A stretch of 52,116 nt of DNA. Source: a virus. Shown one piece after another: positions 1 through 52,116 of the stretch; the stretch's first letter is position 1; each line of letters starts with the position of its first letter. The stretch is taken from positions 1-52,116 of the IMG/VR virus record IMGVR_UViG_3300027704_000032. The stretch is one strand, 5' to 3'. The notes under the pieces are model-generated. The model saw only the letters and a list, made by a program, of their open reading frames with translations, did no database searches and was not told where the DNA came from. Position numbers and translations under genes: made by a program.

Positions 1-2211
1 GGCGTAACAGGTACAGGTGTTTTCCCTCAAGCCCCTGTGACAGGAAGCATGGCTACTGGCTTGCAGACTGCAGGTTTATCTGCTGTACCTGAAACAGTGC
101 AAGCTAGACCTGACTACACTGGCACAACTATGGCTAATCTAACATCACAGTCCCAACAGGGTTTTGGTGGTATGCGTACCTACGAAAATAAAGCTACTGG
201 TCAACAGATAATGATAACAGTAGATGCTTCAGGTAAGCCTATGACGTATGTACCCCCTGGATTTACGCTTAAGCAAGGCATGTACAAAGGTGGTGCTGTA
301 CAAGGCTATGCTGAAGGTGGTTCAACCGACAGGATGCTGGAAGCTAAGTTTCGCATTGCAGAAATGAATGGTTACTCTGGACCTAAAACTAATGCGTCTC
401 TTAATGCCTATGCAAATGCTAGCCCTGCTATGACTGCTAAATTTAATGCTATCGGTGCCTCTATGAATAAGGGTGGTATGGTTAAATTTTTTGATGAAGG
501 GGGTGTAGTTGATCATGCTCATCCTCATGACGGTTGGCAAAGTGCTACAGTTTCTGATGCAGATGCAGCAAATACCGCACAAGCAGATCAATTTCAAAGT
601 ATGCAACAAAACTTAGTTGCACAAACCATGCAACCTATGCAGTCTAATGTGGGTATGATACAACCTCAAGCTGCAGACTTTATAGGCTCTACTGCAGGTC
701 AAGCAACAGCTGTTGCACCTATGGCTCAAGTTGCGCAAGTGGGTAGTGTTCAGCAAGCACAGATGCCTATGATGACTCCCTCTGCTACATTTGATTCGTT
801 AGCGGTAGCCCCACAAGTAGCAGCTGAAACAGCTTCTATGCAGGCTGCTCAAGGTACAGTATCAGATCAAGCTCAGACCACAGCACAGCAACAACTTACA
901 TCCGGTGTCACTGGTATGTCTGCTGCTCAAGGTACAGCCACTATGGTTAATGCCCCTGCTGCACGTGAAATACAGTCAGGTGAGATTATCTCTGGTGTAG
1001 CTGATGCTGAGAAGGCTGCTACATTTAATGAGCAGATCCAAGCGGCTACTGCTACACCTTCTGCACAAGCTACTGTAGCAGGCCAACTAGAAGGTCTCAT
1101 GCAACAGTTTGAAGGTGGTGCAACACCTACATGGGCTGCTGGTTCCATGAGAGCAGCTACAGCTACGTTAGCTGCCAGAGGTCTTGGTGCTTCTAGCATG
1201 GCAGGGCAAGCAGTTATTCAAGCTACAATGGAAGCTGCAATTCCTATTGCTCAAATGGATGCACAAGTACAGGCACAATTTGAAGGTCAGAACTTGTCAA
1301 ACCGTCAAGCACGTGCTATGCTATCTGCACAACAACGTGCTCAGTTTCTTGGCATGGAGTTTGATCAAGCTTTCCAATCCCGTGTTGCTAACTCAGCACG
1401 TATTGGTGACATAGCTAATATGAACTTTACTGCAGAACAAAACGTTGCTCTTGAGAACTCTCGTGCTGCTAATACCATGAACCTTAACAACCTGTCTAAC
1501 AGTCAGGCTATGGTAATGGCTGAAGCTGCAGCTTTGTCTAACTTAGACATGGCTAATCTAAATAACCGGCAACAGTCTGCTGTACAAAATGCTCAGAACT
1601 TTATGCAGATGGACATGACTAACTTGTCCAACCTACAGCAAACTCAAATGTTTAGGGCACAACAAAACATTCAGTCTATGTTTACTGACCAAGCTGCAGA
1701 AAATGCTTCTAAACAATTTAATGCTGCTAGTGAGAACCAGACCAATCAGTTTTTTGCTAACCTATCTGGTCAGACTTCACAATTCAATGCTTCTCAGCAG
1801 AATGCAATGGATCAGTTCAACGTCAACTCAGTCAATGCTCTGCGTGAGTTTAACTCTGAGATCCAGCAACAGCGTGACTTGTTCAATGCACAGAATGGCC
1901 TTGTGATAGCACAGTCTAATGCCCAGTGGCGTCAGAACTTAGCTACACTTAACACAGCCGCTCAGAATGATAGTAACAGAGAATTTGCTGCCACTATGAA
2001 TGGTTTGACTGCTGGTAACTTAGAGCAGATATGGCAACGTGAACGAGACATTATGGACTACTCTTATAGAACTGCTAAAGACCAACAAGATCGTGCTCTT
2101 AGTATTGTACTTGCCGATAAAAAATATGAAGAGTATGCAAAGGTAAGGGCTGATGATGAGGAGACCAATATGTTCGAGTTTTTCACAACCAAAATCTTAG
2201 GTCTTAAGTAA
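1..2211 (+). CDS. Virion structural protein, 5'-truncated (3' part)
   Basis: The frame is open from base 1, with the first possible starts at GTG 37 and ATG 49, neither preceded by a good ribosome site, so the true start is probably outside the left edge. The product has Gly-Gly motifs near its beginning (KGGAVQGYAEGG, GGMVKFFDEGG), then a Gln/Ala/Thr-rich stretch, then about 300 residues rich in Asn, Gln and Ala that should be long alpha-helical or coiled coil. I recognise this composition from tail or internal virion proteins of marine podoviruses but know no biochemical function. It lies just before a lytic transglycosylase and two large ejected-type proteins. The partial gene at 51455-52116 is probably its 5' part. 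Function is inferred from context. Confidence 0.8.
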   Translation, partial: GVTGTGVFPQAPVTGSMATGLQTAGLSAVPETVQARPDYTGTTMANLTSQSQQGFGGMRTYENKATGQQIMITVDASGKPMTYVPPGFTLKQGMYKGGAVQGYAEGGSTDRMLEAKFRIAEMNGYSGPKTNASLNAYANASPAMTAKFNAIGASMNKGGMVKFFDEGGVVDHAHPHDGWQSATVSDADAANTAQADQFQSMQQNLVAQTMQPMQSNVGMIQPQAADFIGSTAGQATAVAPMAQVAQVGSVQQAQMPMMTPSATFDSLAVAPQVAAETASMQAAQGTVSDQAQTTAQQQLTSGVTGMSAAQGTATMVNAPAAREIQSGEIISGVADAEKAATFNEQIQAATATPSAQATVAGQLEGLMQQFEGGATPTWAAGSMRAATATLAARGLGASSMAGQAVIQATMEAAIPIAQMDAQVQAQFEGQNLSNRQARAMLSAQQRAQFLGMEFDQAFQSRVANSARIGDIANMNFTAEQNVALENSRAANTMNLNNLSNSQAMVMAEAAALSNLDMANLNNRQQSAVQNAQNFMQMDMTNLSNLQQTQMFRAQQNIQSMFTDQAAENASKQFNAASENQTNQFFANLSGQTSQFNASQQNAMDQFNVNSVNALREFNSEIQQQRDLFNAQNGLVIAQSNAQWRQNLATLNTAAQNDSNREFAATMNGLTAGNLEQIWQRERDIMDYSYRTAKDQQDRALSIVLADKKYEEYAKVRADDEETNMFEFFTTKILGLK

Positions 2212-2222
2212 GGAATAAAAAC

Positions 2223-3119
2223 GTGGCAGAGTACACAAAAATTTTAAATACCGCTAGGGAACAAGCAGATGCTAGACTAGCACCAGTAAGTAATAGTTCT
2301 TTTCAAAATACACTTGATGAGGCCGGGGATAGTAATCTACTTAGGCCAAGTAATCGTGGGTTGATGGCGGCTAAGGTACCTTCGGTTGCTTTTACTGGCA
2401 GAACTTCTATTGCTGACGAGGTTGAAGAAGATGACTTCTTAACCAGTTACTTTAATCGTCTACGTGAGCAGAACAAAACTACTAAAGCTGAGGTGCAAAA
2501 ATACTTTGATGATAACCCTGAAAGTATTGCTGTTGAGGGTAGGGAAGCAGAGTTTGTTGGGGGGTTTAACCTACCTAAAAATCTAGTTGGTAAAAGAGGG
2601 ACTGAGGATGTAGAAGTTGCAAGCCAATCTTACTTTAACTCCGACATACTAGATAGAAAATACGGCGGTAACTCTCGTGAAGCTGGTGATGTTTCTCTTG
2701 AGGTACAGCAAAGAGTTATTAAATCAATCATAAATGAGGGTTCTAGAGTAGGACTAAGTGACAAAGAAATTGCAATTGCTTTAGCAACAGCCAGGCATGA
2801 ATCAGGTTTTAATCCAGATGCATCTGCAAAGTCTAGTAGTGCAACAGGCATTGGGCAATTTATCAACGATACTGGGACTGCCTACGGAATTAAAGATACT
2901 AACCGTTGGGATATGGATACGCAAGTAGATGCTTTAGTAAATCACGTATATGATAATGCTAAGCTTGCCCGTAAGAAGGGTTATGGAGATGAGTACATCT
3001 ACGCTCTTCATCATGATGGCCCTGCTCTTGATAGAACTGGCTTAAGTAAATCAAAAGAACTTGTAATGCCATATGTAAGTGGGTACCTAAAATTAATTAA
3101 AGAGTTCAGAGGAAACTAG
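2223..3119 (+). CDS. Virion-associated lytic transglycosylase (SLT/GH23-like)
   Basis: A 298-residue protein with a C-terminal soluble lytic transglycosylase domain at about residues 165-290. The motif ARHESGFNP carries the predicted catalytic Glu193, and ATGIGQF is the matching second motif. Such enzymes cleave the glycan strand of peptidoglycan between MurNAc and GlcNAc. In podoviruses they are usually carried in the virion and open the wall for DNA entry, as the N-terminal domain of T7 gp16 does. The N-terminal 160 residues are unrecognised and may anchor it to the particle. It starts with GTG at 2223, with AAGGA eight bases upstream. It sits 11 bp after the preceding gene and is followed directly by the next internal-protein genes. 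Confidence 0.85.
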   Translation: MAEYTKILNTAREQADARLAPVSNSSFQNTLDEAGDSNLLRPSNRGLMAAKVPSVAFTGRTSIADEVEEDDFLTSYFNRLREQNKTTKAEVQKYFDDNPESIAVEGREAEFVGGFNLPKNLVGKRGTEDVEVASQSYFNSDILDRKYGGNSREAGDVSLEVQQRVIKSIINEGSRVGLSDKEIAIALATARHESGFNPDASAKSSSATGIGQFINDTGTAYGIKDTNRWDMDTQVDALVNHVYDNAKLARKKGYGDEYIYALHHDGPALDRTGLSKSKELVMPYVSGYLKLIKEFRGN

Positions 3120-3120
3120 T

Positions 3121-3678
3121 ATGTTTAACGCACCGATACCAGGACAGTCACTTACTTCTGAGCCTAGAAACTATCCTTGGGAAAACCCACCTGAGTTTCC
3201 TGATGCAGAAGGAGCACTGTTGTTCCACATGGACAGGCTAAAAAAGCCTGACATAATGGAAGCTGTTGCAGGACTTCTAACCCTAGGTCTCGATGTTGTA
3301 ACTCTTACAGAAGGTATCTTGAGAGGTGGTGTTGCTGATGGTCGTCACAGTATAGATATATCTATGTTAATTGGGCCTATTGTACACGAGTATATTGTAG
3401 GGGTAGCGGACGCTGCTGGGATTGATTATGACGAGGGTCTTGAAGAAGAAGAGATGGATCTAGAAAGAGTTAAGTACTCAGTCAGATCTAAAGAGGCCAA
3501 GAAGATCTTGGAAGAGATTAAGTCTGATGAAGATATAGATTTAGGTGATATGGAATCTGACATGCCAGAAGGAATGGACATGCAAGAGGATACTGCGGAT
3601 ATTCTTGAAGAAGAACTTGAAGATATGGTAGTAGAAGAAGAGAAGCCGATGGGCTTAATGTCTAGGGGGACTGTCTAA
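3121..3678 (+). CDS. Conserved acidic virion protein, function unknown
   Basis: A 185-residue protein starting two bases after the preceding stop. The N-terminal half has a Pro-rich opening (PGQSLTSEPRNYPWE) and a hydrophobic segment around residues 45-75. The C-terminal third is strongly acidic, with Glu/Asp/Met runs. I recognise the N-terminal pattern from tail or internal virion loci of several marine phages, but no function is known to me. Its place between the transglycosylase and two large internal-protein genes suggests an ejected or internal head protein. Confidence 0.75.
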   Translation: MFNAPIPGQSLTSEPRNYPWENPPEFPDAEGALLFHMDRLKKPDIMEAVAGLLTLGLDVVTLTEGILRGGVADGRHSIDISMLIGPIVHEYIVGVADAAGIDYDEGLEEEEMDLERVKYSVRSKEAKKILEEIKSDEDIDLGDMESDMPEGMDMQEDTADILEEELEDMVVEEEKPMGLMSRGTV

Positions 3679-4748
3679 TGGGTATGTGGAAGGGTATAAA
3701 TCAGGGTAATAAAGCATATGAAGCTAATCTGTTAGCCGAAAAGAACATACAACTTTCTGAAGATGAACTTGATATCCGCAGGAGAAATTCTGACAGAGCT
3801 GATAAAAAGTTTGAATCAGAGGAGACTATGAGACAAGTAGAGATGGCTACACTTATTAGGAATAATTTAGGTGGCTCATTTTCCCCTGTAAAAACAAGCT
3901 CTGGAGGTGGTTCCTCAACTAAGGTTTCGGAGACAGAGCTTAAAAAAAATATGGCAGTATTAACTACAAGATTTCAAATTCCAGCAGCAGAAGTGCAAGA
4001 TCTGCATGCAAAAGGTGGTGCTTCCGCTGTTGTTGAGTTAGTTAAAATAGGTAATACATACTCTAATAAGTTTAAGACAGGTGAATATCTTGGAGAAGCC
4101 CCAAACATTGTTATAGGTCAAATGTTATCCGATGCAATCTTTACACAGTCTGAAGAAGTAGCATATGATTGGAACAAGATTAATGAGCAGGTTGGTTTTG
4201 AGGTTAATGAGACTATTAGAACTATGGTAGGTTCAGGGTATGTGATACCAGGTACAGCTTCTTTTGAAGCTCCTGCTTTAATAGAGAAACCTACTTTAGC
4301 TGAACTTGATGCGGCAGATAAACGAGGGGTAGTTAATGTTGAAGCTCAGTCTCGTGCTGATGCTAAAGCTATTAATGGTAGGTTGAATGCAATACGTACT
4401 AGGCAACAGTCTTCGGAACTTAGTTCAATAGAAAACTTAGAGCTTCAATGGTTAGTAGAACGGCAGGGACAAATTTCGTCTGCTCAAGAATCTTTTAAAG
4501 ATGACTTGTTTACTCCACTAATTGAGTTGTATGGATCTTCCTATTTAGAAACTGTAACTGAATTTTATCCTAAGTTACAGAATGCACCGTTAAACCCAGC
4601 ATTTAAACTGGCCTCTCAACAACCAGTTGATGTTCAAAGCGAAGAACTTTATGTACAACTGTACCGATCAGGTATAATTAAAAATGGTCAGGTAGTACAG
4701 TATATAAATTCTGCCGGGGAAGTAGTTGAAGAAATTGTAGGTCAGTAA
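3678..4748 (+). CDS. Putative internal virion protein
   Basis: A 356-residue protein whose start overlaps the previous stop by one base (TAATG), which suggests translational coupling. The first 70 residues are charged and predicted helical (ERR/DRADKKFESEE type), followed by a short Gly/Ser-rich linker and a mixed helical remainder. There is no enzymatic motif. Position and composition suggest a DNA-ejection or internal core protein comparable in place to T7 gp15. I do not recognise the family with confidence. Confidence 0.7.
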   Translation: MGMWKGINQGNKAYEANLLAEKNIQLSEDELDIRRRNSDRADKKFESEETMRQVEMATLIRNNLGGSFSPVKTSSGGGSSTKVSETELKKNMAVLTTRFQIPAAEVQDLHAKGGASAVVELVKIGNTYSNKFKTGEYLGEAPNIVIGQMLSDAIFTQSEEVAYDWNKINEQVGFEVNETIRTMVGSGYVIPGTASFEAPALIEKPTLAELDAADKRGVVNVEAQSRADAKAINGRLNAIRTRQQSSELSSIENLELQWLVERQGQISSAQESFKDDLFTPLIELYGSSYLETVTEFYPKLQNAPLNPAFKLASQQPVDVQSEELYVQLYRSGIIKNGQVVQYINSAGEVVEEIVGQ

Positions 4749-7700
4749 TGAGCAATATAAATAATCTTCTAGAGAAGTACGAGGAGACACCTCAAGAAGA
4801 CGAGGCGTCTGTATTGGATACTGTGCCTGAAGTTCAAACTCAGGGCAGTAATATTCAAGATTTAAGTACCCGTTATCCAGATCAATCTGAAGTAGATACA
4901 AGTACCTCAAACATAGAAAAATTAGTGGGAAAAACTACAAACAATAGTAGGACACTACCATCTGAACAACTAGGTTTTGTAGACTTAGATTCTGTGTTCG
5001 AAGAGTACGGTCGTAAACTAATTAAAGAAGACTTCCTAGAAGATGATCGTCTGATGGATGTGGTGTACCAAAGTCTTGAAGCTAGGTATCAACCTGCTGG
5101 TGTCATAGGTACTACCTACCGTGGTGTCTCTGGCCTAGCTGGTGGTGATACTGGTGGCGGTGCTTTTGGCCCTCGTGACTATAGAACTATGGATAAAGAA
5201 GATGCCTTTGAGATATGGCAGAACTATCAGCGTTCATTTACTGGTGGTCAGAGTATTACGACAGCTAATGAAATAGCTATGAGTCTATCTGCAGATGACA
5301 GTGTACGTAATAAACTAGGTGCAGGGTACTTACTTTTTGATCAGATGGACAATGCGTTTACTGGTGAAGGCTCATGGGCTGAAATGGGTGATGCCACTTG
5401 GGACTATACTAAGGCAGCTATATATGATCCTACTACACTGTTGTCGTTTGGCTTAGGTAAAGTCCTTACCTTTGGTGCTACTAAAGCATCAACTGCAGCA
5501 GTTAGACTAACAATGATTAAAGGTTTTCAAGCCTACGTTAAGAATGGTATGTCAAAGACAGCTGCACGTCAGGCTGTAGGCAAAGTAGTAGCTAAAGTTG
5601 CTCCAGTTGTAGCAGCTGAGGCTATAATTAATGTGGGTGTAGATGCTGCATATCAAATGCAACTCATGGGTACAGGTGCTCAAGAAGAATTTAGTGGGTC
5701 ACAGTCAGCAATGGTTGCAGCAGGTTCTATCCTTATGCCAGCAGTATTGTTTGGAACCAGTGGTGCAGTGAGTGGACTTAGAAGGTCCGACTTCCTAAAG
5801 GATAGTTGGATAGGCTCTAAAGAATTAGATGTTGCAGCACTGAAGATGGATGCAAAAACTGCAATGGCAGAGTCAAGGAAGCGTATAAAGAACAAACAAC
5901 TTATAGATACTGTTGATGAAAACTTTGGAAGAATCTCAGGTGGTGACGCTGGCTTCATGGCTTGGGAAACTATTAAAGTTAAAGCCAAATCTGCAATTGC
6001 TAGGAAGCAAGAGATAGATACTGACACAGAAACAATGAATATTTTTATGTCTAATTTTTGGCAAGGAGCTAAAGATGGTAGCACAAAGGGTTACTATGCA
6101 GCACTTAGAGAAGCTGGTTTTAGGGCAACCCCCGCCATGATAGATGAATATAAAATTACAGGTACTTTTGCTCAAACTATTATGTTTTTAAAACCAAGTA
6201 CAGTAAAAAATATAATGACTACTTTTGAAAAAGAAACGGGAAGAAAGCTTAACATCAAAAAGACACCAGCAGGTCTGAGAGATCATATGATCAAACAAGC
6301 TTCTGATGCTGGTGGGACATTGAAGCTTTCTTCTCAGTTGTCTCGCCTAGAAAAATTAAGAGGTGCAGAACTTACCACTGCACTTAAGAATATGGGTACG
6401 GGTAAGATGCCCAGCGATCCAAAGAAGTTGCAGTTTGCATTGTCTGTTTATAAAAGACTTATTACCTCACACCTATCTACTACAGGTGCTAACGTAAAAG
6501 GTTTTGCTCAACTAGTGTCCCTTAACACAGCGGCTGATCTATTTACCTCTGCAATTGACTACACTATAGCTGGGGGAGCAAAGTTAGCTGGCAAAACTGA
6601 TGTTGCAAAAATATACTCTGACCGAGGCTATGGTTCTTTTCTTGGTGCTCTTCGTAGAGGTGCCTCAGTATTGTCACCTGAGTTAGATTATAAGTTTGGT
6701 CAACAAATACTAGAGTTAAACCCTAAGACAGCTGAAACTCTTTTCAGAGATGTAAGTGGTGATGGTGGTGTTAGAGATGCCCTTGAGCACTTCAATCTAG
6801 ATCCTAAGGGTAAGGTAGACTCTGAAGGTAAACTAATAAATAAAGATGCGACACTAGACCCCAACAGTTTAACATACCTCACAGCTAAGGGTATGGATTC
6901 AGTGACCAAAGGTGCTCAGACAGTTACACTGGTTAGAATGCAGGACGAGATTACTAAGACTTGGGCTTTTGGTACTAACGTAAATCAATACATCATGCGT
7001 GAGTATGGTACCACACCTCAAAAATTCTTTGCTAAAAGTGATGCAGCACTTGAGATGGCATCCGATAGATTTCAAAAGAACGTACTTGAAAAAGCTGCCT
7101 TCCGTACTATGAGGGAGACTGCTTCTGTAAACTGGTCTACACTGCCAGCTAACAATGTATTTAGATCGGCAGCAAGATTCATTGAACAGATAACTAACAA
7201 AACTCCTATTGGTTTTATCGTACCCTTCGGTAGCTTTTTGAATACAACCATAGCTACAATGGGTGACCTATCTGGATTCAATGCTATAAGATTTAGTCTC
7301 GAAAAAATGACAGGTAAGAAACACGACTTTGCAACTCAAGAGGGTGCTGAAGCTTTTGGTCGTATGGCCGCTGGCTGGTCTGCTGTAGGCCTTGGTACCT
7401 ACGCTGCAGGTGGTGCAATAGATAGGGTAAAGGAAGGTCTAGCATGGAACCAAGAGAGAAATTCCGATGGTTCTATAGGAGATGTAACATTTGACTGGCC
7501 CTACTCTACTATTAGAGTTGTTGAACAAATGCTTGCACATTCTACTAAAGGTAACCCCAATCCATTTGAGGGTCTTAAGGATATCTCTTTTAAAGAAATA
7601 CCTGATGATCTATGGGCGGAACTTAGGAACCAACTAGGTGGTCAATCAGTACGTGATTTAAAAGATTTTGAGAGGAGTCTTTTAGAATACGGTAATAATT

Positions 7701-8515
7701 TATTAGAGCTTAAAGAGTCTGAACTTATTACTGGAGAGTTTGCGGGACCATTACTTAGTACTGTTGTCGAAACATTGGAAGACTTAATTCTCCCACCTGC
7801 CGGTAGAGTAGTTCAAGGTATGTCTCGACCACTCGATCCAGTGAATCAAGTTTGGGGTTTAGTATCAGACAAGAACATGACACCTGACCTAAGACAAGGG
7901 CCTGAGAAATACAATCAGGCAATAAAGTATGTCAATAATCTTTTTGATAGTTTAGGTCTACCTTCCTCGACTGACCTACCTAGAAGAGCTATGCCTACCC
8001 GTGGTACAAATCTCAAGGTAGATCCAGGTAAACAAATACTTGGTGTTCGTGGATCTCGTGAGCCTAACCTAATAGAGACTATGCTGAATGCATCTGGTAT
8101 GTCATCTTGGAAAGCTATTAAGTTTGATGGGCCAGCTGAGGTTAAAAACTATATGGATGGTATGGTAGCACCATACTTAGAATCTTCTGCAAGAAGATAC
8201 TTGAAAAAAAATCCAGAGTTCTTTAAGATGAATCAGGCAGACAAAGAAAAAATAGTTAAGTCTCTTATCGAAGAAGCCAAGGGTAATGTACTAAAGACAA
8301 TGCAGTCAGGGCCAATACCACGTAGTTTAGAAATGGTCAGGGTCTTGTCTGGTAAAAATAAAGATGAAGTTAAAAATGTTATGAAGTTCCTTGGCATTGA
8401 GGGCGAGCTAGAAGACCTATTAAAAAAGGAGGATGCACTAAGCACCCTCCAGAAAATTGATATGTTAGTAAAGAACTACGACAAGATCTTCCACGGTGAC
8501 CTTAAGATAGACTAA
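4748..8515 (+). CDS. Large internal virion (DNA-ejection) protein
   Basis: A 1255-residue protein coupled to the upstream gene by a one-base TAATG overlap. Hydrophobic or amphipathic helical stretches occur around residues 220-340 (Ala/Val-rich, near LTFGATKASTAAVRLTM) and again near residues 830-900. This is typical of large ejected proteins that cross the envelope with phage DNA, such as T7 gp16, though no transglycosylase motif is seen here because that activity is in the separate gene at 2223-3119. It is the last gene of the plus-strand arm. Its stop codon overlaps the stop of the convergent 77-residue gene, and its 3' end contains the opposite-strand terminator. Confidence 0.75.
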   Translation: MSNINNLLEKYEETPQEDEASVLDTVPEVQTQGSNIQDLSTRYPDQSEVDTSTSNIEKLVGKTTNNSRTLPSEQLGFVDLDSVFEEYGRKLIKEDFLEDDRLMDVVYQSLEARYQPAGVIGTTYRGVSGLAGGDTGGGAFGPRDYRTMDKEDAFEIWQNYQRSFTGGQSITTANEIAMSLSADDSVRNKLGAGYLLFDQMDNAFTGEGSWAEMGDATWDYTKAAIYDPTTLLSFGLGKVLTFGATKASTAAVRLTMIKGFQAYVKNGMSKTAARQAVGKVVAKVAPVVAAEAIINVGVDAAYQMQLMGTGAQEEFSGSQSAMVAAGSILMPAVLFGTSGAVSGLRRSDFLKDSWIGSKELDVAALKMDAKTAMAESRKRIKNKQLIDTVDENFGRISGGDAGFMAWETIKVKAKSAIARKQEIDTDTETMNIFMSNFWQGAKDGSTKGYYAALREAGFRATPAMIDEYKITGTFAQTIMFLKPSTVKNIMTTFEKETGRKLNIKKTPAGLRDHMIKQASDAGGTLKLSSQLSRLEKLRGAELTTALKNMGTGKMPSDPKKLQFALSVYKRLITSHLSTTGANVKGFAQLVSLNTAADLFTSAIDYTIAGGAKLAGKTDVAKIYSDRGYGSFLGALRRGASVLSPELDYKFGQQILELNPKTAETLFRDVSGDGGVRDALEHFNLDPKGKVDSEGKLINKDATLDPNSLTYLTAKGMDSVTKGAQTVTLVRMQDEITKTWAFGTNVNQYIMREYGTTPQKFFAKSDAALEMASDRFQKNVLEKAAFRTMRETASVNWSTLPANNVFRSAARFIEQITNKTPIGFIVPFGSFLNTTIATMGDLSGFNAIRFSLEKMTGKKHDFATQEGAEAFGRMAAGWSAVGLGTYAAGGAIDRVKEGLAWNQERNSDGSIGDVTFDWPYSTIRVVEQMLAHSTKGNPNPFEGLKDISFKEIPDDLWAELRNQLGGQSVRDLKDFERSLLEYGNNLLELKESELITGEFAGPLLSTVVETLEDLILPPAGRVVQGMSRPLDPVNQVWGLVSDKNMTPDLRQGPEKYNQAIKYVNNLFDSLGLPSSTDLPRRAMPTRGTNLKVDPGKQILGVRGSREPNLIETMLNASGMSSWKAIKFDGPAEVKNYMDGMVAPYLESSARRYLKKNPEFFKMNQADKEKIVKSLIEEAKGNVLKTMQSGPIPRSLEMVRVLSGKNKDEVKNVMKFLGIEGELEDLLKKEDALSTLQKIDMLVKNYDKIFHGDLKID
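8422..8450 (-). terminator. Intrinsic terminator of the minus-strand arm
   Basis: Read on the minus strand, GGAGGGTGC, loop TTAGT and GCATCCTCC form a nine-position stem with one mismatch (hairpin 8428-8450), followed at once by six T (8427-8422). This is the standard form of a factor-independent terminator for transcripts that run through the 77-residue gene. It lies inside the coding region of the convergent 1255-residue gene. Confidence 0.75.
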
Positions 8516-8745
8516 TCATCATCTAACATATGGTCCGCCCAATCATAGGCTTCTCGTTTGACATCATCAACACGAACAGACCCCTGTCTACCAGATAGTA
8601 ACCCCGCAAGAGCTTGTCCTGCAAGGTACAGTCTGGCGGTCAGGGGTTTATCTTTTAGTGCCTTCGCATCCCTGAAGTCCCTCGCTTCTTCTAGCAAGGT
8701 GTTCTTTTTCTTAGGTCTACCTACAGGCTTACCAGTACTACTCAT
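8512..8745 (-). CDS. Small protein with AT-hook-like N-terminus
   Basis: A 77-residue protein, last gene of the minus-strand arm. The N-terminus KPVGRPKKKN resembles an AT-hook, a short GRP-centred motif that binds the minor groove of AT-rich DNA; the rest is helical and charged and ends in Asp. It has a strong AAGGAGG ribosome site. Its ATG overlaps the phoH stop (ATGA), and its stop overlaps that of the convergent gene. DNA binding is an inference from the short motif only. Confidence 0.7.
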   Translation of the reverse strand: MSSTGKPVGRPKKKNTLLEEARDFRDAKALKDKPLTARLYLAGQALAGLLSGRQGSVRVDDVKREAYDWADHMLDDD

Positions 8746-9455
8746 ATCCCCTCCTTTAAGAATACCTTAACCCACTGTGCACAGATATCACTACGTACAA
8801 TGTCATCAATACCGAACTCAATGACAGGCACAGGCATCATGTGTTTCTTTGCCAGATGAATAACCTTAGAGAGACCGTCACCACTAGGCAGGTCACTCTG
8901 TTGTACATCACCATTCAATACAATTTTACTACCCTCACCTACCCTAGTCAACAACATCTTTAACTCATGGGTTGTTATGTTCTGTGTTTCATCTACAATA
9001 ATAAAGGAATTATCAAAGCTACGTCCACGCATAAGAGCCAGAGGTGCCATCTCGATGTTGCCATTTTTAATTCCTGTCTCTACTGCACCCTTACCAAGGT
9101 GTTTGATCAACACGTCCAGCACTGGTAAGGCCCAAGGGTATGTCTTCTCTTCAAGTGTACCTGGAAGATACCCGATGTCTTTACCCACTGTAATGTGAGG
9201 CCTGGTGATGACAATCTTATCAATCTCTTTGGTAATGTAGAGATCAGCTGCAAAGGTAGCAGTAACATAAGTCTTACCAGTACCAGCAGGGCCTAGGATA
9301 AAGACTTGATTGCCACCACTCAAGGCAGCTATCAGCTTACCCTGAGTGATTGTCTTGGGTACAAGACCGGAAGTTTCCTTCTTGCTTGCACCCTTGTAGT
9401 TTGTTTTTCGTCGTGACCTTACCTGCTTCTTAGGTGGTTCAAGAGAATCAATCAT
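8742..9455 (-). CDS. phoH: PhoH-like P-loop ATPase
   Basis: A 237-residue protein with Walker A GPAGTGKT at residues 55-62 and Walker B FIIVDETQN near residue 152, the PhoH pattern. Residues 1-30 are basic and variable. PhoH-like proteins are common in marine phages. They are named for phosphate-starvation induction in E. coli and are thought to act on RNA, but their role in infection is not settled. Start and stop both overlap the neighbouring genes by four bases (ATGA), so it is part of a tightly coupled cluster downstream of RNR and glutaredoxin. Confidence 0.93.
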   Translation of the reverse strand: MIDSLEPPKKQVRSRRKTNYKGASKKETSGLVPKTITQGKLIAALSGGNQVFILGPAGTGKTYVTATFAADLYITKEIDKIVITRPHITVGKDIGYLPGTLEEKTYPWALPVLDVLIKHLGKGAVETGIKNGNIEMAPLALMRGRSFDNSFIIVDETQNITTHELKMLLTRVGEGSKIVLNGDVQQSDLPSGDGLSKVIHLAKKHMMPVPVIEFGIDDIVRSDICAQWVKVFLKEGI

Positions 9456-9898
9456 AGTTTAACCAACTCTGCCTTTGTGTAAGGGATGTGGAAGAATAAC
9501 TCACCGGGCTTGATGTACCTACCCTTAGCTTCCTTCAAGCTTTCTTTGGTAAGTAGTGTGTCCTTGATACGCCAAGCCTGCTTGAAATCTTTACGGAAGA
9601 CATAGAAGTTTAGTACCCCATTGTCACCATCATACTTATCAAGTAGTCTTTGCTTACGTTCTGGAATACGGATCTCATCCCAATGGGCAGGCCAATCACC
9701 ATCCCATGCAACCTTTACCTCAGCTTCGTTAAGAAATGTAAGGCCATGCTTTTGTGATACGACATCAACGAAGTAGTTCTCCTCTGTAGTTACGATGACA
9801 TGGTCTTTAGATTCTAAGTGAGAGACCAGTGCATCTTTTGCTTGTTTATCGTAGGCTTCATATAAGGCTCGGTTAAAACTCTTTCGTACTGGTTTCAT
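9452..9898 (-). CDS. Possible PD-(D/E)XK-type nuclease, conserved hypothetical
   Basis: A 148-residue protein starting at ATG 9898, with AAGGA eight bases upstream (a TTG one codon earlier is less likely). The stretch VDVVSQKHGLTFLNEAEVK contains an Asp followed by an E-V-K triad, the spacing seen in PD-(D/E)XK nucleases. A second conserved-looking block is WDEIRIPERKQRLL. The gene overlaps the glutaredoxin gene by 26 bases. The nuclease idea rests on the motif alone; the protein could equally be a structural relative without activity. Confidence 0.6.
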   Translation of the reverse strand: MKPVRKSFNRALYEAYDKQAKDALVSHLESKDHVIVTTEENYFVDVVSQKHGLTFLNEAEVKVAWDGDWPAHWDEIRIPERKQRLLDKYDGDNGVLNFYVFRKDFKQAWRIKDTLLTKESLKEAKGRYIKPGELFFHIPYTKAELVKL

Positions 9899-10118
9899 CA
9901 AAGTATTCCTTTAGTTCTCTGTAGCCCCCGACATGGGTTCCATCTGGTTTAAAGATTTGTGGTACTGTAGTATACCCTGCTTGCTTAACAAGAGTCAACA
10001 CCCACTTATTAGAGGAGGAGTCTACAGAGTAGGGGGTGTATGACTCCCCCCTACCATTAAGCAAGGCCTTAGCACTGTCACAAAAGTTGCACTGGCTCCT
10101 TGTTATTATTGTCCACAT
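9873..10118 (-). CDS. grx: Glutaredoxin
   Basis: An 81-residue thioredoxin-fold protein with the active site CNFC at residues 11-14, the cis-Pro motif TVPQIF near residue 52 and the GGY motif near residue 65: the three hallmarks of glutaredoxins. It probably supplies electrons to the adjacent ribonucleotide reductase, whose stop codon overlaps its start (TGATG). Coupled translation of reductase and reductant fits this role. Confidence 0.92.
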   Translation of the reverse strand: MWTIITRSQCNFCDSAKALLNGRGESYTPYSVDSSSNKWVLTLVKQAGYTTVPQIFKPDGTHVGGYRELKEYFDETSTKEF

Positions 10119-12013
10119 CAGACTAGATCAACAATCTCACAGGAGTCACCAGAGCAAGCAAGTGTCTGGCTACCAGCCGTGTTGTCTTCACTCTCATACT
10201 GTGAGAGGTTAGACCAGTCGATAGTCTTAGGCATTAAGGACTTGAGAGTCTTGTAGTCACTCTTCCCACACTCTTGATAAGGTGCTTGCTGATAGGTGTG
10301 CTCATTGAATGGTAAAAAAGATACACCTGACATCTCATCAAAAAACTTGTAAACAAAAGCACCTACTTCAAACCACTCATCATTCTTGACGTTGATTGTA
10401 ACCGATGGCTTATGCTCACACCATCCACGTTGATAGGCTAACCACATCTCTAGCTGTTCGATTGCAGACATGTCAGCAGTACACACAGCACCAGTAGGTG
10501 CCTTCATAGGAAAGCTAAACACTGTAGTTTGATCAGGCTTGAATGCCTCAGGTGCATTAGGTACGCCTTGATCTTTCATGAACTGTGTTAGTGGATCTTT
10601 ATTGTCACCACGCACGGTACGAATGTAGTAAGGTGAGTGACGAGCATGAATACCACTGGCAGAATCAACAAGTTGTGAAACCGTTCCACTTGGTTTGACA
10701 CAAGTGATAGCAGTAGCGACAGGGATACCAAGACGTTTAGCCCACTCAGCATTAGTAGTAACAGCAATTTGTTTAAGGTGTGTAAGAGTATTCTCCAATC
10801 CTTTGTTCTTCAAAGTCATCAGTGAATTATCCATGATGCCTGTTAGAGATACACCCAACAACCTTTCTTCTTCAGTGTTCTTCTGCCAGATCTTACGTAG
10901 GTATGGGAACTTAGTAAAGCTGGCTTGGATAGTACCTAAGATGGTAGCTAATCTTACCTTCTCTGAAAGAGAATCTAAATCATCTGTTGCACGTACAACT
11001 ACCTCTGTTAGGTTGCAAAACTGATTTGGGCGTAAAATTATTTCGCTGCACGGATTAGTTCCAAACTCATAGTCTGCATCCCGTCTACCATTCTTAGCAG
11101 CCTGTACCTTAGATGCTTGTCGATTGAATATACCACGCTCACCTGAGCCTGACTCAACCAGTGCCATCCACTCACGCATGAAGGATAAACTATCAGGTTT
11201 CTCAGTGTAGGATACAGAGTTGTTAGCCAAGGCACGTTGTGGGTTGTTCTCCCACCAACTGCCTGACTTAGCATGTCGCATACGATCATCCGATAGGTTA
11301 GATAGGGATATCATAGCTGACCTACGTACACCACCAACTACTACTACCTCTCCAATCTTACACATGATATCATGACATTCAATTGAAGATAGCTTACGTC
11401 CTTGTGCTTCCTTGAATGTTTGAATAGTAAAGTTAAATAAGTCTACCAATGGCGCTGGGCCTGAGGCCCGGCCACCAAAAGTCTTAAGGGGTGCGCCAGC
11501 AGGACGTACCCTAGTAACATCCCATGTTGGGATCTCACCACTATACAGGAGTGCAATCACTTGACGCAACGACTTAGCCCACCCCTCCTTACTGTCCTTG
11601 ACGACGATATTAGTCTCACTCTGGAAGAGTTGAGGCACCTCTGGAAGCTTGCTGACGAACTGCCTTTCTACACTAAAACCAACCCCGGTACCACAGAGGA
11701 GGATAAACATAGCCTCATCGAAGGCTTTAAGGTCATCTACGGGTAGGTAGGAGCAGTTGTACATGCAGGTGTTGTCACGTTCTGCGGCAGCACCAGCTGT
11801 CATAAGACCACGCATAGAGGGCATAACCTCTAGCCCAATGATGGCCTGTTCTAATTTATACTTAGTGTCTGGGTCCACCAAGTCTTTGATGATGTTGTCA
11901 GAGAAACGAGTAACAGTATCGTTCCAAGATTCTCTACCCAAACCATCATGGTACTTAGCATACCGTGACTTGTGAATAAATGATTGATAGTCGGTTGGTA
12001 AATTGTTGCTCAT
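10118..12013 (-). CDS. nrdJ: Adenosylcobalamin-dependent ribonucleotide reductase (class II)
   Basis: A 631-residue monomeric-type class II reductase that makes deoxynucleotides using cobalamin, so it depends on host or environmental vitamin B12. Visible motifs are LLCGTGVGFSVE in the N-terminal half, the active-site region TNPCSEIILRPNQFCN with the NPCSE thiyl-radical cysteine, and the C-terminal redox pair CSGDSCEIVDLV that would be re-reduced by the glutaredoxin encoded next. The size matches the single-subunit Lactobacillus-type enzyme found in SIO1-like roseophages. It starts at ATG 12013, overlapping the MazG-like gene. I see no cobalamin riboswitch upstream, and none is expected because the gene sits inside a long operon. 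Confidence 0.95.
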   Translation of the reverse strand: MSNNLPTDYQSFIHKSRYAKYHDGLGRESWNDTVTRFSDNIIKDLVDPDTKYKLEQAIIGLEVMPSMRGLMTAGAAAERDNTCMYNCSYLPVDDLKAFDEAMFILLCGTGVGFSVERQFVSKLPEVPQLFQSETNIVVKDSKEGWAKSLRQVIALLYSGEIPTWDVTRVRPAGAPLKTFGGRASGPAPLVDLFNFTIQTFKEAQGRKLSSIECHDIMCKIGEVVVVGGVRRSAMISLSNLSDDRMRHAKSGSWWENNPQRALANNSVSYTEKPDSLSFMREWMALVESGSGERGIFNRQASKVQAAKNGRRDADYEFGTNPCSEIILRPNQFCNLTEVVVRATDDLDSLSEKVRLATILGTIQASFTKFPYLRKIWQKNTEEERLLGVSLTGIMDNSLMTLKNKGLENTLTHLKQIAVTTNAEWAKRLGIPVATAITCVKPSGTVSQLVDSASGIHARHSPYYIRTVRGDNKDPLTQFMKDQGVPNAPEAFKPDQTTVFSFPMKAPTGAVCTADMSAIEQLEMWLAYQRGWCEHKPSVTINVKNDEWFEVGAFVYKFFDEMSGVSFLPFNEHTYQQAPYQECGKSDYKTLKSLMPKTIDWSNLSQYESEDNTAGSQTLACSGDSCEIVDLV

Positions 12014-12384
12014 CGTTTGTCTCCTGACCCCTGTAGGGTTCCTCTTTGCTTACGGTCGTATAACTTATCTAGGTTAGACTTAGCTACCTCACCCATGTCT
12101 ACGTTAAGGTCACGGCATAGTGCTGCTATGTACCACAGACAGTCGCCTATCTCAGCTGCCAGTGCGGCCTTATCCATCTTACCATCACGGATAATCTTCT
12201 TAACCTTGTTGGCTACCTCACCAGCTTCACCAGCTAAGCCCAGCGCAGGGTAAGTGATAGCATGTTGTATAGGATATATTGCTGTACCTGCAGCAGCCTT
12301 TTGGTAGGAGCTAAGTGTCATATCTTTATACAGGGTGCTATCCTTATAGTAGCCCCATGCTTCTAAATCAGTTTCATTTATCAT
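12010..12384 (-). CDS. MazG-like nucleotide pyrophosphohydrolase
   Basis: A 124-residue all-alpha NTP pyrophosphohydrolase with the metal-binding pattern E-x-x-E (GEAGE) followed by E-x-x-D (AEIGD) about 20 residues later. Enzymes of this family hydrolyse NTPs or dNTPs to monophosphates. In phages they are proposed to clean nucleotide pools or alter alarmone signalling, but the substrate cannot be told from sequence. I chose ATG 12384, which has GTGAGG six bases upstream, over an in-frame GTG four codons earlier that overlaps this ribosome site. It is followed by RNR with an ATGA overlap. Confidence 0.85.
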   Translation of the reverse strand: MINETDLEAWGYYKDSTLYKDMTLSSYQKAAAGTAIYPIQHAITYPALGLAGEAGEVANKVKKIIRDGKMDKAALAAEIGDCLWYIAALCRDLNVDMGEVAKSNLDKLYDRKQRGTLQGSGDKR

Positions 12385-12535
12385 GTAGAACCTCACAATC
12401 TAATACTTCTATATCGTCTATGTCATAGAGGGCATACTGTATTTGCTCTGATATAACATCCACATTATTTCCAAATGCCTCTAAAAAATTAGCACTCTTG
12501 TCTACTGAAATAGTTAAGTTGATCTCGAATATCAC
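12374..12535 (-). CDS. Small hypothetical protein (53 residues)
   Basis: This frame begins with GTG at 12535, preceded by AGGAG at a normal distance. It encodes an acidic peptide starting MIFEINLTISVDKS and ending next to the MazG-like start. It overlaps that gene's ATG by 11 bases and fills what would otherwise be a 150-base gap in a tightly packed operon, which is the main reason to accept it. It may be missed by standard gene finders. No function recognised. Confidence 0.6.
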   Translation of the reverse strand: MIFEINLTISVDKSANFLEAFGNNVDVISEQIQYALYDIDDIEVLDCEVLHDK

Positions 12536-12546
12536 AGCGGAAACTC

Positions 12547-12789
12547 CTAGTTATACTTAGGGTTGCTACCCATGTCAATGGTTAATGGCTCAACAGTTTT
12601 ACTAAAATAACTTACCCACTCATAGGCATCATCAAAGTCTTCGAACCAAAAGTTATCTATCTCTATCTCACCATCAATCTCCACTTTACATAGCATGAAG
12701 TACTGAGATCCATCAGGAATTTCATATTCCTCATCAAACTCATCAACAGATGTCGGACCCTCAACGATACCCCAAATTTTAATTTCCAT
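12547..12789 (-). CDS. Small acidic hypothetical protein
   Basis: An 80-residue, strongly acidic protein (MEIKIWGIVEGPTSVDEFD...) with alternating hydrophobic and acidic residues that suggest a beta-rich fold, then an aromatic segment (FWFEDFDDAYEW). Its start overlaps the end of the nuclease gene at 12779 by 11 bases. It has the same style as the other small early proteins in this arm (18241-19398), which also have a Y/F...A-x-E-W-like helix. No function recognised. Confidence 0.7.
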   Translation of the reverse strand: MEIKIWGIVEGPTSVDEFDEEYEIPDGSQYFMLCKVEIDGEIEIDNFWFEDFDDAYEWVSYFSKTVEPLTIDMGSNPKYN

Positions 12790-13135
12790 CTTTATCTTTC
12801 CAGTTACGTAAGAGTTCCATGTAGTGATCCATGCCTACCATAACAACCCAAGGCATCCGGTCTGACCTAAAGAAAACCACTGGCTCTCCTTTAGCATGTT
12901 TACTTGCTTGTTCCAAGTACCCATACACAGTTTTTAATGAAGACTTCCTACGTTTAACTTCGATAGTGATAGGAAGTTTCTTCCTTGCTGCGGGGGACAA
13001 CTGAATGTCTTCTCCTGTGTCCCCCATAGTTGTGCTCTTGATGTCATCAGGTTCGAACTCAGGAAATGTTTCAAGTAACTTATCCCTGATCTCTTGCTGA
13101 CCACCTCTACCCTTTGCCTTAGCTGCCCTAGTCAT
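12779..13135 (-). CDS. PD-(D/E)XK nuclease, resolvase-like
   Basis: A 118-residue basic protein. The N-terminal KGRGGQQEIRDKL resembles the KG-x-x-x-E opening of archaeal-type Holliday junction resolvases. The nuclease core is GEDIQLSP followed by ITIEVKRRK, giving Asp and E-V-K in PD-(D/E)XK spacing. In a T7-like replication cluster a small endonuclease or junction resolvase is expected to debranch concatemers before packaging, and no T7 gp3 homologue is otherwise seen. It overlaps the exonuclease gene upstream by eight bases. Confidence 0.75.
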   Translation of the reverse strand: MTRAAKAKGRGGQQEIRDKLLETFPEFEPDDIKSTTMGDTGEDIQLSPAARKKLPITIEVKRRKSSLKTVYGYLEQASKHAKGEPVVFFRSDRMPWVVMVGMDHYMELLRNWKDKDGN

Positions 13136-13982
13136 TAGGAATCTCCTGGACTTGAGGAACCTTCTCTACATGAGTAAGGTACTCAACACCATAAGAGTAT
13201 TGGAACATGCGTAGGTTAGGCCAGCACTCTTTCTTATAGTCGCAGAATGTACAAGACTTATCCAACTTCATGTTGGGACTAGACTTACTGGCAGGCACTG
13301 GTGGTACACGATCAACAGGTATCTTACCAGCAACCATATCCTTTGCGGCAAGCATCTCTTGCTCTTTAGTCTTAAGCTCTTCGGTAAAGTCATACACATC
13401 TAGGCATACCTCACCGCTTACCTTATCAATAACTAAGAATGCTCCAGTCGTTTTATTGGTGACGAGTGGATCATCCTTTGCTGCATACACATATGAAGAC
13501 AGTTGTGAGATATAACCGAATGGGTCGTTGTCTCTAAGCTCACCGTTCTTAAACTTTTTAAATGAATAAGGGCTGGCTGACTTAACGTCAACTGTCATAC
13601 CATCTATCACTGCATCCCTGTGTCCACGGATACCGTGTACGTGCATACGTTCTTGCATACCCTCCACTGAGTGGCCTGATGCCATCACCATGTGGAGAAT
13701 TAATTCTTCAATCATATCACCATAAAAGAATCTCAGTAGCATACTAGCACTGAGAGGTTCACTTGTAGTGGGTTTGTTTATCCGATACCAAAGCTTACGT
13801 TTACATGGGGTACCAATGGACGACAAGGAAAGGTATGCCCTTGGTTCCTGTGGTTTGCTGAACCTAGTGTTAGCGGAGGTTGCAATAGCCTCACCCATCA
13901 TCGTGCCTAGTGTACTGCTCCAACCACCTCTACCATAGATAACTTCTTCTAGGTCTGGAATAAGAGTATCAATATTTTTCAT
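13128..13982 (-). CDS. Cas4/RecB-like exonuclease with Fe-S cysteines
   Basis: A 284-residue PD-(D/E)XK exonuclease. Nuclease residues are visible in GHRDAVIDG and TVDVKSAS, with a Q-x-x-x-Y motif at ISQLSSYVYA. Four cysteines, one in GTPCKRKLWY near residue 59 and three in CTFCDYKKEC near residue 245, match the arrangement that holds an iron-sulphur cluster in Cas4 and AddB nucleases. In phages this type usually fills the role of the T7 gp6 exonuclease in host DNA breakdown, primer removal and recombination. No CRISPR genes are nearby. It lies just after a strong terminator, so it should be expressed less than the ssDNA-binding protein. Confidence 0.88.
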   Translation of the reverse strand: MKNIDTLIPDLEEVIYGRGGWSSTLGTMMGEAIATSANTRFSKPQEPRAYLSLSSIGTPCKRKLWYRINKPTTSEPLSASMLLRFFYGDMIEELILHMVMASGHSVEGMQERMHVHGIRGHRDAVIDGMTVDVKSASPYSFKKFKNGELRDNDPFGYISQLSSYVYAAKDDPLVTNKTTGAFLVIDKVSGEVCLDVYDFTEELKTKEQEMLAAKDMVAGKIPVDRVPPVPASKSSPNMKLDKSCTFCDYKKECWPNLRMFQYSYGVEYLTHVEKVPQVQEIPND

Positions 13983-13993
13983 AATCTCTCCTT

Positions 13994-14020
13994 AAGAAAA
14001 GTGGCCCCCCGAAGGGGGCC
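13994..14020 (-). terminator. Intrinsic terminator with UUCG tetraloop after ssb
   Basis: On the minus strand GGCCCCC, loop TTCG and GGGGGCC make a perfect seven-pair stem with the extra-stable cUUCGg loop, then AC and TTTTCTT. It stands between the ssb stop (14025) and the ribosome site of the exonuclease gene. Read-through is needed for the genes beyond, so it probably acts as a partial terminator. Confidence 0.8.
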
Positions 14021-14024
14021 TAGG

Positions 14025-14576
14025 TTAGAACATTATTTCGTCATCTAGTTTTACGTCTGCTGGTGGTGACGAAGCTGCCACCGCAGGACTTAGTGTATCG
14101 GCTGAGAAGACCACAGGTGCAACTCCCTCAACCATCACATGATTGATTACCATTACGGAATCAAGTCGTGTTCCTATTGTACCATAGTTAGGTACGTCAT
14201 AGACCGTAGCCATTACCTCCACTGTTGACCCATTCCCAATCATACCATCGGTATCAAAGTTCCAAGGTGTACCATCAGAATGGGTGACATCTGGTGCGCC
14301 TCCATCCCAGTCACGTCCGGTATCAAACTTACGATCAAGCTTGACCCGCATACCTCTGCCTTCAATATCAGGCTTAGGTTCCTTAGATGAACCAGCTGCT
14401 TGTAGTGCAGCTATGTTACCATCATCCAAGATCAAATCAATGCAACATGCACCGTTTGTTTTTTCGTAGATGCCAACTGCTGTTGGGGTTTTCTTGTACC
14501 CTGTCATATCACGGTTCTGAGCAAAGACCTTTGCCCATTCAGCAATACCAGTTAGTTTAAGTTTACGTGTAGCCAT
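14025..14576 (-). CDS. Single-stranded DNA-binding protein (T7 gp2.5-like)
   Basis: A 183-residue protein with a predicted beta-rich OB-fold body and a Pro/Ala/Ser linker leading to an acidic C-terminal tail that ends in Phe (DVKLDDEIMF). This acidic, aromatic-ended tail is the signature of T7 gp2.5, where it contacts the polymerase and the primase-helicase. Neighbouring genes encode exactly those partners. It should coat ssDNA and organise the replisome. The terminator directly after it would favour high expression of this gene relative to those downstream. Confidence 0.85.
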   Translation of the reverse strand: MATRKLKLTGIAEWAKVFAQNRDMTGYKKTPTAVGIYEKTNGACCIDLILDDGNIAALQAAGSSKEPKPDIEGRGMRVKLDRKFDTGRDWDGGAPDVTHSDGTPWNFDTDGMIGNGSTVEVMATVYDVPNYGTIGTRLDSVMVINHVMVEGVAPVVFSADTLSPAVAASSPPADVKLDDEIMF

Positions 14577-14587
14577 GTTAGTTTCTC

Positions 14588-16465
14588 CTAATGTACATCA
14601 CTGTACTTTTGACCGTATTGTATATCAATACCAAGGTCAACATTTAATTTCAAGTCTTCGTTAAGTTTTTTAATAGCCCAGTTCAATGCGGCACTATGCA
14701 CATCTTCATCTCCTTTTTTAACTAGGTTAATTGATTCGTCGTGGAATTGACCAAGGATATTAGGTCTCTTGATCCGGTAATAAGCAACCCACTTGTCAAA
14801 GCAGTAGGCTCCAGTGGATTGATTGATAGTAGAGAAGGTATCCTTCTCGTAACGTAGGCTATGCCAGAACTTACTGACGGGATTCTGTACCCACATCTCA
14901 CCATTAATCTTCCTGATCTTCTGTGTCTCAGCGAAAGCTTTGACTGACCAGTTGCGTTCCCAATAAGCATCAAGCAATGCCTGACACTCACGTATGGGTA
15001 GGCCTGTGGTACGTGCCAGCTTAGCTGCACCAACACCATAAGTAGCAGAGTAGTTGACCACCTTGAAGTTCTTACGAACTCTTTTGATACCCTTGAACCT
15101 TGATGCATCACTGACCGTATCTTCATCTGAACTACCATAGAAGTTGTAGTCATCTTCGGTAAGTGTGCCTGACTTAACAGCAAGATCTAGGTGGGGATCA
15201 AACCCCGGCTTAGCCATCTCCTCCACATAGTCAGGGTCAAGAGGCTGCATGTAGTGACGCTTAGTGGTATCCTCAAGGGACACCATGTCAGCACCGCAGA
15301 GAGTGTAGCCATCAGCTACAGTCAAGCAACCCCTAATCTCCTTACCCCAAGGCTTATCAATACCTGGGAGATTGACCAGTGGTTTGTTGTGCTTGAATCG
15401 TAGTGTGTTAGTCAGGCCATTGATCTCTGCCTTGACGTACCCATCACGTTCACAACTCAAGAACCCTTTGAAGATAGCCAACCTGTGACCTAAGATGGAA
15501 TAACCTTCCAGTACTTTGACGCTGGGGTTATCTTCAATTAGGATCTGAACGGAGGGGGAAAGCTCTCCATCCTTACGGACTTGGGGTATCTTTCTTTCTT
15601 CACCTGTCTCCTTATCTTTATCGTAGTCAAATGTACATGGTACCCAGCCCAATGAAAACAACCAGTCCTTTACCTGAAGGTGGGACTTAGGGTTAGGTTC
15701 ATTCCAACCTTTGATGACAGTAATCTCCCCGTCATAGTGTGCAGGGAGGTTGTGTTCTTTTAGAAGAGAGAACCACCTTTCACCATGAGAGGAGGTACTA
15801 AGATCTTGCTTGAAGCATACCTTAGGCCTAGTCTTTTTACTGGTGACCTTCTGTCTAGGCATGACAGTCTTAAGCTCTTCTGTCTTGAGTTCCAACTGCC
15901 TAGTAACCTCATTGAAAGAATCATTGGCAAGGCCAACGTCAAGCTTCCAACCAGAAGTCTCAGCAGCAAACGCACAGTCCATCTTGAATGTTAGGTAACG
16001 AAAGAACTTATCCAATAGAACCTTGTCGTTACCATAGATATACAAGAATCTCTTGAGTAGGTTCCTCCAAAGCAACCAGTTGATCTTAACATCTTCAACA
16101 CAACGGTGTTGGTACTCTTCCTTAGTGAGTCCAGCCCAGTCAGTAATTTCTGGCTTGGGTATGTCGAAGTCTACACCAAAGGATTCGAGGCCATGCTTAG
16201 GTCTACTATAGTTTAGAACCCAAGACATTGGCAGAGTATCAAACAGCCTAGCCTTAACCTTGATACCTAAGATCTTTTCGAGCAACGGTATATCATAACG
16301 TATGATGTTGTGTCCGATCAAACCTTTTTGATCAAGGATAAAGTCACGCATCTCTTGGTAGTCGAAGATAGTCTGGTAGTTATTACCATCGGATGTATAA
16401 GACAGACAGTGTATCTTAGTGGCATCATCCAAAAGATTATCAGCTTCTACATCAAATAATATCAT
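14588..16465 (-). CDS. DNA polymerase, family A, with 3'-5' exonuclease (T7-like)
   Basis: A 625-residue replicative polymerase. Exonuclease motifs are FDVEAD (Asp5, Glu7), GHNIIRYD and the YQHRCVED block. Polymerase motif A is GADMVSLED (catalytic Asp393), motif B is KVVNYSATYG, and motif C is FHDE (Asp576). In motif B the residue equivalent to E. coli Phe762 is Tyr472, as in T7; Tyr here has been linked to lytic phages and efficient dideoxynucleotide use. It is shorter than T7 gp5 (704) but no core motif is missing. Its start overlaps the primase-helicase stop (ATGA). Confidence 0.95.
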   Translation of the reverse strand: MILFDVEADNLLDDATKIHCLSYTSDGNNYQTIFDYQEMRDFILDQKGLIGHNIIRYDIPLLEKILGIKVKARLFDTLPMSWVLNYSRPKHGLESFGVDFDIPKPEITDWAGLTKEEYQHRCVEDVKINWLLWRNLLKRFLYIYGNDKVLLDKFFRYLTFKMDCAFAAETSGWKLDVGLANDSFNEVTRQLELKTEELKTVMPRQKVTSKKTRPKVCFKQDLSTSSHGERWFSLLKEHNLPAHYDGEITVIKGWNEPNPKSHLQVKDWLFSLGWVPCTFDYDKDKETGEERKIPQVRKDGELSPSVQILIEDNPSVKVLEGYSILGHRLAIFKGFLSCERDGYVKAEINGLTNTLRFKHNKPLVNLPGIDKPWGKEIRGCLTVADGYTLCGADMVSLEDTTKRHYMQPLDPDYVEEMAKPGFDPHLDLAVKSGTLTEDDYNFYGSSDEDTVSDASRFKGIKRVRKNFKVVNYSATYGVGAAKLARTTGLPIRECQALLDAYWERNWSVKAFAETQKIRKINGEMWVQNPVSKFWHSLRYEKDTFSTINQSTGAYCFDKWVAYYRIKRPNILGQFHDESINLVKKGDEDVHSAALNWAIKKLNEDLKLNVDLGIDIQYGQKYSDVH

Positions 16466-18075
16466 GCTGCCATTTCACTCCCAATGTAAGGTGCATCTTC
16501 TGTCAGGATCGTAGTCTCTGGATCGTAATAGAGTGAGCCTGCGTTGCCTAACTTAGCGAATGGTCTGTTCTTGTCAATGACAAATGTTGTAGTGTTCTGA
16601 AGTATCTCATCCTCTGACTCAACATCACGCTCCAACTTAATACATATGATAGCTTCCTCTTCAAGTGAGGCAGCATACTTAGTACGTCCATCGTCATTAA
16701 CCTGTGAGATAAATACCACACCAATGTTCAACTCCTTGGCAAGCTGTGCCATACGTGAGCCTAGTGTAGTAAGTACACTGGTAGCACCATCAACACCAGT
16801 ACTGGACAAGTAAGCCAGTCGTTGTACGTGGTCAATGAAGATGAACCCTGCACCATAGACTGAAGCCGATAGCCTTACGTAGTCCAGTAGCTTGAGTGGA
16901 TCATCATGACCACGCATCTCAAAGATGATAGTACGTTCACCCTGTGTAGCTGCCTGAGCAGCCTTGATCACATCCTCCTCACTTATGCCGGCATCTCTTG
17001 CATCATCCTTAGTACGGACGTTGATACCTAGGTGGTAGGTAGCCATAGCACGGTAGGTTGTAGACTTCATCTCCTCCATGTGGAGCAGGGCAATACGTGT
17101 CTCCTCATCACGCAGTAAGCCAGTCTCAAAGTACCGAACAACTTCGGTCTTACCCATACCACGAGGAGCTTTGATAAAGGTAAGACCTCCCTTAACCATG
17201 CCCCTGATCTTTTCGTCAAGGCCAGCGTGACCAGTGGGTACATACTCGTAAGGGTTCTCGTTAAGGATTGCTGCTTCCACATCTGCATCAGAGCAGAAGA
17301 AGTTCTCAGGTGAATATCTTTGTGGCTTCCTTGCAGCCCACATGAGAGCATCACTATCACCTGACTCAAGGAACTCATTAGCATCCTTATGCTTAGACAT
17401 CGGCACATAGTAGAACTTATCTGGGAAGGCTTGGTATAACTTGTCAGCTGCCCTACGTCCAGCATCGTCAAGCTCACCTGCATATACAAGTTCTTTGAAT
17501 GACGACAGATAAGCATGGTTGTGCTTGATGAATTTCTCTCCGATGGATGCGCTGGGCAATGACTTCACGGGGAATGTCTTGCCTAGTATCTGATACAGGC
17601 TGGCTGCATCAAACTCACCTTCGGTAATATAAATACGATTGCTTGAACCTGCGTTAAACTCAGGGCCAAACAGCATGTTCATACCTAGGCCACGGTCTTT
17701 GACCCAGGACTTAGACTTGTCGTTGAACATGCGATACTTAACTGTGTGCGGGTACTTGTAAGCATATCGTACTGGCTTACCGTCCTCGCCCAGTTGTAAT
17801 TGAATGCCGTACATCTCACAGACATCAGGCTCTATGCCCCTGATACCTTTGTATGTCGAACTCTTAACCTCTATTGTCATAGGGTTTCTCCTCTCTCGTA
17901 GTGGATACTCTGTCGCTGCCCATGAGAAGGTGGCTGGCATGCCTTTCTCTGGGTACGATCTGCTACAAGAATGACAGTGACCAAAGCCATCGTCATTCCA
18001 ATTGAATGCATCACTTGATCCACACTCTTCGTATGGGCAAGCTAGGTGCGGGTTATCTCCTGTCTTCATCATCAT
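16462..18075 (-). CDS. DNA primase-helicase (T7 gp4-like)
   Basis: A 537-residue bifunctional replisome motor. The N-terminal zinc-binding domain has CPYEECG and CHSC. TOPRIM motifs are ITEGEFDA and the YAGELDDAG acidic block. The C-terminal RecA-like helicase has Walker A APRGMGKTE (Lys309) and the IFIDHVQRL Walker B-like strand. It should unwind duplex and lay down primers for the polymerase encoded next. The start region is three consecutive ATG codons overlapping the end of the upstream membrane-protein gene, so the exact first Met is uncertain. Confidence 0.93.
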   Translation of the reverse strand: MMMKTGDNPHLACPYEECGSSDAFNWNDDGFGHCHSCSRSYPEKGMPATFSWAATEYPLRERRNPMTIEVKSSTYKGIRGIEPDVCEMYGIQLQLGEDGKPVRYAYKYPHTVKYRMFNDKSKSWVKDRGLGMNMLFGPEFNAGSSNRIYITEGEFDAASLYQILGKTFPVKSLPSASIGEKFIKHNHAYLSSFKELVYAGELDDAGRRAADKLYQAFPDKFYYVPMSKHKDANEFLESGDSDALMWAARKPQRYSPENFFCSDADVEAAILNENPYEYVPTGHAGLDEKIRGMVKGGLTFIKAPRGMGKTEVVRYFETGLLRDEETRIALLHMEEMKSTTYRAMATYHLGINVRTKDDARDAGISEEDVIKAAQAATQGERTIIFEMRGHDDPLKLLDYVRLSASVYGAGFIFIDHVQRLAYLSSTGVDGATSVLTTLGSRMAQLAKELNIGVVFISQVNDDGRTKYAASLEEEAIICIKLERDVESEDEILQNTTTFVIDKNRPFAKLGNAGSLYYDPETTILTEDAPYIGSEMAA

Positions 18076-18241
18076 AAAACATATCCATCATTATAGCCCA
18101 GATATACATGACAGCTACAAGAGGCCATGTCAAGGCTAGTTTTATTGGTGCGTTCTGACTCTCGTCATCAATGGGATCAACCAGCCCGAAGACTAGCATC
18201 ATCCCAAGGAAGTACATGAACAGTGCAATCCAAAGTTCCAT
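18053..18241 (-). CDS. Small two-TM membrane protein
   Basis: A 62-residue protein with two hydrophobic segments, about residues 3-20 and 36-54, separated by a short acidic loop (DPIDDESQ) and ending in a charged tail (DDEDRR). It overlaps the primase-helicase start by 23 bases. A membrane protein in the replication arm might interfere with the host envelope or tether replication, but nothing in the sequence settles this. Confidence 0.65.
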   Translation of the reverse strand: MELWIALFMYFLGMMLVFGLVDPIDDESQNAPIKLALTWPLVAVMYIWAIMMDMFYDDEDRR

Positions 18242-18483
18242 TAGTCATCCCTTACTTTTAATCTAAACATACCTTCTGTACTTTGCAGTGAGGCAGCTAT
18301 GTCAAGCAACTGTTGGTAGCTCAGTAGTATCATGTCCGTACTATTCCACTGATCGTCATGCTGCGATATAAATACAGTACCATCTTCAGTAAGAATAACC
18401 TCAACATCAAGGAACTCATCCTCTTGGTCAAGTGTAACAACAGTAACTTTATCGTGTGAAAATTCTACAGTATACACTACCAC
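18241..18483 (-). CDS. Small hypothetical protein
   Basis: An 80-residue acidic protein of alternating hydrophobic and charged residues, suggesting beta strands followed by a helix (SYQQLLDIAASLQS). It overlaps the start and stop of its neighbours by one to seven bases in a chain of small early genes. Not recognised. Confidence 0.65.
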   Translation of the reverse strand: MVVYTVEFSHDKVTVVTLDQEDEFLDVEVILTEDGTVFISQHDDQWNSTDMILLSYQQLLDIAASLQSTEGMFRLKVRDD

Positions 18484-18716
18484 TGCTCCTTGTTCATGTA
18501 TGCACGTAGCTTAGCCCTACTCTTCTCAGAGCTATCGAAGCTACGTATCTCACCTTCACGTTCAACAACAACACCAGTGTTCCACTTGGTTGCTTCCTCC
18601 TCCGCTTGCTTCCTATTGTTAAACAGTAAGGGAGATGAATATATTGTGAATGGATTTTCATCTGCAACATATGACCACTCCCCCCTCTCTATCTCAATCA
18701 TCACTGCATACTTCAT
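18477..18716 (-). CDS. Small hypothetical protein
   Basis: A 79-residue protein with the pattern [17 protein letters not shown], then LLFNNRKQAEEEATKW, then a basic C-terminus. The middle part, a helix beginning at an aromatic residue and containing A-E-E, recurs in the product of 19210-19398, so the two may share a small alpha/beta fold. Function unknown. Confidence 0.65.
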   Translation of the reverse strand: MKYAVMIEIERGEWSYVADENPFTIYSSPLLFNNRKQAEEEATKWNTGVVVEREGEIRSFDSSEKSRAKLRAYMNKEQW

Positions 18717-18976
18717 TACAACTTCTCCTCTCCATTAAGTTGATTGATACGCATACTTGCATACCTGATAACTTTCTCCAAGTCAATGATCTCACTTTCA
18801 ACTTGATCCTTACCCTCATATAATTTGAAGCCAGCCCTGCTACTGTACTTAATAAGGTTGCCACGCCAAAACTCAAAGCCGTTACGCATGATGTAAGTAA
18901 TAGGTTCAATACTCCACCTTGAATAGTGACTAGGCTCATTTACAATGTCATGTGTATTGATCCACTCTTTAATCAT
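18716..18976 (-). CDS. DUF3310 protein (T7 gp1.7-related)
   Basis: An 86-residue protein matching the DUF3310 pattern: [15 protein letters not shown], then [13 protein letters not shown], then a helix with DLEKVIRYA. In T7 gp1.7, which contains this domain, the protein acts as an unusual nucleotide kinase; whether this shorter copy is active is unknown. I place the start at ATG 18976, preceded by AAGGAGG at six bases, rather than at a start 66 bases upstream that has no ribosome site. It lies among nucleotide-metabolism genes, which fits. Confidence 0.8.
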
Positions 18977-19205
18977 ATCTATCCTCCTTGTCCTCTCGTT
19001 TTGCTTTCTGTATCCGTTCATACCTATTGAACAGTTGTTCAAACTTCCACTGGTACAGCTGCTGCATACCCATCAAAGCATTCATAATCTCATCCTCTGT
19101 AGGCTCAGGATAACCATCACCAATCTGTTTGAACACCGTTTCAATGTCATTGCAGACTGACCAGCAGTCCATAATGTGTGGCTCTAAGTCATATATTTTA
19201 GCCAT
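18969..19205 (-). CDS. Small hypothetical protein
   Basis: A 78-residue charged helical protein ([21 protein letters not shown]...), ending in a Lys/Arg/Glu/Asp-rich tail that carries the ribosome site of the next gene. Conserved-looking helices and two cysteines near the N-terminus are the only features. Not recognised. Confidence 0.65.
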
Positions 19206-19209
19206 GAGC

Positions 19210-19398
19210 CTAGTACTCCCCAGTCGTATCAGTTATTGATAGCAGGTCAGCTATACTACCAGGTACTTCATGTTGGCAGTGGTACTCTCTTATTTCCTTA
19301 TCTGTTTTCATCTCCTCGGCAAACTCCTCAGCTTTTTCATAGGAATTAAAGGTACCTAGTTCGTACCACCTGTTGTAAGTTACTGTATATTCACTCAT
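19210..19398 (-). CDS. Small hypothetical protein
   Basis: A 62-residue protein ([20 protein letters not shown]...) with a short beta opening and an A-E-E-F-A-E-E helix, similar in plan to the product of 18477-18716. Its start overlaps the thyX stop by eight bases. Function unknown. Confidence 0.65.
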
Positions 19399-20125
19399 CT
19401 CTCAATGCCTCCCATGATATTTGAAATAACTCTTTCATCTCTTTGCTGATTGCACCAGCTACTACTCGTGTCTCTGCTTGTGTGTCAGGCTTACAGCGAA
19501 GGTTACACATGTCACTAAAGGCATCGAGGCTACCTGACCAGTACCATTCAGTCATAGTGGACTGTGGCAGCACCATACGGGCTTGCTCTGGGCATACATT
19601 ATTTTTTAATAGTTCTTCATATATCATAAGGGTATTAGAGTACACGTTATCTTCTACACAACTAGATGTATCCATTTCCCAGTAATCAGCTAAGTATGCT
19701 TTGTCATCTGCATACTCATCAGTATCATCACAAAGTAGTTCGTTTACGAAACCACTACCACTACCTTGTTTCTTATCTTTAGCTTTCTCTCTCCAATTAT
19801 CAGGTAAATAAAACTCCGGTTCATCACTGACATACCTACGACTAATCTCATTCCAACGTAGGAACTTATGCTTGACCAGCTGCCTTGCGACAAAGACAGG
19901 TGCCTTGATGTGGAAGGATGCAAAAGCATGTCCGAATGGTGACATATGCCTATGCTTGGCTAGGTACTTGATAAGTTTTCTATCTGTATCGTGCAGTACA
20001 ACACTTGTCTTATCACCATGAGTCACAGTACCAAGGGCCTCTCGCTTCTTGCCGAAGGATACCCGTGCTGCATTCACCACCGATAGGTCACTGCCCATGT
20101 GGTCTATGTATGTTACTTCAATCAT
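19391..20125 (-). CDS. thyX: Flavin-dependent thymidylate synthase
   Basis: A 244-residue ThyX that methylates dUMP to dTMP using FAD, NADPH and methylene-tetrahydrofolate. The signature HKFLRWNEISRRY is a variant of the ThyX motif RHRxxSxNxxSxR, with Trp-Asn-Glu and Ser-Arg-Arg-Tyr kept but the first arginines changed to lysine. The C-terminal block CPEQARMVLPQSTMTEWYW carries the conserved Arg and substrate-binding residues. The central insertion around residues 118-155 is Asp-rich and variable. It is the first large gene after the tRNA and its promoter, and works with the class II RNR to build the dNTP pool. Confidence 0.94.
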   Translation of the reverse strand: MIEVTYIDHMGSDLSVVNAARVSFGKKREALGTVTHGDKTSVVLHDTDRKLIKYLAKHRHMSPFGHAFASFHIKAPVFVARQLVKHKFLRWNEISRRYVSDEPEFYLPDNWREKAKDKKQGSGSGFVNELLCDDTDEYADDKAYLADYWEMDTSSCVEDNVYSNTLMIYEELLKNNVCPEQARMVLPQSTMTEWYWSGSLDAFSDMCNLRCKPDTQAETRVVAGAISKEMKELFQISWEALRDE

Positions 20126-20126
20126 C

Positions 20127-20294
20127 TTATTCTACCTCCAAATATATACAAGCAATCTTAATGTTTGTGCTTGTCTTCATAACCTTTGCTGATTTCGATG
20201 CTACAACACATTTATGAGAGCTATCATAGGAACCCAACTGAAAGTGTTCAACCCCCAACCCAGTCACTAATTTCAACCATACTAATACCCACAT
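20127..20294 (-). CDS. Small hypothetical protein (55 residues)
   Basis: This frame starts at ATG 20294 behind GGAAGGAG, an excellent ribosome site, and ends two bases before the thyX ATG. The peptide begins MWVLVWLKLVTGLG, which is hydrophobic, then becomes polar with two cysteines. It fills the space between the tRNA and thyX. No function recognised. Confidence 0.6.
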   Translation of the reverse strand: MWVLVWLKLVTGLGVEHFQLGSYDSSHKCVVASKSAKVMKTSTNIKIACIYLEVE

Positions 20295-20378
20295 AATTTA
20301 ATCTCCTTCCATTATATTTTATAACTTACTTAGCCAATGTGTGCAATCGTCGTGTGGATCATCCATTAGATTTCTCCT

Positions 20379-20455
<77 letters not shown>

Positions 20456-20456
20456 G

Positions 20457-20535
20457 TACTTAAAGTATTACCTTAAGTAATATATTATTTATATATTATA
20501 ATAAGATTAAAATACTTTAAGTAATACTATAAGTA
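20457..20535. repeat. Array of palindromic TACTTWAAGTA motifs
   Basis: Palindromic copies TACTTAAAGTA (20457-20467) and TACTTTAAGTA (20513-20523), plus degenerate copies near 20469-20479 and at 20525-20535, lie just downstream of the minus-strand promoter. The same motif is repeated at 26515-26638 after a plus-strand promoter of the same build, including a shared 17-base identity at 20457-20473 and 26549-26565. It is probably an operator array. Confidence 0.65.
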
Positions 20536-20538
20536 TAT

Positions 20539-20567
20539 TATATAGGGGAGCTTGGACATTCTGTCAA
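20539..20567 (-). promoter_or_regulatory. Sigma70-type promoter upstream of tRNA-Arg and thyX
   Basis: On the minus strand TTGACA (20567-20562) is followed after 17 bases by TATATAAT (TATATA at 20544-20539; TATAAT with 19-base spacing is the alternative register). This is a near-perfect host-type promoter just after the peptidase gene. It should drive the tRNA and the nucleotide and replication genes beyond it. Confidence 0.75.
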
Positions 20568-20580
20568 GTGCGACATATTG

Positions 20581-21531
20581 TCAGAAGTATTTGTATACAT
20601 CACCGTCATTAAAATAATCCCCATAGTATTTGCTGTCGTCAATACCTGCCTCCTCCATTAGTGCATAATACTTGACACCCCATCCATCAAGTAGCTCGGC
20701 TACCTTGTGGGGGTGATCTTGTATCATTGTCTTGATTGCTTCTATGTTGTCCTCATCAGAGCTACTACCACTGTTACGCCAGTCACCCCATGTGTCCTCA
20801 ATCACAGCAGGGTCACGTCTGAACAACAACATATCCCAATCAGCATTGACAAGAGAGTCACATAAAAACTCTGCATATACAAGGTCTTGTGTCTCATTGA
20901 CACCGTGCTGCCCATAGTAACCAACACTGATGTTAGTACACTCAGACACTACAGAGGCATACTCGTTGCTATCAGTGTATGAGCCACCATCATCAGCAAC
21001 TAACTGTGACATGTACAGTGCATCAGCAAATGACATAGCAAATTCTTCTGAGGCTGTACGTAAGCCCATCTGGTGTGTGATGACTGACTTATCACCGAAC
21101 CTGTCGAAGGATATCACAGCGTCTATATGACGCAACCATTCTGGATCATCAGCTACCAATGCACGGCTACCCTTACAGCCTACCTCCTCAGCAGCATGTA
21201 TAACATACACACCCTTGACCTCAGCCTCAATCATATTCATGATTAGCCAGATACCAGTGGTACAATCAGCACCTAGGCAGCTGGATGTTGTAGCATCTGC
21301 GACTGATACTATGTCATTAACGACAAGGACATTCTGCATACCCTCAAGTCTATGCACCGTGTCGTGATGTGCAGTGAAGCACAGGTTAGGATTGTCACCC
21401 ACTGACAGTATGTAGTTACCGTGTATGTCAGGTAATCCAAAGGTAGGTTCGAGAAACCTCTGACAAAATTCTTTCTGCGTTTGGCTACCCTCTGGGCGCT
21501 TGTATCGCAGCATTTCTATTAGACTATACAT
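20581..21531 (-). CDS. Zinc metallopeptidase, M28/M42-like
   Basis: A 316-residue protein with the complete di-zinc exopeptidase set in order: AHHD (His55, Asp57), GADCTTG (Asp89), AAEEVG (Glu115, Glu116), SFDRFG (Asp143) and GQHG (His209). This matches aminopeptidase or carboxypeptidase families of clan MH; the exact family cannot be fixed by eye. The substrate is unknown: it may trim peptides for amino-acid supply or process a specific host peptide. It lacks a signal peptide, so it should act in the cytoplasm. The start is ATG 21531, overlapping the upstream stop (TAATG); an upstream in-frame GTG lacks a ribosome site. It is the last gene before the tRNA promoter. Confidence 0.85.
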   Translation of the reverse strand: MYSLIEMLRYKRPEGSQTQKEFCQRFLEPTFGLPDIHGNYILSVGDNPNLCFTAHHDTVHRLEGMQNVLVVNDIVSVADATTSSCLGADCTTGIWLIMNMIEAEVKGVYVIHAAEEVGCKGSRALVADDPEWLRHIDAVISFDRFGDKSVITHQMGLRTASEEFAMSFADALYMSQLVADDGGSYTDSNEYASVVSECTNISVGYYGQHGVNETQDLVYAEFLCDSLVNADWDMLLFRRDPAVIEDTWGDWRNSGSSSDEDNIEAIKTMIQDHPHKVAELLDGWGVKYYALMEEAGIDDSKYYGDYFNDGDVYKYF

Positions 21532-23192
21532 TATATATCCATCTCTTCTTGTTTGTTTTCCCACAGGCAGTCATCATTCAACTCCCATATACCCTCGTCA
21601 TCATTAAGCTCTTGTCTGGATACTGTGTCACCATCAACCAAGGTACACATGGCAACTACAAGGTGTAGCTCACCATCCCAGTCAGATAGAAAGTAATCAC
21701 CTATATCATCAGGTGATATCCATTCATCGTCACCCTCACAGTATTGTACATCATCTATGTGCCAATGCTCACCATCACTGCACAGCACAAAGCAGTCACC
21801 TTGATTAGCTGCCCACTGAGACACCACTAGCTCTTCCTTGATACCTGTACGGTCAATCCTATATGCGGTAACAGCATCGTCATTGTGGTGTGACTCCTCT
21901 GAATACTCACAGTAGAAGTGTTCGTCGTGAAAGCAACTCTCGCAGAAGTCCTCCTCACAATGCTCAGACCACATACTTTCATGCTCATCTAAGCCATCAC
22001 CACAGCGAGCACAGTGATTTTCATACCCACCAAGTACACCACTGTAGTTGCTTGCATCTATGTCACCACAATCATCCTGTATGAGGTACTTACCATCATC
22101 GGTCAAACTTAGCATACGTGGCTCAGTGTCTAGGTAAGGTGCAATGTAACGGCCCTCTCCCTCACCACTAGCAGGTATGGCAAGCAGCCTAGCAGCACCC
22201 CAGTGAGGAGTGTCTGTCTCTGCATCCATCTCACCTAGGTGATCCTCTATCATGTCCAGTGCTTGCTCTGATACACCGTAGATAGGCCCAGCTTGAGGGC
22301 CAATACAGTCATCACCTGTGTAAACCACACATCGGCCAGCAACTAGACCCTTCTGATCTAAGGCTGTGACTACGGTGAAGTCACCACTTGCATACGCCTC
22401 AGCTGGGTGACAGTCAAGGTGATCGAAGTCATACCGCATACAACTGGATGAAGAGGACTTACGATTGTGTGTGGTGCTGATGTTCTCCATCGGTGATTGA
22501 GTACCACCATAGGCCAGCTTGAATGCAGCCCTATCCTTGGCGACAGAGATAGTCATTGTCCTAGGTACAAATTCCTTAAGGAAATCATCTACTAACAGTA
22601 TGACCTGCTTGTGCTCCAACTCAGGGAACATGGTAGAGATAGCACGACCGGGCTTCATCACTGTATGCCTGTCATCCATCCTCATGTCAAGTGACTTGTA
22701 TATACTCATGCTACCATACTTGAGCTTAGACCTGATAGGCTGGAAGGCAGTGAGCCTACGCTGCCACTTGAATACACTGGTCGGAAAGCAGTCAGACCTA
22801 GCCTCAGCATGCCTACGTTTGGTCAAGCCGCCTAGCACTTTACCATCAGATGTATTATAGTGTTCGTAAAAGTAGGTTGTAAACCACTTGAATAACCTCA
22901 CATCCTCAGTGGAGTAATCAGGTATACTATCGAAAGGCCCCCACTCCTTGAGTACAGGGTCAGCCTCACCTTCATCTTTAAGGGTAACACGCTTGACTAC
23001 AAAGCCTGCTTCCTTAGGTAGATGTACCCACCACTTAGTCTTATTGTCTAGCTGGATGTACCCACCTATTAGATTACCATCCATTACGACATGACATTCA
23101 CTGTCGACATCATAGGACTTGTACTGCGTAACAGCCTCAGCCCCGCTGCCAATTATGCTATCTATATTGACAGCAACTAAAGAGTATTGCAT
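21531..23192 (-). CDS. Large early protein with zinc-finger-like cluster, unknown function
   Basis: A 553-residue protein starting at ATG 23192 behind GGAGG; a start 39 bases upstream is less likely. At about residues 390-435 it has a dense Cys/His cluster (CARCGDGLDEHES, HCEEDFCESCFHDEHFYC) that looks like two treble-clef or RING-like zinc sites. The remaining protein is acidic, with many Asp and short beta-like segments, and carries no enzyme motif I recognise. It is translationally coupled to the peptidase downstream, so they may act together. Early position suggests host takeover, but this is inference. Confidence 0.8.
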   Translation of the reverse strand: MQYSLVAVNIDSIIGSGAEAVTQYKSYDVDSECHVVMDGNLIGGYIQLDNKTKWWVHLPKEAGFVVKRVTLKDEGEADPVLKEWGPFDSIPDYSTEDVRLFKWFTTYFYEHYNTSDGKVLGGLTKRRHAEARSDCFPTSVFKWQRRLTAFQPIRSKLKYGSMSIYKSLDMRMDDRHTVMKPGRAISTMFPELEHKQVILLVDDFLKEFVPRTMTISVAKDRAAFKLAYGGTQSPMENISTTHNRKSSSSSCMRYDFDHLDCHPAEAYASGDFTVVTALDQKGLVAGRCVVYTGDDCIGPQAGPIYGVSEQALDMIEDHLGEMDAETDTPHWGAARLLAIPASGEGEGRYIAPYLDTEPRMLSLTDDGKYLIQDDCGDIDASNYSGVLGGYENHCARCGDGLDEHESMWSEHCEEDFCESCFHDEHFYCEYSEESHHNDDAVTAYRIDRTGIKEELVVSQWAANQGDCFVLCSDGEHWHIDDVQYCEGDDEWISPDDIGDYFLSDWDGELHLVVAMCTLVDGDTVSRQELNDDEGIWELNDDCLWENKQEEMDI

Positions 23193-23204
23193 TTTATATC
23201 CTCC

Positions 23205-23236
23205 AAAAGAATTGCCCCACACAATTAGCATGGGGC
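23205..23236 (-). terminator. Hairpin terminator or attenuator before the zinc-cluster gene
   Basis: On the minus strand GCCCCATGC, loop TAATT and GTGTGGGGC form a nine-pair stem (two wobbles), followed by AATTCTTTT. It stands between the HTH-like gene's stop (23243) and the GGAGG of the next gene, so it could end most transcripts there. Confidence 0.6.
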
Positions 23237-23242
23237 TATTGA

Positions 23243-23644
23243 TTAGGCATCAATGATACCTACCTTGTGTTCAGTGACAGTGATTGTCTTGAAGGTGTCA
23301 CCTACCTTCAGTTGCTTACGCACCTTAGCAAACTCAGTAGTAGACATCACCTTGCCATTCATGATGTAACCTCCACGCTTGACCAAGATGTTGAACCTAC
23401 CCTTAGCGATAGGCTTCACCACCTTAGCACGATCAAGGTTAGGGTTACGGGCTGCTGACTTAGGCAAGAAGCCAAGACGCTTGTAAGCCTTGGACATTGC
23501 ACCAGTACTCATGTCGATATTAAAGTGAGCCATTGTATCAGGTGCAGTATGATTGCTGTAATACTCACAGATTTCTAACCACTTTGCAGCAGTGAGGTTT
23601 AGTTTGATGCCTTGCTTACGAGTTGTTGTTGTAGTATTAGCCAT
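23243..23644 (-). CDS. Putative HTH DNA-binding protein
   Basis: A 133-residue basic protein. Residues 18-58 (LTAAKWLEICEYYSNHT, then DMSTGAMSKAYKRLGF) look like a homeodomain-like helix-turn-helix, with the second helix starting at the acidic-Ser-Thr-Gly turn. The C-terminal half contains a beta-rich segment (NILVKRGGYIMNGKVMS). It is the best candidate in the window for a sequence-specific regulator of the operator-like arrays, but the assignment is by pattern only. Strong ribosome site GAGGAG before ATG 23644. Confidence 0.7.
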   Translation of the reverse strand: MANTTTTTRKQGIKLNLTAAKWLEICEYYSNHTAPDTMAHFNIDMSTGAMSKAYKRLGFLPKSAARNPNLDRAKVVKPIAKGRFNILVKRGGYIMNGKVMSTTEFAKVRKQLKVGDTFKTITVTEHKVGIIDA

Positions 23645-23661
23645 GATTTTATCTCCTCAGA

Positions 23662-23688
23662 TAAGTTATAAGATACCCCAATGGTATC
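23662..23688 (-). terminator. Weak hairpin terminator candidate
   Basis: GATACC/GGTATC six-pair stem with a five-base loop, followed on the minus strand by TTATAACTT. It lies in the short gap before the HTH-like gene. The U tract is poor, so this is tentative. Confidence 0.35.
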
Positions 23689-23722
23689 ACGCTAAGCACT
23701 CCTCCAAGTGCCTAGTCTGATA

Positions 23723-23854
23723 CTATCGTATGGTTACGTTAGTTATACCTTTCTCCTTTAGGGCTATCAGTAGCCCCTCTATGCCACTCTCAGACATGGT
23801 GCAGTGTAACACATCATCTATGTACACCTTCACAGTCCTGCTATCATACTTCAT
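23723..23854 (-). CDS. Small hypothetical protein (43 residues)
   Basis: This frame, ATG 23854 to TAG 23723, encodes MKYDSRTVKVYIDDV... and ends KGITNVTIR. Its start overlaps the stop region of the upstream gene by 11 bases, as is usual in this operon. The beta-helix-beta pattern is plausible for a folded mini-protein. Too short for most gene finders; function unknown. Confidence 0.55.
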   Translation of the reverse strand: MKYDSRTVKVYIDDVLHCTMSESGIEGLLIALKEKGITNVTIR

Positions 23855-24053
23855 TTCTAATCATCCTGTGTACAAACATCGTTACATCTTTAGACACACC
23901 ATCACTACCAGATATTTCCAATTCCATATCGGTGTGACCAAAGTCCTCATCCTCTAACACATAGTGTTGCACACAGGCATGCAGGCTGTTGCCCTGCACA
24001 TCCACCATGTTTGCACCATACTCAGTCTCATACCATCCAGTTAAACGTAACAT
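23844..24053 (-). CDS. Small hypothetical protein
   Basis: A 69-residue acidic protein starting MLRLTGWYETEYGANM, with GGAGG six to eight bases before ATG 24053. The pattern of beta strands (VDVQGNSLHACVQHYV, then DMELEISG) suggests a small beta-rich fold. Early operon member, function unknown. Confidence 0.6.
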   Translation of the reverse strand: MLRLTGWYETEYGANMVDVQGNSLHACVQHYVLEDEDFGHTDMELEISGSDGVSKDVTMFVHRMIRNEV

Positions 24054-24065
24054 TATATTCCTCCA

Positions 24066-24206
24066 TTACATTACACACAGTGAGGCACCGTATATTTTAC
24101 CACACCAAAAGAACAACCCACATCCTACGACAAAGCACATCAGCACATTCACTGCCATGTACACCCTTTCGGATTGCTGCACTTGTTTATGTTCAAGTCT
24201 ATTCAT
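24066..24206 (-). CDS. Small single-TM membrane protein (46 residues)
   Basis: ATG 24206 overlaps the upstream stop (ATGA). The peptide has a polar N-terminus (MNRLEHKQVQQSERV) and one hydrophobic segment (MAVNVLMCFVVGCGLFFW) of membrane-spanning length. It is probably an inner-membrane peptide made early in infection, where such peptides often alter host envelope functions or exclude other phages. The function is not visible from sequence. Confidence 0.55.
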   Translation of the reverse strand: MNRLEHKQVQQSERVYMAVNVLMCFVVGCGLFFWCGKIYGASLCVM

Positions 24207-24412
24207 CCTGCCACTACCTTCCATTCAAGATTAAATACACTAGGGAAAAAGTTATTCACCCTACCAGTTGAAGCCTCATGCCTTGGTATCTCAGCACTAT
24301 CAAGCACAGCTACATCACCACGAAAGTCAGTGAGGGTATCACCCCTAGTCACAGGGTTGCCACCACTATCCACGAGCATCCACATACGCCCATTACTATC
24401 TACTCTAGTCAT
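24203..24412 (-). CDS. Small hypothetical protein
   Basis: A 69-residue protein starting at ATG 24412 behind AAAGGAG; an in-frame start 51 bases earlier has no ribosome site. It begins MTRVDSNGRMWMLVDSGG and contains short beta strands and Gly turns. It follows a strong terminator, so its expression depends on read-through or a local promoter. Function unknown. Confidence 0.55.
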   Translation of the reverse strand: MTRVDSNGRMWMLVDSGGNPVTRGDTLTDFRGDVAVLDSAEIPRHEASTGRVNNFFPSVFNLEWKVVAG

Positions 24413-24439
24413 ATCAATTTCTCCTTTGTTAGATATGCA

Positions 24440-24472
24440 CAAGAAAACACCCCACGCTTTCACATAGGGTGT
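24440..24472 (-). terminator. Intrinsic terminator after the first early gene
   Basis: On the minus strand ACACCCTATG pairs with a GCGTGGGGTGT arm (ten pairs, two wobbles) around a TGAAA loop, then TTTTCTTG follows. It lies 28 bases beyond the stop of the 24500-25030 gene and should cap its transcript, making that gene's short message abundant. Confidence 0.7.
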
Positions 24473-24499
24473 TGTTCTACTGTATATCTGTGTCGGTAT

Positions 24500-25030
24500 T
24501 TATGCAGCAACTTTCAAGCCTGTGCGTTGGGCCTGCAACGCTGCGATCATCACCTCAAGTTGATCAGGATTAGTTTTCAACTGACGTTCTGCCCACACCA
24601 TTGCATCAAATTCTTTTGGTGCTGCCTCAGGCTTAGGGAAAGCACTGTCAAATTTATCATCTTTGATAGTGCACTTGACAATGCATAGCTGCTCAATCGC
24701 AGCAATGGCATTCAGTACCAACACCTGATCAACCTCACCATCAATATCGACAGCGCACTTGCCGTCTTTGAAAATCAATTTGACGTTAGGCAATGCCACC
24801 GCAAGTATGCGCTTCAAAGGTGCAGCGAACCGCTTGCCAGTAGCATCAGCTTTATTCTTGCCGAATTTCTTGCCGTTCACATAGGCCGCCATACGATACA
24901 AAGGCAAGTTATTTTTATCAGCAAAACATTCAAGCACTTGCTTACTTGACTTGAAAAACCCAAGCTCAGCACCACGAGAATTAGATACAAATTTCTCGAC
25001 ATGATTAGTTTCAACATTTTTAATAGACAT
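24500..25030 (-). CDS. First gene of the early arm, unknown function
   Basis: A 176-residue protein, start at ATG 25030 with GGAG eight bases upstream; an open frame extends 29 codons further but lacks a ribosome site. The protein is mixed alpha/beta with a basic centre (VNGKKFGKNKADATGKRF) and an Ala-rich C-terminal helix (EVMIAALQAQRTGL). I do not recognise it. It is first in the leftward arm, has its own terminator and is preceded by a leader of several hundred bases, so it is likely an abundant immediate-early product such as a host-takeover factor. Confidence 0.75.
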   Translation of the reverse strand: MSIKNVETNHVEKFVSNSRGAELGFFKSSKQVLECFADKNNLPLYRMAAYVNGKKFGKNKADATGKRFAAPLKRILAVALPNVKLIFKDGKCAVDIDGEVDQVLVLNAIAAIEQLCIVKCTIKDDKFDSAFPKPEAAPKEFDAMVWAERQLKTNPDQLEVMIAALQAQRTGLKVAA

Positions 25031-25268
25031 AGCATTTCTCCATTTTTTTGCCATACAACAAAACACACCACACCATGCGATGTGCTTTGCATGTTGGCAC
25101 ATGCAGCCCCTCACCATACAATCCCCCTTGATATATCTAAAGGGTAGCTTTCGCAGGACACACCAACTTGCACATAGACTACCACCTATATGATGGGCGC
25201 ATGTGTTTTGGTGTTTATATCTGAATTTCTAGGGCCGCTTTTTGTTTTAAAGTTGTCACCCACGGGGA

Positions 25269-25488
25269 CGATATCGAACCCGCTTGCAATATTTTTACCA
25301 CCTCAATCAAGATATGCTGATCTGATTTTCCTATAATCGGAGTTGTCAATTCCTAAGGCCAGATTGAGGCTACTATTCAAAATGTCAAATAACGGTGGGT
25401 CACTGCCCTAGGCTGAACCGAATCAATCTGGTGAACTAAGCCCCGTCAAATTCGATGAACAATCAATAGCACCAACAAATCAGATTGA
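25269..25488. repeat. Nested inverted repeats around CAGATTGA
   Basis: CCTCAATC (25301-25308) pairs with GATTGAGG (25362-25369). CCAGATTGA (25360-25368) pairs with TCAATCTGG (25423-25431), and TCAATCTG there also pairs with CAGATTGA (25481-25488). The palindrome CGATATCG is at 25269-25276. The competing pairings could form alternative folds in the leader of the leftward early transcript. Confidence 0.45.
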
Positions 25489-25661
25489 AACCCCATTGAA
25501 AACATTGAATAAAATTTAAATCAATAAATTATTATCTAATAAAAACAGATAGATAAATGATTTGTTGCGAATGGTTCTCAAGTAAAAAAGTGATAGTTGT
25601 TACAATACTGAAACATTTCGTGATCTATGAGAACAAAACGAGAACCTATTATATATTATAT

Positions 25662-25692
25662 AGTATAAGGGAATTTTTTACCAAATGGTCAA
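25662..25692 (-). promoter_or_regulatory. Leftward early promoter candidate with CCAAATGG-type box
   Basis: On the minus strand TTGACC (25692-25687) is followed after 19 bases by TATACT (25667-25662). The -35 is embedded in the 17-base sequence TTGACCATTTGGTAAAA, which recurs in the opposite direction at 26237-26253. The near-palindrome ACCATTTGGT just after the -35 could be an operator. Confidence 0.5.
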
Positions 25693-25694
25693 GA

Positions 25695-25984
25695 ATACAG
25701 TGAACGAATAGGGAACAAAGGTTTTGAGGTACCAAAGCCCCACAATATTCCTTTCGTTGCTGCATGGGGCTAAAATCAGGCTCTCTGTCGTGTTCACTGT
25801 ATGTTCTACTACCTGTTCACGGTATGTTCTACTCAGGGTGGATAGGTCAGTATCACTTACCTATTACTCAGGGTGAGGGGGGATAGGTCAGTAGAGCTGA
25901 CGTATTGGGGGGATGTGTTTTATTTCTTACTTCCCTCTTGCGAATGACTCGCAATCTCACAGAATTGTAAACAAACCGTGAACA
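25695..25984. repeat. Four TGTTCACNGT motifs, two direct and two inverted
   Basis: Two 20-base copies, TGTTCACTGT plus ATGTTCTACT (25791-25810) and TGTTCACGGT plus the same ten bases (25814-25833), differ at one position and repeat every 23 bases. Inverted copies ATACAGTGAAC (25695-25705) and ACCGTGAACA (25975-25984) lie about 90 and 140 bases to either side. This resembles iterons or a regulator binding cluster. Confidence 0.6.
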
Positions 25985-26236
25985 TGCCCCAATAATAGTG
26001 TTACATTGTGCATAATATTGTGTAATAACAGCAGTTTAACTGTGAGTGTTCCCCTTTTGTTCTATAGGTCAGTGTTATTGACCCATTGACTACCCCCCGC
26101 ATGGGCCACCCCACCCTCCCCCGTATGCGTATACACACAATGACAGCGGGGAGTATTTTACAATCTGTTAACCACATGTTAATACAACCCCATATGAGTA
26201 TTACTCAGAGTAAAACTTGTTTCCTACTAGTAATAT

Positions 26237-26267
26237 TTGACCATTTGGTAAAATTTCTAGTTATTAT
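26237..26267 (+). promoter_or_regulatory. Rightward promoter candidate, mirror of the leftward one
   Basis: TTGACC (26237-26242), 19 bases, TATTAT (26262-26267). It shares TTGACCATTTGGTAAAA with the minus-strand element at 25692-25676 and has the same spacer length, so both may be controlled by one factor. The -10 is imperfect and the 19-base spacer is long for sigma70. Confidence 0.4.
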
Positions 26268-26346
26268 ACCTCAATTATGTTATAATAATATTAGATCCGT
26301 AGAATCACGGTAATACACTCAGGGTATGTCGGCTTATTAAAACTAA

Positions 26347-26398
26347 TTACCCCCACTCAGAGGGCCTCTCTGTAGCTCTCAGAGCATACTGGGGGTAA
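26347..26398. repeat. Cloverleaf-like inverted repeat
   Basis: TTACCCCCA (26347-26355) and TGGGGGTAA (26390-26398) form a perfect nine-pair outer stem. It encloses two smaller hairpins: CAGAG-GGCCT-CTCTG (26358-26372) and GCTC-TCA-GAGC (26375-26385). Together they make a three-way junction as DNA cruciform or RNA. Similar structures are found at some origins and in regulatory leaders. Confidence 0.6.
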
Positions 26399-26485
26399 AT
26401 CGGGGGTGTTATGAGTGATACGACAGACACAGCTGGGGGTAGGTCGATAAAATAATAATAATTAATATTTATTTTTATCTGCCCC

Positions 26486-26513
26486 TTGACATCGGCGCTC
26501 AGAGTGCTATATA
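26486..26513 (+). promoter_or_regulatory. Sigma70-type rightward promoter with operator array
   Basis: TTGACA (26486-26491) and TATATAAT (TATATA at 26508-26513, spacer 16; TATAAT with spacer 18). It is followed directly by the TACTTWAAGTA array. The arrangement copies that of the leftward promoter at 20567-20539, including CTATATAATA and a CTTATAGTAT stretch just downstream. It should drive the lysis and late genes. Confidence 0.7.
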
Positions 26514-26514
26514 A

Positions 26515-26638
26515 TACTTATAGTATATACTTTAAGTAACTCTGAGTGTACTTAAAGTATTACCTCTAGTATTTATTATTTTTATAATATATAATTAATA
26601 CATATTTAAAGTAATACTTAAAGTAATACTTAAAGTAC
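26515..26638. repeat. Second array of TACTTWAAGTA palindromes
   Basis: TACTTATAGTA (26515-26525), TACTTTAAGTA (26528-26538), TACTTAAAGTA (26549-26559, 26615-26625 and 26628-26638), with degenerate copies between them. The last two repeat with 13-base periodicity. The whole segment lies between the rightward promoter and the first gene. Confidence 0.65.
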
Positions 26639-26681
26639 CCCTTTTAGATGTACAATTTTTTTGTCGTAGGTCTAAAAAGAC

Positions 26682-26709
26682 TTGACCTCAAAAGATTTAA
26701 AGGTATAAC
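26682..26709 (+). promoter_or_regulatory. Promoter immediately before the first late gene
   Basis: TTGACC (26682-26687), 16 bases, TATAAC (26704-26709). The ATG at 26715 follows only five bases later, so a transcript from here would be leaderless or start inside the gene. It shares TTGACMTCA, the 16-base spacer and GTATAACTAG with the capsid promoter at 41232-41259. Confidence 0.55.
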
Positions 26710-26714
26710 TAGTA

Positions 26715-26966
26715 ATGTCAAAACCTAAAATGTTTGCTTCAGACTCCGTACTGGAAGAATTTTATTTAGCTCTAGCTGGTAAAGATGAAGCAAGGATGCG
26801 CAGAGTACACATACCGAGATCGGATGTATTTTACGTAAGAGAAAAGATTCACCAAGACACTGGAACCAAATATACATTAGATCACGTTGAGAGAGCTATG
26901 TACTTGGAAGGTATGCTTGAACGTAAAGACGTACTTGACCCTGGACGTAAGAGAGAATACGAATGA
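26715..26966 (+). CDS. Small hypothetical protein, first gene of the rightward arm
   Basis: An 83-residue charged, mostly helical protein (MSKPKMFASDSVLEEFYLAL..., ending in DPGRKREYE). A second ATG lies five codons in (26730) and would be the start if the adjacent promoter fires at its normal distance. It overlaps the EF-hand gene by four bases and so belongs to the lysis cassette operon, but I see no lysis-related feature. Confidence 0.7.
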   Translation: MSKPKMFASDSVLEEFYLALAGKDEARMRRVHIPRSDVFYVREKIHQDTGTKYTLDHVERAMYLEGMLERKDVLDPGRKREYE

Positions 26967-27295
26967 CTTCCTTCGAAGAAGCTGATAAGAATGGTGATGG
27001 TGCTATTAAGAAGCCTGAATGGGACGAATTACTATTAGATGATAAACGCAGGCGGATAGAAGATGACGATGCCCATAGAGACCAGACTCGTAAAATGGCT
27101 TGGTTCGCTCTATGGGGAATGTTACTTTATCCTTTTGCTGTCGTGGCAACAGATGCGATGGGTCTCAACAACGCTACAACAATTATCGGCAGCATGGCCT
27201 CCGTTTATTTTGTGTCTGTTGCTGGGGTTGTATCTGTCTTTATGGGTGTTGCCAAGCTAGTTAAGAAGCCAGTACAAAAGGTAGATCAACGATGA
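26963..27295 (+). CDS. EF-hand-like membrane protein, holin or lysis candidate
   Basis: A 110-residue protein with an EF-hand-like calcium loop near its N-terminus (DKNGDGAIKKPEW), a highly charged helix, and two membrane segments (about residues 47-68 and 75-98). I recall similar EF-hand plus two-TM proteins in marine phages, without known function. The position before a holin and endolysin suggests a lysis role, possibly sensing calcium. It overlaps both neighbours by four bases. Confidence 0.75.
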   Translation: MTSFEEADKNGDGAIKKPEWDELLLDDKRRRIEDDDAHRDQTRKMAWFALWGMLLYPFAVVATDAMGLNNATTIIGSMASVYFVSVAGVVSVFMGVAKLVKKPVQKVDQR

Positions 27296-27648
27296 TAGGA
27301 CAGATCATAGGTGCAGTAGGTGGACTAGCTTCGTCTTACCTAGATGGTAAGGTAGCTGTACAGAAAGCTAATGCAGAGATTAGAGTCAAGCAAGCTACCG
27401 GTGAGCTTGACTGGGATATAGCTGCAATGAACAGCACTCAGAATAGCTGGAAGGATGAATGGATTACTTTATTATTTAGTATCCCACTTATCCTCGCATT
27501 CTGTGGAGACTGGGGTAATCAGATAGTGCAAGCTGGTTTCACTGCATTAGAGGTTATGCCGACATGGTATCAGTATTCCTTAGGTGGTATTGTAAGTGCT
27601 AGCATCGGTATGAGATCAATATCTAAATTCTTTACAGGGAAAAAGTAA
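27292..27648 (+). CDS. Holin, GTA three-TM type
   Basis: A 118-residue membrane protein. A Gly/Ala-rich amphipathic start (MIGQIIGAVGGLASSYL) is followed by a charged helix and then SWKDEWITLLFSIPLILAF and a final hydrophobic segment with GGIVSASIGMRSI. This matches my memory of the GTA_holin_3TM family, which forms inner-membrane holes that let the endolysin out. It is directly followed by the endolysin with a one-base overlap. Confidence 0.8.
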   Translation: MIGQIIGAVGGLASSYLDGKVAVQKANAEIRVKQATGELDWDIAAMNSTQNSWKDEWITLLFSIPLILAFCGDWGNQIVQAGFTALEVMPTWYQYSLGGIVSASIGMRSISKFFTGKK

Positions 27649-28100
27649 TGACATTCAAACTATCCCAACGCAGCTTAGATAAGATGGAAGGCGTAGACGC
27701 TGACCTAGTAGCTGTGACTAAACGTGCCATTGAACTTACAAAGATAGACTTTGGAGTTATCTACGGCATGCGTACCATACAAGAGCAGGAGAAGCTGGTA
27801 GCTGCAGGTAAGTCTCAGACTATGAAGTCTAAGCACCTAGTAGGCAGAGCAGTGGACCTGATGGCTTATGTGGATGGTAAGGGTTGCTGGGAACTAAACG
27901 TCTATGATGACTTGTGTGATGCAATGAAAGAAGCTGCTAAGGAACTTAGCGTAGCTATTAAGTGGGGTGCAGCTTGGTCTGAAGGTGATATCCGCACCTA
28001 TCCCGGTACAGCTGAAGATGCAATGATGGCATACGTAGACCTACGTAGAAGCCAAGGGCGTAGACCCTTCATCGACGGACCGCACTTCGAACTAATGTAG
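27648..28100 (+). CDS. Endolysin, M15-type L-Ala-D-Glu peptidase
   Basis: A 150-residue zinc peptidase that should cut the peptide stems of peptidoglycan. It has the family M15 ligands His63 and Asp70 in SKHLVGRAVDL and a C-terminal GPHFEL with His146, and FGVIYGMRTIQEQEKL resembles the substrate-binding loop of the T5 endolysin. There is no signal sequence, so it needs the upstream holin for release. Confidence 0.88.
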   Translation: MTFKLSQRSLDKMEGVDADLVAVTKRAIELTKIDFGVIYGMRTIQEQEKLVAAGKSQTMKSKHLVGRAVDLMAYVDGKGCWELNVYDDLCDAMKEAAKELSVAIKWGAAWSEGDIRTYPGTAEDAMMAYVDLRRSQGRRPFIDGPHFELM

Positions 28101-28104
28101 TACA

Positions 28105-28578
28105 ATGATTGATCCTATAACTGCTGTAGGTTTAGCAACCAGTGCATTTAATATCTTAAAACAAGGTATCAATGCAGGTAAAGATATACAAGAAATGAGT
28201 GGTGCATTAGCTAAGTGGGGTTCTGCCTTTAGCGATTTTAGTTACGCAGAGGACAAAGCTAAGAACCCACCCTTCTATAAGATGATGAGTGATAACTCTG
28301 CTAATGCTATTGAGATCTTTGCACAGAAGAAGAAAATGCAGCAGATGCGAAAAGAGATTAAGGATCACATCTCTTGGACATACGGTCCCTCTGCTTGGGA
28401 TGAAGTACTAACAATTGAAGCTGAGATGAGACGCATACGTAAGGAAGAAGCTTACAAGAAACAAGAGTTCATAGACAATGCTATTAATGGTATCCTTGGA
28501 ACTGTAATCTTTCTTATAGCTGCACTAGGAGTAGGTACTGCAATGTACTACCTAGGTAAACATCAGGGAAAATGGTAA
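28105..28578 (+). CDS. Membrane-anchored helical protein, spanin-like position
   Basis: A 157-residue protein with a weakly hydrophobic N-terminus, a long charged helical middle (KKKMQQMRKEIKDHIS, EAEMRRIRKEEAYKKQ) and one C-terminal TM segment (ILGTVIFLIAALGVGTAMYY). It follows the endolysin, where spanins often lie, but the TM is at the wrong end for a classical i-spanin. Conserved in marine podoviruses as I recall; function unknown. Confidence 0.7.
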   Translation: MIDPITAVGLATSAFNILKQGINAGKDIQEMSGALAKWGSAFSDFSYAEDKAKNPPFYKMMSDNSANAIEIFAQKKKMQQMRKEIKDHISWTYGPSAWDEVLTIEAEMRRIRKEEAYKKQEFIDNAINGILGTVIFLIAALGVGTAMYYLGKHQGKW

Positions 28579-28856
28579 TGGCTATTGAGTATAGGGGTGA
28601 AAAGTTTGAAGGTTATAACAAACCCAAACGGACTCCCAAGCACCCAACTAAATCTCACGCCGTACTTGCCAAAGAAGGTGAAACCATTAAGCTCATCCGC
28701 TTCGGTGAACAGGGAGCATCCACAGCAGGTAAACCTAAAGAGGGTGAATCTGACCGCATGAAGGCTAAGCGTAAAAGCTTTAAGGCTAGACACGGTAAGA
28801 ATATTAAAAAGGGTAAGCTAAGTGCGGCTTACTGGGCTGATAAGGTTAAGTGGTAG
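28578..28856 (+). CDS. Basic conserved phage protein
   Basis: A 92-residue Lys-rich protein (MAIEYRGEKFEGYNKPKRTP) with a C-terminal block KAKRKSFKARHGKNIKKGK followed by AAYWADKVKW that I recognise from many marine phages. An in-frame ATG two codons earlier is too near the GGGA ribosome site, so 28578 (TAATG overlap) is preferred. It is probably a virion or nucleic-acid-associated protein; unproven. Confidence 0.7.
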   Translation: MAIEYRGEKFEGYNKPKRTPKHPTKSHAVLAKEGETIKLIRFGEQGASTAGKPKEGESDRMKAKRKSFKARHGKNIKKGKLSAAYWADKVKW

Positions 28857-28859
28857 TGT

Positions 28860-29063
28860 ATGGGATATCTTGGTGTAATACTAGTTTGTATGAGTGCTCT
28901 GGCTGAGCATTGTGATGTGGTTACTAGCCCCTACATATTCATTACGGTAGAAGAGTGCCAAGCAGATGTTCTAAATGAATCACTAAAGATTAGAAATAAG
29001 TTCAGTTCTGCGACTATAAATCCTAACTGTGTTGAGTTAAAATATAATGGGGAACCTACTTAA
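28860..29063 (+). CDS. Small putative exported protein
   Basis: A 67-residue protein starting MGYLGVILVCMSALA with a plausible short signal peptide that would be cut before EHCD. The mature part has three cysteines. It overlaps the next gene's start (TAATG). No strong ribosome site is seen, which lowers confidence. Export would place it in the periplasm at lysis. Confidence 0.55.
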   Translation: MGYLGVILVCMSALAEHCDVVTSPYIFITVEECQADVLNESLKIRNKFSSATINPNCVELKYNGEPT

Positions 29064-29239
29064 TGGTTAAGAAATCTACTGTAAACGCAGCTAATAACTA
29101 TACCAAACCTGGTATGCGTAAGAAGGTTGTAGCCTCTGTAAAGGCTGGATCTTCAGGTGGTAAACCTGGACAGTGGTCTGCACGTAAAGCTCAAATGGTA
29201 GCTAAACAATATAAAGCAAAAGGTGGTGGATACAAATGA
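29063..29239 (+). CDS. Small basic conserved phage protein (58 residues)
   Basis: A short frame beginning MVKKSTVNAANNYTKPGMRK and ending GGGYK, with GGKPGQWSARKAQMVAKQYK in the second half. I recognise this pattern as a conserved small basic protein of marine phages, often found with its neighbours here. Start and stop overlap adjacent genes (TAATG, ATGA). Probably virion or DNA-associated; no demonstrated role known to me. Confidence 0.7.
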   Translation: MVKKSTVNAANNYTKPGMRKKVVASVKAGSSGGKPGQWSARKAQMVAKQYKAKGGGYK

Positions 29240-29310
29240 TACGGTATTTAAAAAGATTATTATGTGCTTTGTTTAATCGCAAGTGTAGTCCGAAATGTGA
29301 CTGCTGTTAA
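29236..29310 (+). CDS. 24-residue Cys-rich peptide
   Basis: ATG 29236 overlaps the upstream stop (ATGA), and the frame ends at TAA 29308-29310. The peptide has a basic, hydrophobic N-terminus (MIRYLKRLLCALFNRK) and a C-terminal CSPKCDCC, so five cysteines in all. The terminal cluster could bind zinc or iron, or be lipidated. It is far below usual gene-finder limits. Tight packing is the main support. Confidence 0.45.
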   Translation: MIRYLKRLLCALFNRKCSPKCDCC

Positions 29311-29324
29311 AAAGGATTACAGAC

Positions 29325-29516
29325 ATGAAGGGTGTAAAGCACTATAAAAAAGATGGTACTGAACATAAAGGCAGTACTCATAAAATGAAAGACGGGTCTT
29401 TACACAGTGGTAAGACACACACTAAAACAAGTGTAAAATTATTTCACTACAAAGACCTAAGTAAAATAGCAAAGGCTAAAGCAGATGGCGCTAGCAAAAA
29501 GTCAAAAAAGTCTTAA
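29325..29516 (+). CDS. Small Lys/His-rich conserved phage protein
   Basis: A 63-residue protein with a repeated-looking pattern (KDGTEHKGSTHKMKDGSLHSGKTH) and a Lys-rich tail. AAGGA precedes the ATG. It overlaps the next gene by 32 bases in another frame. I recognise the type from small virion-locus proteins of marine phages; no function is known. Confidence 0.65.
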   Translation: MKGVKHYKKDGTEHKGSTHKMKDGSLHSGKTHTKTSVKLFHYKDLSKIAKAKADGASKKSKKS

Positions 29517-29922
29517 GTCTTGGGGTAAAGAAGACTGGGGTACTAAGAGTGGTAAGCCTAGCGGTAAGACCGGCGAGAGATACCTACCTAAGAAGGCTAG
29601 GGAGTCCTTGTCGTCAGCTGAGTATGCATCTACGACTAAAGCTAAGCGCAAGGGTACAGCTGCAGGTAAGCAGTTTGTTAAACAACCAAAAGAAATCGCA
29701 AAGAAAACTTCAAAATTTAGAGCAGCAGAAGGTGGACTTACTATGAAAAAAGGTATGCATAAGATGCCTGATGGCAGCATGATGAAAAACTCGGATATGA
29801 AATCAGGGTACATGTACGGTGGCATGACTAAGAAGCCTATGAGATCTGGTTATGGACATGGTGGAATGGTTAAAGCTAATTGTGGTGCGTCCATGAAGGC
29901 AACCCAAGGTAAAAATAAATGA
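29485..29922 (+). CDS. Basic conserved phage protein with GGM motifs
   Basis: A 145-residue basic protein: LKSWGKEDWGTKSGKPSGK, then RYLPKKARESLSSAEYAST, then a Gly/Met-rich C-terminus with GGMTKK and GHGGMVKAN. The first two blocks are a known conserved pattern in marine phages. The GGM-type motif recurs in the 1423-residue protein and in the protein at 1-2211, suggesting a common structural setting. Probably a virion protein. Confidence 0.7.
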   Translation: MALAKSQKSLKSWGKEDWGTKSGKPSGKTGERYLPKKARESLSSAEYASTTKAKRKGTAAGKQFVKQPKEIAKKTSKFRAAEGGLTMKKGMHKMPDGSMMKNSDMKSGYMYGGMTKKPMRSGYGHGGMVKANCGASMKATQGKNK

Positions 29923-30224
29923 ACTTCCTAGATTACAAAACTAAACTAGAAGAGCATGGCTACACTGTCACCACAGATAATGTGACAACTCGTATGGGTG
30001 ATGTACTTGCTGCATTTGATCCCTATGGTTCTCACTGGTGTGTAGACTCTAAAGTATCTGAGATTCTTTCTGAGGATCTTACTGTCGAAGAAGTTGTTGT
30101 AGAAAAAGTACGTGCTCGTACTGATAGAGGTTACTACGTTAAGGATGACCCATCTACACCTGAAAATGAGGCCTGGACTACTAAAGCAGTTAAGAAAATT
30201 AAAAAATCCAAAGGAAAGAAATAA
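29919..30224 (+). CDS. Hypothetical protein
   Basis: A 101-residue protein with an alpha/beta N-terminal half (MNFLDYKTKLEEHGYTVTT), an acidic middle and a Lys-rich end. Coupled to both neighbours by ATGA and TAATG overlaps. Not recognised. Confidence 0.65.
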   Translation: MNFLDYKTKLEEHGYTVTTDNVTTRMGDVLAAFDPYGSHWCVDSKVSEILSEDLTVEEVVVEKVRARTDRGYYVKDDPSTPENEAWTTKAVKKIKKSKGKK

Positions 30225-30844
30225 TGGCTGAAAAAAAATTAGAGGGTAAGCCTCGTACTGTGGGTGCTGCAAAAAAAGCAGGATCTAAATTCTTTTATGA
30301 TAAGAATGGTAATAAGAAACTTGCTGTGACTGCAGAAGAACTTAAGAAATCTGGAAAGACTCTTACACAGTGGGCTAATGACTGGAAAAAACCTGGGTCT
30401 AGTACAGCTGTAAGCAAATCCCTCCGTCCCAAAAAGAGACCACCTAGTGATGTAGAAGGCTATACACCAGAGCCAGTCACCGTAAAAGAATTAGATGATC
30501 CTTCGACTGCAAGCGGTCGTGGGAATGGAAAAGCTGAAGTTAAAAAGCGTAGATCAAAAAATAATACAACAACTACTGCTTCAAGTAATAGAGGTAAAAG
30601 TTTTGGTACAAGAGTAAGAAAGAGAAAACCAGGTGGCCCTGATCCACTAGGCCTAACTGGCAAAAAAACTTATGTAAGTGCCCTTGAAAAAAGTAAATTA
30701 ACAAAACTTAAAAGTTATACCTTTAAAGAATGGGATGCAATGAGTAAAGACGAACGTAAAAAACTACGTCTTCCAATGACTGCCTACCCAGGAAGTAAAA
30801 AAATGAAGGTTGTTCAAAGACCTTTAAATATACGCCAGCCGTAG
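30224..30844 (+). CDS. Basic protein with SLRPKxRP motif
   Basis: A 206-residue, very basic protein with low-complexity Lys/Ser/Thr regions. It contains KSLRPKKRPPSD near residue 66; the same SLRPKxRP motif occurs twice in the 1423-residue protein (residue ~7 and near the C-terminus). Short strands elsewhere (KTYVSALEKSK) give no fold clue. Likely a DNA- or capsid-associated virion protein; not recognised. Confidence 0.65.
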   Translation: MAEKKLEGKPRTVGAAKKAGSKFFYDKNGNKKLAVTAEELKKSGKTLTQWANDWKKPGSSTAVSKSLRPKKRPPSDVEGYTPEPVTVKELDDPSTASGRGNGKAEVKKRRSKNNTTTTASSNRGKSFGTRVRKRKPGGPDPLGLTGKKTYVSALEKSKLTKLKSYTFKEWDAMSKDERKKLRLPMTAYPGSKKMKVVQRPLNIRQP

Positions 30845-30855
30845 AAAGATAGATA

Positions 30856-31215
30856 ATGACGCAATTTACCCAAGGTAGACCATCTCGTATGAGATCAGTG
30901 TACGGCCACAATGAAGGCACTACAACTGAAGATGTGTATACTTGTCCACCTAACTGTGTAGCAGAGGTTACTTTTATTCATGTTGTGAATGGGGGTAATA
31001 GCACTAGAACTGTTGTGCTAGCTTGGTATGTTGCTGCTGATGATTACACTTCTCTCTTCTTATCTGATAAGAGTCTTGCTTCAAATGCACATGTAACCTT
31101 CAGTGATATTGACCTTGTACTACAAGCTGGAGACAAAATAAAAGTTACACCATCTGGAACAGGTCACATCGACACTATCATAACTGCTACAGAAACCTTT
31201 ATCCCAGTAGGGTAA
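30856..31215 (+). CDS. Beta-rich protein, possible capsid decoration or fibre component
   Basis: A 119-residue protein whose body alternates hydrophobic and polar residues (EVTFIHVVNGGNSTRTVVLA, ADDYTSLFLSDKSL, LQAGDKIKVTPSG) in the manner of small beta-sandwich virion proteins. I have seen similar proteins annotated as structural in marine phages. It lies just before the promoter and hairpin of the terminase operon. Confidence 0.65.
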   Translation: MTQFTQGRPSRMRSVYGHNEGTTTEDVYTCPPNCVAEVTFIHVVNGGNSTRTVVLAWYVAADDYTSLFLSDKSLASNAHVTFSDIDLVLQAGDKIKVTPSGTGHIDTIITATETFIPVG

Positions 31216-31223
31216 TAACGGGG

Positions 31224-31252
31224 TTGCATTATTAGCATTGGTATGTTATAAC
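31224..31252 (+). promoter_or_regulatory. Extended -10 promoter for the DUF1127/terminase operon
   Basis: TTGCAT (31224-31229), 17 bases, TATAAC (31247-31252), with TG one base before the -10 (TGTTATAAC), which favours recognition despite the weak -35. The predicted start near 31259 puts the hairpin at 31266-31305 at the very 5' end of the transcript. Confidence 0.55.
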
Positions 31253-31265
31253 TGTTTATGTAAAA

Positions 31266-31305
31266 CTATCCTAGCCCAAGTAAGGGTTTACTTAAATTAG
31301 GATAG
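31266..31305 (+). promoter_or_regulatory. Two-step hairpin that sequesters the ribosome site
   Basis: The outer stem CTATCCTA (31266-31273) pairs perfectly with TAGGATAG (31298-31305). The inner stem AAGTAA (31278-31283) pairs with TTACTT (31288-31293) around loop GGGT. The right outer arm contains AGGA, the only ribosome site for the DUF1127 ATG at 31310, so folding would block translation. Confidence 0.65.
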
Positions 31306-31309
31306 AGCA

Positions 31310-31483
31310 ATGATCAGAATTATTAAAGGTTTCGCTAACCGTGTATGGAACCGTCATATCGAACGTATGCAACAAAGAGCAGACTACTGGATACTAAACA
31401 ATATGTCAGCAAAACAATTGCGTGATATAGGTATTACACGTACTGAAATAAGGCAGAAAATATATGGGCCGCAACCTCACTGA
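31310..31483 (+). CDS. DUF1127 (YjiS-like) small protein
   Basis: A 57-residue basic protein starting MIRIIKGFANRVWNRHIERM and carrying the DUF1127 core: RADYWILNNMSAKQLRDIGI followed by TRTEI. DUF1127 proteins are Arg-rich, abundant in alphaproteobacteria and reported to affect RNA turnover and metabolism there; phage copies are little studied. It may mimic or displace a host protein. Its 3' end overlaps the small-terminase gene by 20 bases, and its ribosome site lies in a hairpin. Confidence 0.75.
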   Translation: MIRIIKGFANRVWNRHIERMQQRADYWILNNMSAKQLRDIGITRTEIRQKIYGPQPH

Positions 31484-31829
31484 AAAACAACAGGCATTCT
31501 TGGATGCATTGTTTGAAGAAGCCGAAGGCAACCCTGTTAAAGCTCTTAAGCTTGCAGGGTATGCCGAAGGCACGTCTTCTACTACTCTCATGTCCGCTTT
31601 AAAAGAAGAAGTAGCTGAGAAAACTAAAGACTTCATCGCAACTCGTGGACCAGCAGCAGCTTGGGCTATGATGCAGGTAATGAGATCACCCACCGACTTG
31701 GGCAACAAAGAGAAGATGGCAGCTGCAAAAGACTTTATGGATCGTGCTGGTTTTGTTAAGACTGACAAGATTGAAGTAAGATCAGAAAGTCCTTTGTTTA
31801 TACTGCCTCCGAAAGAAAATGAAAACTAA
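31464..31829 (+). CDS. terS: Terminase small subunit (putative)
   Basis: A 121-residue protein that opens like phage small terminases (NLTEKQQAFLDALFEEAEGN, then KALKLAGY), an HTH-type DNA-recognition region at residues 5-45, followed by helices suitable for oligomerisation. It should recognise the packaging site and regulate the large subunit encoded two genes on. The start at 31464 lies inside the DUF1127 gene, so translation may be coupled to it. Confidence 0.75.
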   Translation: MGRNLTEKQQAFLDALFEEAEGNPVKALKLAGYAEGTSSTTLMSALKEEVAEKTKDFIATRGPAAAWAMMQVMRSPTDLGNKEKMAAAKDFMDRAGFVKTDKIEVRSESPLFILPPKENEN

Positions 31830-32250
31830 AACTTGGAAATTACCTAAACCTGAAGAGGTTGGGGGTGAATGGGAATGGGTACCTTTAGTAAGAGTAGGAA
31901 GATTTCTTCCATTTGGCTATAGACAAGACCCTAGTGATGCTGATATACTATTACCAGTCCCAGAAGAACTAGAGCTTTTTGAACAAGCTAAGAAACACTT
32001 AAGTCAGTACAGTTACCGTGAGGTATCTGCGTGGTTAAGTGAAACTTCTGGTAGGTATATCTCCCATGTAGGTTTGTTTAAGAGGGTTAAGATTGAGCAA
32101 AAACGTAAGGCAGCAACTTCAATCCAACGCTTCTACGCCGAAAAATATAAAGAAGCAGCTGAAAAAGCCGAAAAGCTTGAAAGCAACCGCCTTGGCAAAA
32201 GACAGCCAGTCGGAAAAAGTTCCAGCGCAGGTAAAGCCAGCACCGATTGA
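31819..32250 (+). CDS. Conserved terminase-adjacent protein
   Basis: A 143-residue basic protein. The middle, EQAKKHLSQYSYREVSAWLS followed by HVGLFKRVK, resembles a resolvase-like HTH, and the C-terminal third is a Lys/Glu/Ala helix. I recognise it as a protein that regularly lies before terminase in marine podoviruses, where it may be a packaging accessory. Its last 158 bases overlap the large-terminase frame. Confidence 0.7.
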   Translation: MKTKTWKLPKPEEVGGEWEWVPLVRVGRFLPFGYRQDPSDADILLPVPEELELFEQAKKHLSQYSYREVSAWLSETSGRYISHVGLFKRVKIEQKRKAATSIQRFYAEKYKEAAEKAEKLESNRLGKRQPVGKSSSAGKASTD

Positions 32251-33655
32251 TGTAGAAAAGGCTCAACGGGAGATTCTCTTTGAGCCTAACCCAGGCCCAC
32301 AGACAGACTTCCTTGCCTCTACTGAGCAAGAGGTACTCTATGGTGGATCAGCCGGGGGCGGTAAGTCCTACGCAATGGTAGCTGATCCAGTCCGCTACTT
32401 GAATAACCCTAACGCCCAGATGCTTTTAGTTCGTCGTAGTACAGAGGAACTGAGGGAGCTTATTTCAGTATCTAAACAACTATACCCACGTGCTATCCCC
32501 GGTATTAAGTTTATGGAAAGAGATAAGACTTGGGTAGCTCCTAGTGGTGCTACTCTCTGGATGTCTTATCTTGATCGTGACGATGATGTCATGAGATATC
32601 AAGGACAGGCCTTTAATTGGATTGGCTTTGATGAGCTTACCCAGTGGGCCTCACCTTACCCTTGGAACTATATGAGGTCACGCTTACGTTCTACCTCAAC
32701 CAGTGGACTACCCCTCTATATGAGAGCTACTACTAACCCTGGAGGTCCAGGTCACCAGTGGGTTAAGAAGACTTTTATTGACCCCGGTACACCTAGGAAA
32801 CCTTTCTGGGCTACTGATACTGAAACTGGTGAGACTATTGCTTGGCCTAAAGGTCACTCAAGAGAAGGCCAACCTTTATTTAAAAGAAGATTTATTCCTG
32901 CTACTTTGTTTGACAACCCCTATCTTGCAGATGATGGTATGTATGAAGCTAACCTTTTGTCCCTTCCAGAGCATCAACGAAGACAGTTGCTTGAAGGAGA
33001 TTGGGATGTTAATGAAGGTGCAGCTTTCCCAGAGTTTAATAGAAACATACATGTCATTGAACCCTTCGAGATACCAAACAGTTGGACAAGATTTAGAGCC
33101 GCAGATTACGGATACGGATCTTACAGTGGCATAGTCTGGATTGCAGTTGCACCTGATGAACAACTGATTGTCTATCGTGAGATGTATGTACAGAAAGTTT
33201 TAGCCACAGATCTAGCTGATATGATACTGGAAGTAGAGTCTGAAGAAAAGATACGTTACGGTGTACTCGACAGTTCTTTGTGGCACAAACGTGGTGACAC
33301 TGGACCCTCTCTAGCAGAGCAAATGATTGTTAAAGGATGCCGATGGAGACCTGCAGATAGATCTAAAGGTTCTCGTGTATCAGGTAAAAATGAAATACAT
33401 AGGCGACTACAAGTCGATGACTTCACAGAAGAACCTAGGTTAGTTATCTTTAATAACTGTAGGAATTTAATTTCACAACTCCCATCTATACCATTAGATA
33501 AAAACAACCCTGAAGATGTAGACACTCACGCAGAAGATCACCTCTATGACGCACTACGTTACGGTGTAATGACACGACCAAGAAGTAGTTTATTTGATTA
33601 TAACCCAGCTTCAAACACAGGGTTCCAAGCAAGTGATCCTAATTTCGGTTACTAA
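32093..33655 (+). CDS. terL: Terminase large subunit
   Basis: A DNA-packaging motor of up to 520 residues. The ATPase domain has Walker A GGSAGGGKS starting at residue 84 and Walker B FNWIGFDELTQ. The nuclease domain has AADYGYGSYSGIVW and the C-terminal HAEDHLYDALRY. No ATG precedes Walker A, so translation starts at TTG 32093 (AGAGGG upstream) or TTG 32192 (poor ribosome site). Either start lies inside the preceding gene. The N-terminal extension is Lys/Gln/Ser-rich. The next gene encodes the portal. Confidence 0.93.
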   Translation: MSKNVRQQLQSNASTPKNIKKQLKKPKSLKATALAKDSQSEKVPAQVKPAPIDVEKAQREILFEPNPGPQTDFLASTEQEVLYGGSAGGGKSYAMVADPVRYLNNPNAQMLLVRRSTEELRELISVSKQLYPRAIPGIKFMERDKTWVAPSGATLWMSYLDRDDDVMRYQGQAFNWIGFDELTQWASPYPWNYMRSRLRSTSTSGLPLYMRATTNPGGPGHQWVKKTFIDPGTPRKPFWATDTETGETIAWPKGHSREGQPLFKRRFIPATLFDNPYLADDGMYEANLLSLPEHQRRQLLEGDWDVNEGAAFPEFNRNIHVIEPFEIPNSWTRFRAADYGYGSYSGIVWIAVAPDEQLIVYREMYVQKVLATDLADMILEVESEEKIRYGVLDSSLWHKRGDTGPSLAEQMIVKGCRWRPADRSKGSRVSGKNEIHRRLQVDDFTEEPRLVIFNNCRNLISQLPSIPLDKNNPEDVDTHAEDHLYDALRYGVMTRPRSSLFDYNPASNTGFQASDPNFGY

Positions 33656-33664
33656 GGAAAAATC

Positions 33665-35794
33665 ATGGCAGAAGAAGACAACAACTTTACCAGCGACGAA
33701 ATGTATATGGATGACATAGAGTCTTCTCATATTGAAGACCGTGGTGATCCAGAGGATTACAATGACCCGACTGTTGGTAACATTGTAGGATTCGTTGAAC
33801 AGAAGTTCTCTAAAGCTGACACTGCACGTCACTCTGATGAGCAACGCTGGATTAAAGCATACAGAAACTATCGTGGTATCTATGGGCCAGATGTTCAGTT
33901 TACTAGTACTGAAAAGTCTAATATCTTTGTTAAGGTTACAAAGACTAAAGTACTTGCAGCTTATGGACAGATCACTGACGTACTGTTTGGCGGCAATAAG
34001 TTTCCTATCACTATTGACCCCACAACACTTCCAGAAGGTGTGTCTGAGTCTGTTCACTTTGATAGCAACCCACAGGTTGATCAGATGAGTAAGCAAGCTG
34101 GTGATGATGAGCTTCAGAAACTCATGCCCGGTGAAACCCTTGTAGACTTTAAAGAAAGAGTCGGAGGTATGCAGGGTAAGCTTTCTCCTGTAGAAGATAA
34201 ACTCAAAGAAGGTCCAGGTACTACACCTACAGCCATTACCTCTCACCCTGCAATGGTTGCAGCTAAGAAGATGGAAAAGAAAATACATGACCAGCTAGAA
34301 GAGTCCAACGCCAATAAGCAACTACGTACAGCTGCTTTTGAATGCGCACTCTTTGGTACTGGTATTATGAAAGGTCCATTTGCTCTTGATAAAGAGTATC
34401 CAAACTGGGATGAAAACGGTGACTACAATCCAACCATTAAAACTGTGCCACAAACCTCTAGTGTTTCTATCTGGAACTTGTACCCTGACCCTGATGCTTC
34501 TAATATGGAAGAAGCTTCCTATATAATTGAACGTCATAAGATGTCTCGCAGCCAGCTACGTGCTTTGAAGCGTAGACCTTTCTTCCGTGAGAATGCTGTA
34601 GATGCTGCTATTGACATGGGTGAGTCCTACACTAAAGAGTGGTGGGAACAAGTCATGGAAGATGCAGGTCAGGAAACTAAATCAGAACGGTATCAAGTAC
34701 TAGAGTTCTGGGGATATGTAGATACTTCTATGTTAGAAGATCATGACATTGATATTCCTAAAGAGTTAAAAGATGCAGAAGAAGTAAGCGTTAATATCTG
34801 GATCTGTAATGGACAAGTACTCCGTCTTGTAATGAATCCGTTTACTCCTTCATACTTACCTTACTATGCAGTACCCTTCGAGGTCAATCCTTACAGCTTC
34901 TTTGGTGTAGGTATTGCTGAGAACATGGACGACACACAGACCCTGATGAACGGCTTCATGCGTATGAGTGTAGACAATGCTGCACTGTCAGGTAACTTGC
35001 TCATTGAGATTGATGAGACTAACTTAGTACCGGGACAGGATCTATCTGTGTACCCCGGCAAAGTCTTTAGGCGTCAAGGGGGTGCTCCTGGTCAGAGTAT
35101 CTTCGGAACTAAGTTCCCCAACGTATCTAATGAGAACATGCAGATGTTTGACAAAGCACGTCAACTCTCTGATGAGTCTACAGGCTTAGCATCATTCTCC
35201 CACGGACAGACAGGTGTATCTGGAGTAGGTAGAACTGCATCAGGTATCTCAATGCTTATGTCAGCTGCTAATGGTAGCATCAGGACTGTAGTTAAAAACG
35301 TAGATGATTATCTACTAGGTCCACTGGGTAAAGCTTTCTTTAGCTTTAATATGCAGTTTGACTTCGACCCAGAGATCAAAGGTGACTTGGAAGTTAAAGC
35401 ACAAGGTACTGAAAGCCTGATGGCTAACGAAGTACGTAGTCAAAGACTTATGCAGTTTCTTGGTGTCGTTAGTAACCCAGCCCTTGCACCTTTTGCAAAA
35501 ATGGATTATATTGTTCGTGAGATTGCAAAAAGCATGGACCTTGATCCTGACAAAGTTGCAAACTCTCTGGGTGATGCTGCTGTACAAGCAGAGATCCTCA
35601 AGAAATTCCAAGAAGCTAATCCACCACCAGCACCACCTCCAGGTGCACCTGCACCTCAGGGAGGCCCACAGGGTGCTCCAGCAGGGGTACAAGTACAAGA
35701 CACCACTGGAAGTGGTGGAGGTCAGATAGGTACAGGTACAGCCCCAACTCCAGGTGAGCAAGGTTTCTCAGCTAATACAGGTCCAGTTCAATAA
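33665..35794 (+). CDS. Portal (head-tail connector) protein
   Basis: A 709-residue podovirus portal that forms the dodecameric DNA channel. The acidic N-terminus is followed by the typical helical opening (EQRWIKAYRNYRGIYG), a long wing and stem region (FFGVGIAENMDDTQTLMNGF) and the ATGLASFSHGQ-like loop (STGLASFSHGQTGVSGVGRT). The last 70 residues are Pro/Gly/Ala-rich and probably disordered. It directly follows terL and overlaps the next start by one base. Confidence 0.92.
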   Translation: MAEEDNNFTSDEMYMDDIESSHIEDRGDPEDYNDPTVGNIVGFVEQKFSKADTARHSDEQRWIKAYRNYRGIYGPDVQFTSTEKSNIFVKVTKTKVLAAYGQITDVLFGGNKFPITIDPTTLPEGVSESVHFDSNPQVDQMSKQAGDDELQKLMPGETLVDFKERVGGMQGKLSPVEDKLKEGPGTTPTAITSHPAMVAAKKMEKKIHDQLEESNANKQLRTAAFECALFGTGIMKGPFALDKEYPNWDENGDYNPTIKTVPQTSSVSIWNLYPDPDASNMEEASYIIERHKMSRSQLRALKRRPFFRENAVDAAIDMGESYTKEWWEQVMEDAGQETKSERYQVLEFWGYVDTSMLEDHDIDIPKELKDAEEVSVNIWICNGQVLRLVMNPFTPSYLPYYAVPFEVNPYSFFGVGIAENMDDTQTLMNGFMRMSVDNAALSGNLLIEIDETNLVPGQDLSVYPGKVFRRQGGAPGQSIFGTKFPNVSNENMQMFDKARQLSDESTGLASFSHGQTGVSGVGRTASGISMLMSAANGSIRTVVKNVDDYLLGPLGKAFFSFNMQFDFDPEIKGDLEVKAQGTESLMANEVRSQRLMQFLGVVSNPALAPFAKMDYIVREIAKSMDLDPDKVANSLGDAAVQAEILKKFQEANPPPAPPPGAPAPQGGPQGAPAGVQVQDTTGSGGGQIGTGTAPTPGEQGFSANTGPVQ

Positions 35795-35991
35795 TGCATA
35801 ATCTTAAACCTATGGTAAATGATAGACCTATGTGGGAATCTTTTCTTGCAGAGTTACAAGAACGTCTCAATGATGTACATAGACAAATGGAACAAGCTCA
35901 TACTCCCGAAGATCTATTTCGTTTGCAAGGCCAAGCAGCCTGCCTAAACAAGTTTAAATTCTTGAGGGATAAAGTTAATGGCGGAAACTAA
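35794..35991 (+). CDS. Small conserved head protein
   Basis: A 65-residue helical protein beginning MHNLKPMVNDRPMWESFLAE with a second helix LFRLQGQAACLNKFKFLRDK. I recognise it as a conserved small protein between portal and scaffold genes in marine podoviruses. Function unknown; a minor assembly factor is likely. It overlaps the following giant gene by 14 bases. Confidence 0.75.
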   Translation: MHNLKPMVNDRPMWESFLAELQERLNDVHRQMEQAHTPEDLFRLQGQAACLNKFKFLRDKVNGGN

Positions 35992-38900
35992 AAAATCTCT
36001 ACGTCCCAAAGCTAGACCTAAAGGATTAGGTTTAAGTTCTACTCGTCCTCGTTCACGCCCATTGTCTGATGAAGAGGGTATGGCAAAGCAAGAAGCTGCT
36101 GCAGTTAAACAAGCACAGTCCTTAGACCAAGTACGAGAGTTTGGTAACCTAGAGTTTAGAGCTGACATGGACAAACAGCTTAAGTGGAATCCCCTAGCTA
36201 GGTTGGGTTTTGAACCAGATCAATCTGTTGTTGCAAGGCCAGCTTACAATAGCCCAGAGATGTACGAGGGTATGAGGTACCCATACCGTGCTGAACAAGA
36301 GTACATTGATGACACTCTTAGCAGGGCGACTAGTGGCTCAGTTTATGCAGATATAGCAGGAAGAGTTAAGCCAGGTTTCGTTATAGTAAATTCTAACACA
36401 GCCAAAAACCCAATATGGTCCCATGAGTACACCCACGGTGGTTTAGAAAAAATAATAGAATACCTAAACGAAGATAAAGAGTACTTTAAAGAAAAGTACG
36501 GAACAGATACAGTTAAACTTTTAGAAAAAATTGAAGTTGATACAAATACAGAGAAAGGACCAAATGAAAAACTGACTGAGATGTTGGATGATATTTCTAA
36601 AGATGCTGACGTAGACATAAGTGGTAACGTAATACCTGCTGCTGGAACTGGCTTGGGTACTATGGATAAGACAAGGTCTGCTGTATCAGACCACGAAGCA
36701 AGTACAGACCGAGTTCAACTAAGAAGAAATCTAGAAGAAGGCAGGGTAAATGATGCCGATATGAGTACTAGAGTATTCTTCGAACAGAACCTACCAGGGT
36801 ATGCTGGCATTTTTAAAGCTGCTGAAGACATGCTTGAAAAACAAGGTGAACCATTACCTTCTAAGAAAAGAGGTTGGGGGGAACAGAAGGCTAACAAATG
36901 GTTATCGGGTGAAGGGTTTTTCAATGAGGGTGGTGATGTAGCCACTCAAACAGAAGAAGCCTTAGGCTGGACTGCTGAGGGTAAGAAGTTTGCCGAAGCT
37001 AATCCAGTTAATATAAAAGCTCCTGAAGGATTGTCTATTAAAAATGTTCCTGCATTTGACAGGCCAATGAGTGCTGGTCCTAAAGACAAGTGGACCGGCA
37101 GACAAGATGAGCTAGGTAACCGTGAGTATAAATCACAGTTAGATGGCTCAACTTATTTTATTAAACCTGACGCTGATCAACGTACAGAACTAGAAAAAAT
37201 ACAGCAGGATATTATTCCAGCAGTTACAAAGTATTTAGAGAACCCAACCGCACCATCAAAAGAACAAACGATAGAGTTTTTAAAAACTGCTGCAGGAGAT
37301 GCTTGGGAAACAATCAGCATTCCTGGTGATCTTGTGTCTGGAGATAAAACTCTTGGTGACATTACATTGGGCGATGTCTTTGAAATAGGTGGTAGTGCTG
37401 CTGTTGCTTCTCTTCCTATGAGTGTACCAGAGGGTTCTATGAGAACTTTTGGTGGTTCTAATCCACCTACTTATGAGCCACGTTCCGAGCCTTTAGATTC
37501 GTATAGCGGAGACGGTCTCTCACAAGAAAATCTAGATCTTTTTAATACGAACTTTATAATGTTTCGTGAACCTATTATAAAGTTTGCCGAGACTGTAGAC
37601 ATACCTAAGAAAGGTCTTCTAGGTTCTGAGTTTCTTACTCTAATCAAAAAGAACAACTCCATACCTGAGACTTCTCTGCAAGAGGGTATCATAGAACCTA
37701 AAAAGAGATATACTAAAAACGAACTTTTAGAAGCCATAGGCCCAGAAGAATATAGAAGTGGCACTTTTAAATCTGTTGCAAACATTGCACCGGACAAACC
37801 AAAACAATTCGAAGCATTTCAAAGACAGGGAAGAGATGCTGGATTTGAAGGTGGACGAGAACTACAGTATTTTGACATACCTATAGATACTAGTATTGGC
37901 TTTCCAGGTAAAAAATTTAAAGCCAACGAGCAACATTACAATAGTGATACGCTTGTGCACGTAAGAGGTTCTATTATTAACCCTCAAGATGGCGGTTTTG
38001 AGAACACAGATTTTTTGAAGGTTATCGGGGGAGAAGACTATCTTCTTGTAGAGGAGATTCAATCTGACCTTTTAACTAAGGGTTTCGTAAGACCTAAAAA
38101 TAAATTTGATGCAGATTTTTCAAATGCTACTGATGACTTCAGTCGATTTAAAATGGTGTCATATGGAGAAGCTTTTGGTTCTATAGATAAAGAAATTAAA
38201 AGTGTAGTTAAAGAACTTGAAATTGATGTCGGTAAGAAAACTACAGATTTAATATACTCTATACTAGATCGTCCTTTTTCAAGGACTCATACCCCTAAAG
38301 AAACTACTGCCTTGCTGAATTACCACGAGTTAATACAAAAAAAATTAACTGATAAAAAAATAGATAACGAAATAGGTACTTTAGAACTAGACAGTATTTA
38401 TCAAGCGTACCTAACAAATAAAAAGATCTCTGATACCTATTCAAACCCTAACGATATTGGCCTCCCCCCAATAAGAAAAAATAAACAGGCCGTAGACGAA
38501 GCTTTAAAAATACTTATAGCTAAAGCAGCGCAGTCTGATGTAACTAAGATAGTCATACCCCCAGCTGAAAGAATTGCATTAGCAAGAGGTAGGAAGTTAC
38601 AAGAAGAAAAAGGTGACCGATTTTACAGGACGTATGTTACTGATCTTCAAAAATCTTTAAGTGAGCTTCAGGACAATTACCCTGTTAAAATATATAGAGA
38701 AGAGTTACCATACAAAAGACATGAAGACTTTGTAGGTTTTGTATCAGAAGAAATAGTAGATGAACCGGGTTTTGAAAAAACTCGTGTAAACACCAGTACA
38801 AGTAAAATAGGTACAATAATTGATATTACAGAACTAGTAGATAAATACAAAGTAGAAAAACCAAGACAGTTTGCCCAAGGAGGCGTAGTAGAAGACATGA

Positions 38901-40249
38901 ATAGACAAATGGAAATGTTCGCAGTAGGTGGACTTAGCGACGATGGCATGACCCGTGACCCAGTGTCAGGTAATGATATTCCCCCAGGTTCTATGGCAGA
39001 AGAAGTACGGGACGATATCCCAGCACAACTCTCTGAGGGTGAGTATGTCGTACCTGCTGATGTTGTACGTTTCTTTGGTGTAAAATACTTTGAAGATCTA
39101 CGCATGGAAGCTAAAATGGGCTTGTCAAACATGGAAGCTAATGGTAGAATAGGTGGTGAACCTGTTCCTTCCGGTGGTCCTATGGCTGGTCCTACTGAAG
39201 GTGCTCTCACTCCAGAAGAGATGGCAGTACTCTCTGACATGGGTATGAACGTAGGTGGATTTGTGCCACAACAACCTCCTGTACAAGCTATTGGTAATGC
39301 TCAGCAAGGTATGGACAGAGGTTATGCCCCAGGTGGTCAAGTTGTTCCTATGCCTGGTCCTACTGAAAGCCTTTCAACAGAAGCAGCAGTTGTTGCCCCT
39401 ACATATAACCAACCACCAAGCTTTAATACAGAAGACTACGGGCTTGGATTTAGTGTCTTTGGACAACCATCTAGTACAGCTACAACGCCTGGTAAATTTA
39501 CTACAGTTACTTTGTATGGCCCTAATAAAGAAGTAATGACACTTACTTTACCAACCCAACAGGCTGAGTACGATGGGCTTATTTCTGAAGGTTACACTAC
39601 ACAACCACCAGGTACAGTTGCAAATATTGAAAAGGACAACAGTCCTCCTATTATTCCTACAAATAGTGATACAGGTAAAGGTGGTAAGAAATTTAGCGAG
39701 ATGGATGTAGCTGAAATAACAGAAGCCTACAATGACAACTTAAAAGCACGTACAGTTCTGACAGGAATGTCTTTAGTTAATCCTATCTTTGGTAGTATTG
39801 GTGTGGCAGTAACTAACTATGCACAAAAACAAATTATAACACAAATGAATAAACTAGAAGTTAAAGTCCCTGAAGACAAGGGCTTTCTTTCTAATCTTGG
39901 GGGCACTATCAAAGATATATTTGGTACTGGTGATAAAGATCCGAAAAAATCTGCTGTTAGTACTAGCACTGAAACAGCACCTGCAATATCTCTAAGACCT
40001 AAGCCAAGACCCCCAGTGCTTGAGGAATCTGACGATGGTAAGCCTGCAGACTTTGGGGGTACGGTAGAGGCCGCTGAAATTTCTGCTGCAGCAAAAGCAT
40101 CTAAGACTCCTGAAAATCTACAAAAAGTAAAGGCCAAAAGTGAAGCTGCTTACAAAGCTGCAACGAGTACTAAAAAAGAATTAGATTCTACATATGGAAG
40201 TGGGTTAAATAAAGGCGGCTTGATGAAAAAAAAGAAAAAGAAGAAGTAA
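35978..40249 (+). CDS. Large polyvalent virion protein with HExxH motif
   Basis: A 1423-residue multidomain protein between portal and scaffold. Residues ~1-30 are basic with SLRPKARP. Around residue 149 WSHEYTHGG gives an HExxH zinc-protease motif (His149, Glu150, His153). A middle domain contains YLLVEEIQSDLLTKGF, a block I recall from phage polyvalent proteins. Around residues 1005-1070 is the DGMTRDPVSGNDIPPGSM / LSEGEYVVPADV block common in marine phage virion proteins. The Pro/Gly-rich remainder ends in SLRPKPRP, KGGLMKK and poly-Lys. It may be an ejected or processing protein; the position is where a prohead protease often lies. Family and activity are unproven. Confidence 0.85.
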   Translation: MAETKKSLRPKARPKGLGLSSTRPRSRPLSDEEGMAKQEAAAVKQAQSLDQVREFGNLEFRADMDKQLKWNPLARLGFEPDQSVVARPAYNSPEMYEGMRYPYRAEQEYIDDTLSRATSGSVYADIAGRVKPGFVIVNSNTAKNPIWSHEYTHGGLEKIIEYLNEDKEYFKEKYGTDTVKLLEKIEVDTNTEKGPNEKLTEMLDDISKDADVDISGNVIPAAGTGLGTMDKTRSAVSDHEASTDRVQLRRNLEEGRVNDADMSTRVFFEQNLPGYAGIFKAAEDMLEKQGEPLPSKKRGWGEQKANKWLSGEGFFNEGGDVATQTEEALGWTAEGKKFAEANPVNIKAPEGLSIKNVPAFDRPMSAGPKDKWTGRQDELGNREYKSQLDGSTYFIKPDADQRTELEKIQQDIIPAVTKYLENPTAPSKEQTIEFLKTAAGDAWETISIPGDLVSGDKTLGDITLGDVFEIGGSAAVASLPMSVPEGSMRTFGGSNPPTYEPRSEPLDSYSGDGLSQENLDLFNTNFIMFREPIIKFAETVDIPKKGLLGSEFLTLIKKNNSIPETSLQEGIIEPKKRYTKNELLEAIGPEEYRSGTFKSVANIAPDKPKQFEAFQRQGRDAGFEGGRELQYFDIPIDTSIGFPGKKFKANEQHYNSDTLVHVRGSIINPQDGGFENTDFLKVIGGEDYLLVEEIQSDLLTKGFVRPKNKFDADFSNATDDFSRFKMVSYGEAFGSIDKEIKSVVKELEIDVGKKTTDLIYSILDRPFSRTHTPKETTALLNYHELIQKKLTDKKIDNEIGTLELDSIYQAYLTNKKISDTYSNPNDIGLPPIRKNKQAVDEALKILIAKAAQSDVTKIVIPPAERIALARGRKLQEEKGDRFYRTYVTDLQKSLSELQDNYPVKIYREELPYKRHEDFVGFVSEEIVDEPGFEKTRVNTSTSKIGTIIDITELVDKYKVEKPRQFAQGGVVEDMNRQMEMFAVGGLSDDGMTRDPVSGNDIPPGSMAEEVRDDIPAQLSEGEYVVPADVVRFFGVKYFEDLRMEAKMGLSNMEANGRIGGEPVPSGGPMAGPTEGALTPEEMAVLSDMGMNVGGFVPQQPPVQAIGNAQQGMDRGYAPGGQVVPMPGPTESLSTEAAVVAPTYNQPPSFNTEDYGLGFSVFGQPSSTATTPGKFTTVTLYGPNKEVMTLTLPTQQAEYDGLISEGYTTQPPGTVANIEKDNSPPIIPTNSDTGKGGKKFSEMDVAEITEAYNDNLKARTVLTGMSLVNPIFGSIGVAVTNYAQKQIITQMNKLEVKVPEDKGFLSNLGGTIKDIFGTGDKDPKKSAVSTSTETAPAISLRPKPRPPVLEESDDGKPADFGGTVEAAEISAAAKASKTPENLQKVKAKSEAAYKAATSTKKELDSTYGSGLNKGGLMKKKKKKK

Positions 40250-40275
40250 CCACTACCATAAAACTATAAGGCTAC

Positions 40276-40291
40276 CCAGCAATAATGCTGG
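40276..40291 (+). other. Hairpin before the scaffold gene
   Basis: CCAGCA (40276-40281) pairs with TGCTGG (40286-40291) around loop ATAA. The downstream sequence is C- and A-rich, so it is not a good terminator; it may be an mRNA processing or stability site 21 bases before the scaffold gene's ATG. Confidence 0.45.
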
Positions 40292-40312
40292 CCCCAACAT
40301 AAGGAAGACAAT

Positions 40313-41227
40313 ATGTCTGAAATGACTCAAGTAGAACCTCAGAAAACAGCTGGCTTTGTAGACCGTGGGTTTAACCACTCTAAACGTAAAGCTCAGATTG
40401 AGAATGAAGAAAAAGAAATTGCTCGTCTTGAAGCTATTCAACGAGGGGAAGAAGAACCCGATGAAGAGCAGGCAGTAGAACCTGAGGATCAAAAAGAAGA
40501 GGTACAGGCTAAACAAGAACCTGAAGAGGATGACTCTAAGCTAGCACCTGAAGAACGTACCTTTAAGAAACGATATGGTGACCTACGGCGTCACATGGAA
40601 ACTAAAGAAAAAGAGTGGGATGATAAGTTTGAATCCCTAAAGAGTACTGCAGAACGTAAGGGTATTGTTCCACCTAAGTCCGATGAGGACATCGAGAAGT
40701 GGGCAAAGGAATACCCCGATGTAGCTGGTATAGTAGAGACTATTGCTGCTAAGAAAGCAAAGGAACTCTTTGATAAAGCTGATGCTAGGCTACAGAAGAT
40801 TGACGAAGCAGAGGCAGATGCTTACCGACTTAGATCAGAGGATGCTATCAGAGAAGCTCACCCTGACTTTGATGATCTTCGTAATGGAGACTCATTTCAT
40901 GACTGGGCAGATGCACAACCTAAGTGGGTTAAGGATGCTCTCTATGAGAACATGGATGATCCAGCTTCAGTTGTTCGTGTCATCGACTTATACAAATCAG
41001 ATAATGGTCTTACTAAAGACCGTAAGAAAGCTACGAGTAAGGCAGCAGCCACTTCGATAGCTAGAGGTTCTAGAACTAAAGTAGACGCTGAAGGATCTTC
41101 CCAGCAGATTAAAGAGTCTGATGTGGCAAAAATGTCTGCTTCTGAGTTCGAAAAACGTGAAGAAGCTATCACAGACGCCATGCGTAATGGAAAATTTGTC
41201 TATGATATTACGGGTTCTGCACGATAA
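40313..41227 (+). CDS. Capsid assembly scaffolding protein
   Basis: A 304-residue, highly charged, helical protein with an acidic Glu/Gln-rich segment (residues 30-75), long coiled-coil-like helices and a basic C-terminal region (KDRKKATSKAAATSIARGSR) that would contact the coat protein. Composition, size and position before the major capsid gene are those of T7 gp9-type scaffolds. It should guide prohead assembly and leave before DNA fills the head. Confidence 0.85.
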   Translation: MSEMTQVEPQKTAGFVDRGFNHSKRKAQIENEEKEIARLEAIQRGEEEPDEEQAVEPEDQKEEVQAKQEPEEDDSKLAPEERTFKKRYGDLRRHMETKEKEWDDKFESLKSTAERKGIVPPKSDEDIEKWAKEYPDVAGIVETIAAKKAKELFDKADARLQKIDEAEADAYRLRSEDAIREAHPDFDDLRNGDSFHDWADAQPKWVKDALYENMDDPASVVRVIDLYKSDNGLTKDRKKATSKAAATSIARGSRTKVDAEGSSQQIKESDVAKMSASEFEKREEAITDAMRNGKFVYDITGSAR

Positions 41228-41231
41228 CCTG

Positions 41232-41259
41232 TTGACATCAGTCATGTCATCAGTATAAC
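41232..41259 (+). promoter_or_regulatory. Major capsid gene promoter
   Basis: TTGACA (41232-41237), 16 bases, TATAAC (41254-41259), five bases after the scaffold stop. It shares TTGACMTCA, the spacer length and GTATAACTAG with the promoter at 26682-26709, so both may be read by the same holoenzyme at the same time of infection. Confidence 0.7.
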
Positions 41260-41513
41260 TAGAGGTCAAGTGTGGGCCTTCTACATAGAACTACCCCACC
41301 TTTATACTTTCCTTCACATTAAAAAGCTAAAACATCGGAAGACTTACCTGTCAAAGTATAGGCCCAGTTTTACGTGATCGGCCAAATCACGTTTGTCTGC
41401 ACCCTAGAAACACTTCAGCCTCTTCGTCTTGTACAGCTTCTTTGAGTTAGGGTGTATACCTTACACTCGTATACATCTTTGAATCATAAGCCAAACATTC
41501 TAGGAGAATTACA
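41260..41513 (+). promoter_or_regulatory. Long structured 5' leader of the major capsid gene
   Basis: About 250 bases without a gene between promoter and capsid ATG. TGGGCC (41273-41278) and TATACTTT (41303-41310) can pair with the contiguous AAAGTATA (41353-41360) and GGCCCA (41361-41366). A second hairpin, ACGTGAT-CGGCCAA-ATCACGT, spans 41372-41392. CACCCTA near 41400 can pair with TAGGGTG near 41450. The leader ends with a strong AGGAG. It probably stabilises the abundant capsid mRNA or controls its translation. Confidence 0.6.
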
Positions 41514-42587
41514 ATGGCATTCGCAACAACAGGTGGACACGGAAACTTGCCCAATGGCAACTTCAGCTCCATAATTTATTCCAAAAAAGTACAACTCGCA
41601 TTCCGCAAATCTACAGTATCTGGTGATATCACGAACTCTGATTATTTTGGGGAAATTGCAAATCAAGGCGACACCGTCAAAATCATCAAAGAACCTGAGG
41701 TAAGCGTTTCAGCCTATACACGTGGTGCTCAGATCACCGCACAGGACTTGGATGATGCAGACTTCTCGTTGACCGTAGATAAAGCTAACTACTTTGCTTT
41801 TAAAATGGACGATATCGAGGAGGCTCACAGCCACGTCAATTTCATGGATCTTGCTACCAACCGTGCGGCTTACCGCTTGGCTGATCAGTACGACCAAGAA
41901 GTATTGGGCTACTTGGCAGGTTACAAGCAAACTGCTTTGAACGCCTCTGCTGATGCAGTAAACGACCAGACTAACGGAACTCTAGCAGTCTCCACAGCTG
42001 GTACAGATGAACTTCTGACTAATATGAAGTTGATCAAAAGTAGCTTCGGTAACATTACAACGTCATCCGCTGGTGATCATTCGATTCCAGTAGCTGCTCG
42101 TTTGCCGGGTGCAACTGCTCTTCCAACTGCATACGCTTCACCAGCAATGGTTGTTGCTCGTATGGGTCGCCTTCTTGATCAACAGCAAGTTGATACACAA
42201 GGTCGTTGGCTGGTAGTAGATCCAGTATTTATGGAAATCCTCCGTGACGAAGACTCACGTCTTTTTAACGCAGACTTCGGTGAATCTGGTGGCCTTCGTA
42301 ATGGTCTTGTCTTGAATAACTTCCACGGCTTCCGTGTATATACTTCAAGCAACTTGCCTTCAGTAGGTACTGGTTCAGGTACAACTGGTACAGCAAACCA
42401 AAATACTAACTACGGTGCTATCGTAGCTGGTCATGATTCTGCTGTAGCAACTGCCGAGCAAATCAACAAAACTGAAAGCTATCGTGACCCTGACAGCTTC
42501 GCTGACATTGTTCGTGGTATGCATCTATACGGTCGCAAGATCCTTCGTCCTGAAGGCATTGTAACCGCTAAATATAACGCAGCATAA
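41514..42587 (+). CDS. Major capsid protein
   Basis: A 357-residue coat protein of HK97-like fold, judged by context and pattern. It opens MAFATTGGHGNLPNGNFS, has a helical spine-like segment with HVNFMDLATNRAAYRLADQY, then a Gly/Thr-rich loop, and ends with SYRDPDSFADIVRGMHLYGR followed by KILRPEGIVTAKYNAA. It lies between scaffold and decoration genes and has its own promoter and long leader, as expected for the most abundant virion protein. Codon choice is less AT-biased than in neighbours, consistent with high expression. Confidence 0.9.
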   Translation: MAFATTGGHGNLPNGNFSSIIYSKKVQLAFRKSTVSGDITNSDYFGEIANQGDTVKIIKEPEVSVSAYTRGAQITAQDLDDADFSLTVDKANYFAFKMDDIEEAHSHVNFMDLATNRAAYRLADQYDQEVLGYLAGYKQTALNASADAVNDQTNGTLAVSTAGTDELLTNMKLIKSSFGNITTSSAGDHSIPVAARLPGATALPTAYASPAMVVARMGRLLDQQQVDTQGRWLVVDPVFMEILRDEDSRLFNADFGESGGLRNGLVLNNFHGFRVYTSSNLPSVGTGSGTTGTANQNTNYGAIVAGHDSAVATAEQINKTESYRDPDSFADIVRGMHLYGRKILRPEGIVTAKYNAA

Positions 42588-42601
42588 GGGAGGATAAACT
42601 T

Positions 42602-43081
42602 ATGGCTACTTTAACTACATTTTTAGCACCCACTCGTGGAGCAGGTAATCCTTCACGTAAACCCTACATGATCGAAAATACAATTGACCTTACTTCAAGT
42701 GCAATTGATTGTTCATCTGGTGACATTGTTCAAGCACTTACTGTGCCTGGTTCACACGTCATTCTATGGACTGGTGTGCAAGTTATGGAAAGTGCAACTC
42801 AAAATACTGGTACAGATGCTACCATTCTTTTGGGTACAGCGGTTGACCCTAACGAGTACATCACTGCATTTGATATTGATGGTGCTGCAGATCTTGCATA
42901 TGCACCAACAGTAGCTCAAGCAGGTGTCCTTGTCAATGCTTCTGCAGATACATTGGACCTAACCTTTGCTGGTTCTGGTGCAAGTTTCACTGCTGGTAAA
43001 CTTCGTGTGTTTGCTATGTTGATGGATGTTTCTGAAGTTGGTGTTCACACTGCTGCAACAGCAGCCCGTGACAACACTTAA
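42602..43081 (+). CDS. Putative capsid decoration protein
   Basis: A 159-residue, Ala/Thr-rich, beta-dominated protein (DIVQALTVPGSHVILWTGVQ, AGKLRVFAMLMDVS) with no charged clusters. It follows the major capsid gene at 14 bases, behind a strong GGGAGG ribosome site, and precedes a terminator, so it shares the capsid mRNA and should be abundant. This fits a head decoration or cement protein. Family not recognised with certainty. Confidence 0.7.
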   Translation: MATLTTFLAPTRGAGNPSRKPYMIENTIDLTSSAIDCSSGDIVQALTVPGSHVILWTGVQVMESATQNTGTDATILLGTAVDPNEYITAFDIDGAADLAYAPTVAQAGVLVNASADTLDLTFAGSGASFTAGKLRVFAMLMDVSEVGVHTAATAARDNT

Positions 43082-43093
43082 ATAACTAAATAT

Positions 43094-43129
43094 TGGGGCT
43101 GGCTTATGCTGGCCCCATTATTGTATCTT
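43094..43129 (+). terminator. Intrinsic terminator after the capsid operon
   Basis: TGGGGCTGGC (43094-43103), loop TTAT, GCTGGCCCCA (43108-43117): a ten-pair stem with two wobbles, followed by TTATTGTATCTT. It would close the capsid-decoration transcript while some read-through reaches the tail genes. Confidence 0.7.
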
Positions 43130-43142
43130 AAGGAAACTCAGA

Positions 43143-43853
43143 ATGGCTACATACGTACAGCTTATAAATGAATTGCTAAGACGATTAAATGAAGTCACAC
43201 TGGAGGTTTCTGGCGATGGCTTTGATACCGTTCGTAACGTACAGGCTCTTTCTAAAGATGCTATCAATAGTAGTACACGTGCTATTTTACAAGATGGTCA
43301 AGAGTGGCCTTTTTTAAAACAAACTTACGTACAGACACTTACAATAGGTACTAGTCAATACAGTTTTCCAGCCGATATGGCTTCAGTTGACTGGGGTACT
43401 TTTTACCTTAAAAAATTAACCTCAGCAAATAACCAACCAAGAAGACTTTCTCCTATCTCCTATGAAGAATACATCTCTCGTTTTAGACAGGCCGATGATA
43501 ATGCCAATCAAACTACAGGAGTCTCTGCACCAGAATATGTGTATCAGACACAAGAATCTAAGTTTGGTGTTACACCAATTCCAGATAAGGCTTATCAAAT
43601 AGAATATATTTATTGGTCTTTTCCTGCAGACCTTACACTCTATGATGATACGTCTATTATACCGGACAGATTTAAACACGTTATTATTGATGGTGCTATG
43701 ATGTACATGATGCGTTTTAGAAGTAACGAACAAAGTGCAGCTATTCACCAACAGAATTTCCAAGAGGGTATTAAAGCAATGCGCCGTATTCTACTTGACG
43801 ATAAGATTTCTTTACGGTCAACTGTTCTTAATAGGACATCAATGAATGGCTGA
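43143..43853 (+). CDS. Tail tubular protein A-like (T7 gp11-type)
   Basis: A 236-residue connector protein with the typical opening MATYVQLINELLRRLNEV, a YSFPADMASVDWGTFYL strand region and a C-terminal helix (SNEQSAAIHQQNFQEGIKAM). In T7-like phages this forms the ring between portal and nozzle. It overlaps the tail tube B gene by eight bases, the usual order. Confidence 0.85.
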   Translation: MATYVQLINELLRRLNEVTLEVSGDGFDTVRNVQALSKDAINSSTRAILQDGQEWPFLKQTYVQTLTIGTSQYSFPADMASVDWGTFYLKKLTSANNQPRRLSPISYEEYISRFRQADDNANQTTGVSAPEYVYQTQESKFGVTPIPDKAYQIEYIYWSFPADLTLYDDTSIIPDRFKHVIIDGAMMYMMRFRSNEQSAAIHQQNFQEGIKAMRRILLDDKISLRSTVLNRTSMNG

Positions 43854-45741
43854 TAATTTAGCCTCATATAAAGTTTTTTGTGCTGGTGGTCTTAATACTA
43901 GCCGTGATGTGTTGTCACAAGGTGAAACACAACCTGGTTCAGCTATTACTTTAATTAACTACGAGCCAGCGGTTACTGGTGGCTATCGTAAGATAAGTGG
44001 CTATAGTAATGATTATGGCACTATTGGTGGCACAGGTAATGTACTAGGTGTAGCTGTTGTTGATGGAATACATGATGGTATTTTTGGAGCACGAAAGCCT
44101 AGCTCCGGTAACAACTACTTACACAGATGGAATCCTTCTGGTGATGGTAGCTGGGTTGCTATAAACTCTAGTCTAGTTGCTAATGATAGGGATGGTGTAT
44201 GTGCTGCACAAACTACTAGCGGCTCAGCTAACCTAGTTATTAATGGTACTTTACACTCAAGCAACACAATTAACTTTACAACTGCTGCATCCCTACAACC
44301 TAGAAAAGTTACTATCTTTTCTGCTGGTGGAGATGTATCAGGTGTATCTTTTACTATTACAGGCACGGACTACTTAGGCACCGCTCTTGTTGAAATAGTA
44401 ACAGGTCCAGCTGCAGATGCTACAGTAACAAGTACAAACTTCTTTAATACTATTACACAGATAGCTGCGGGTGGTGCTGTTACAGGCAATATTGAAGTAG
44501 GGTCAGGTGCTGGACAATACAGACCTACTGCACCTACAATGACAGGTGTAACTAAAGTAAGATTCCTTAAGTACAACTGGTCAGGCCCAAAGATTATTTT
44601 AACTGACGGAATAAACCCTGCTGCTACTTATGATGGCTCAAACTACATTCAAGTAACAGACAGTAATGCCCCAAATAGCCCTAAGTTTTCTGCTTCCTTT
44701 GCAAACCATATGTTTTTAGCTGGTGATCCAACAGATAATTTTAACCTATACTTTAGTGCTCCCCTAAGTGAAACAGACTTCTTATCAGCTAATGGTGCGG
44801 GAGTTATTAATGTTGGGTTCCCTATTGTCGCAATAAAAGCCTTCCGTGATCAACTTTATATCTTTGGAACAACTAATATTAAGAGGCTTGAAGGTAACAA
44901 TTTAGCCAACTTTACTCTAAAAGAAGTAACAGATGATCTGGGTTGTATGGCTTCAGATAGTATCATTGAAGTAGGTGGTGATCTACTATTTCTTTCACAG
45001 GATGGTCTTCGTCCTATTTCTGGCACTGCTAAAATTGGTGACGTAAACTTAGAAACTGTCTCAAAAGACATCCAATCTATTTTTACCGACCTTGTATTTA
45101 GTGTAGACCTTGAAAAAATAGATGCTGTAGTTATCCGACAGAAGACTCAGTTCCGTATTTTTCTTGGTGCTTCTGATGGTCAAGGTGTTATAGGTGGCTT
45201 CAGACAATCACCCAATGGTCTCCAGTTTGAGTACGGTCAAATGTTAGGGATCTTCACTACTTGCGCTGCTAGTGGCTATGTAGATGAGTCTGAGTTTGTT
45301 ATTCACGGGGATAGTGGTGGTAAAGTCCATAGACAAGAACAAGGTAATGACTTTGATGGTGAGCCAATCTTTAGTATATTTCAGACACCTTTCTTTCATA
45401 TGCAAGACCCAGAACAAAGAAAAATATTTTACACAGTAGCTACTTATCTTCGTTCTGAAGGCGACAATGAAATTGTTATGTCTGTTCTGTTTGACTACGA
45501 GGATGTAGATACACTCAGTCCTAGCAACTTTACACTAGTAACACAAGGTGCAGCAGCCTATTTCAACGAGGCTCTGTATGATAGTACAGCAATCTTTGAT
45601 GGTAATCCTGCACCTGTTAGACGAACAAACATCTCAGGTTCAGGAAAATCTGCAGCAATTAAATATGTAACAAATGATACAAACGCATCACACAGTGTAC
45701 AGGGCATAGTGATTACGTTTGGAGTAGGAGATAGGTTGTAA
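43846..45741 (+). CDS. Tail tubular protein B-like nozzle (T7 gp12-type)
   Basis: A 631-residue, beta-rich protein opening with FCAGGLNTSRDVLSQGETQP and repeated Gly/Asp/Tyr strands consistent with the propeller-like nozzle that ends the short tail. A conserved-looking pattern KAFRDQLYIFGTTNIKRLEG followed by DLGCMASDSIIE is typical of this family. It binds fibres and closes the DNA channel. Confidence 0.85.
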   Translation: MADNLASYKVFCAGGLNTSRDVLSQGETQPGSAITLINYEPAVTGGYRKISGYSNDYGTIGGTGNVLGVAVVDGIHDGIFGARKPSSGNNYLHRWNPSGDGSWVAINSSLVANDRDGVCAAQTTSGSANLVINGTLHSSNTINFTTAASLQPRKVTIFSAGGDVSGVSFTITGTDYLGTALVEIVTGPAADATVTSTNFFNTITQIAAGGAVTGNIEVGSGAGQYRPTAPTMTGVTKVRFLKYNWSGPKIILTDGINPAATYDGSNYIQVTDSNAPNSPKFSASFANHMFLAGDPTDNFNLYFSAPLSETDFLSANGAGVINVGFPIVAIKAFRDQLYIFGTTNIKRLEGNNLANFTLKEVTDDLGCMASDSIIEVGGDLLFLSQDGLRPISGTAKIGDVNLETVSKDIQSIFTDLVFSVDLEKIDAVVIRQKTQFRIFLGASDGQGVIGGFRQSPNGLQFEYGQMLGIFTTCAASGYVDESEFVIHGDSGGKVHRQEQGNDFDGEPIFSIFQTPFFHMQDPEQRKIFYTVATYLRSEGDNEIVMSVLFDYEDVDTLSPSNFTLVTQGAAAYFNEALYDSTAIFDGNPAPVRRTNISGSGKSAAIKYVTNDTNASHSVQGIVITFGVGDRL

Positions 45742-45742
45742 C

Positions 45743-48730
45743 ATGGCAGGATATACAAGACAGTCTGCAGCGGACATAACTGCTAATGCGGTTATTAAAG
45801 CTGCACCAGTAAATGCAGAATTGAACGCATTACTTGCTGCTTTTAATGCAAGCACTGGTCACAAACATGATGGGACTACTGCAGAGGGTGCTTTTGTTCC
45901 TGTACTAGGGGATGCAGATGGCTTAAATAAAATAGTTGTTGATACTACTAATAATAGGCATGGGGTCTTTGTCGAGGTAAGTGGCTCTGCAGTAGAGCAG
46001 ATACGTATTTCAGATGGTCTTATAGCTCCCGTTACTGATAATGATGTTGATCTAGGTGGATCTACTTTAGAGTTTAAAGACTTACACCTAGATGGCACTG
46101 CTCATATTGACACGCTAGACGTTGATGCAAACGCTGGTATTATTGGTGCGCTTACCGTAACGGGTGTTACAGCCCTTAATGGTGGCTTGACTATGGACAG
46201 CAATAAGTTTACTGTTGCAAACACCAGCGGTAACACAGCCATTGCAGGTACGCTTGCAGTAACTGGCGCTACAACCTTAGCTGCTACTTCCTTTGGCGAT
46301 GCTAACATTACTAACGTGGGTAATATTGCTCTTGATAGCATTACGGCTGATGGTTCAACTATTACAATTACTGGCAATACTACCTTCGCTGATGGTGCTT
46401 TTGACTTTAACATTGCTTCACACGATACCTCAAATGGTTTAAAACTAGGTGGTACATTAGTTACAGCAACCGCTGCTGAGCTTAATATCTTAGATGGTGT
46501 CACATCCACTGCAGCAGAACTAAACATACTTGACGGTGTAACATCTACGGCTACCGAACTTAACATACTAGATGGGGTTACTGCTACAACTGCAGAGTTA
46601 AACTATCTTGATGTAACTACACTTGGTACATCTGAAGCATCTAAAGTTGTTACAGTAAATGCTAGTGGTGACTTGATTGTACCTGACAGTGACAAGTTTA
46701 ACTTTGGTGCTGGCAGTGACATGGCACTGTACCATGATGGAACTAACTCTTATATCACCAATAAAACAGGTGCGTTAAAAGTTGCTACAGAAACATCTGG
46801 CATTGCAATAACTATTGGTCACACTACATCAGAAGTAACAGTAGCAGATAACCTTACAATTACAGGTAACTTGACTGTTGGCGGTACACAGACAATCGTA
46901 GATACAGTCACGATGAATGCAGCTAATGCTATTGTGTTTGAAGGTGCTACTGCTGACGATCACGAAACTACACTGACCATTGTTGACCCAACAGCAGATC
47001 GTACAATTAACCTGCCCAACCAAAGTGGTACTATTCCAGTACTGGCTGCAGCAAGTAACACAGCTATTACCGCTACACCTGCTGAGCTAAACATAATGGA
47101 TGGCGGAACTAGTGTTACCTCTACTACATTAGCTGATGCTGATGGTGTTGTAGTCAATGACGCAGGTACTATGAAGCAGGTCGCTATGAGCGACATTAAC
47201 ACTTATATGCAGAATAACTTGAACACGCAAGCAAATCTAACTACAGTTGGTGCGCTTAATGCTGGTTCTATTACGTCAGGCTTTGGTACTATTAACATAG
47301 GGTCTTCCGCCTTCACAACTACAGGTGCGGTAAACTTTGGTTCTCTGAATGACGGTACTATTGGAGTTACAGCTTTTGTTGATGAAGACAACATGTCATC
47401 CAACAGTGCCACTCTTATACCAACACAACAGAGTGTAAAAGCTTACGTGGATACTGTAGCAGGTGCGGCTAATAACGTTACTGGTCTTACATCTACAGGT
47501 GCAGAGCTTAACATACTAGACGGTGCTACAGTTACTACAGCAGAGCTTAACATTCTTGACGGTAGTGAAACTACACAAGCTACAGTCACTCTGGTCGGCA
47601 CAGACGGTGTTGTAATTAGTGATGCTGATGTGATGAAACAAGCACTTGTATCTGACTTTGATACATATATGGCAACTACAACTAAAACTCTTACTAACAA
47701 GACATTGACAAGTGCTATACTTAATGGTACAACTCTTGTTGGTGGTGACTTTATTACAGCCTCTAATGCTGATCTTGACTTAGCTCCACATGGGACAGGT
47801 ACAGTTGTTGTAAGAGGCAATAGTAACTCAGGTGCAATAGTATTTAACTGTGAAAGCAATAGTCACGGACAGAAGGTCTCTGGACAGCCACACTCTGCAG
47901 GTGTTACAAATACCTTAATGCTACCAGCAGGTGCTAACTCAACGTTAGTATCTCTTGTATCTACAGATACACTTACTAATAAAACTTTAACGTCCCCTAA
48001 AATTAATGAGGATGTAGCAGTAACTTCTACAGCTACAGAGTTAAACATACTTGATGGTGTAACATCCACTACAGCAGAGTTAAACATTTTAGATGGTGTC
48101 ACTTCTACTGCAGCAGAACTTAACATACTAGACGGTGTAACAAGTACCGCTGCAGAACTAAACATTCTTGATGGTGTTACATCTACCGCAGCAGAGCTTA
48201 ATATACTTGATGGTGTAACCTCCACTGCTGCAGAACTTAATGTACTAGATGGCATTACTGCAGTAGTTGGTGAGCTTAATGCATTAGACATTGGTAGCAC
48301 AGCAGTGGGTACAGCAGTTGCTTCTAAGGCTGTAATACTAGACTCCAACAAAGACTATGCAGGAATGCGTAACGTTACTACAACAGGACTATTTAAACCT
48401 GTCACATACCAAGAGACATATGTATCAAAGAGTGCAGCATCTACAGTAACCTGTGATCTAGCTACAGCTAATCACTTTGCAGTTACTCTGGATCAAAATA
48501 CTACGTTTGCATTTAGTAACCCACCCGCTAGTGGTACTTCGTTCTCGTTCATACTTCTCGTTACCCAACACAGCACCGCCGTAACACTAACATGGCCTAA
48601 CACCGTTGATTGGGCAGGTGGTTCAGCACCTGATGCTGCAGGTAATAATGAAGTGCAAGCTTATGGTTTTGTAACCAGAGATAACGGAACGACTTACTAC
48701 GGTTTCCTTGGAGGAACAGCTATTGGGTAA
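45743..48730 (+). CDS. Tail fibre with TAELNILDGVTS repeats
   Basis: A 995-residue trimeric-type fibre. Residues 1-50 (MAGYTRQSAADITANAVIKA... HKHDG) form the probable tail-binding N-terminus. Two clusters of a 13-residue unit TAAELNILDGVTS occur at about residues 240-292 and 760-850, with single copies between; the repeat units are known from marine phage fibres. The C-terminus has a small beta-domain (TYQETYVSKSAASTVTCDLA). It determines reach and orientation of the receptor-binding part. Its stop overlaps the next gene's likely start. Confidence 0.88.
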   Translation: MAGYTRQSAADITANAVIKAAPVNAELNALLAAFNASTGHKHDGTTAEGAFVPVLGDADGLNKIVVDTTNNRHGVFVEVSGSAVEQIRISDGLIAPVTDNDVDLGGSTLEFKDLHLDGTAHIDTLDVDANAGIIGALTVTGVTALNGGLTMDSNKFTVANTSGNTAIAGTLAVTGATTLAATSFGDANITNVGNIALDSITADGSTITITGNTTFADGAFDFNIASHDTSNGLKLGGTLVTATAAELNILDGVTSTAAELNILDGVTSTATELNILDGVTATTAELNYLDVTTLGTSEASKVVTVNASGDLIVPDSDKFNFGAGSDMALYHDGTNSYITNKTGALKVATETSGIAITIGHTTSEVTVADNLTITGNLTVGGTQTIVDTVTMNAANAIVFEGATADDHETTLTIVDPTADRTINLPNQSGTIPVLAAASNTAITATPAELNIMDGGTSVTSTTLADADGVVVNDAGTMKQVAMSDINTYMQNNLNTQANLTTVGALNAGSITSGFGTINIGSSAFTTTGAVNFGSLNDGTIGVTAFVDEDNMSSNSATLIPTQQSVKAYVDTVAGAANNVTGLTSTGAELNILDGATVTTAELNILDGSETTQATVTLVGTDGVVISDADVMKQALVSDFDTYMATTTKTLTNKTLTSAILNGTTLVGGDFITASNADLDLAPHGTGTVVVRGNSNSGAIVFNCESNSHGQKVSGQPHSAGVTNTLMLPAGANSTLVSLVSTDTLTNKTLTSPKINEDVAVTSTATELNILDGVTSTTAELNILDGVTSTAAELNILDGVTSTAAELNILDGVTSTAAELNILDGVTSTAAELNVLDGITAVVGELNALDIGSTAVGTAVASKAVILDSNKDYAGMRNVTTTGLFKPVTYQETYVSKSAASTVTCDLATANHFAVTLDQNTTFAFSNPPASGTSFSFILLVTQHSTAVTLTWPNTVDWAGGSAPDAAGNNEVQAYGFVTRDNGTTYYGFLGGTAIG
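46469..46620 (+). repeat. 39-bp coding repeats, first fibre cluster
   Basis: Four units, starting at 46469, 46508, 46547 and 46586, encode TAAELNILDGVTS and variants. The last unit is shorter and diverged (LNYLD). Units differ mainly at silent positions. Confidence 0.85.
48029..48289 (+). repeat. 39-bp coding repeats, second fibre cluster
   Basis: Six full units at 48029, 48068, 48107, 48146, 48185 and 48224, and a degenerate seventh from 48263, encode almost identical peptides. The DNA varies at many third positions (for example LNIL as TTAAACATACTT, CTTAACATACTA, CTAAACATTCTT). Confidence 0.88.
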
Positions 48731-50639
48731 CTCATTTGAAAAGGTATTTATAGGTAACGCTGGTACTGCCGCTGGTGGTGGTGGCCTTGATATTGATGAT
48801 GTGTTCAGCACTTATTTGTATACTGGAAATAGTGGTTCTCAAACGATCACTAATGGCATTGACCTTACTGAAGGTGGTTTGGTTTGGACTAAATCTCGAT
48901 CTAATACTTACAGCCACGGCCTTTACGATACTGAGCGTGGGGCTACAAAAGAGATAAAAAGTGATGCCAACACAGCCGAAAGCACTGACAACGGCGTTAC
49001 TGCATTTAATGCCAATGGTTATAACGTTGGAAATAGATTTACAACAAATACGAATGCCAAAACCTACGTCTCTTGGACATGGCGGAAGGCCCCTAAGTTT
49101 TTTGATATTGTTAAATATACTGGAAATGGTGTTAATGGTCGGACTATTAGCCATAATCTAGGGTCTGTTCCCGGTATGATTCTAATTAAAGGTCTAGATA
49201 CTACCTTTTCATGGCATGTTTTTCATAGAAGTTTACCTACTGAAACAGGTGACTTTCCATACACATTAAGTTTGGACACAACTGCTGCTCAGGCTGGAAG
49301 TCAAACGTATTATGGGTCAGGTATTACCAGTACAGAGTTTAAGATAAACAGGTACAATGCAGTTAATCAAGCTAATAAAGAATACGTTGCGTACATCTTC
49401 GCACACAACGATTCGGACGGTGAGTTCGGACCTGATGGTGACCAAGATATTATCAAGTGTGGTAGTTATACTGGTAATGGTTCCTCACAAGATATTAACT
49501 TAGGTTTTGAGGCTCAATGGGTAATGTTTAAGCCAGCTTCCGTAGCAGGCAACTGGAATATCATGGACGTTATGAGGGAGATGCCAACAAGCGGTGAGAA
49601 TGCAAAACGCCTTCGCCCAAACGACTCCGGTGCAGAATCAACTCTAAACCACTTATATGGAACGAGAGCTTTAGCAACAGGCTTCACTATTCTTGGACAA
49701 ACAATTGCAGATTTTAATAAGGACGGAGAAGATTATATCTACATGGCAATTCGCCGTGGCCCACTAGCTGTGCCTACTGATGCGACTAAGGTGTTTAACA
49801 CTGATGTGGCGGATAGTACCGGCTTGGCTGCTACATTTCCTATAGACATGTCCATATTTGGTGGCAGAACAGGGACTGATAAGTTTTATGCTATGGACAG
49901 GATCAGAGGAGGTAACTATTCTTTCACTAATACCACGGCGGCTGAGCTTTCTAATGCAGCGTTTAATATGTTTCAAAACGGCTCTGTTTATTATGCATAT
50001 AGAGATGCTCTAGACACCAATTATCTAGGTTGGCTATGGAGACGTGCTCCAGGCTATTTTGATGTGGTTGCATACAGCGGTACAAATTCTGCAAAAACTG
50101 TAGGCCATAACTTAACAGTCACGCCCGAAATGATGTGGGTTAAGTCTAGATCAAATGCTAATAGGTGGACGGTTTTTCACAAAGATATGGGGCCAACTAA
50201 ACGTGCGTTCTTAGATTTGACACAGGCTTTTGATACAGGTTCAGGTATATGGAATAACACTGCTCCAACTTCTACAGTATTTACTGTAGGTACTGATTCT
50301 AATACAAACTATAACGGACATACATTTATAGCCTACTTATTCGCAACTGCCCCCGGTGTGTCGAAGGTGGGTTCCGCAAGCCACTCTGGAACAACAAACG
50401 TGGACTGTGGCTTTACGTCAGGAGCAAGATTTGTGATGCTAAAACGTACTGACGCAGCAGGGGCTTGGTACGTCTGGGACAGTGTTAGAGGTATCATAGC
50501 TGGAAACGATCCGTACCTTCTGCTGAACTCAACAGCGGCTGAAGTTACAAACACAGACTACATTGACCCGCTCAATGCAGGCTTCACAATCTCAGATGCT
50601 TTTACTGACGGTAACTATATCTTCTACGCAATTGCATAG
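48723..50639 (+). CDS. Receptor-binding tail protein with repeated domains
   Basis: A 638-residue protein starting at TTG 48723 with GGAGGA seven bases upstream; the TTG at 48708 overlaps that ribosome site and is less likely. Several similar beta modules of 100-150 residues recur, each with a YTGNG/YSGT strand, a SHNLG/GHNLTVTPEMM turn, a KSRSN/W-x-V-F-H strand and an AYIFA/AYLFA end (roughly residues 60-225, 225-345 and 430-540). This plan is known from marine phage tail proteins and suits a host-receptor binder. It is followed by a probable chaperone gene. Confidence 0.82.
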   Translation: MGNSFEKVFIGNAGTAAGGGGLDIDDVFSTYLYTGNSGSQTITNGIDLTEGGLVWTKSRSNTYSHGLYDTERGATKEIKSDANTAESTDNGVTAFNANGYNVGNRFTTNTNAKTYVSWTWRKAPKFFDIVKYTGNGVNGRTISHNLGSVPGMILIKGLDTTFSWHVFHRSLPTETGDFPYTLSLDTTAAQAGSQTYYGSGITSTEFKINRYNAVNQANKEYVAYIFAHNDSDGEFGPDGDQDIIKCGSYTGNGSSQDINLGFEAQWVMFKPASVAGNWNIMDVMREMPTSGENAKRLRPNDSGAESTLNHLYGTRALATGFTILGQTIADFNKDGEDYIYMAIRRGPLAVPTDATKVFNTDVADSTGLAATFPIDMSIFGGRTGTDKFYAMDRIRGGNYSFTNTTAAELSNAAFNMFQNGSVYYAYRDALDTNYLGWLWRRAPGYFDVVAYSGTNSAKTVGHNLTVTPEMMWVKSRSNANRWTVFHKDMGPTKRAFLDLTQAFDTGSGIWNNTAPTSTVFTVGTDSNTNYNGHTFIAYLFATAPGVSKVGSASHSGTTNVDCGFTSGARFVMLKRTDAAGAWYVWDSVRGIIAGNDPYLLLNSTAAEVTNTDYIDPLNAGFTISDAFTDGNYIFYAIA

Positions 50640-50683
50640 AGTAATCAAGATAACAATCAAACTCATCTGAAAGGATCAATCTT

Positions 50684-51184
50684 ATGGGCGAATACAGACA
50701 CACAGAAACAGGCGAAGTTAAAACTCAGGGCGCATGGCGTGGGTTAAACAAACATAGGTCCATGCCACGGGTATGGAATGTTAATGTGCTAGAAGCTCTT
50801 AGCCTAGAGGCTGTACTTGCATCTCCAGCGGCTACTATATCACAGTATCAAACATCTGTTCGTGATGGCGTAGAGCAAGATTCATTAGGCAACTGGGTTG
50901 AGAAGTATGTTGCCAGAGATATGTTTGCTGATACTACTGATGATGATGGTGTAACTACTACTAAGTCAGAGCATGAGACTGCATATCAAACTGGCCTTGA
51001 TGCCGTTACTGCAGCTTCGGTTCGTACTAAACGTGATACACTACTTGCTGAAACGGATTGGACAGGTATGTCCGATGTAACAATGGCTTCCGCTATGACT
51101 ACTTACCGTCAAGCTCTTCGTGATATTACTGACCATTCAGACTTTCCCAATCTTGAGGAATCTGATTGGCCTACAAAGCCATAA
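50684..51184 (+). CDS. Tail fibre assembly chaperone-like protein
   Basis: A 166-residue protein whose C-terminal 60 residues match a phage tail assembly chaperone pattern: RTKRDTLLAETDWTGMSD followed by TTYRQALRDITDHSDFP and W-P-x-x-P. The N-terminal half is helical and unrecognised. Placed right after the fibre and receptor genes, it probably helps them fold or trimerise. AAAGGA precedes the ATG. Confidence 0.8.
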   Translation: MGEYRHTETGEVKTQGAWRGLNKHRSMPRVWNVNVLEALSLEAVLASPAATISQYQTSVRDGVEQDSLGNWVEKYVARDMFADTTDDDGVTTTKSEHETAYQTGLDAVTAASVRTKRDTLLAETDWTGMSDVTMASAMTTYRQALRDITDHSDFPNLEESDWPTKP

Positions 51185-51187
51185 GTT

Positions 51188-51442
51188 ATGTCAGAAGTAA
51201 CCATCACACATGATGAGCTAGAAGCAATGCTGGACCGTGCAGCTAGGCGTGGAGCTAAGGAAGCTCTACGTTCTATCGGTCTACTTGACGATGATGCACA
51301 CAGAGACATTACAGAAATGCGTAGCTTGATTGAAGCTTGGCGTGATACTCGTAAATCTATCTGGACAACAGCAATAAAAGTAACCACTGTCGCCGTACTG
51401 ACGTTTATCGCAGGCGCAGTATACATGACAATGGATAAATGA
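51188..51442 (+). CDS. Small C-terminal-anchored membrane protein (DUF6127-like)
   Basis: An 84-residue protein with an N-terminal charged helix, a conserved block (DDDAHRDITEMRSLIEAWRD followed by TRKSIW) and one TM segment (VTTVAVLTFIAGAVYMTM). I recall this pattern from a small DUF found in proteobacteria and their phages (tentatively DUF6127). Function unknown; a lysis or superinfection role is possible. Confidence 0.65.
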   Translation: MSEVTITHDELEAMLDRAARRGAKEALRSIGLLDDDAHRDITEMRSLIEAWRDTRKSIWTTAIKVTTVAVLTFIAGAVYMTMDK

Positions 51443-51454
51443 AGGTAGAATAAC

Positions 51455-52116
51455 ATGGCAATAGATGTAAGTGAATTTCAAGCGGCTGTAACTCAAACTG
51501 ATATAGACACTCACAGGCCCAGCGCAGCTAATTATAATCCTAGCACCAAACCTAACATGCGAGAGTTAGGTATGATCAACGCAGGGTTAAATCCAGGCAG
51601 TGCTTCTGACCACGCCACTTACCAAGCTGCCCTTGTGGCAGGGTATGCCGCTCCCGACTCAGATATAGGTAAAGCAATATCCGCAAGCAATGCGGCTGCA
51701 AGCGAGGCTCTTTATGGTGTTGTAGGTTCTAATACAGATACACGCAACTGGGAGGCTATCCAGTCTGCTGCCTCAGCAGGCGCAGATATTAACCAAGTAA
51801 TAGGTGCAGCTACTAACGCAATGTATGGAGGGGTTACACCACAGCTTGTAAATGGTGCTCTGGTGCTGGTCAGCGGTAACGGTCAAGTTCTTCGTGGGGT
51901 AAGCCCTAAAAATACTAAAGCATTTCAAAAAGAATTAACTAAGTTTGGTGTAAGTGACACTGAATGGGGTAATACTCTTGCCACTCAGTTTGATACCTAC
52001 AGGACATCACAAACTGAAGCTCAGGCAACATTCCAAGGCATTATAAATGACCCTACCTCAACGGCTCAGGAAAGGGCTGACGCACAGATAGGAATAGATA
52101 GATCTATAAAAATAGT
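51455..52116 (+). CDS. Virion protein, 3'-truncated at window end (5' part)
   Basis: An open frame from ATG 51455 (GAAGGTAG upstream) runs to the last base without a stop, giving 220 codons plus two bases. It starts MAIDVSEFQAAVTQTDIDTH, then becomes an Ala/Asn/Gly-rich helical protein with TNAMYGGVTPQLVNGALVLV and ends in a charged helix. Composition and strand match the protein that begins at base 1, and the two are probably one gene of about 957 residues on a circular map. A direct join, however, reaches a stop at bases 5-7 because the frames differ by one base. Confidence 0.8.
   Translation, partial: MAIDVSEFQAAVTQTDIDTHRPSAANYNPSTKPNMRELGMINAGLNPGSASDHATYQAALVAGYAAPDSDIGKAISASNAAASEALYGVVGSNTDTRNWEAIQSAASAGADINQVIGAATNAMYGGVTPQLVNGALVLVSGNGQVLRGVSPKNTKAFQKELTKFGVSDTEWGNTLATQFDTYRTSQTEAQATFQGIINDPTSTAQERADAQIGIDRSIKI

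Follow-up and report, generated by a model that had tools for sequence, protein, structure and literature searches.

Do two distant promoters that point away from each other, each followed by an array of the same short palindromes, answer to a single regulator? If so, is that regulator a product of the phage or of its host, and which decision in the life of the phage would it govern? These questions are raised by the record of an uncultured virus, a stretch of 52,116 bases that was analysed over its whole length and is referred to here as the window.

The window derives from a marine bacteriophage of podovirus type. Its terminase large subunit is of the HMO-2011 type, with amino acid sequence identities of 84.8% to the orthologue from Roseobacter phage CRP-13 and 65.0% to that from HMO-2011. 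The DNA polymerase has its best match among cultured marine isolates in CRP-6 (52.6% identity) and its overall top match, at 54.0%, in an oyster-associated phage. Phages of the HMO-2011 type belong to the groups that dominate in the ocean, and some carry integrases or are able to lysogenise. The window combines HMO-2011-type structural genes with a replication module that appears to be of CRP-6 type and so matches, by sequence comparison, the hybrids known as group II MAVGs. The group II MAVGs share this combination of structural and replication genes, and an integrase is present in ten of the 12 described genomes (PMC8528129). The structural genes are the same as those of the HMO-2011-type and CRP-9-type roseophages and of the group II MAVGs (PMC8528129, PMC9038755). 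A homology search identified no match to an integrase in the window, although the gene is present in 62 relatives. This is no bar to group II membership, since an integrase is missing from two of the 12 described genomes as well.

Promoters and arrays in the window

A sequence-only reading of the window had proposed that two distant promoters in opposite directions carry one type of operator-like array. Closer reading of the sequence and comparison with shuffled sequences bear this out, and in a stronger form than first stated. The two arrays are approximately 6 kb apart and face outwards (Table 1). The right promoter scores 12 out of 12 against a sigma-70-type consensus, as TTGACA-18-TATAAT. 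In the left array the first palindrome starts 1 nt past TATATAAT, the proximal element is kept in relatives, and the distal element is placed some 55-56 bp from it. The arrays start at the expected point of transcription initiation, since the first unit begins either at the end of TATATAAT or 1 nt after it. The 17-base identity between the arrays noted in the first reading is confirmed as exact, with TACTTAAAGTATTACCT occupying both 20457-20473 and 26549-26565.

The motif TACTTWAAGTA, with at most one mismatch, is found at 13 sites in the window, where shuffled sequences gave 2.06 +/- 1.31 and never more than 6. Ten of the 13 fall inside the two arrays. A scan that made no use of the motif ranks the same two arrays first and second among the inverted repeats of the whole genome. 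Both are also among the three most AT-rich 120-bp segments of the window. Chance or AT-richness as the source of the arrays is ruled out by the shuffles in combination with the conservation described below.

Table 1. Positions of the promoters, palindromes and genes at and between the two arrays of the window.
Feature	Position	Strand	Details and basis
tRNA-Arg (TCT), first gene behind left array	20379..20455	-	ARAGORN
Left array, distal element	20457..20479	-	Two 11-bp palindromes, 20479-20469 and 20467-20457
Left array, proximal element	20513..20535	-	Two 11-bp palindromes, 20535-20525 and 20523-20513, 12 bp apart
Left promoter	20537..20567	-	TTGACA 20567-20562, 17-nt spacer, TATATAAT 20544-20537; sequence reading, consensus sigma-70-type
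TGACANNNTGTCA-type palindrome	20571..20583	-	Runs from peptidase stop codon, directly upstream of left -35
M28-family peptidase, last gene of block between arrays	20581..21564	-	PF04389 E=1.1e-5; PHROG 4191 E=1.4e-73
566-aa protein between arrays	21531..23231	-	No family match; remote relative next to zinc peptidase in Rhizobium phage Pasto
133-aa helix-turn-helix protein, earlier candidate regulator	23243..23644	-	Three-helix N-terminal domain modelled, pLDDT ~80-86
205-aa protein, first gene of leftward block between arrays	24500..25117	-	Slot held by non-similar families in same-array relatives
Right promoter	26486..26515	+	TTGACA 26486-26491, 16-nt spacer, TATATAAT 26508-26515; sequence reading
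Right array, proximal part	26515..26571	+	Palindromes at 26515, 26528 and 26549, degenerate one at 26561
Right array, distal part	26603..26637	+	Three palindromes at 26603, 26615 and 26627, 12-bp spacing
Second promoter-like sequence	26682..26709	+	TTGACC, 16 nt, TATAAC; ends 5 nt before ATG of 83-aa gene
83-aa conserved protein, first gene behind right array	26715..26966	+	596 or more related loci among viral contigs

The sequences that flank the arrays display features of their own. The TGACANNNTGTCA-type palindrome at the peptidase stop codon occupies an equivalent place in 22 of the 33 distinct relatives that have units, mostly 46-52 bp ahead of the first array unit, and is possibly an activator site or a second repressor site. 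On the other side of the left array, the tRNA-Arg region (20379-20455) shares 96% identity with that of CRP-13 across 78 bp although the DNA around it is unrelated, which suggests either a recent exchange or a tie to an attachment site. Behind the right array, the TTGACC-16-TATAAC sequence, a putative promoter, recurs at an equivalent position in relatives; its closeness to the ATG suggests that the 83-aa gene may be read from a leaderless transcript. A TTTTGTCGT stretch lies ahead of this promoter-like sequence (within 26660-26715) in nearly all of the relatives examined.

Conservation of the layout among relatives

Relatives were collected by way of the M28 peptidase that adjoins the left array (78 loci) and the 83-aa protein that adjoins the right array. 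Of 35 distinct relatives, 21 have two or more units at the left site, no further than 260 bp from the stop codon of the peptidase; some others carry the left array further downstream. Of 33 distinct relatives, 29 have two or more units at the right site, ahead of the 83-aa gene. Single shuffles of the left- and right-site stretches gave none with two or more units. The -35 and -10 elements followed by palindromes, as seen at the left promoter, are likewise present in most relatives, and in the longer ones the motif is clustered at two places approximately 5.6-6.8 kb apart, and single sites elsewhere are few. Absence of the motif from relatives would have counted against the first reading; the motif is kept, at both sites, across dozens of relatives, and this outcome favours that reading. 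Within the palindrome unit, C3 and G9 are approximately 94-95% conserved.

The arrangement is highly specific to these phages. A blind scan of 2.9 million viral contigs detected the exact tandem pair in 23. The phage group of the window accounts for at least 21 of these: 20 carry genes of the group on the stretch examined and one more is the L133 contig.

The unit itself is less constant. In the sister clade closest to the window (L004-L013) it is the 10-bp TACTTAAGTA. CRP-9 and CRP-13 possess two arrays at the same two operons as the window, with TACTANTAGTA-like and TACYNNYAGTA-like units, respectively, and in both phages the genes between the arrays are unrelated to those of the window. The right array of CRP-9 and that of CRP-13 each find their best, or equal best, match in the left array of the same phage. 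In several relatives the left array is matched better by an array of another phage than by its own, with the caveat that own-array matching does not discriminate in genomes with TACTTWAAGTA units because most of them share one unit. A TACT array was not found in CRP-2, CRP-207 or CRP-6; in CRP-2 a pair of AACATTAATGTT palindromes is positioned close to the right promoter. On the basis of these comparisons the layout of paired arrays is kept while the palindrome sequence diverges between phages.

Probable operators of a joint switch, and the alternatives

What function might such arrays serve? On balance we think it probable that they are operator clusters of one phage-specific DNA-binding regulator that switches both promoters together. 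Dimers of the regulator would bind the tandem 10-12-bp palindromes, with ACTT/AAGT as the half-site in the window, from the expected transcription start. The bound regulator would block the leftward promoter, and with it the tRNA-Arg, the integrase (in most relatives), thymidylate synthase and the replication genes, and would simultaneously block the rightward promoter that leads into the lysis, packaging and structural genes. Cooperation or looping, as at the lambda OL and OR operators, could link the pairs of elements, which are spaced by approximately 55 bp within an array and by approximately 6 kb from one array to the other. Protein binding, repression, joint switching of both promoters and a role in lysogeny are what we infer from the layout. 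Three results weigh against this reading: no gene of the intervening block recurs in every array-bearing genome, all of these genomes share a replication module, and in several relatives the array of another phage is the better match to the left one. That a single factor might switch both promoters, as first suggested, appears the best reading of a motif kept at both sites and of the within-phage likeness of the arrays in CRP-9 and CRP-13.

The logic of the proposed switch is comparable to that of lambda OL/OR, although we do not claim homology. Lambda likewise has two operator clusters at two outward-facing promoters, PL and PR, each cluster consisting of several short palindromes with a block of genes between them; here the operator role is predicted from the DNA sequence. 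The left operon of lambda includes the integrase, as in most relatives of the window, and in heteroimmune phages the unit sequence differs between related phages, as it does in this group. Four differences should be noted. No CI or Cro homologue was found between the arrays, the units of the window are downstream of the -10 element and not across the promoter, the arrays are separated by approximately 6 kb as opposed to 2.3 kb in lambda (PMC5880393), and the block between the arrays may be unrelated in phages with similar arrays.

In the relatives that encode a tyrosine integrase (PF00589, E=1e-20 for one of them), it is usually the first gene of any size to follow the left array, and in the window the short reading frame that precedes the integrase in relatives is still there. 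It is plausible that the array pair constitutes a lysogeny switch because most relatives have the integrase in the left operon. A phage of the wider HMO-2011 group, CRP-3, has been shown to integrate into the host genome (PMC6918029); an alignment search with the peptidase found no prophage with a window-type peptidase in bacterial genomes. The first reading had spoken of a possible undescribed timing circuit. The co-regulation in that proposal is supported as the best reading, and the arrays may form a lysogeny switch instead of serving timing alone. A wider proposal, possible rather than probable, is that abundant marine podoviruses possess a lysis-lysogeny switch not yet described, in which a regulator belonging to a new family would act on matched arrays at both outward promoters. 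Its specificity would change between phages while the layout is kept, and matched arrays would be maintained even in hybrid genomes that draw their replication and structural modules from separate lineages.

A term search of the paper that describes CRP-9 and CRP-13 found no mention of promoters or repressors. The literature searched, with subscription journals outside its coverage, contained nothing on promoters, operators or repressors of HMO-2011-type phages or roseophages. Matched, diversifying arrays mark both key promoters of these phages. They could be used to type phages by regulatory specificity, and they make the regulator findable using CRP-9 and CRP-13, both cultured on one host strain.

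Might the arrays instead be promoter-linked origins of replication, with iterons in an AT-rich region behind the promoter to which a replication protein binds? The primary origin of T7 consists of a promoter and an AT-rich region. What is alike is the order of a promoter and then an AT-rich stretch with ACTTAAAG-like repeats; the window differs in having two copies, at both operon starts, that are made of palindromes. We regard an origin function as unlikely. One of the arrays heads the operon of lysis and structural genes, and the units are palindromes that begin where transcription is expected to start, as operators typically do. Consistent with an origin, all of the array-bearing genomes examined encode a primase-helicase, a family A polymerase, an SSB-like protein and a 53-aa protein, a set absent from CRP-207, and few stretches are as AT-rich as the arrays. 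CRP-6 can be cited on both sides. The promoter of its replication module bears tandem repeats of another kind, yet the phage, with a module of the type seen in the window, is without a TACT array. Repeats of ACTTAAAG also occur behind a T7-type promoter in a Klebsiella phage.

Two observations concern the repeats in these other phages. In CRP-6 (MK613348.1, 44500-44900) approximately seven GTTGCAAAAATGTCAC-like repeats and several CCTCCGATGGAAAA repeats are found upstream of the gene that opens the replication module. In Klebsiella phage 5OI88 (L383, 8828-8900) three ACTTAAAG repeats follow a promoter after the gene for a T7-type RNA polymerase, near the location of the T7 primary origin.

A function at the level of RNA, with a long 5' hairpin on both transcripts acting in stability or in antitermination, is distinctly improbable. 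The put elements of HK022 and the nut elements of lambda are related elements directly behind two early promoters, and the arrays are likewise behind two promoters; unlike put and nut, they fail a strand-specific wobble test. Most arrays do fold into long hairpins (z down to -9.4), and no other inverted repeats in the window or in CRP-9 rank as high as the arrays, but tandem palindromes are self-complementary by construction. Selection on RNA predicts that G.U pairs exceed A.C mismatches on the transcribed strand. The sense-strand counts are 31 G.U against 17 A.C on the left, and the bias is reversed on the right (14 against 36). The left and right biases agree on one strand of the genome, so a strand mutation bias could explain them. 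Furthermore, in 16 of 18 right arrays it is the antisense strand that folds into the more stable structure, and pairing within the spacer by itself is weak (p<0.05 in five of 26). The wobble and strand tests thus give no consistent sense-strand excess of G.U or of stability, and an RNA hairpin as the main function is rejected.

Candidate regulators and the block between the arrays

If the arrays are operators, which protein binds them? The first reading stated that no CI-type repressor is present, and this holds for the annotations examined: neither Pfam nor PHROGs gave such a match among the proteins scanned. Among the genes encoded between the arrays, none recurs in every genome that has arrays.

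The helix-turn-helix protein encoded at 23243-23644 had been named as a possible factor. It is located between the arrays, its family recurs in that slot, and one relative (L022) resembles D5-like regulators. On modelling, the three-helix N-terminal domain makes a helix-turn-helix plausible; the model has no significant fold match in the PDB. The window and L003-L013 differ in both the recognition helix and the unit length, a point in its favour, but the recognition helix also varies among L033, L036, L043, L045, L061 and L075, in which the left arrays are nearly identical. The protein is missing, moreover, from the fully read block of L002, with a left array nearly the same as that of the window, although L002 is a partial contig and the rest of that genome may contain a copy. 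It is also missing from CRP-9 and CRP-13. We consider it very doubtful that this protein is the array-binding regulator. As a separate observation, among the very close relatives L033, L036, L043, L044, L045, L061 and L075 the protein varies chiefly in the recognition helix, as if its target were under diversifying selection.

Four other proteins were considered and set aside. The sequence pattern of the 83-aa protein suggested an Arc-like ribbon-helix-helix regulator; the AlphaFold2 model is all-helical (pLDDT 69), and there is no PDB fold match, no PDB sequence match and no Pfam support. It is the one adjacent protein that is universal, and as an array binder it is rejected on the grounds that its core is also conserved in phages without TACT arrays. 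The window and the relatives with 10-bp units share 90-94% identity in this protein. The 205-aa product of the first block gene is discounted by the changing occupancy of its slot beside the same arrays, and the 566-aa protein by its absence from the array-bearing CRP-9, CRP-13, G007 and G012. An SSB-like protein of 183 aa is common to all array genomes and, with its acidic tail, is read as a single-strand binding protein.

A host regulator, also offered in the first reading, gains something from our failure to assign one to the phage, but is highly unlikely because the exact tandem pair is nearly absent from bacterial genomes (three occurrences in 257 Gb of bacterial and archaeal sequence, on unrelated contigs with no phage-group genes on the stretches examined) and because CRP-2, CRP-9 and CRP-13 infect a single strain, FZCC0023, with three different arrangements, that of CRP-2 being without a TACT array.

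The region between the arrays also contains repeats of other kinds. A non-coding region of 1.4 kb that separates the right array from the first block gene holds a perfect 17-base inverted pair of TTGACCATTTGGTAAAA, at 25676-25692 on the minus strand and 26237-26253 on the plus strand, and each copy resembles the start of an outward-facing promoter. The pair is also found in L109 and, with one mismatch, in L114. Non-coding sequence at 25835-26087 comprises direct repeats, three of them around GATAGGTCAGTA, and the 20-bp repeat TGTTCACNGTATGTTCTACT in two copies.
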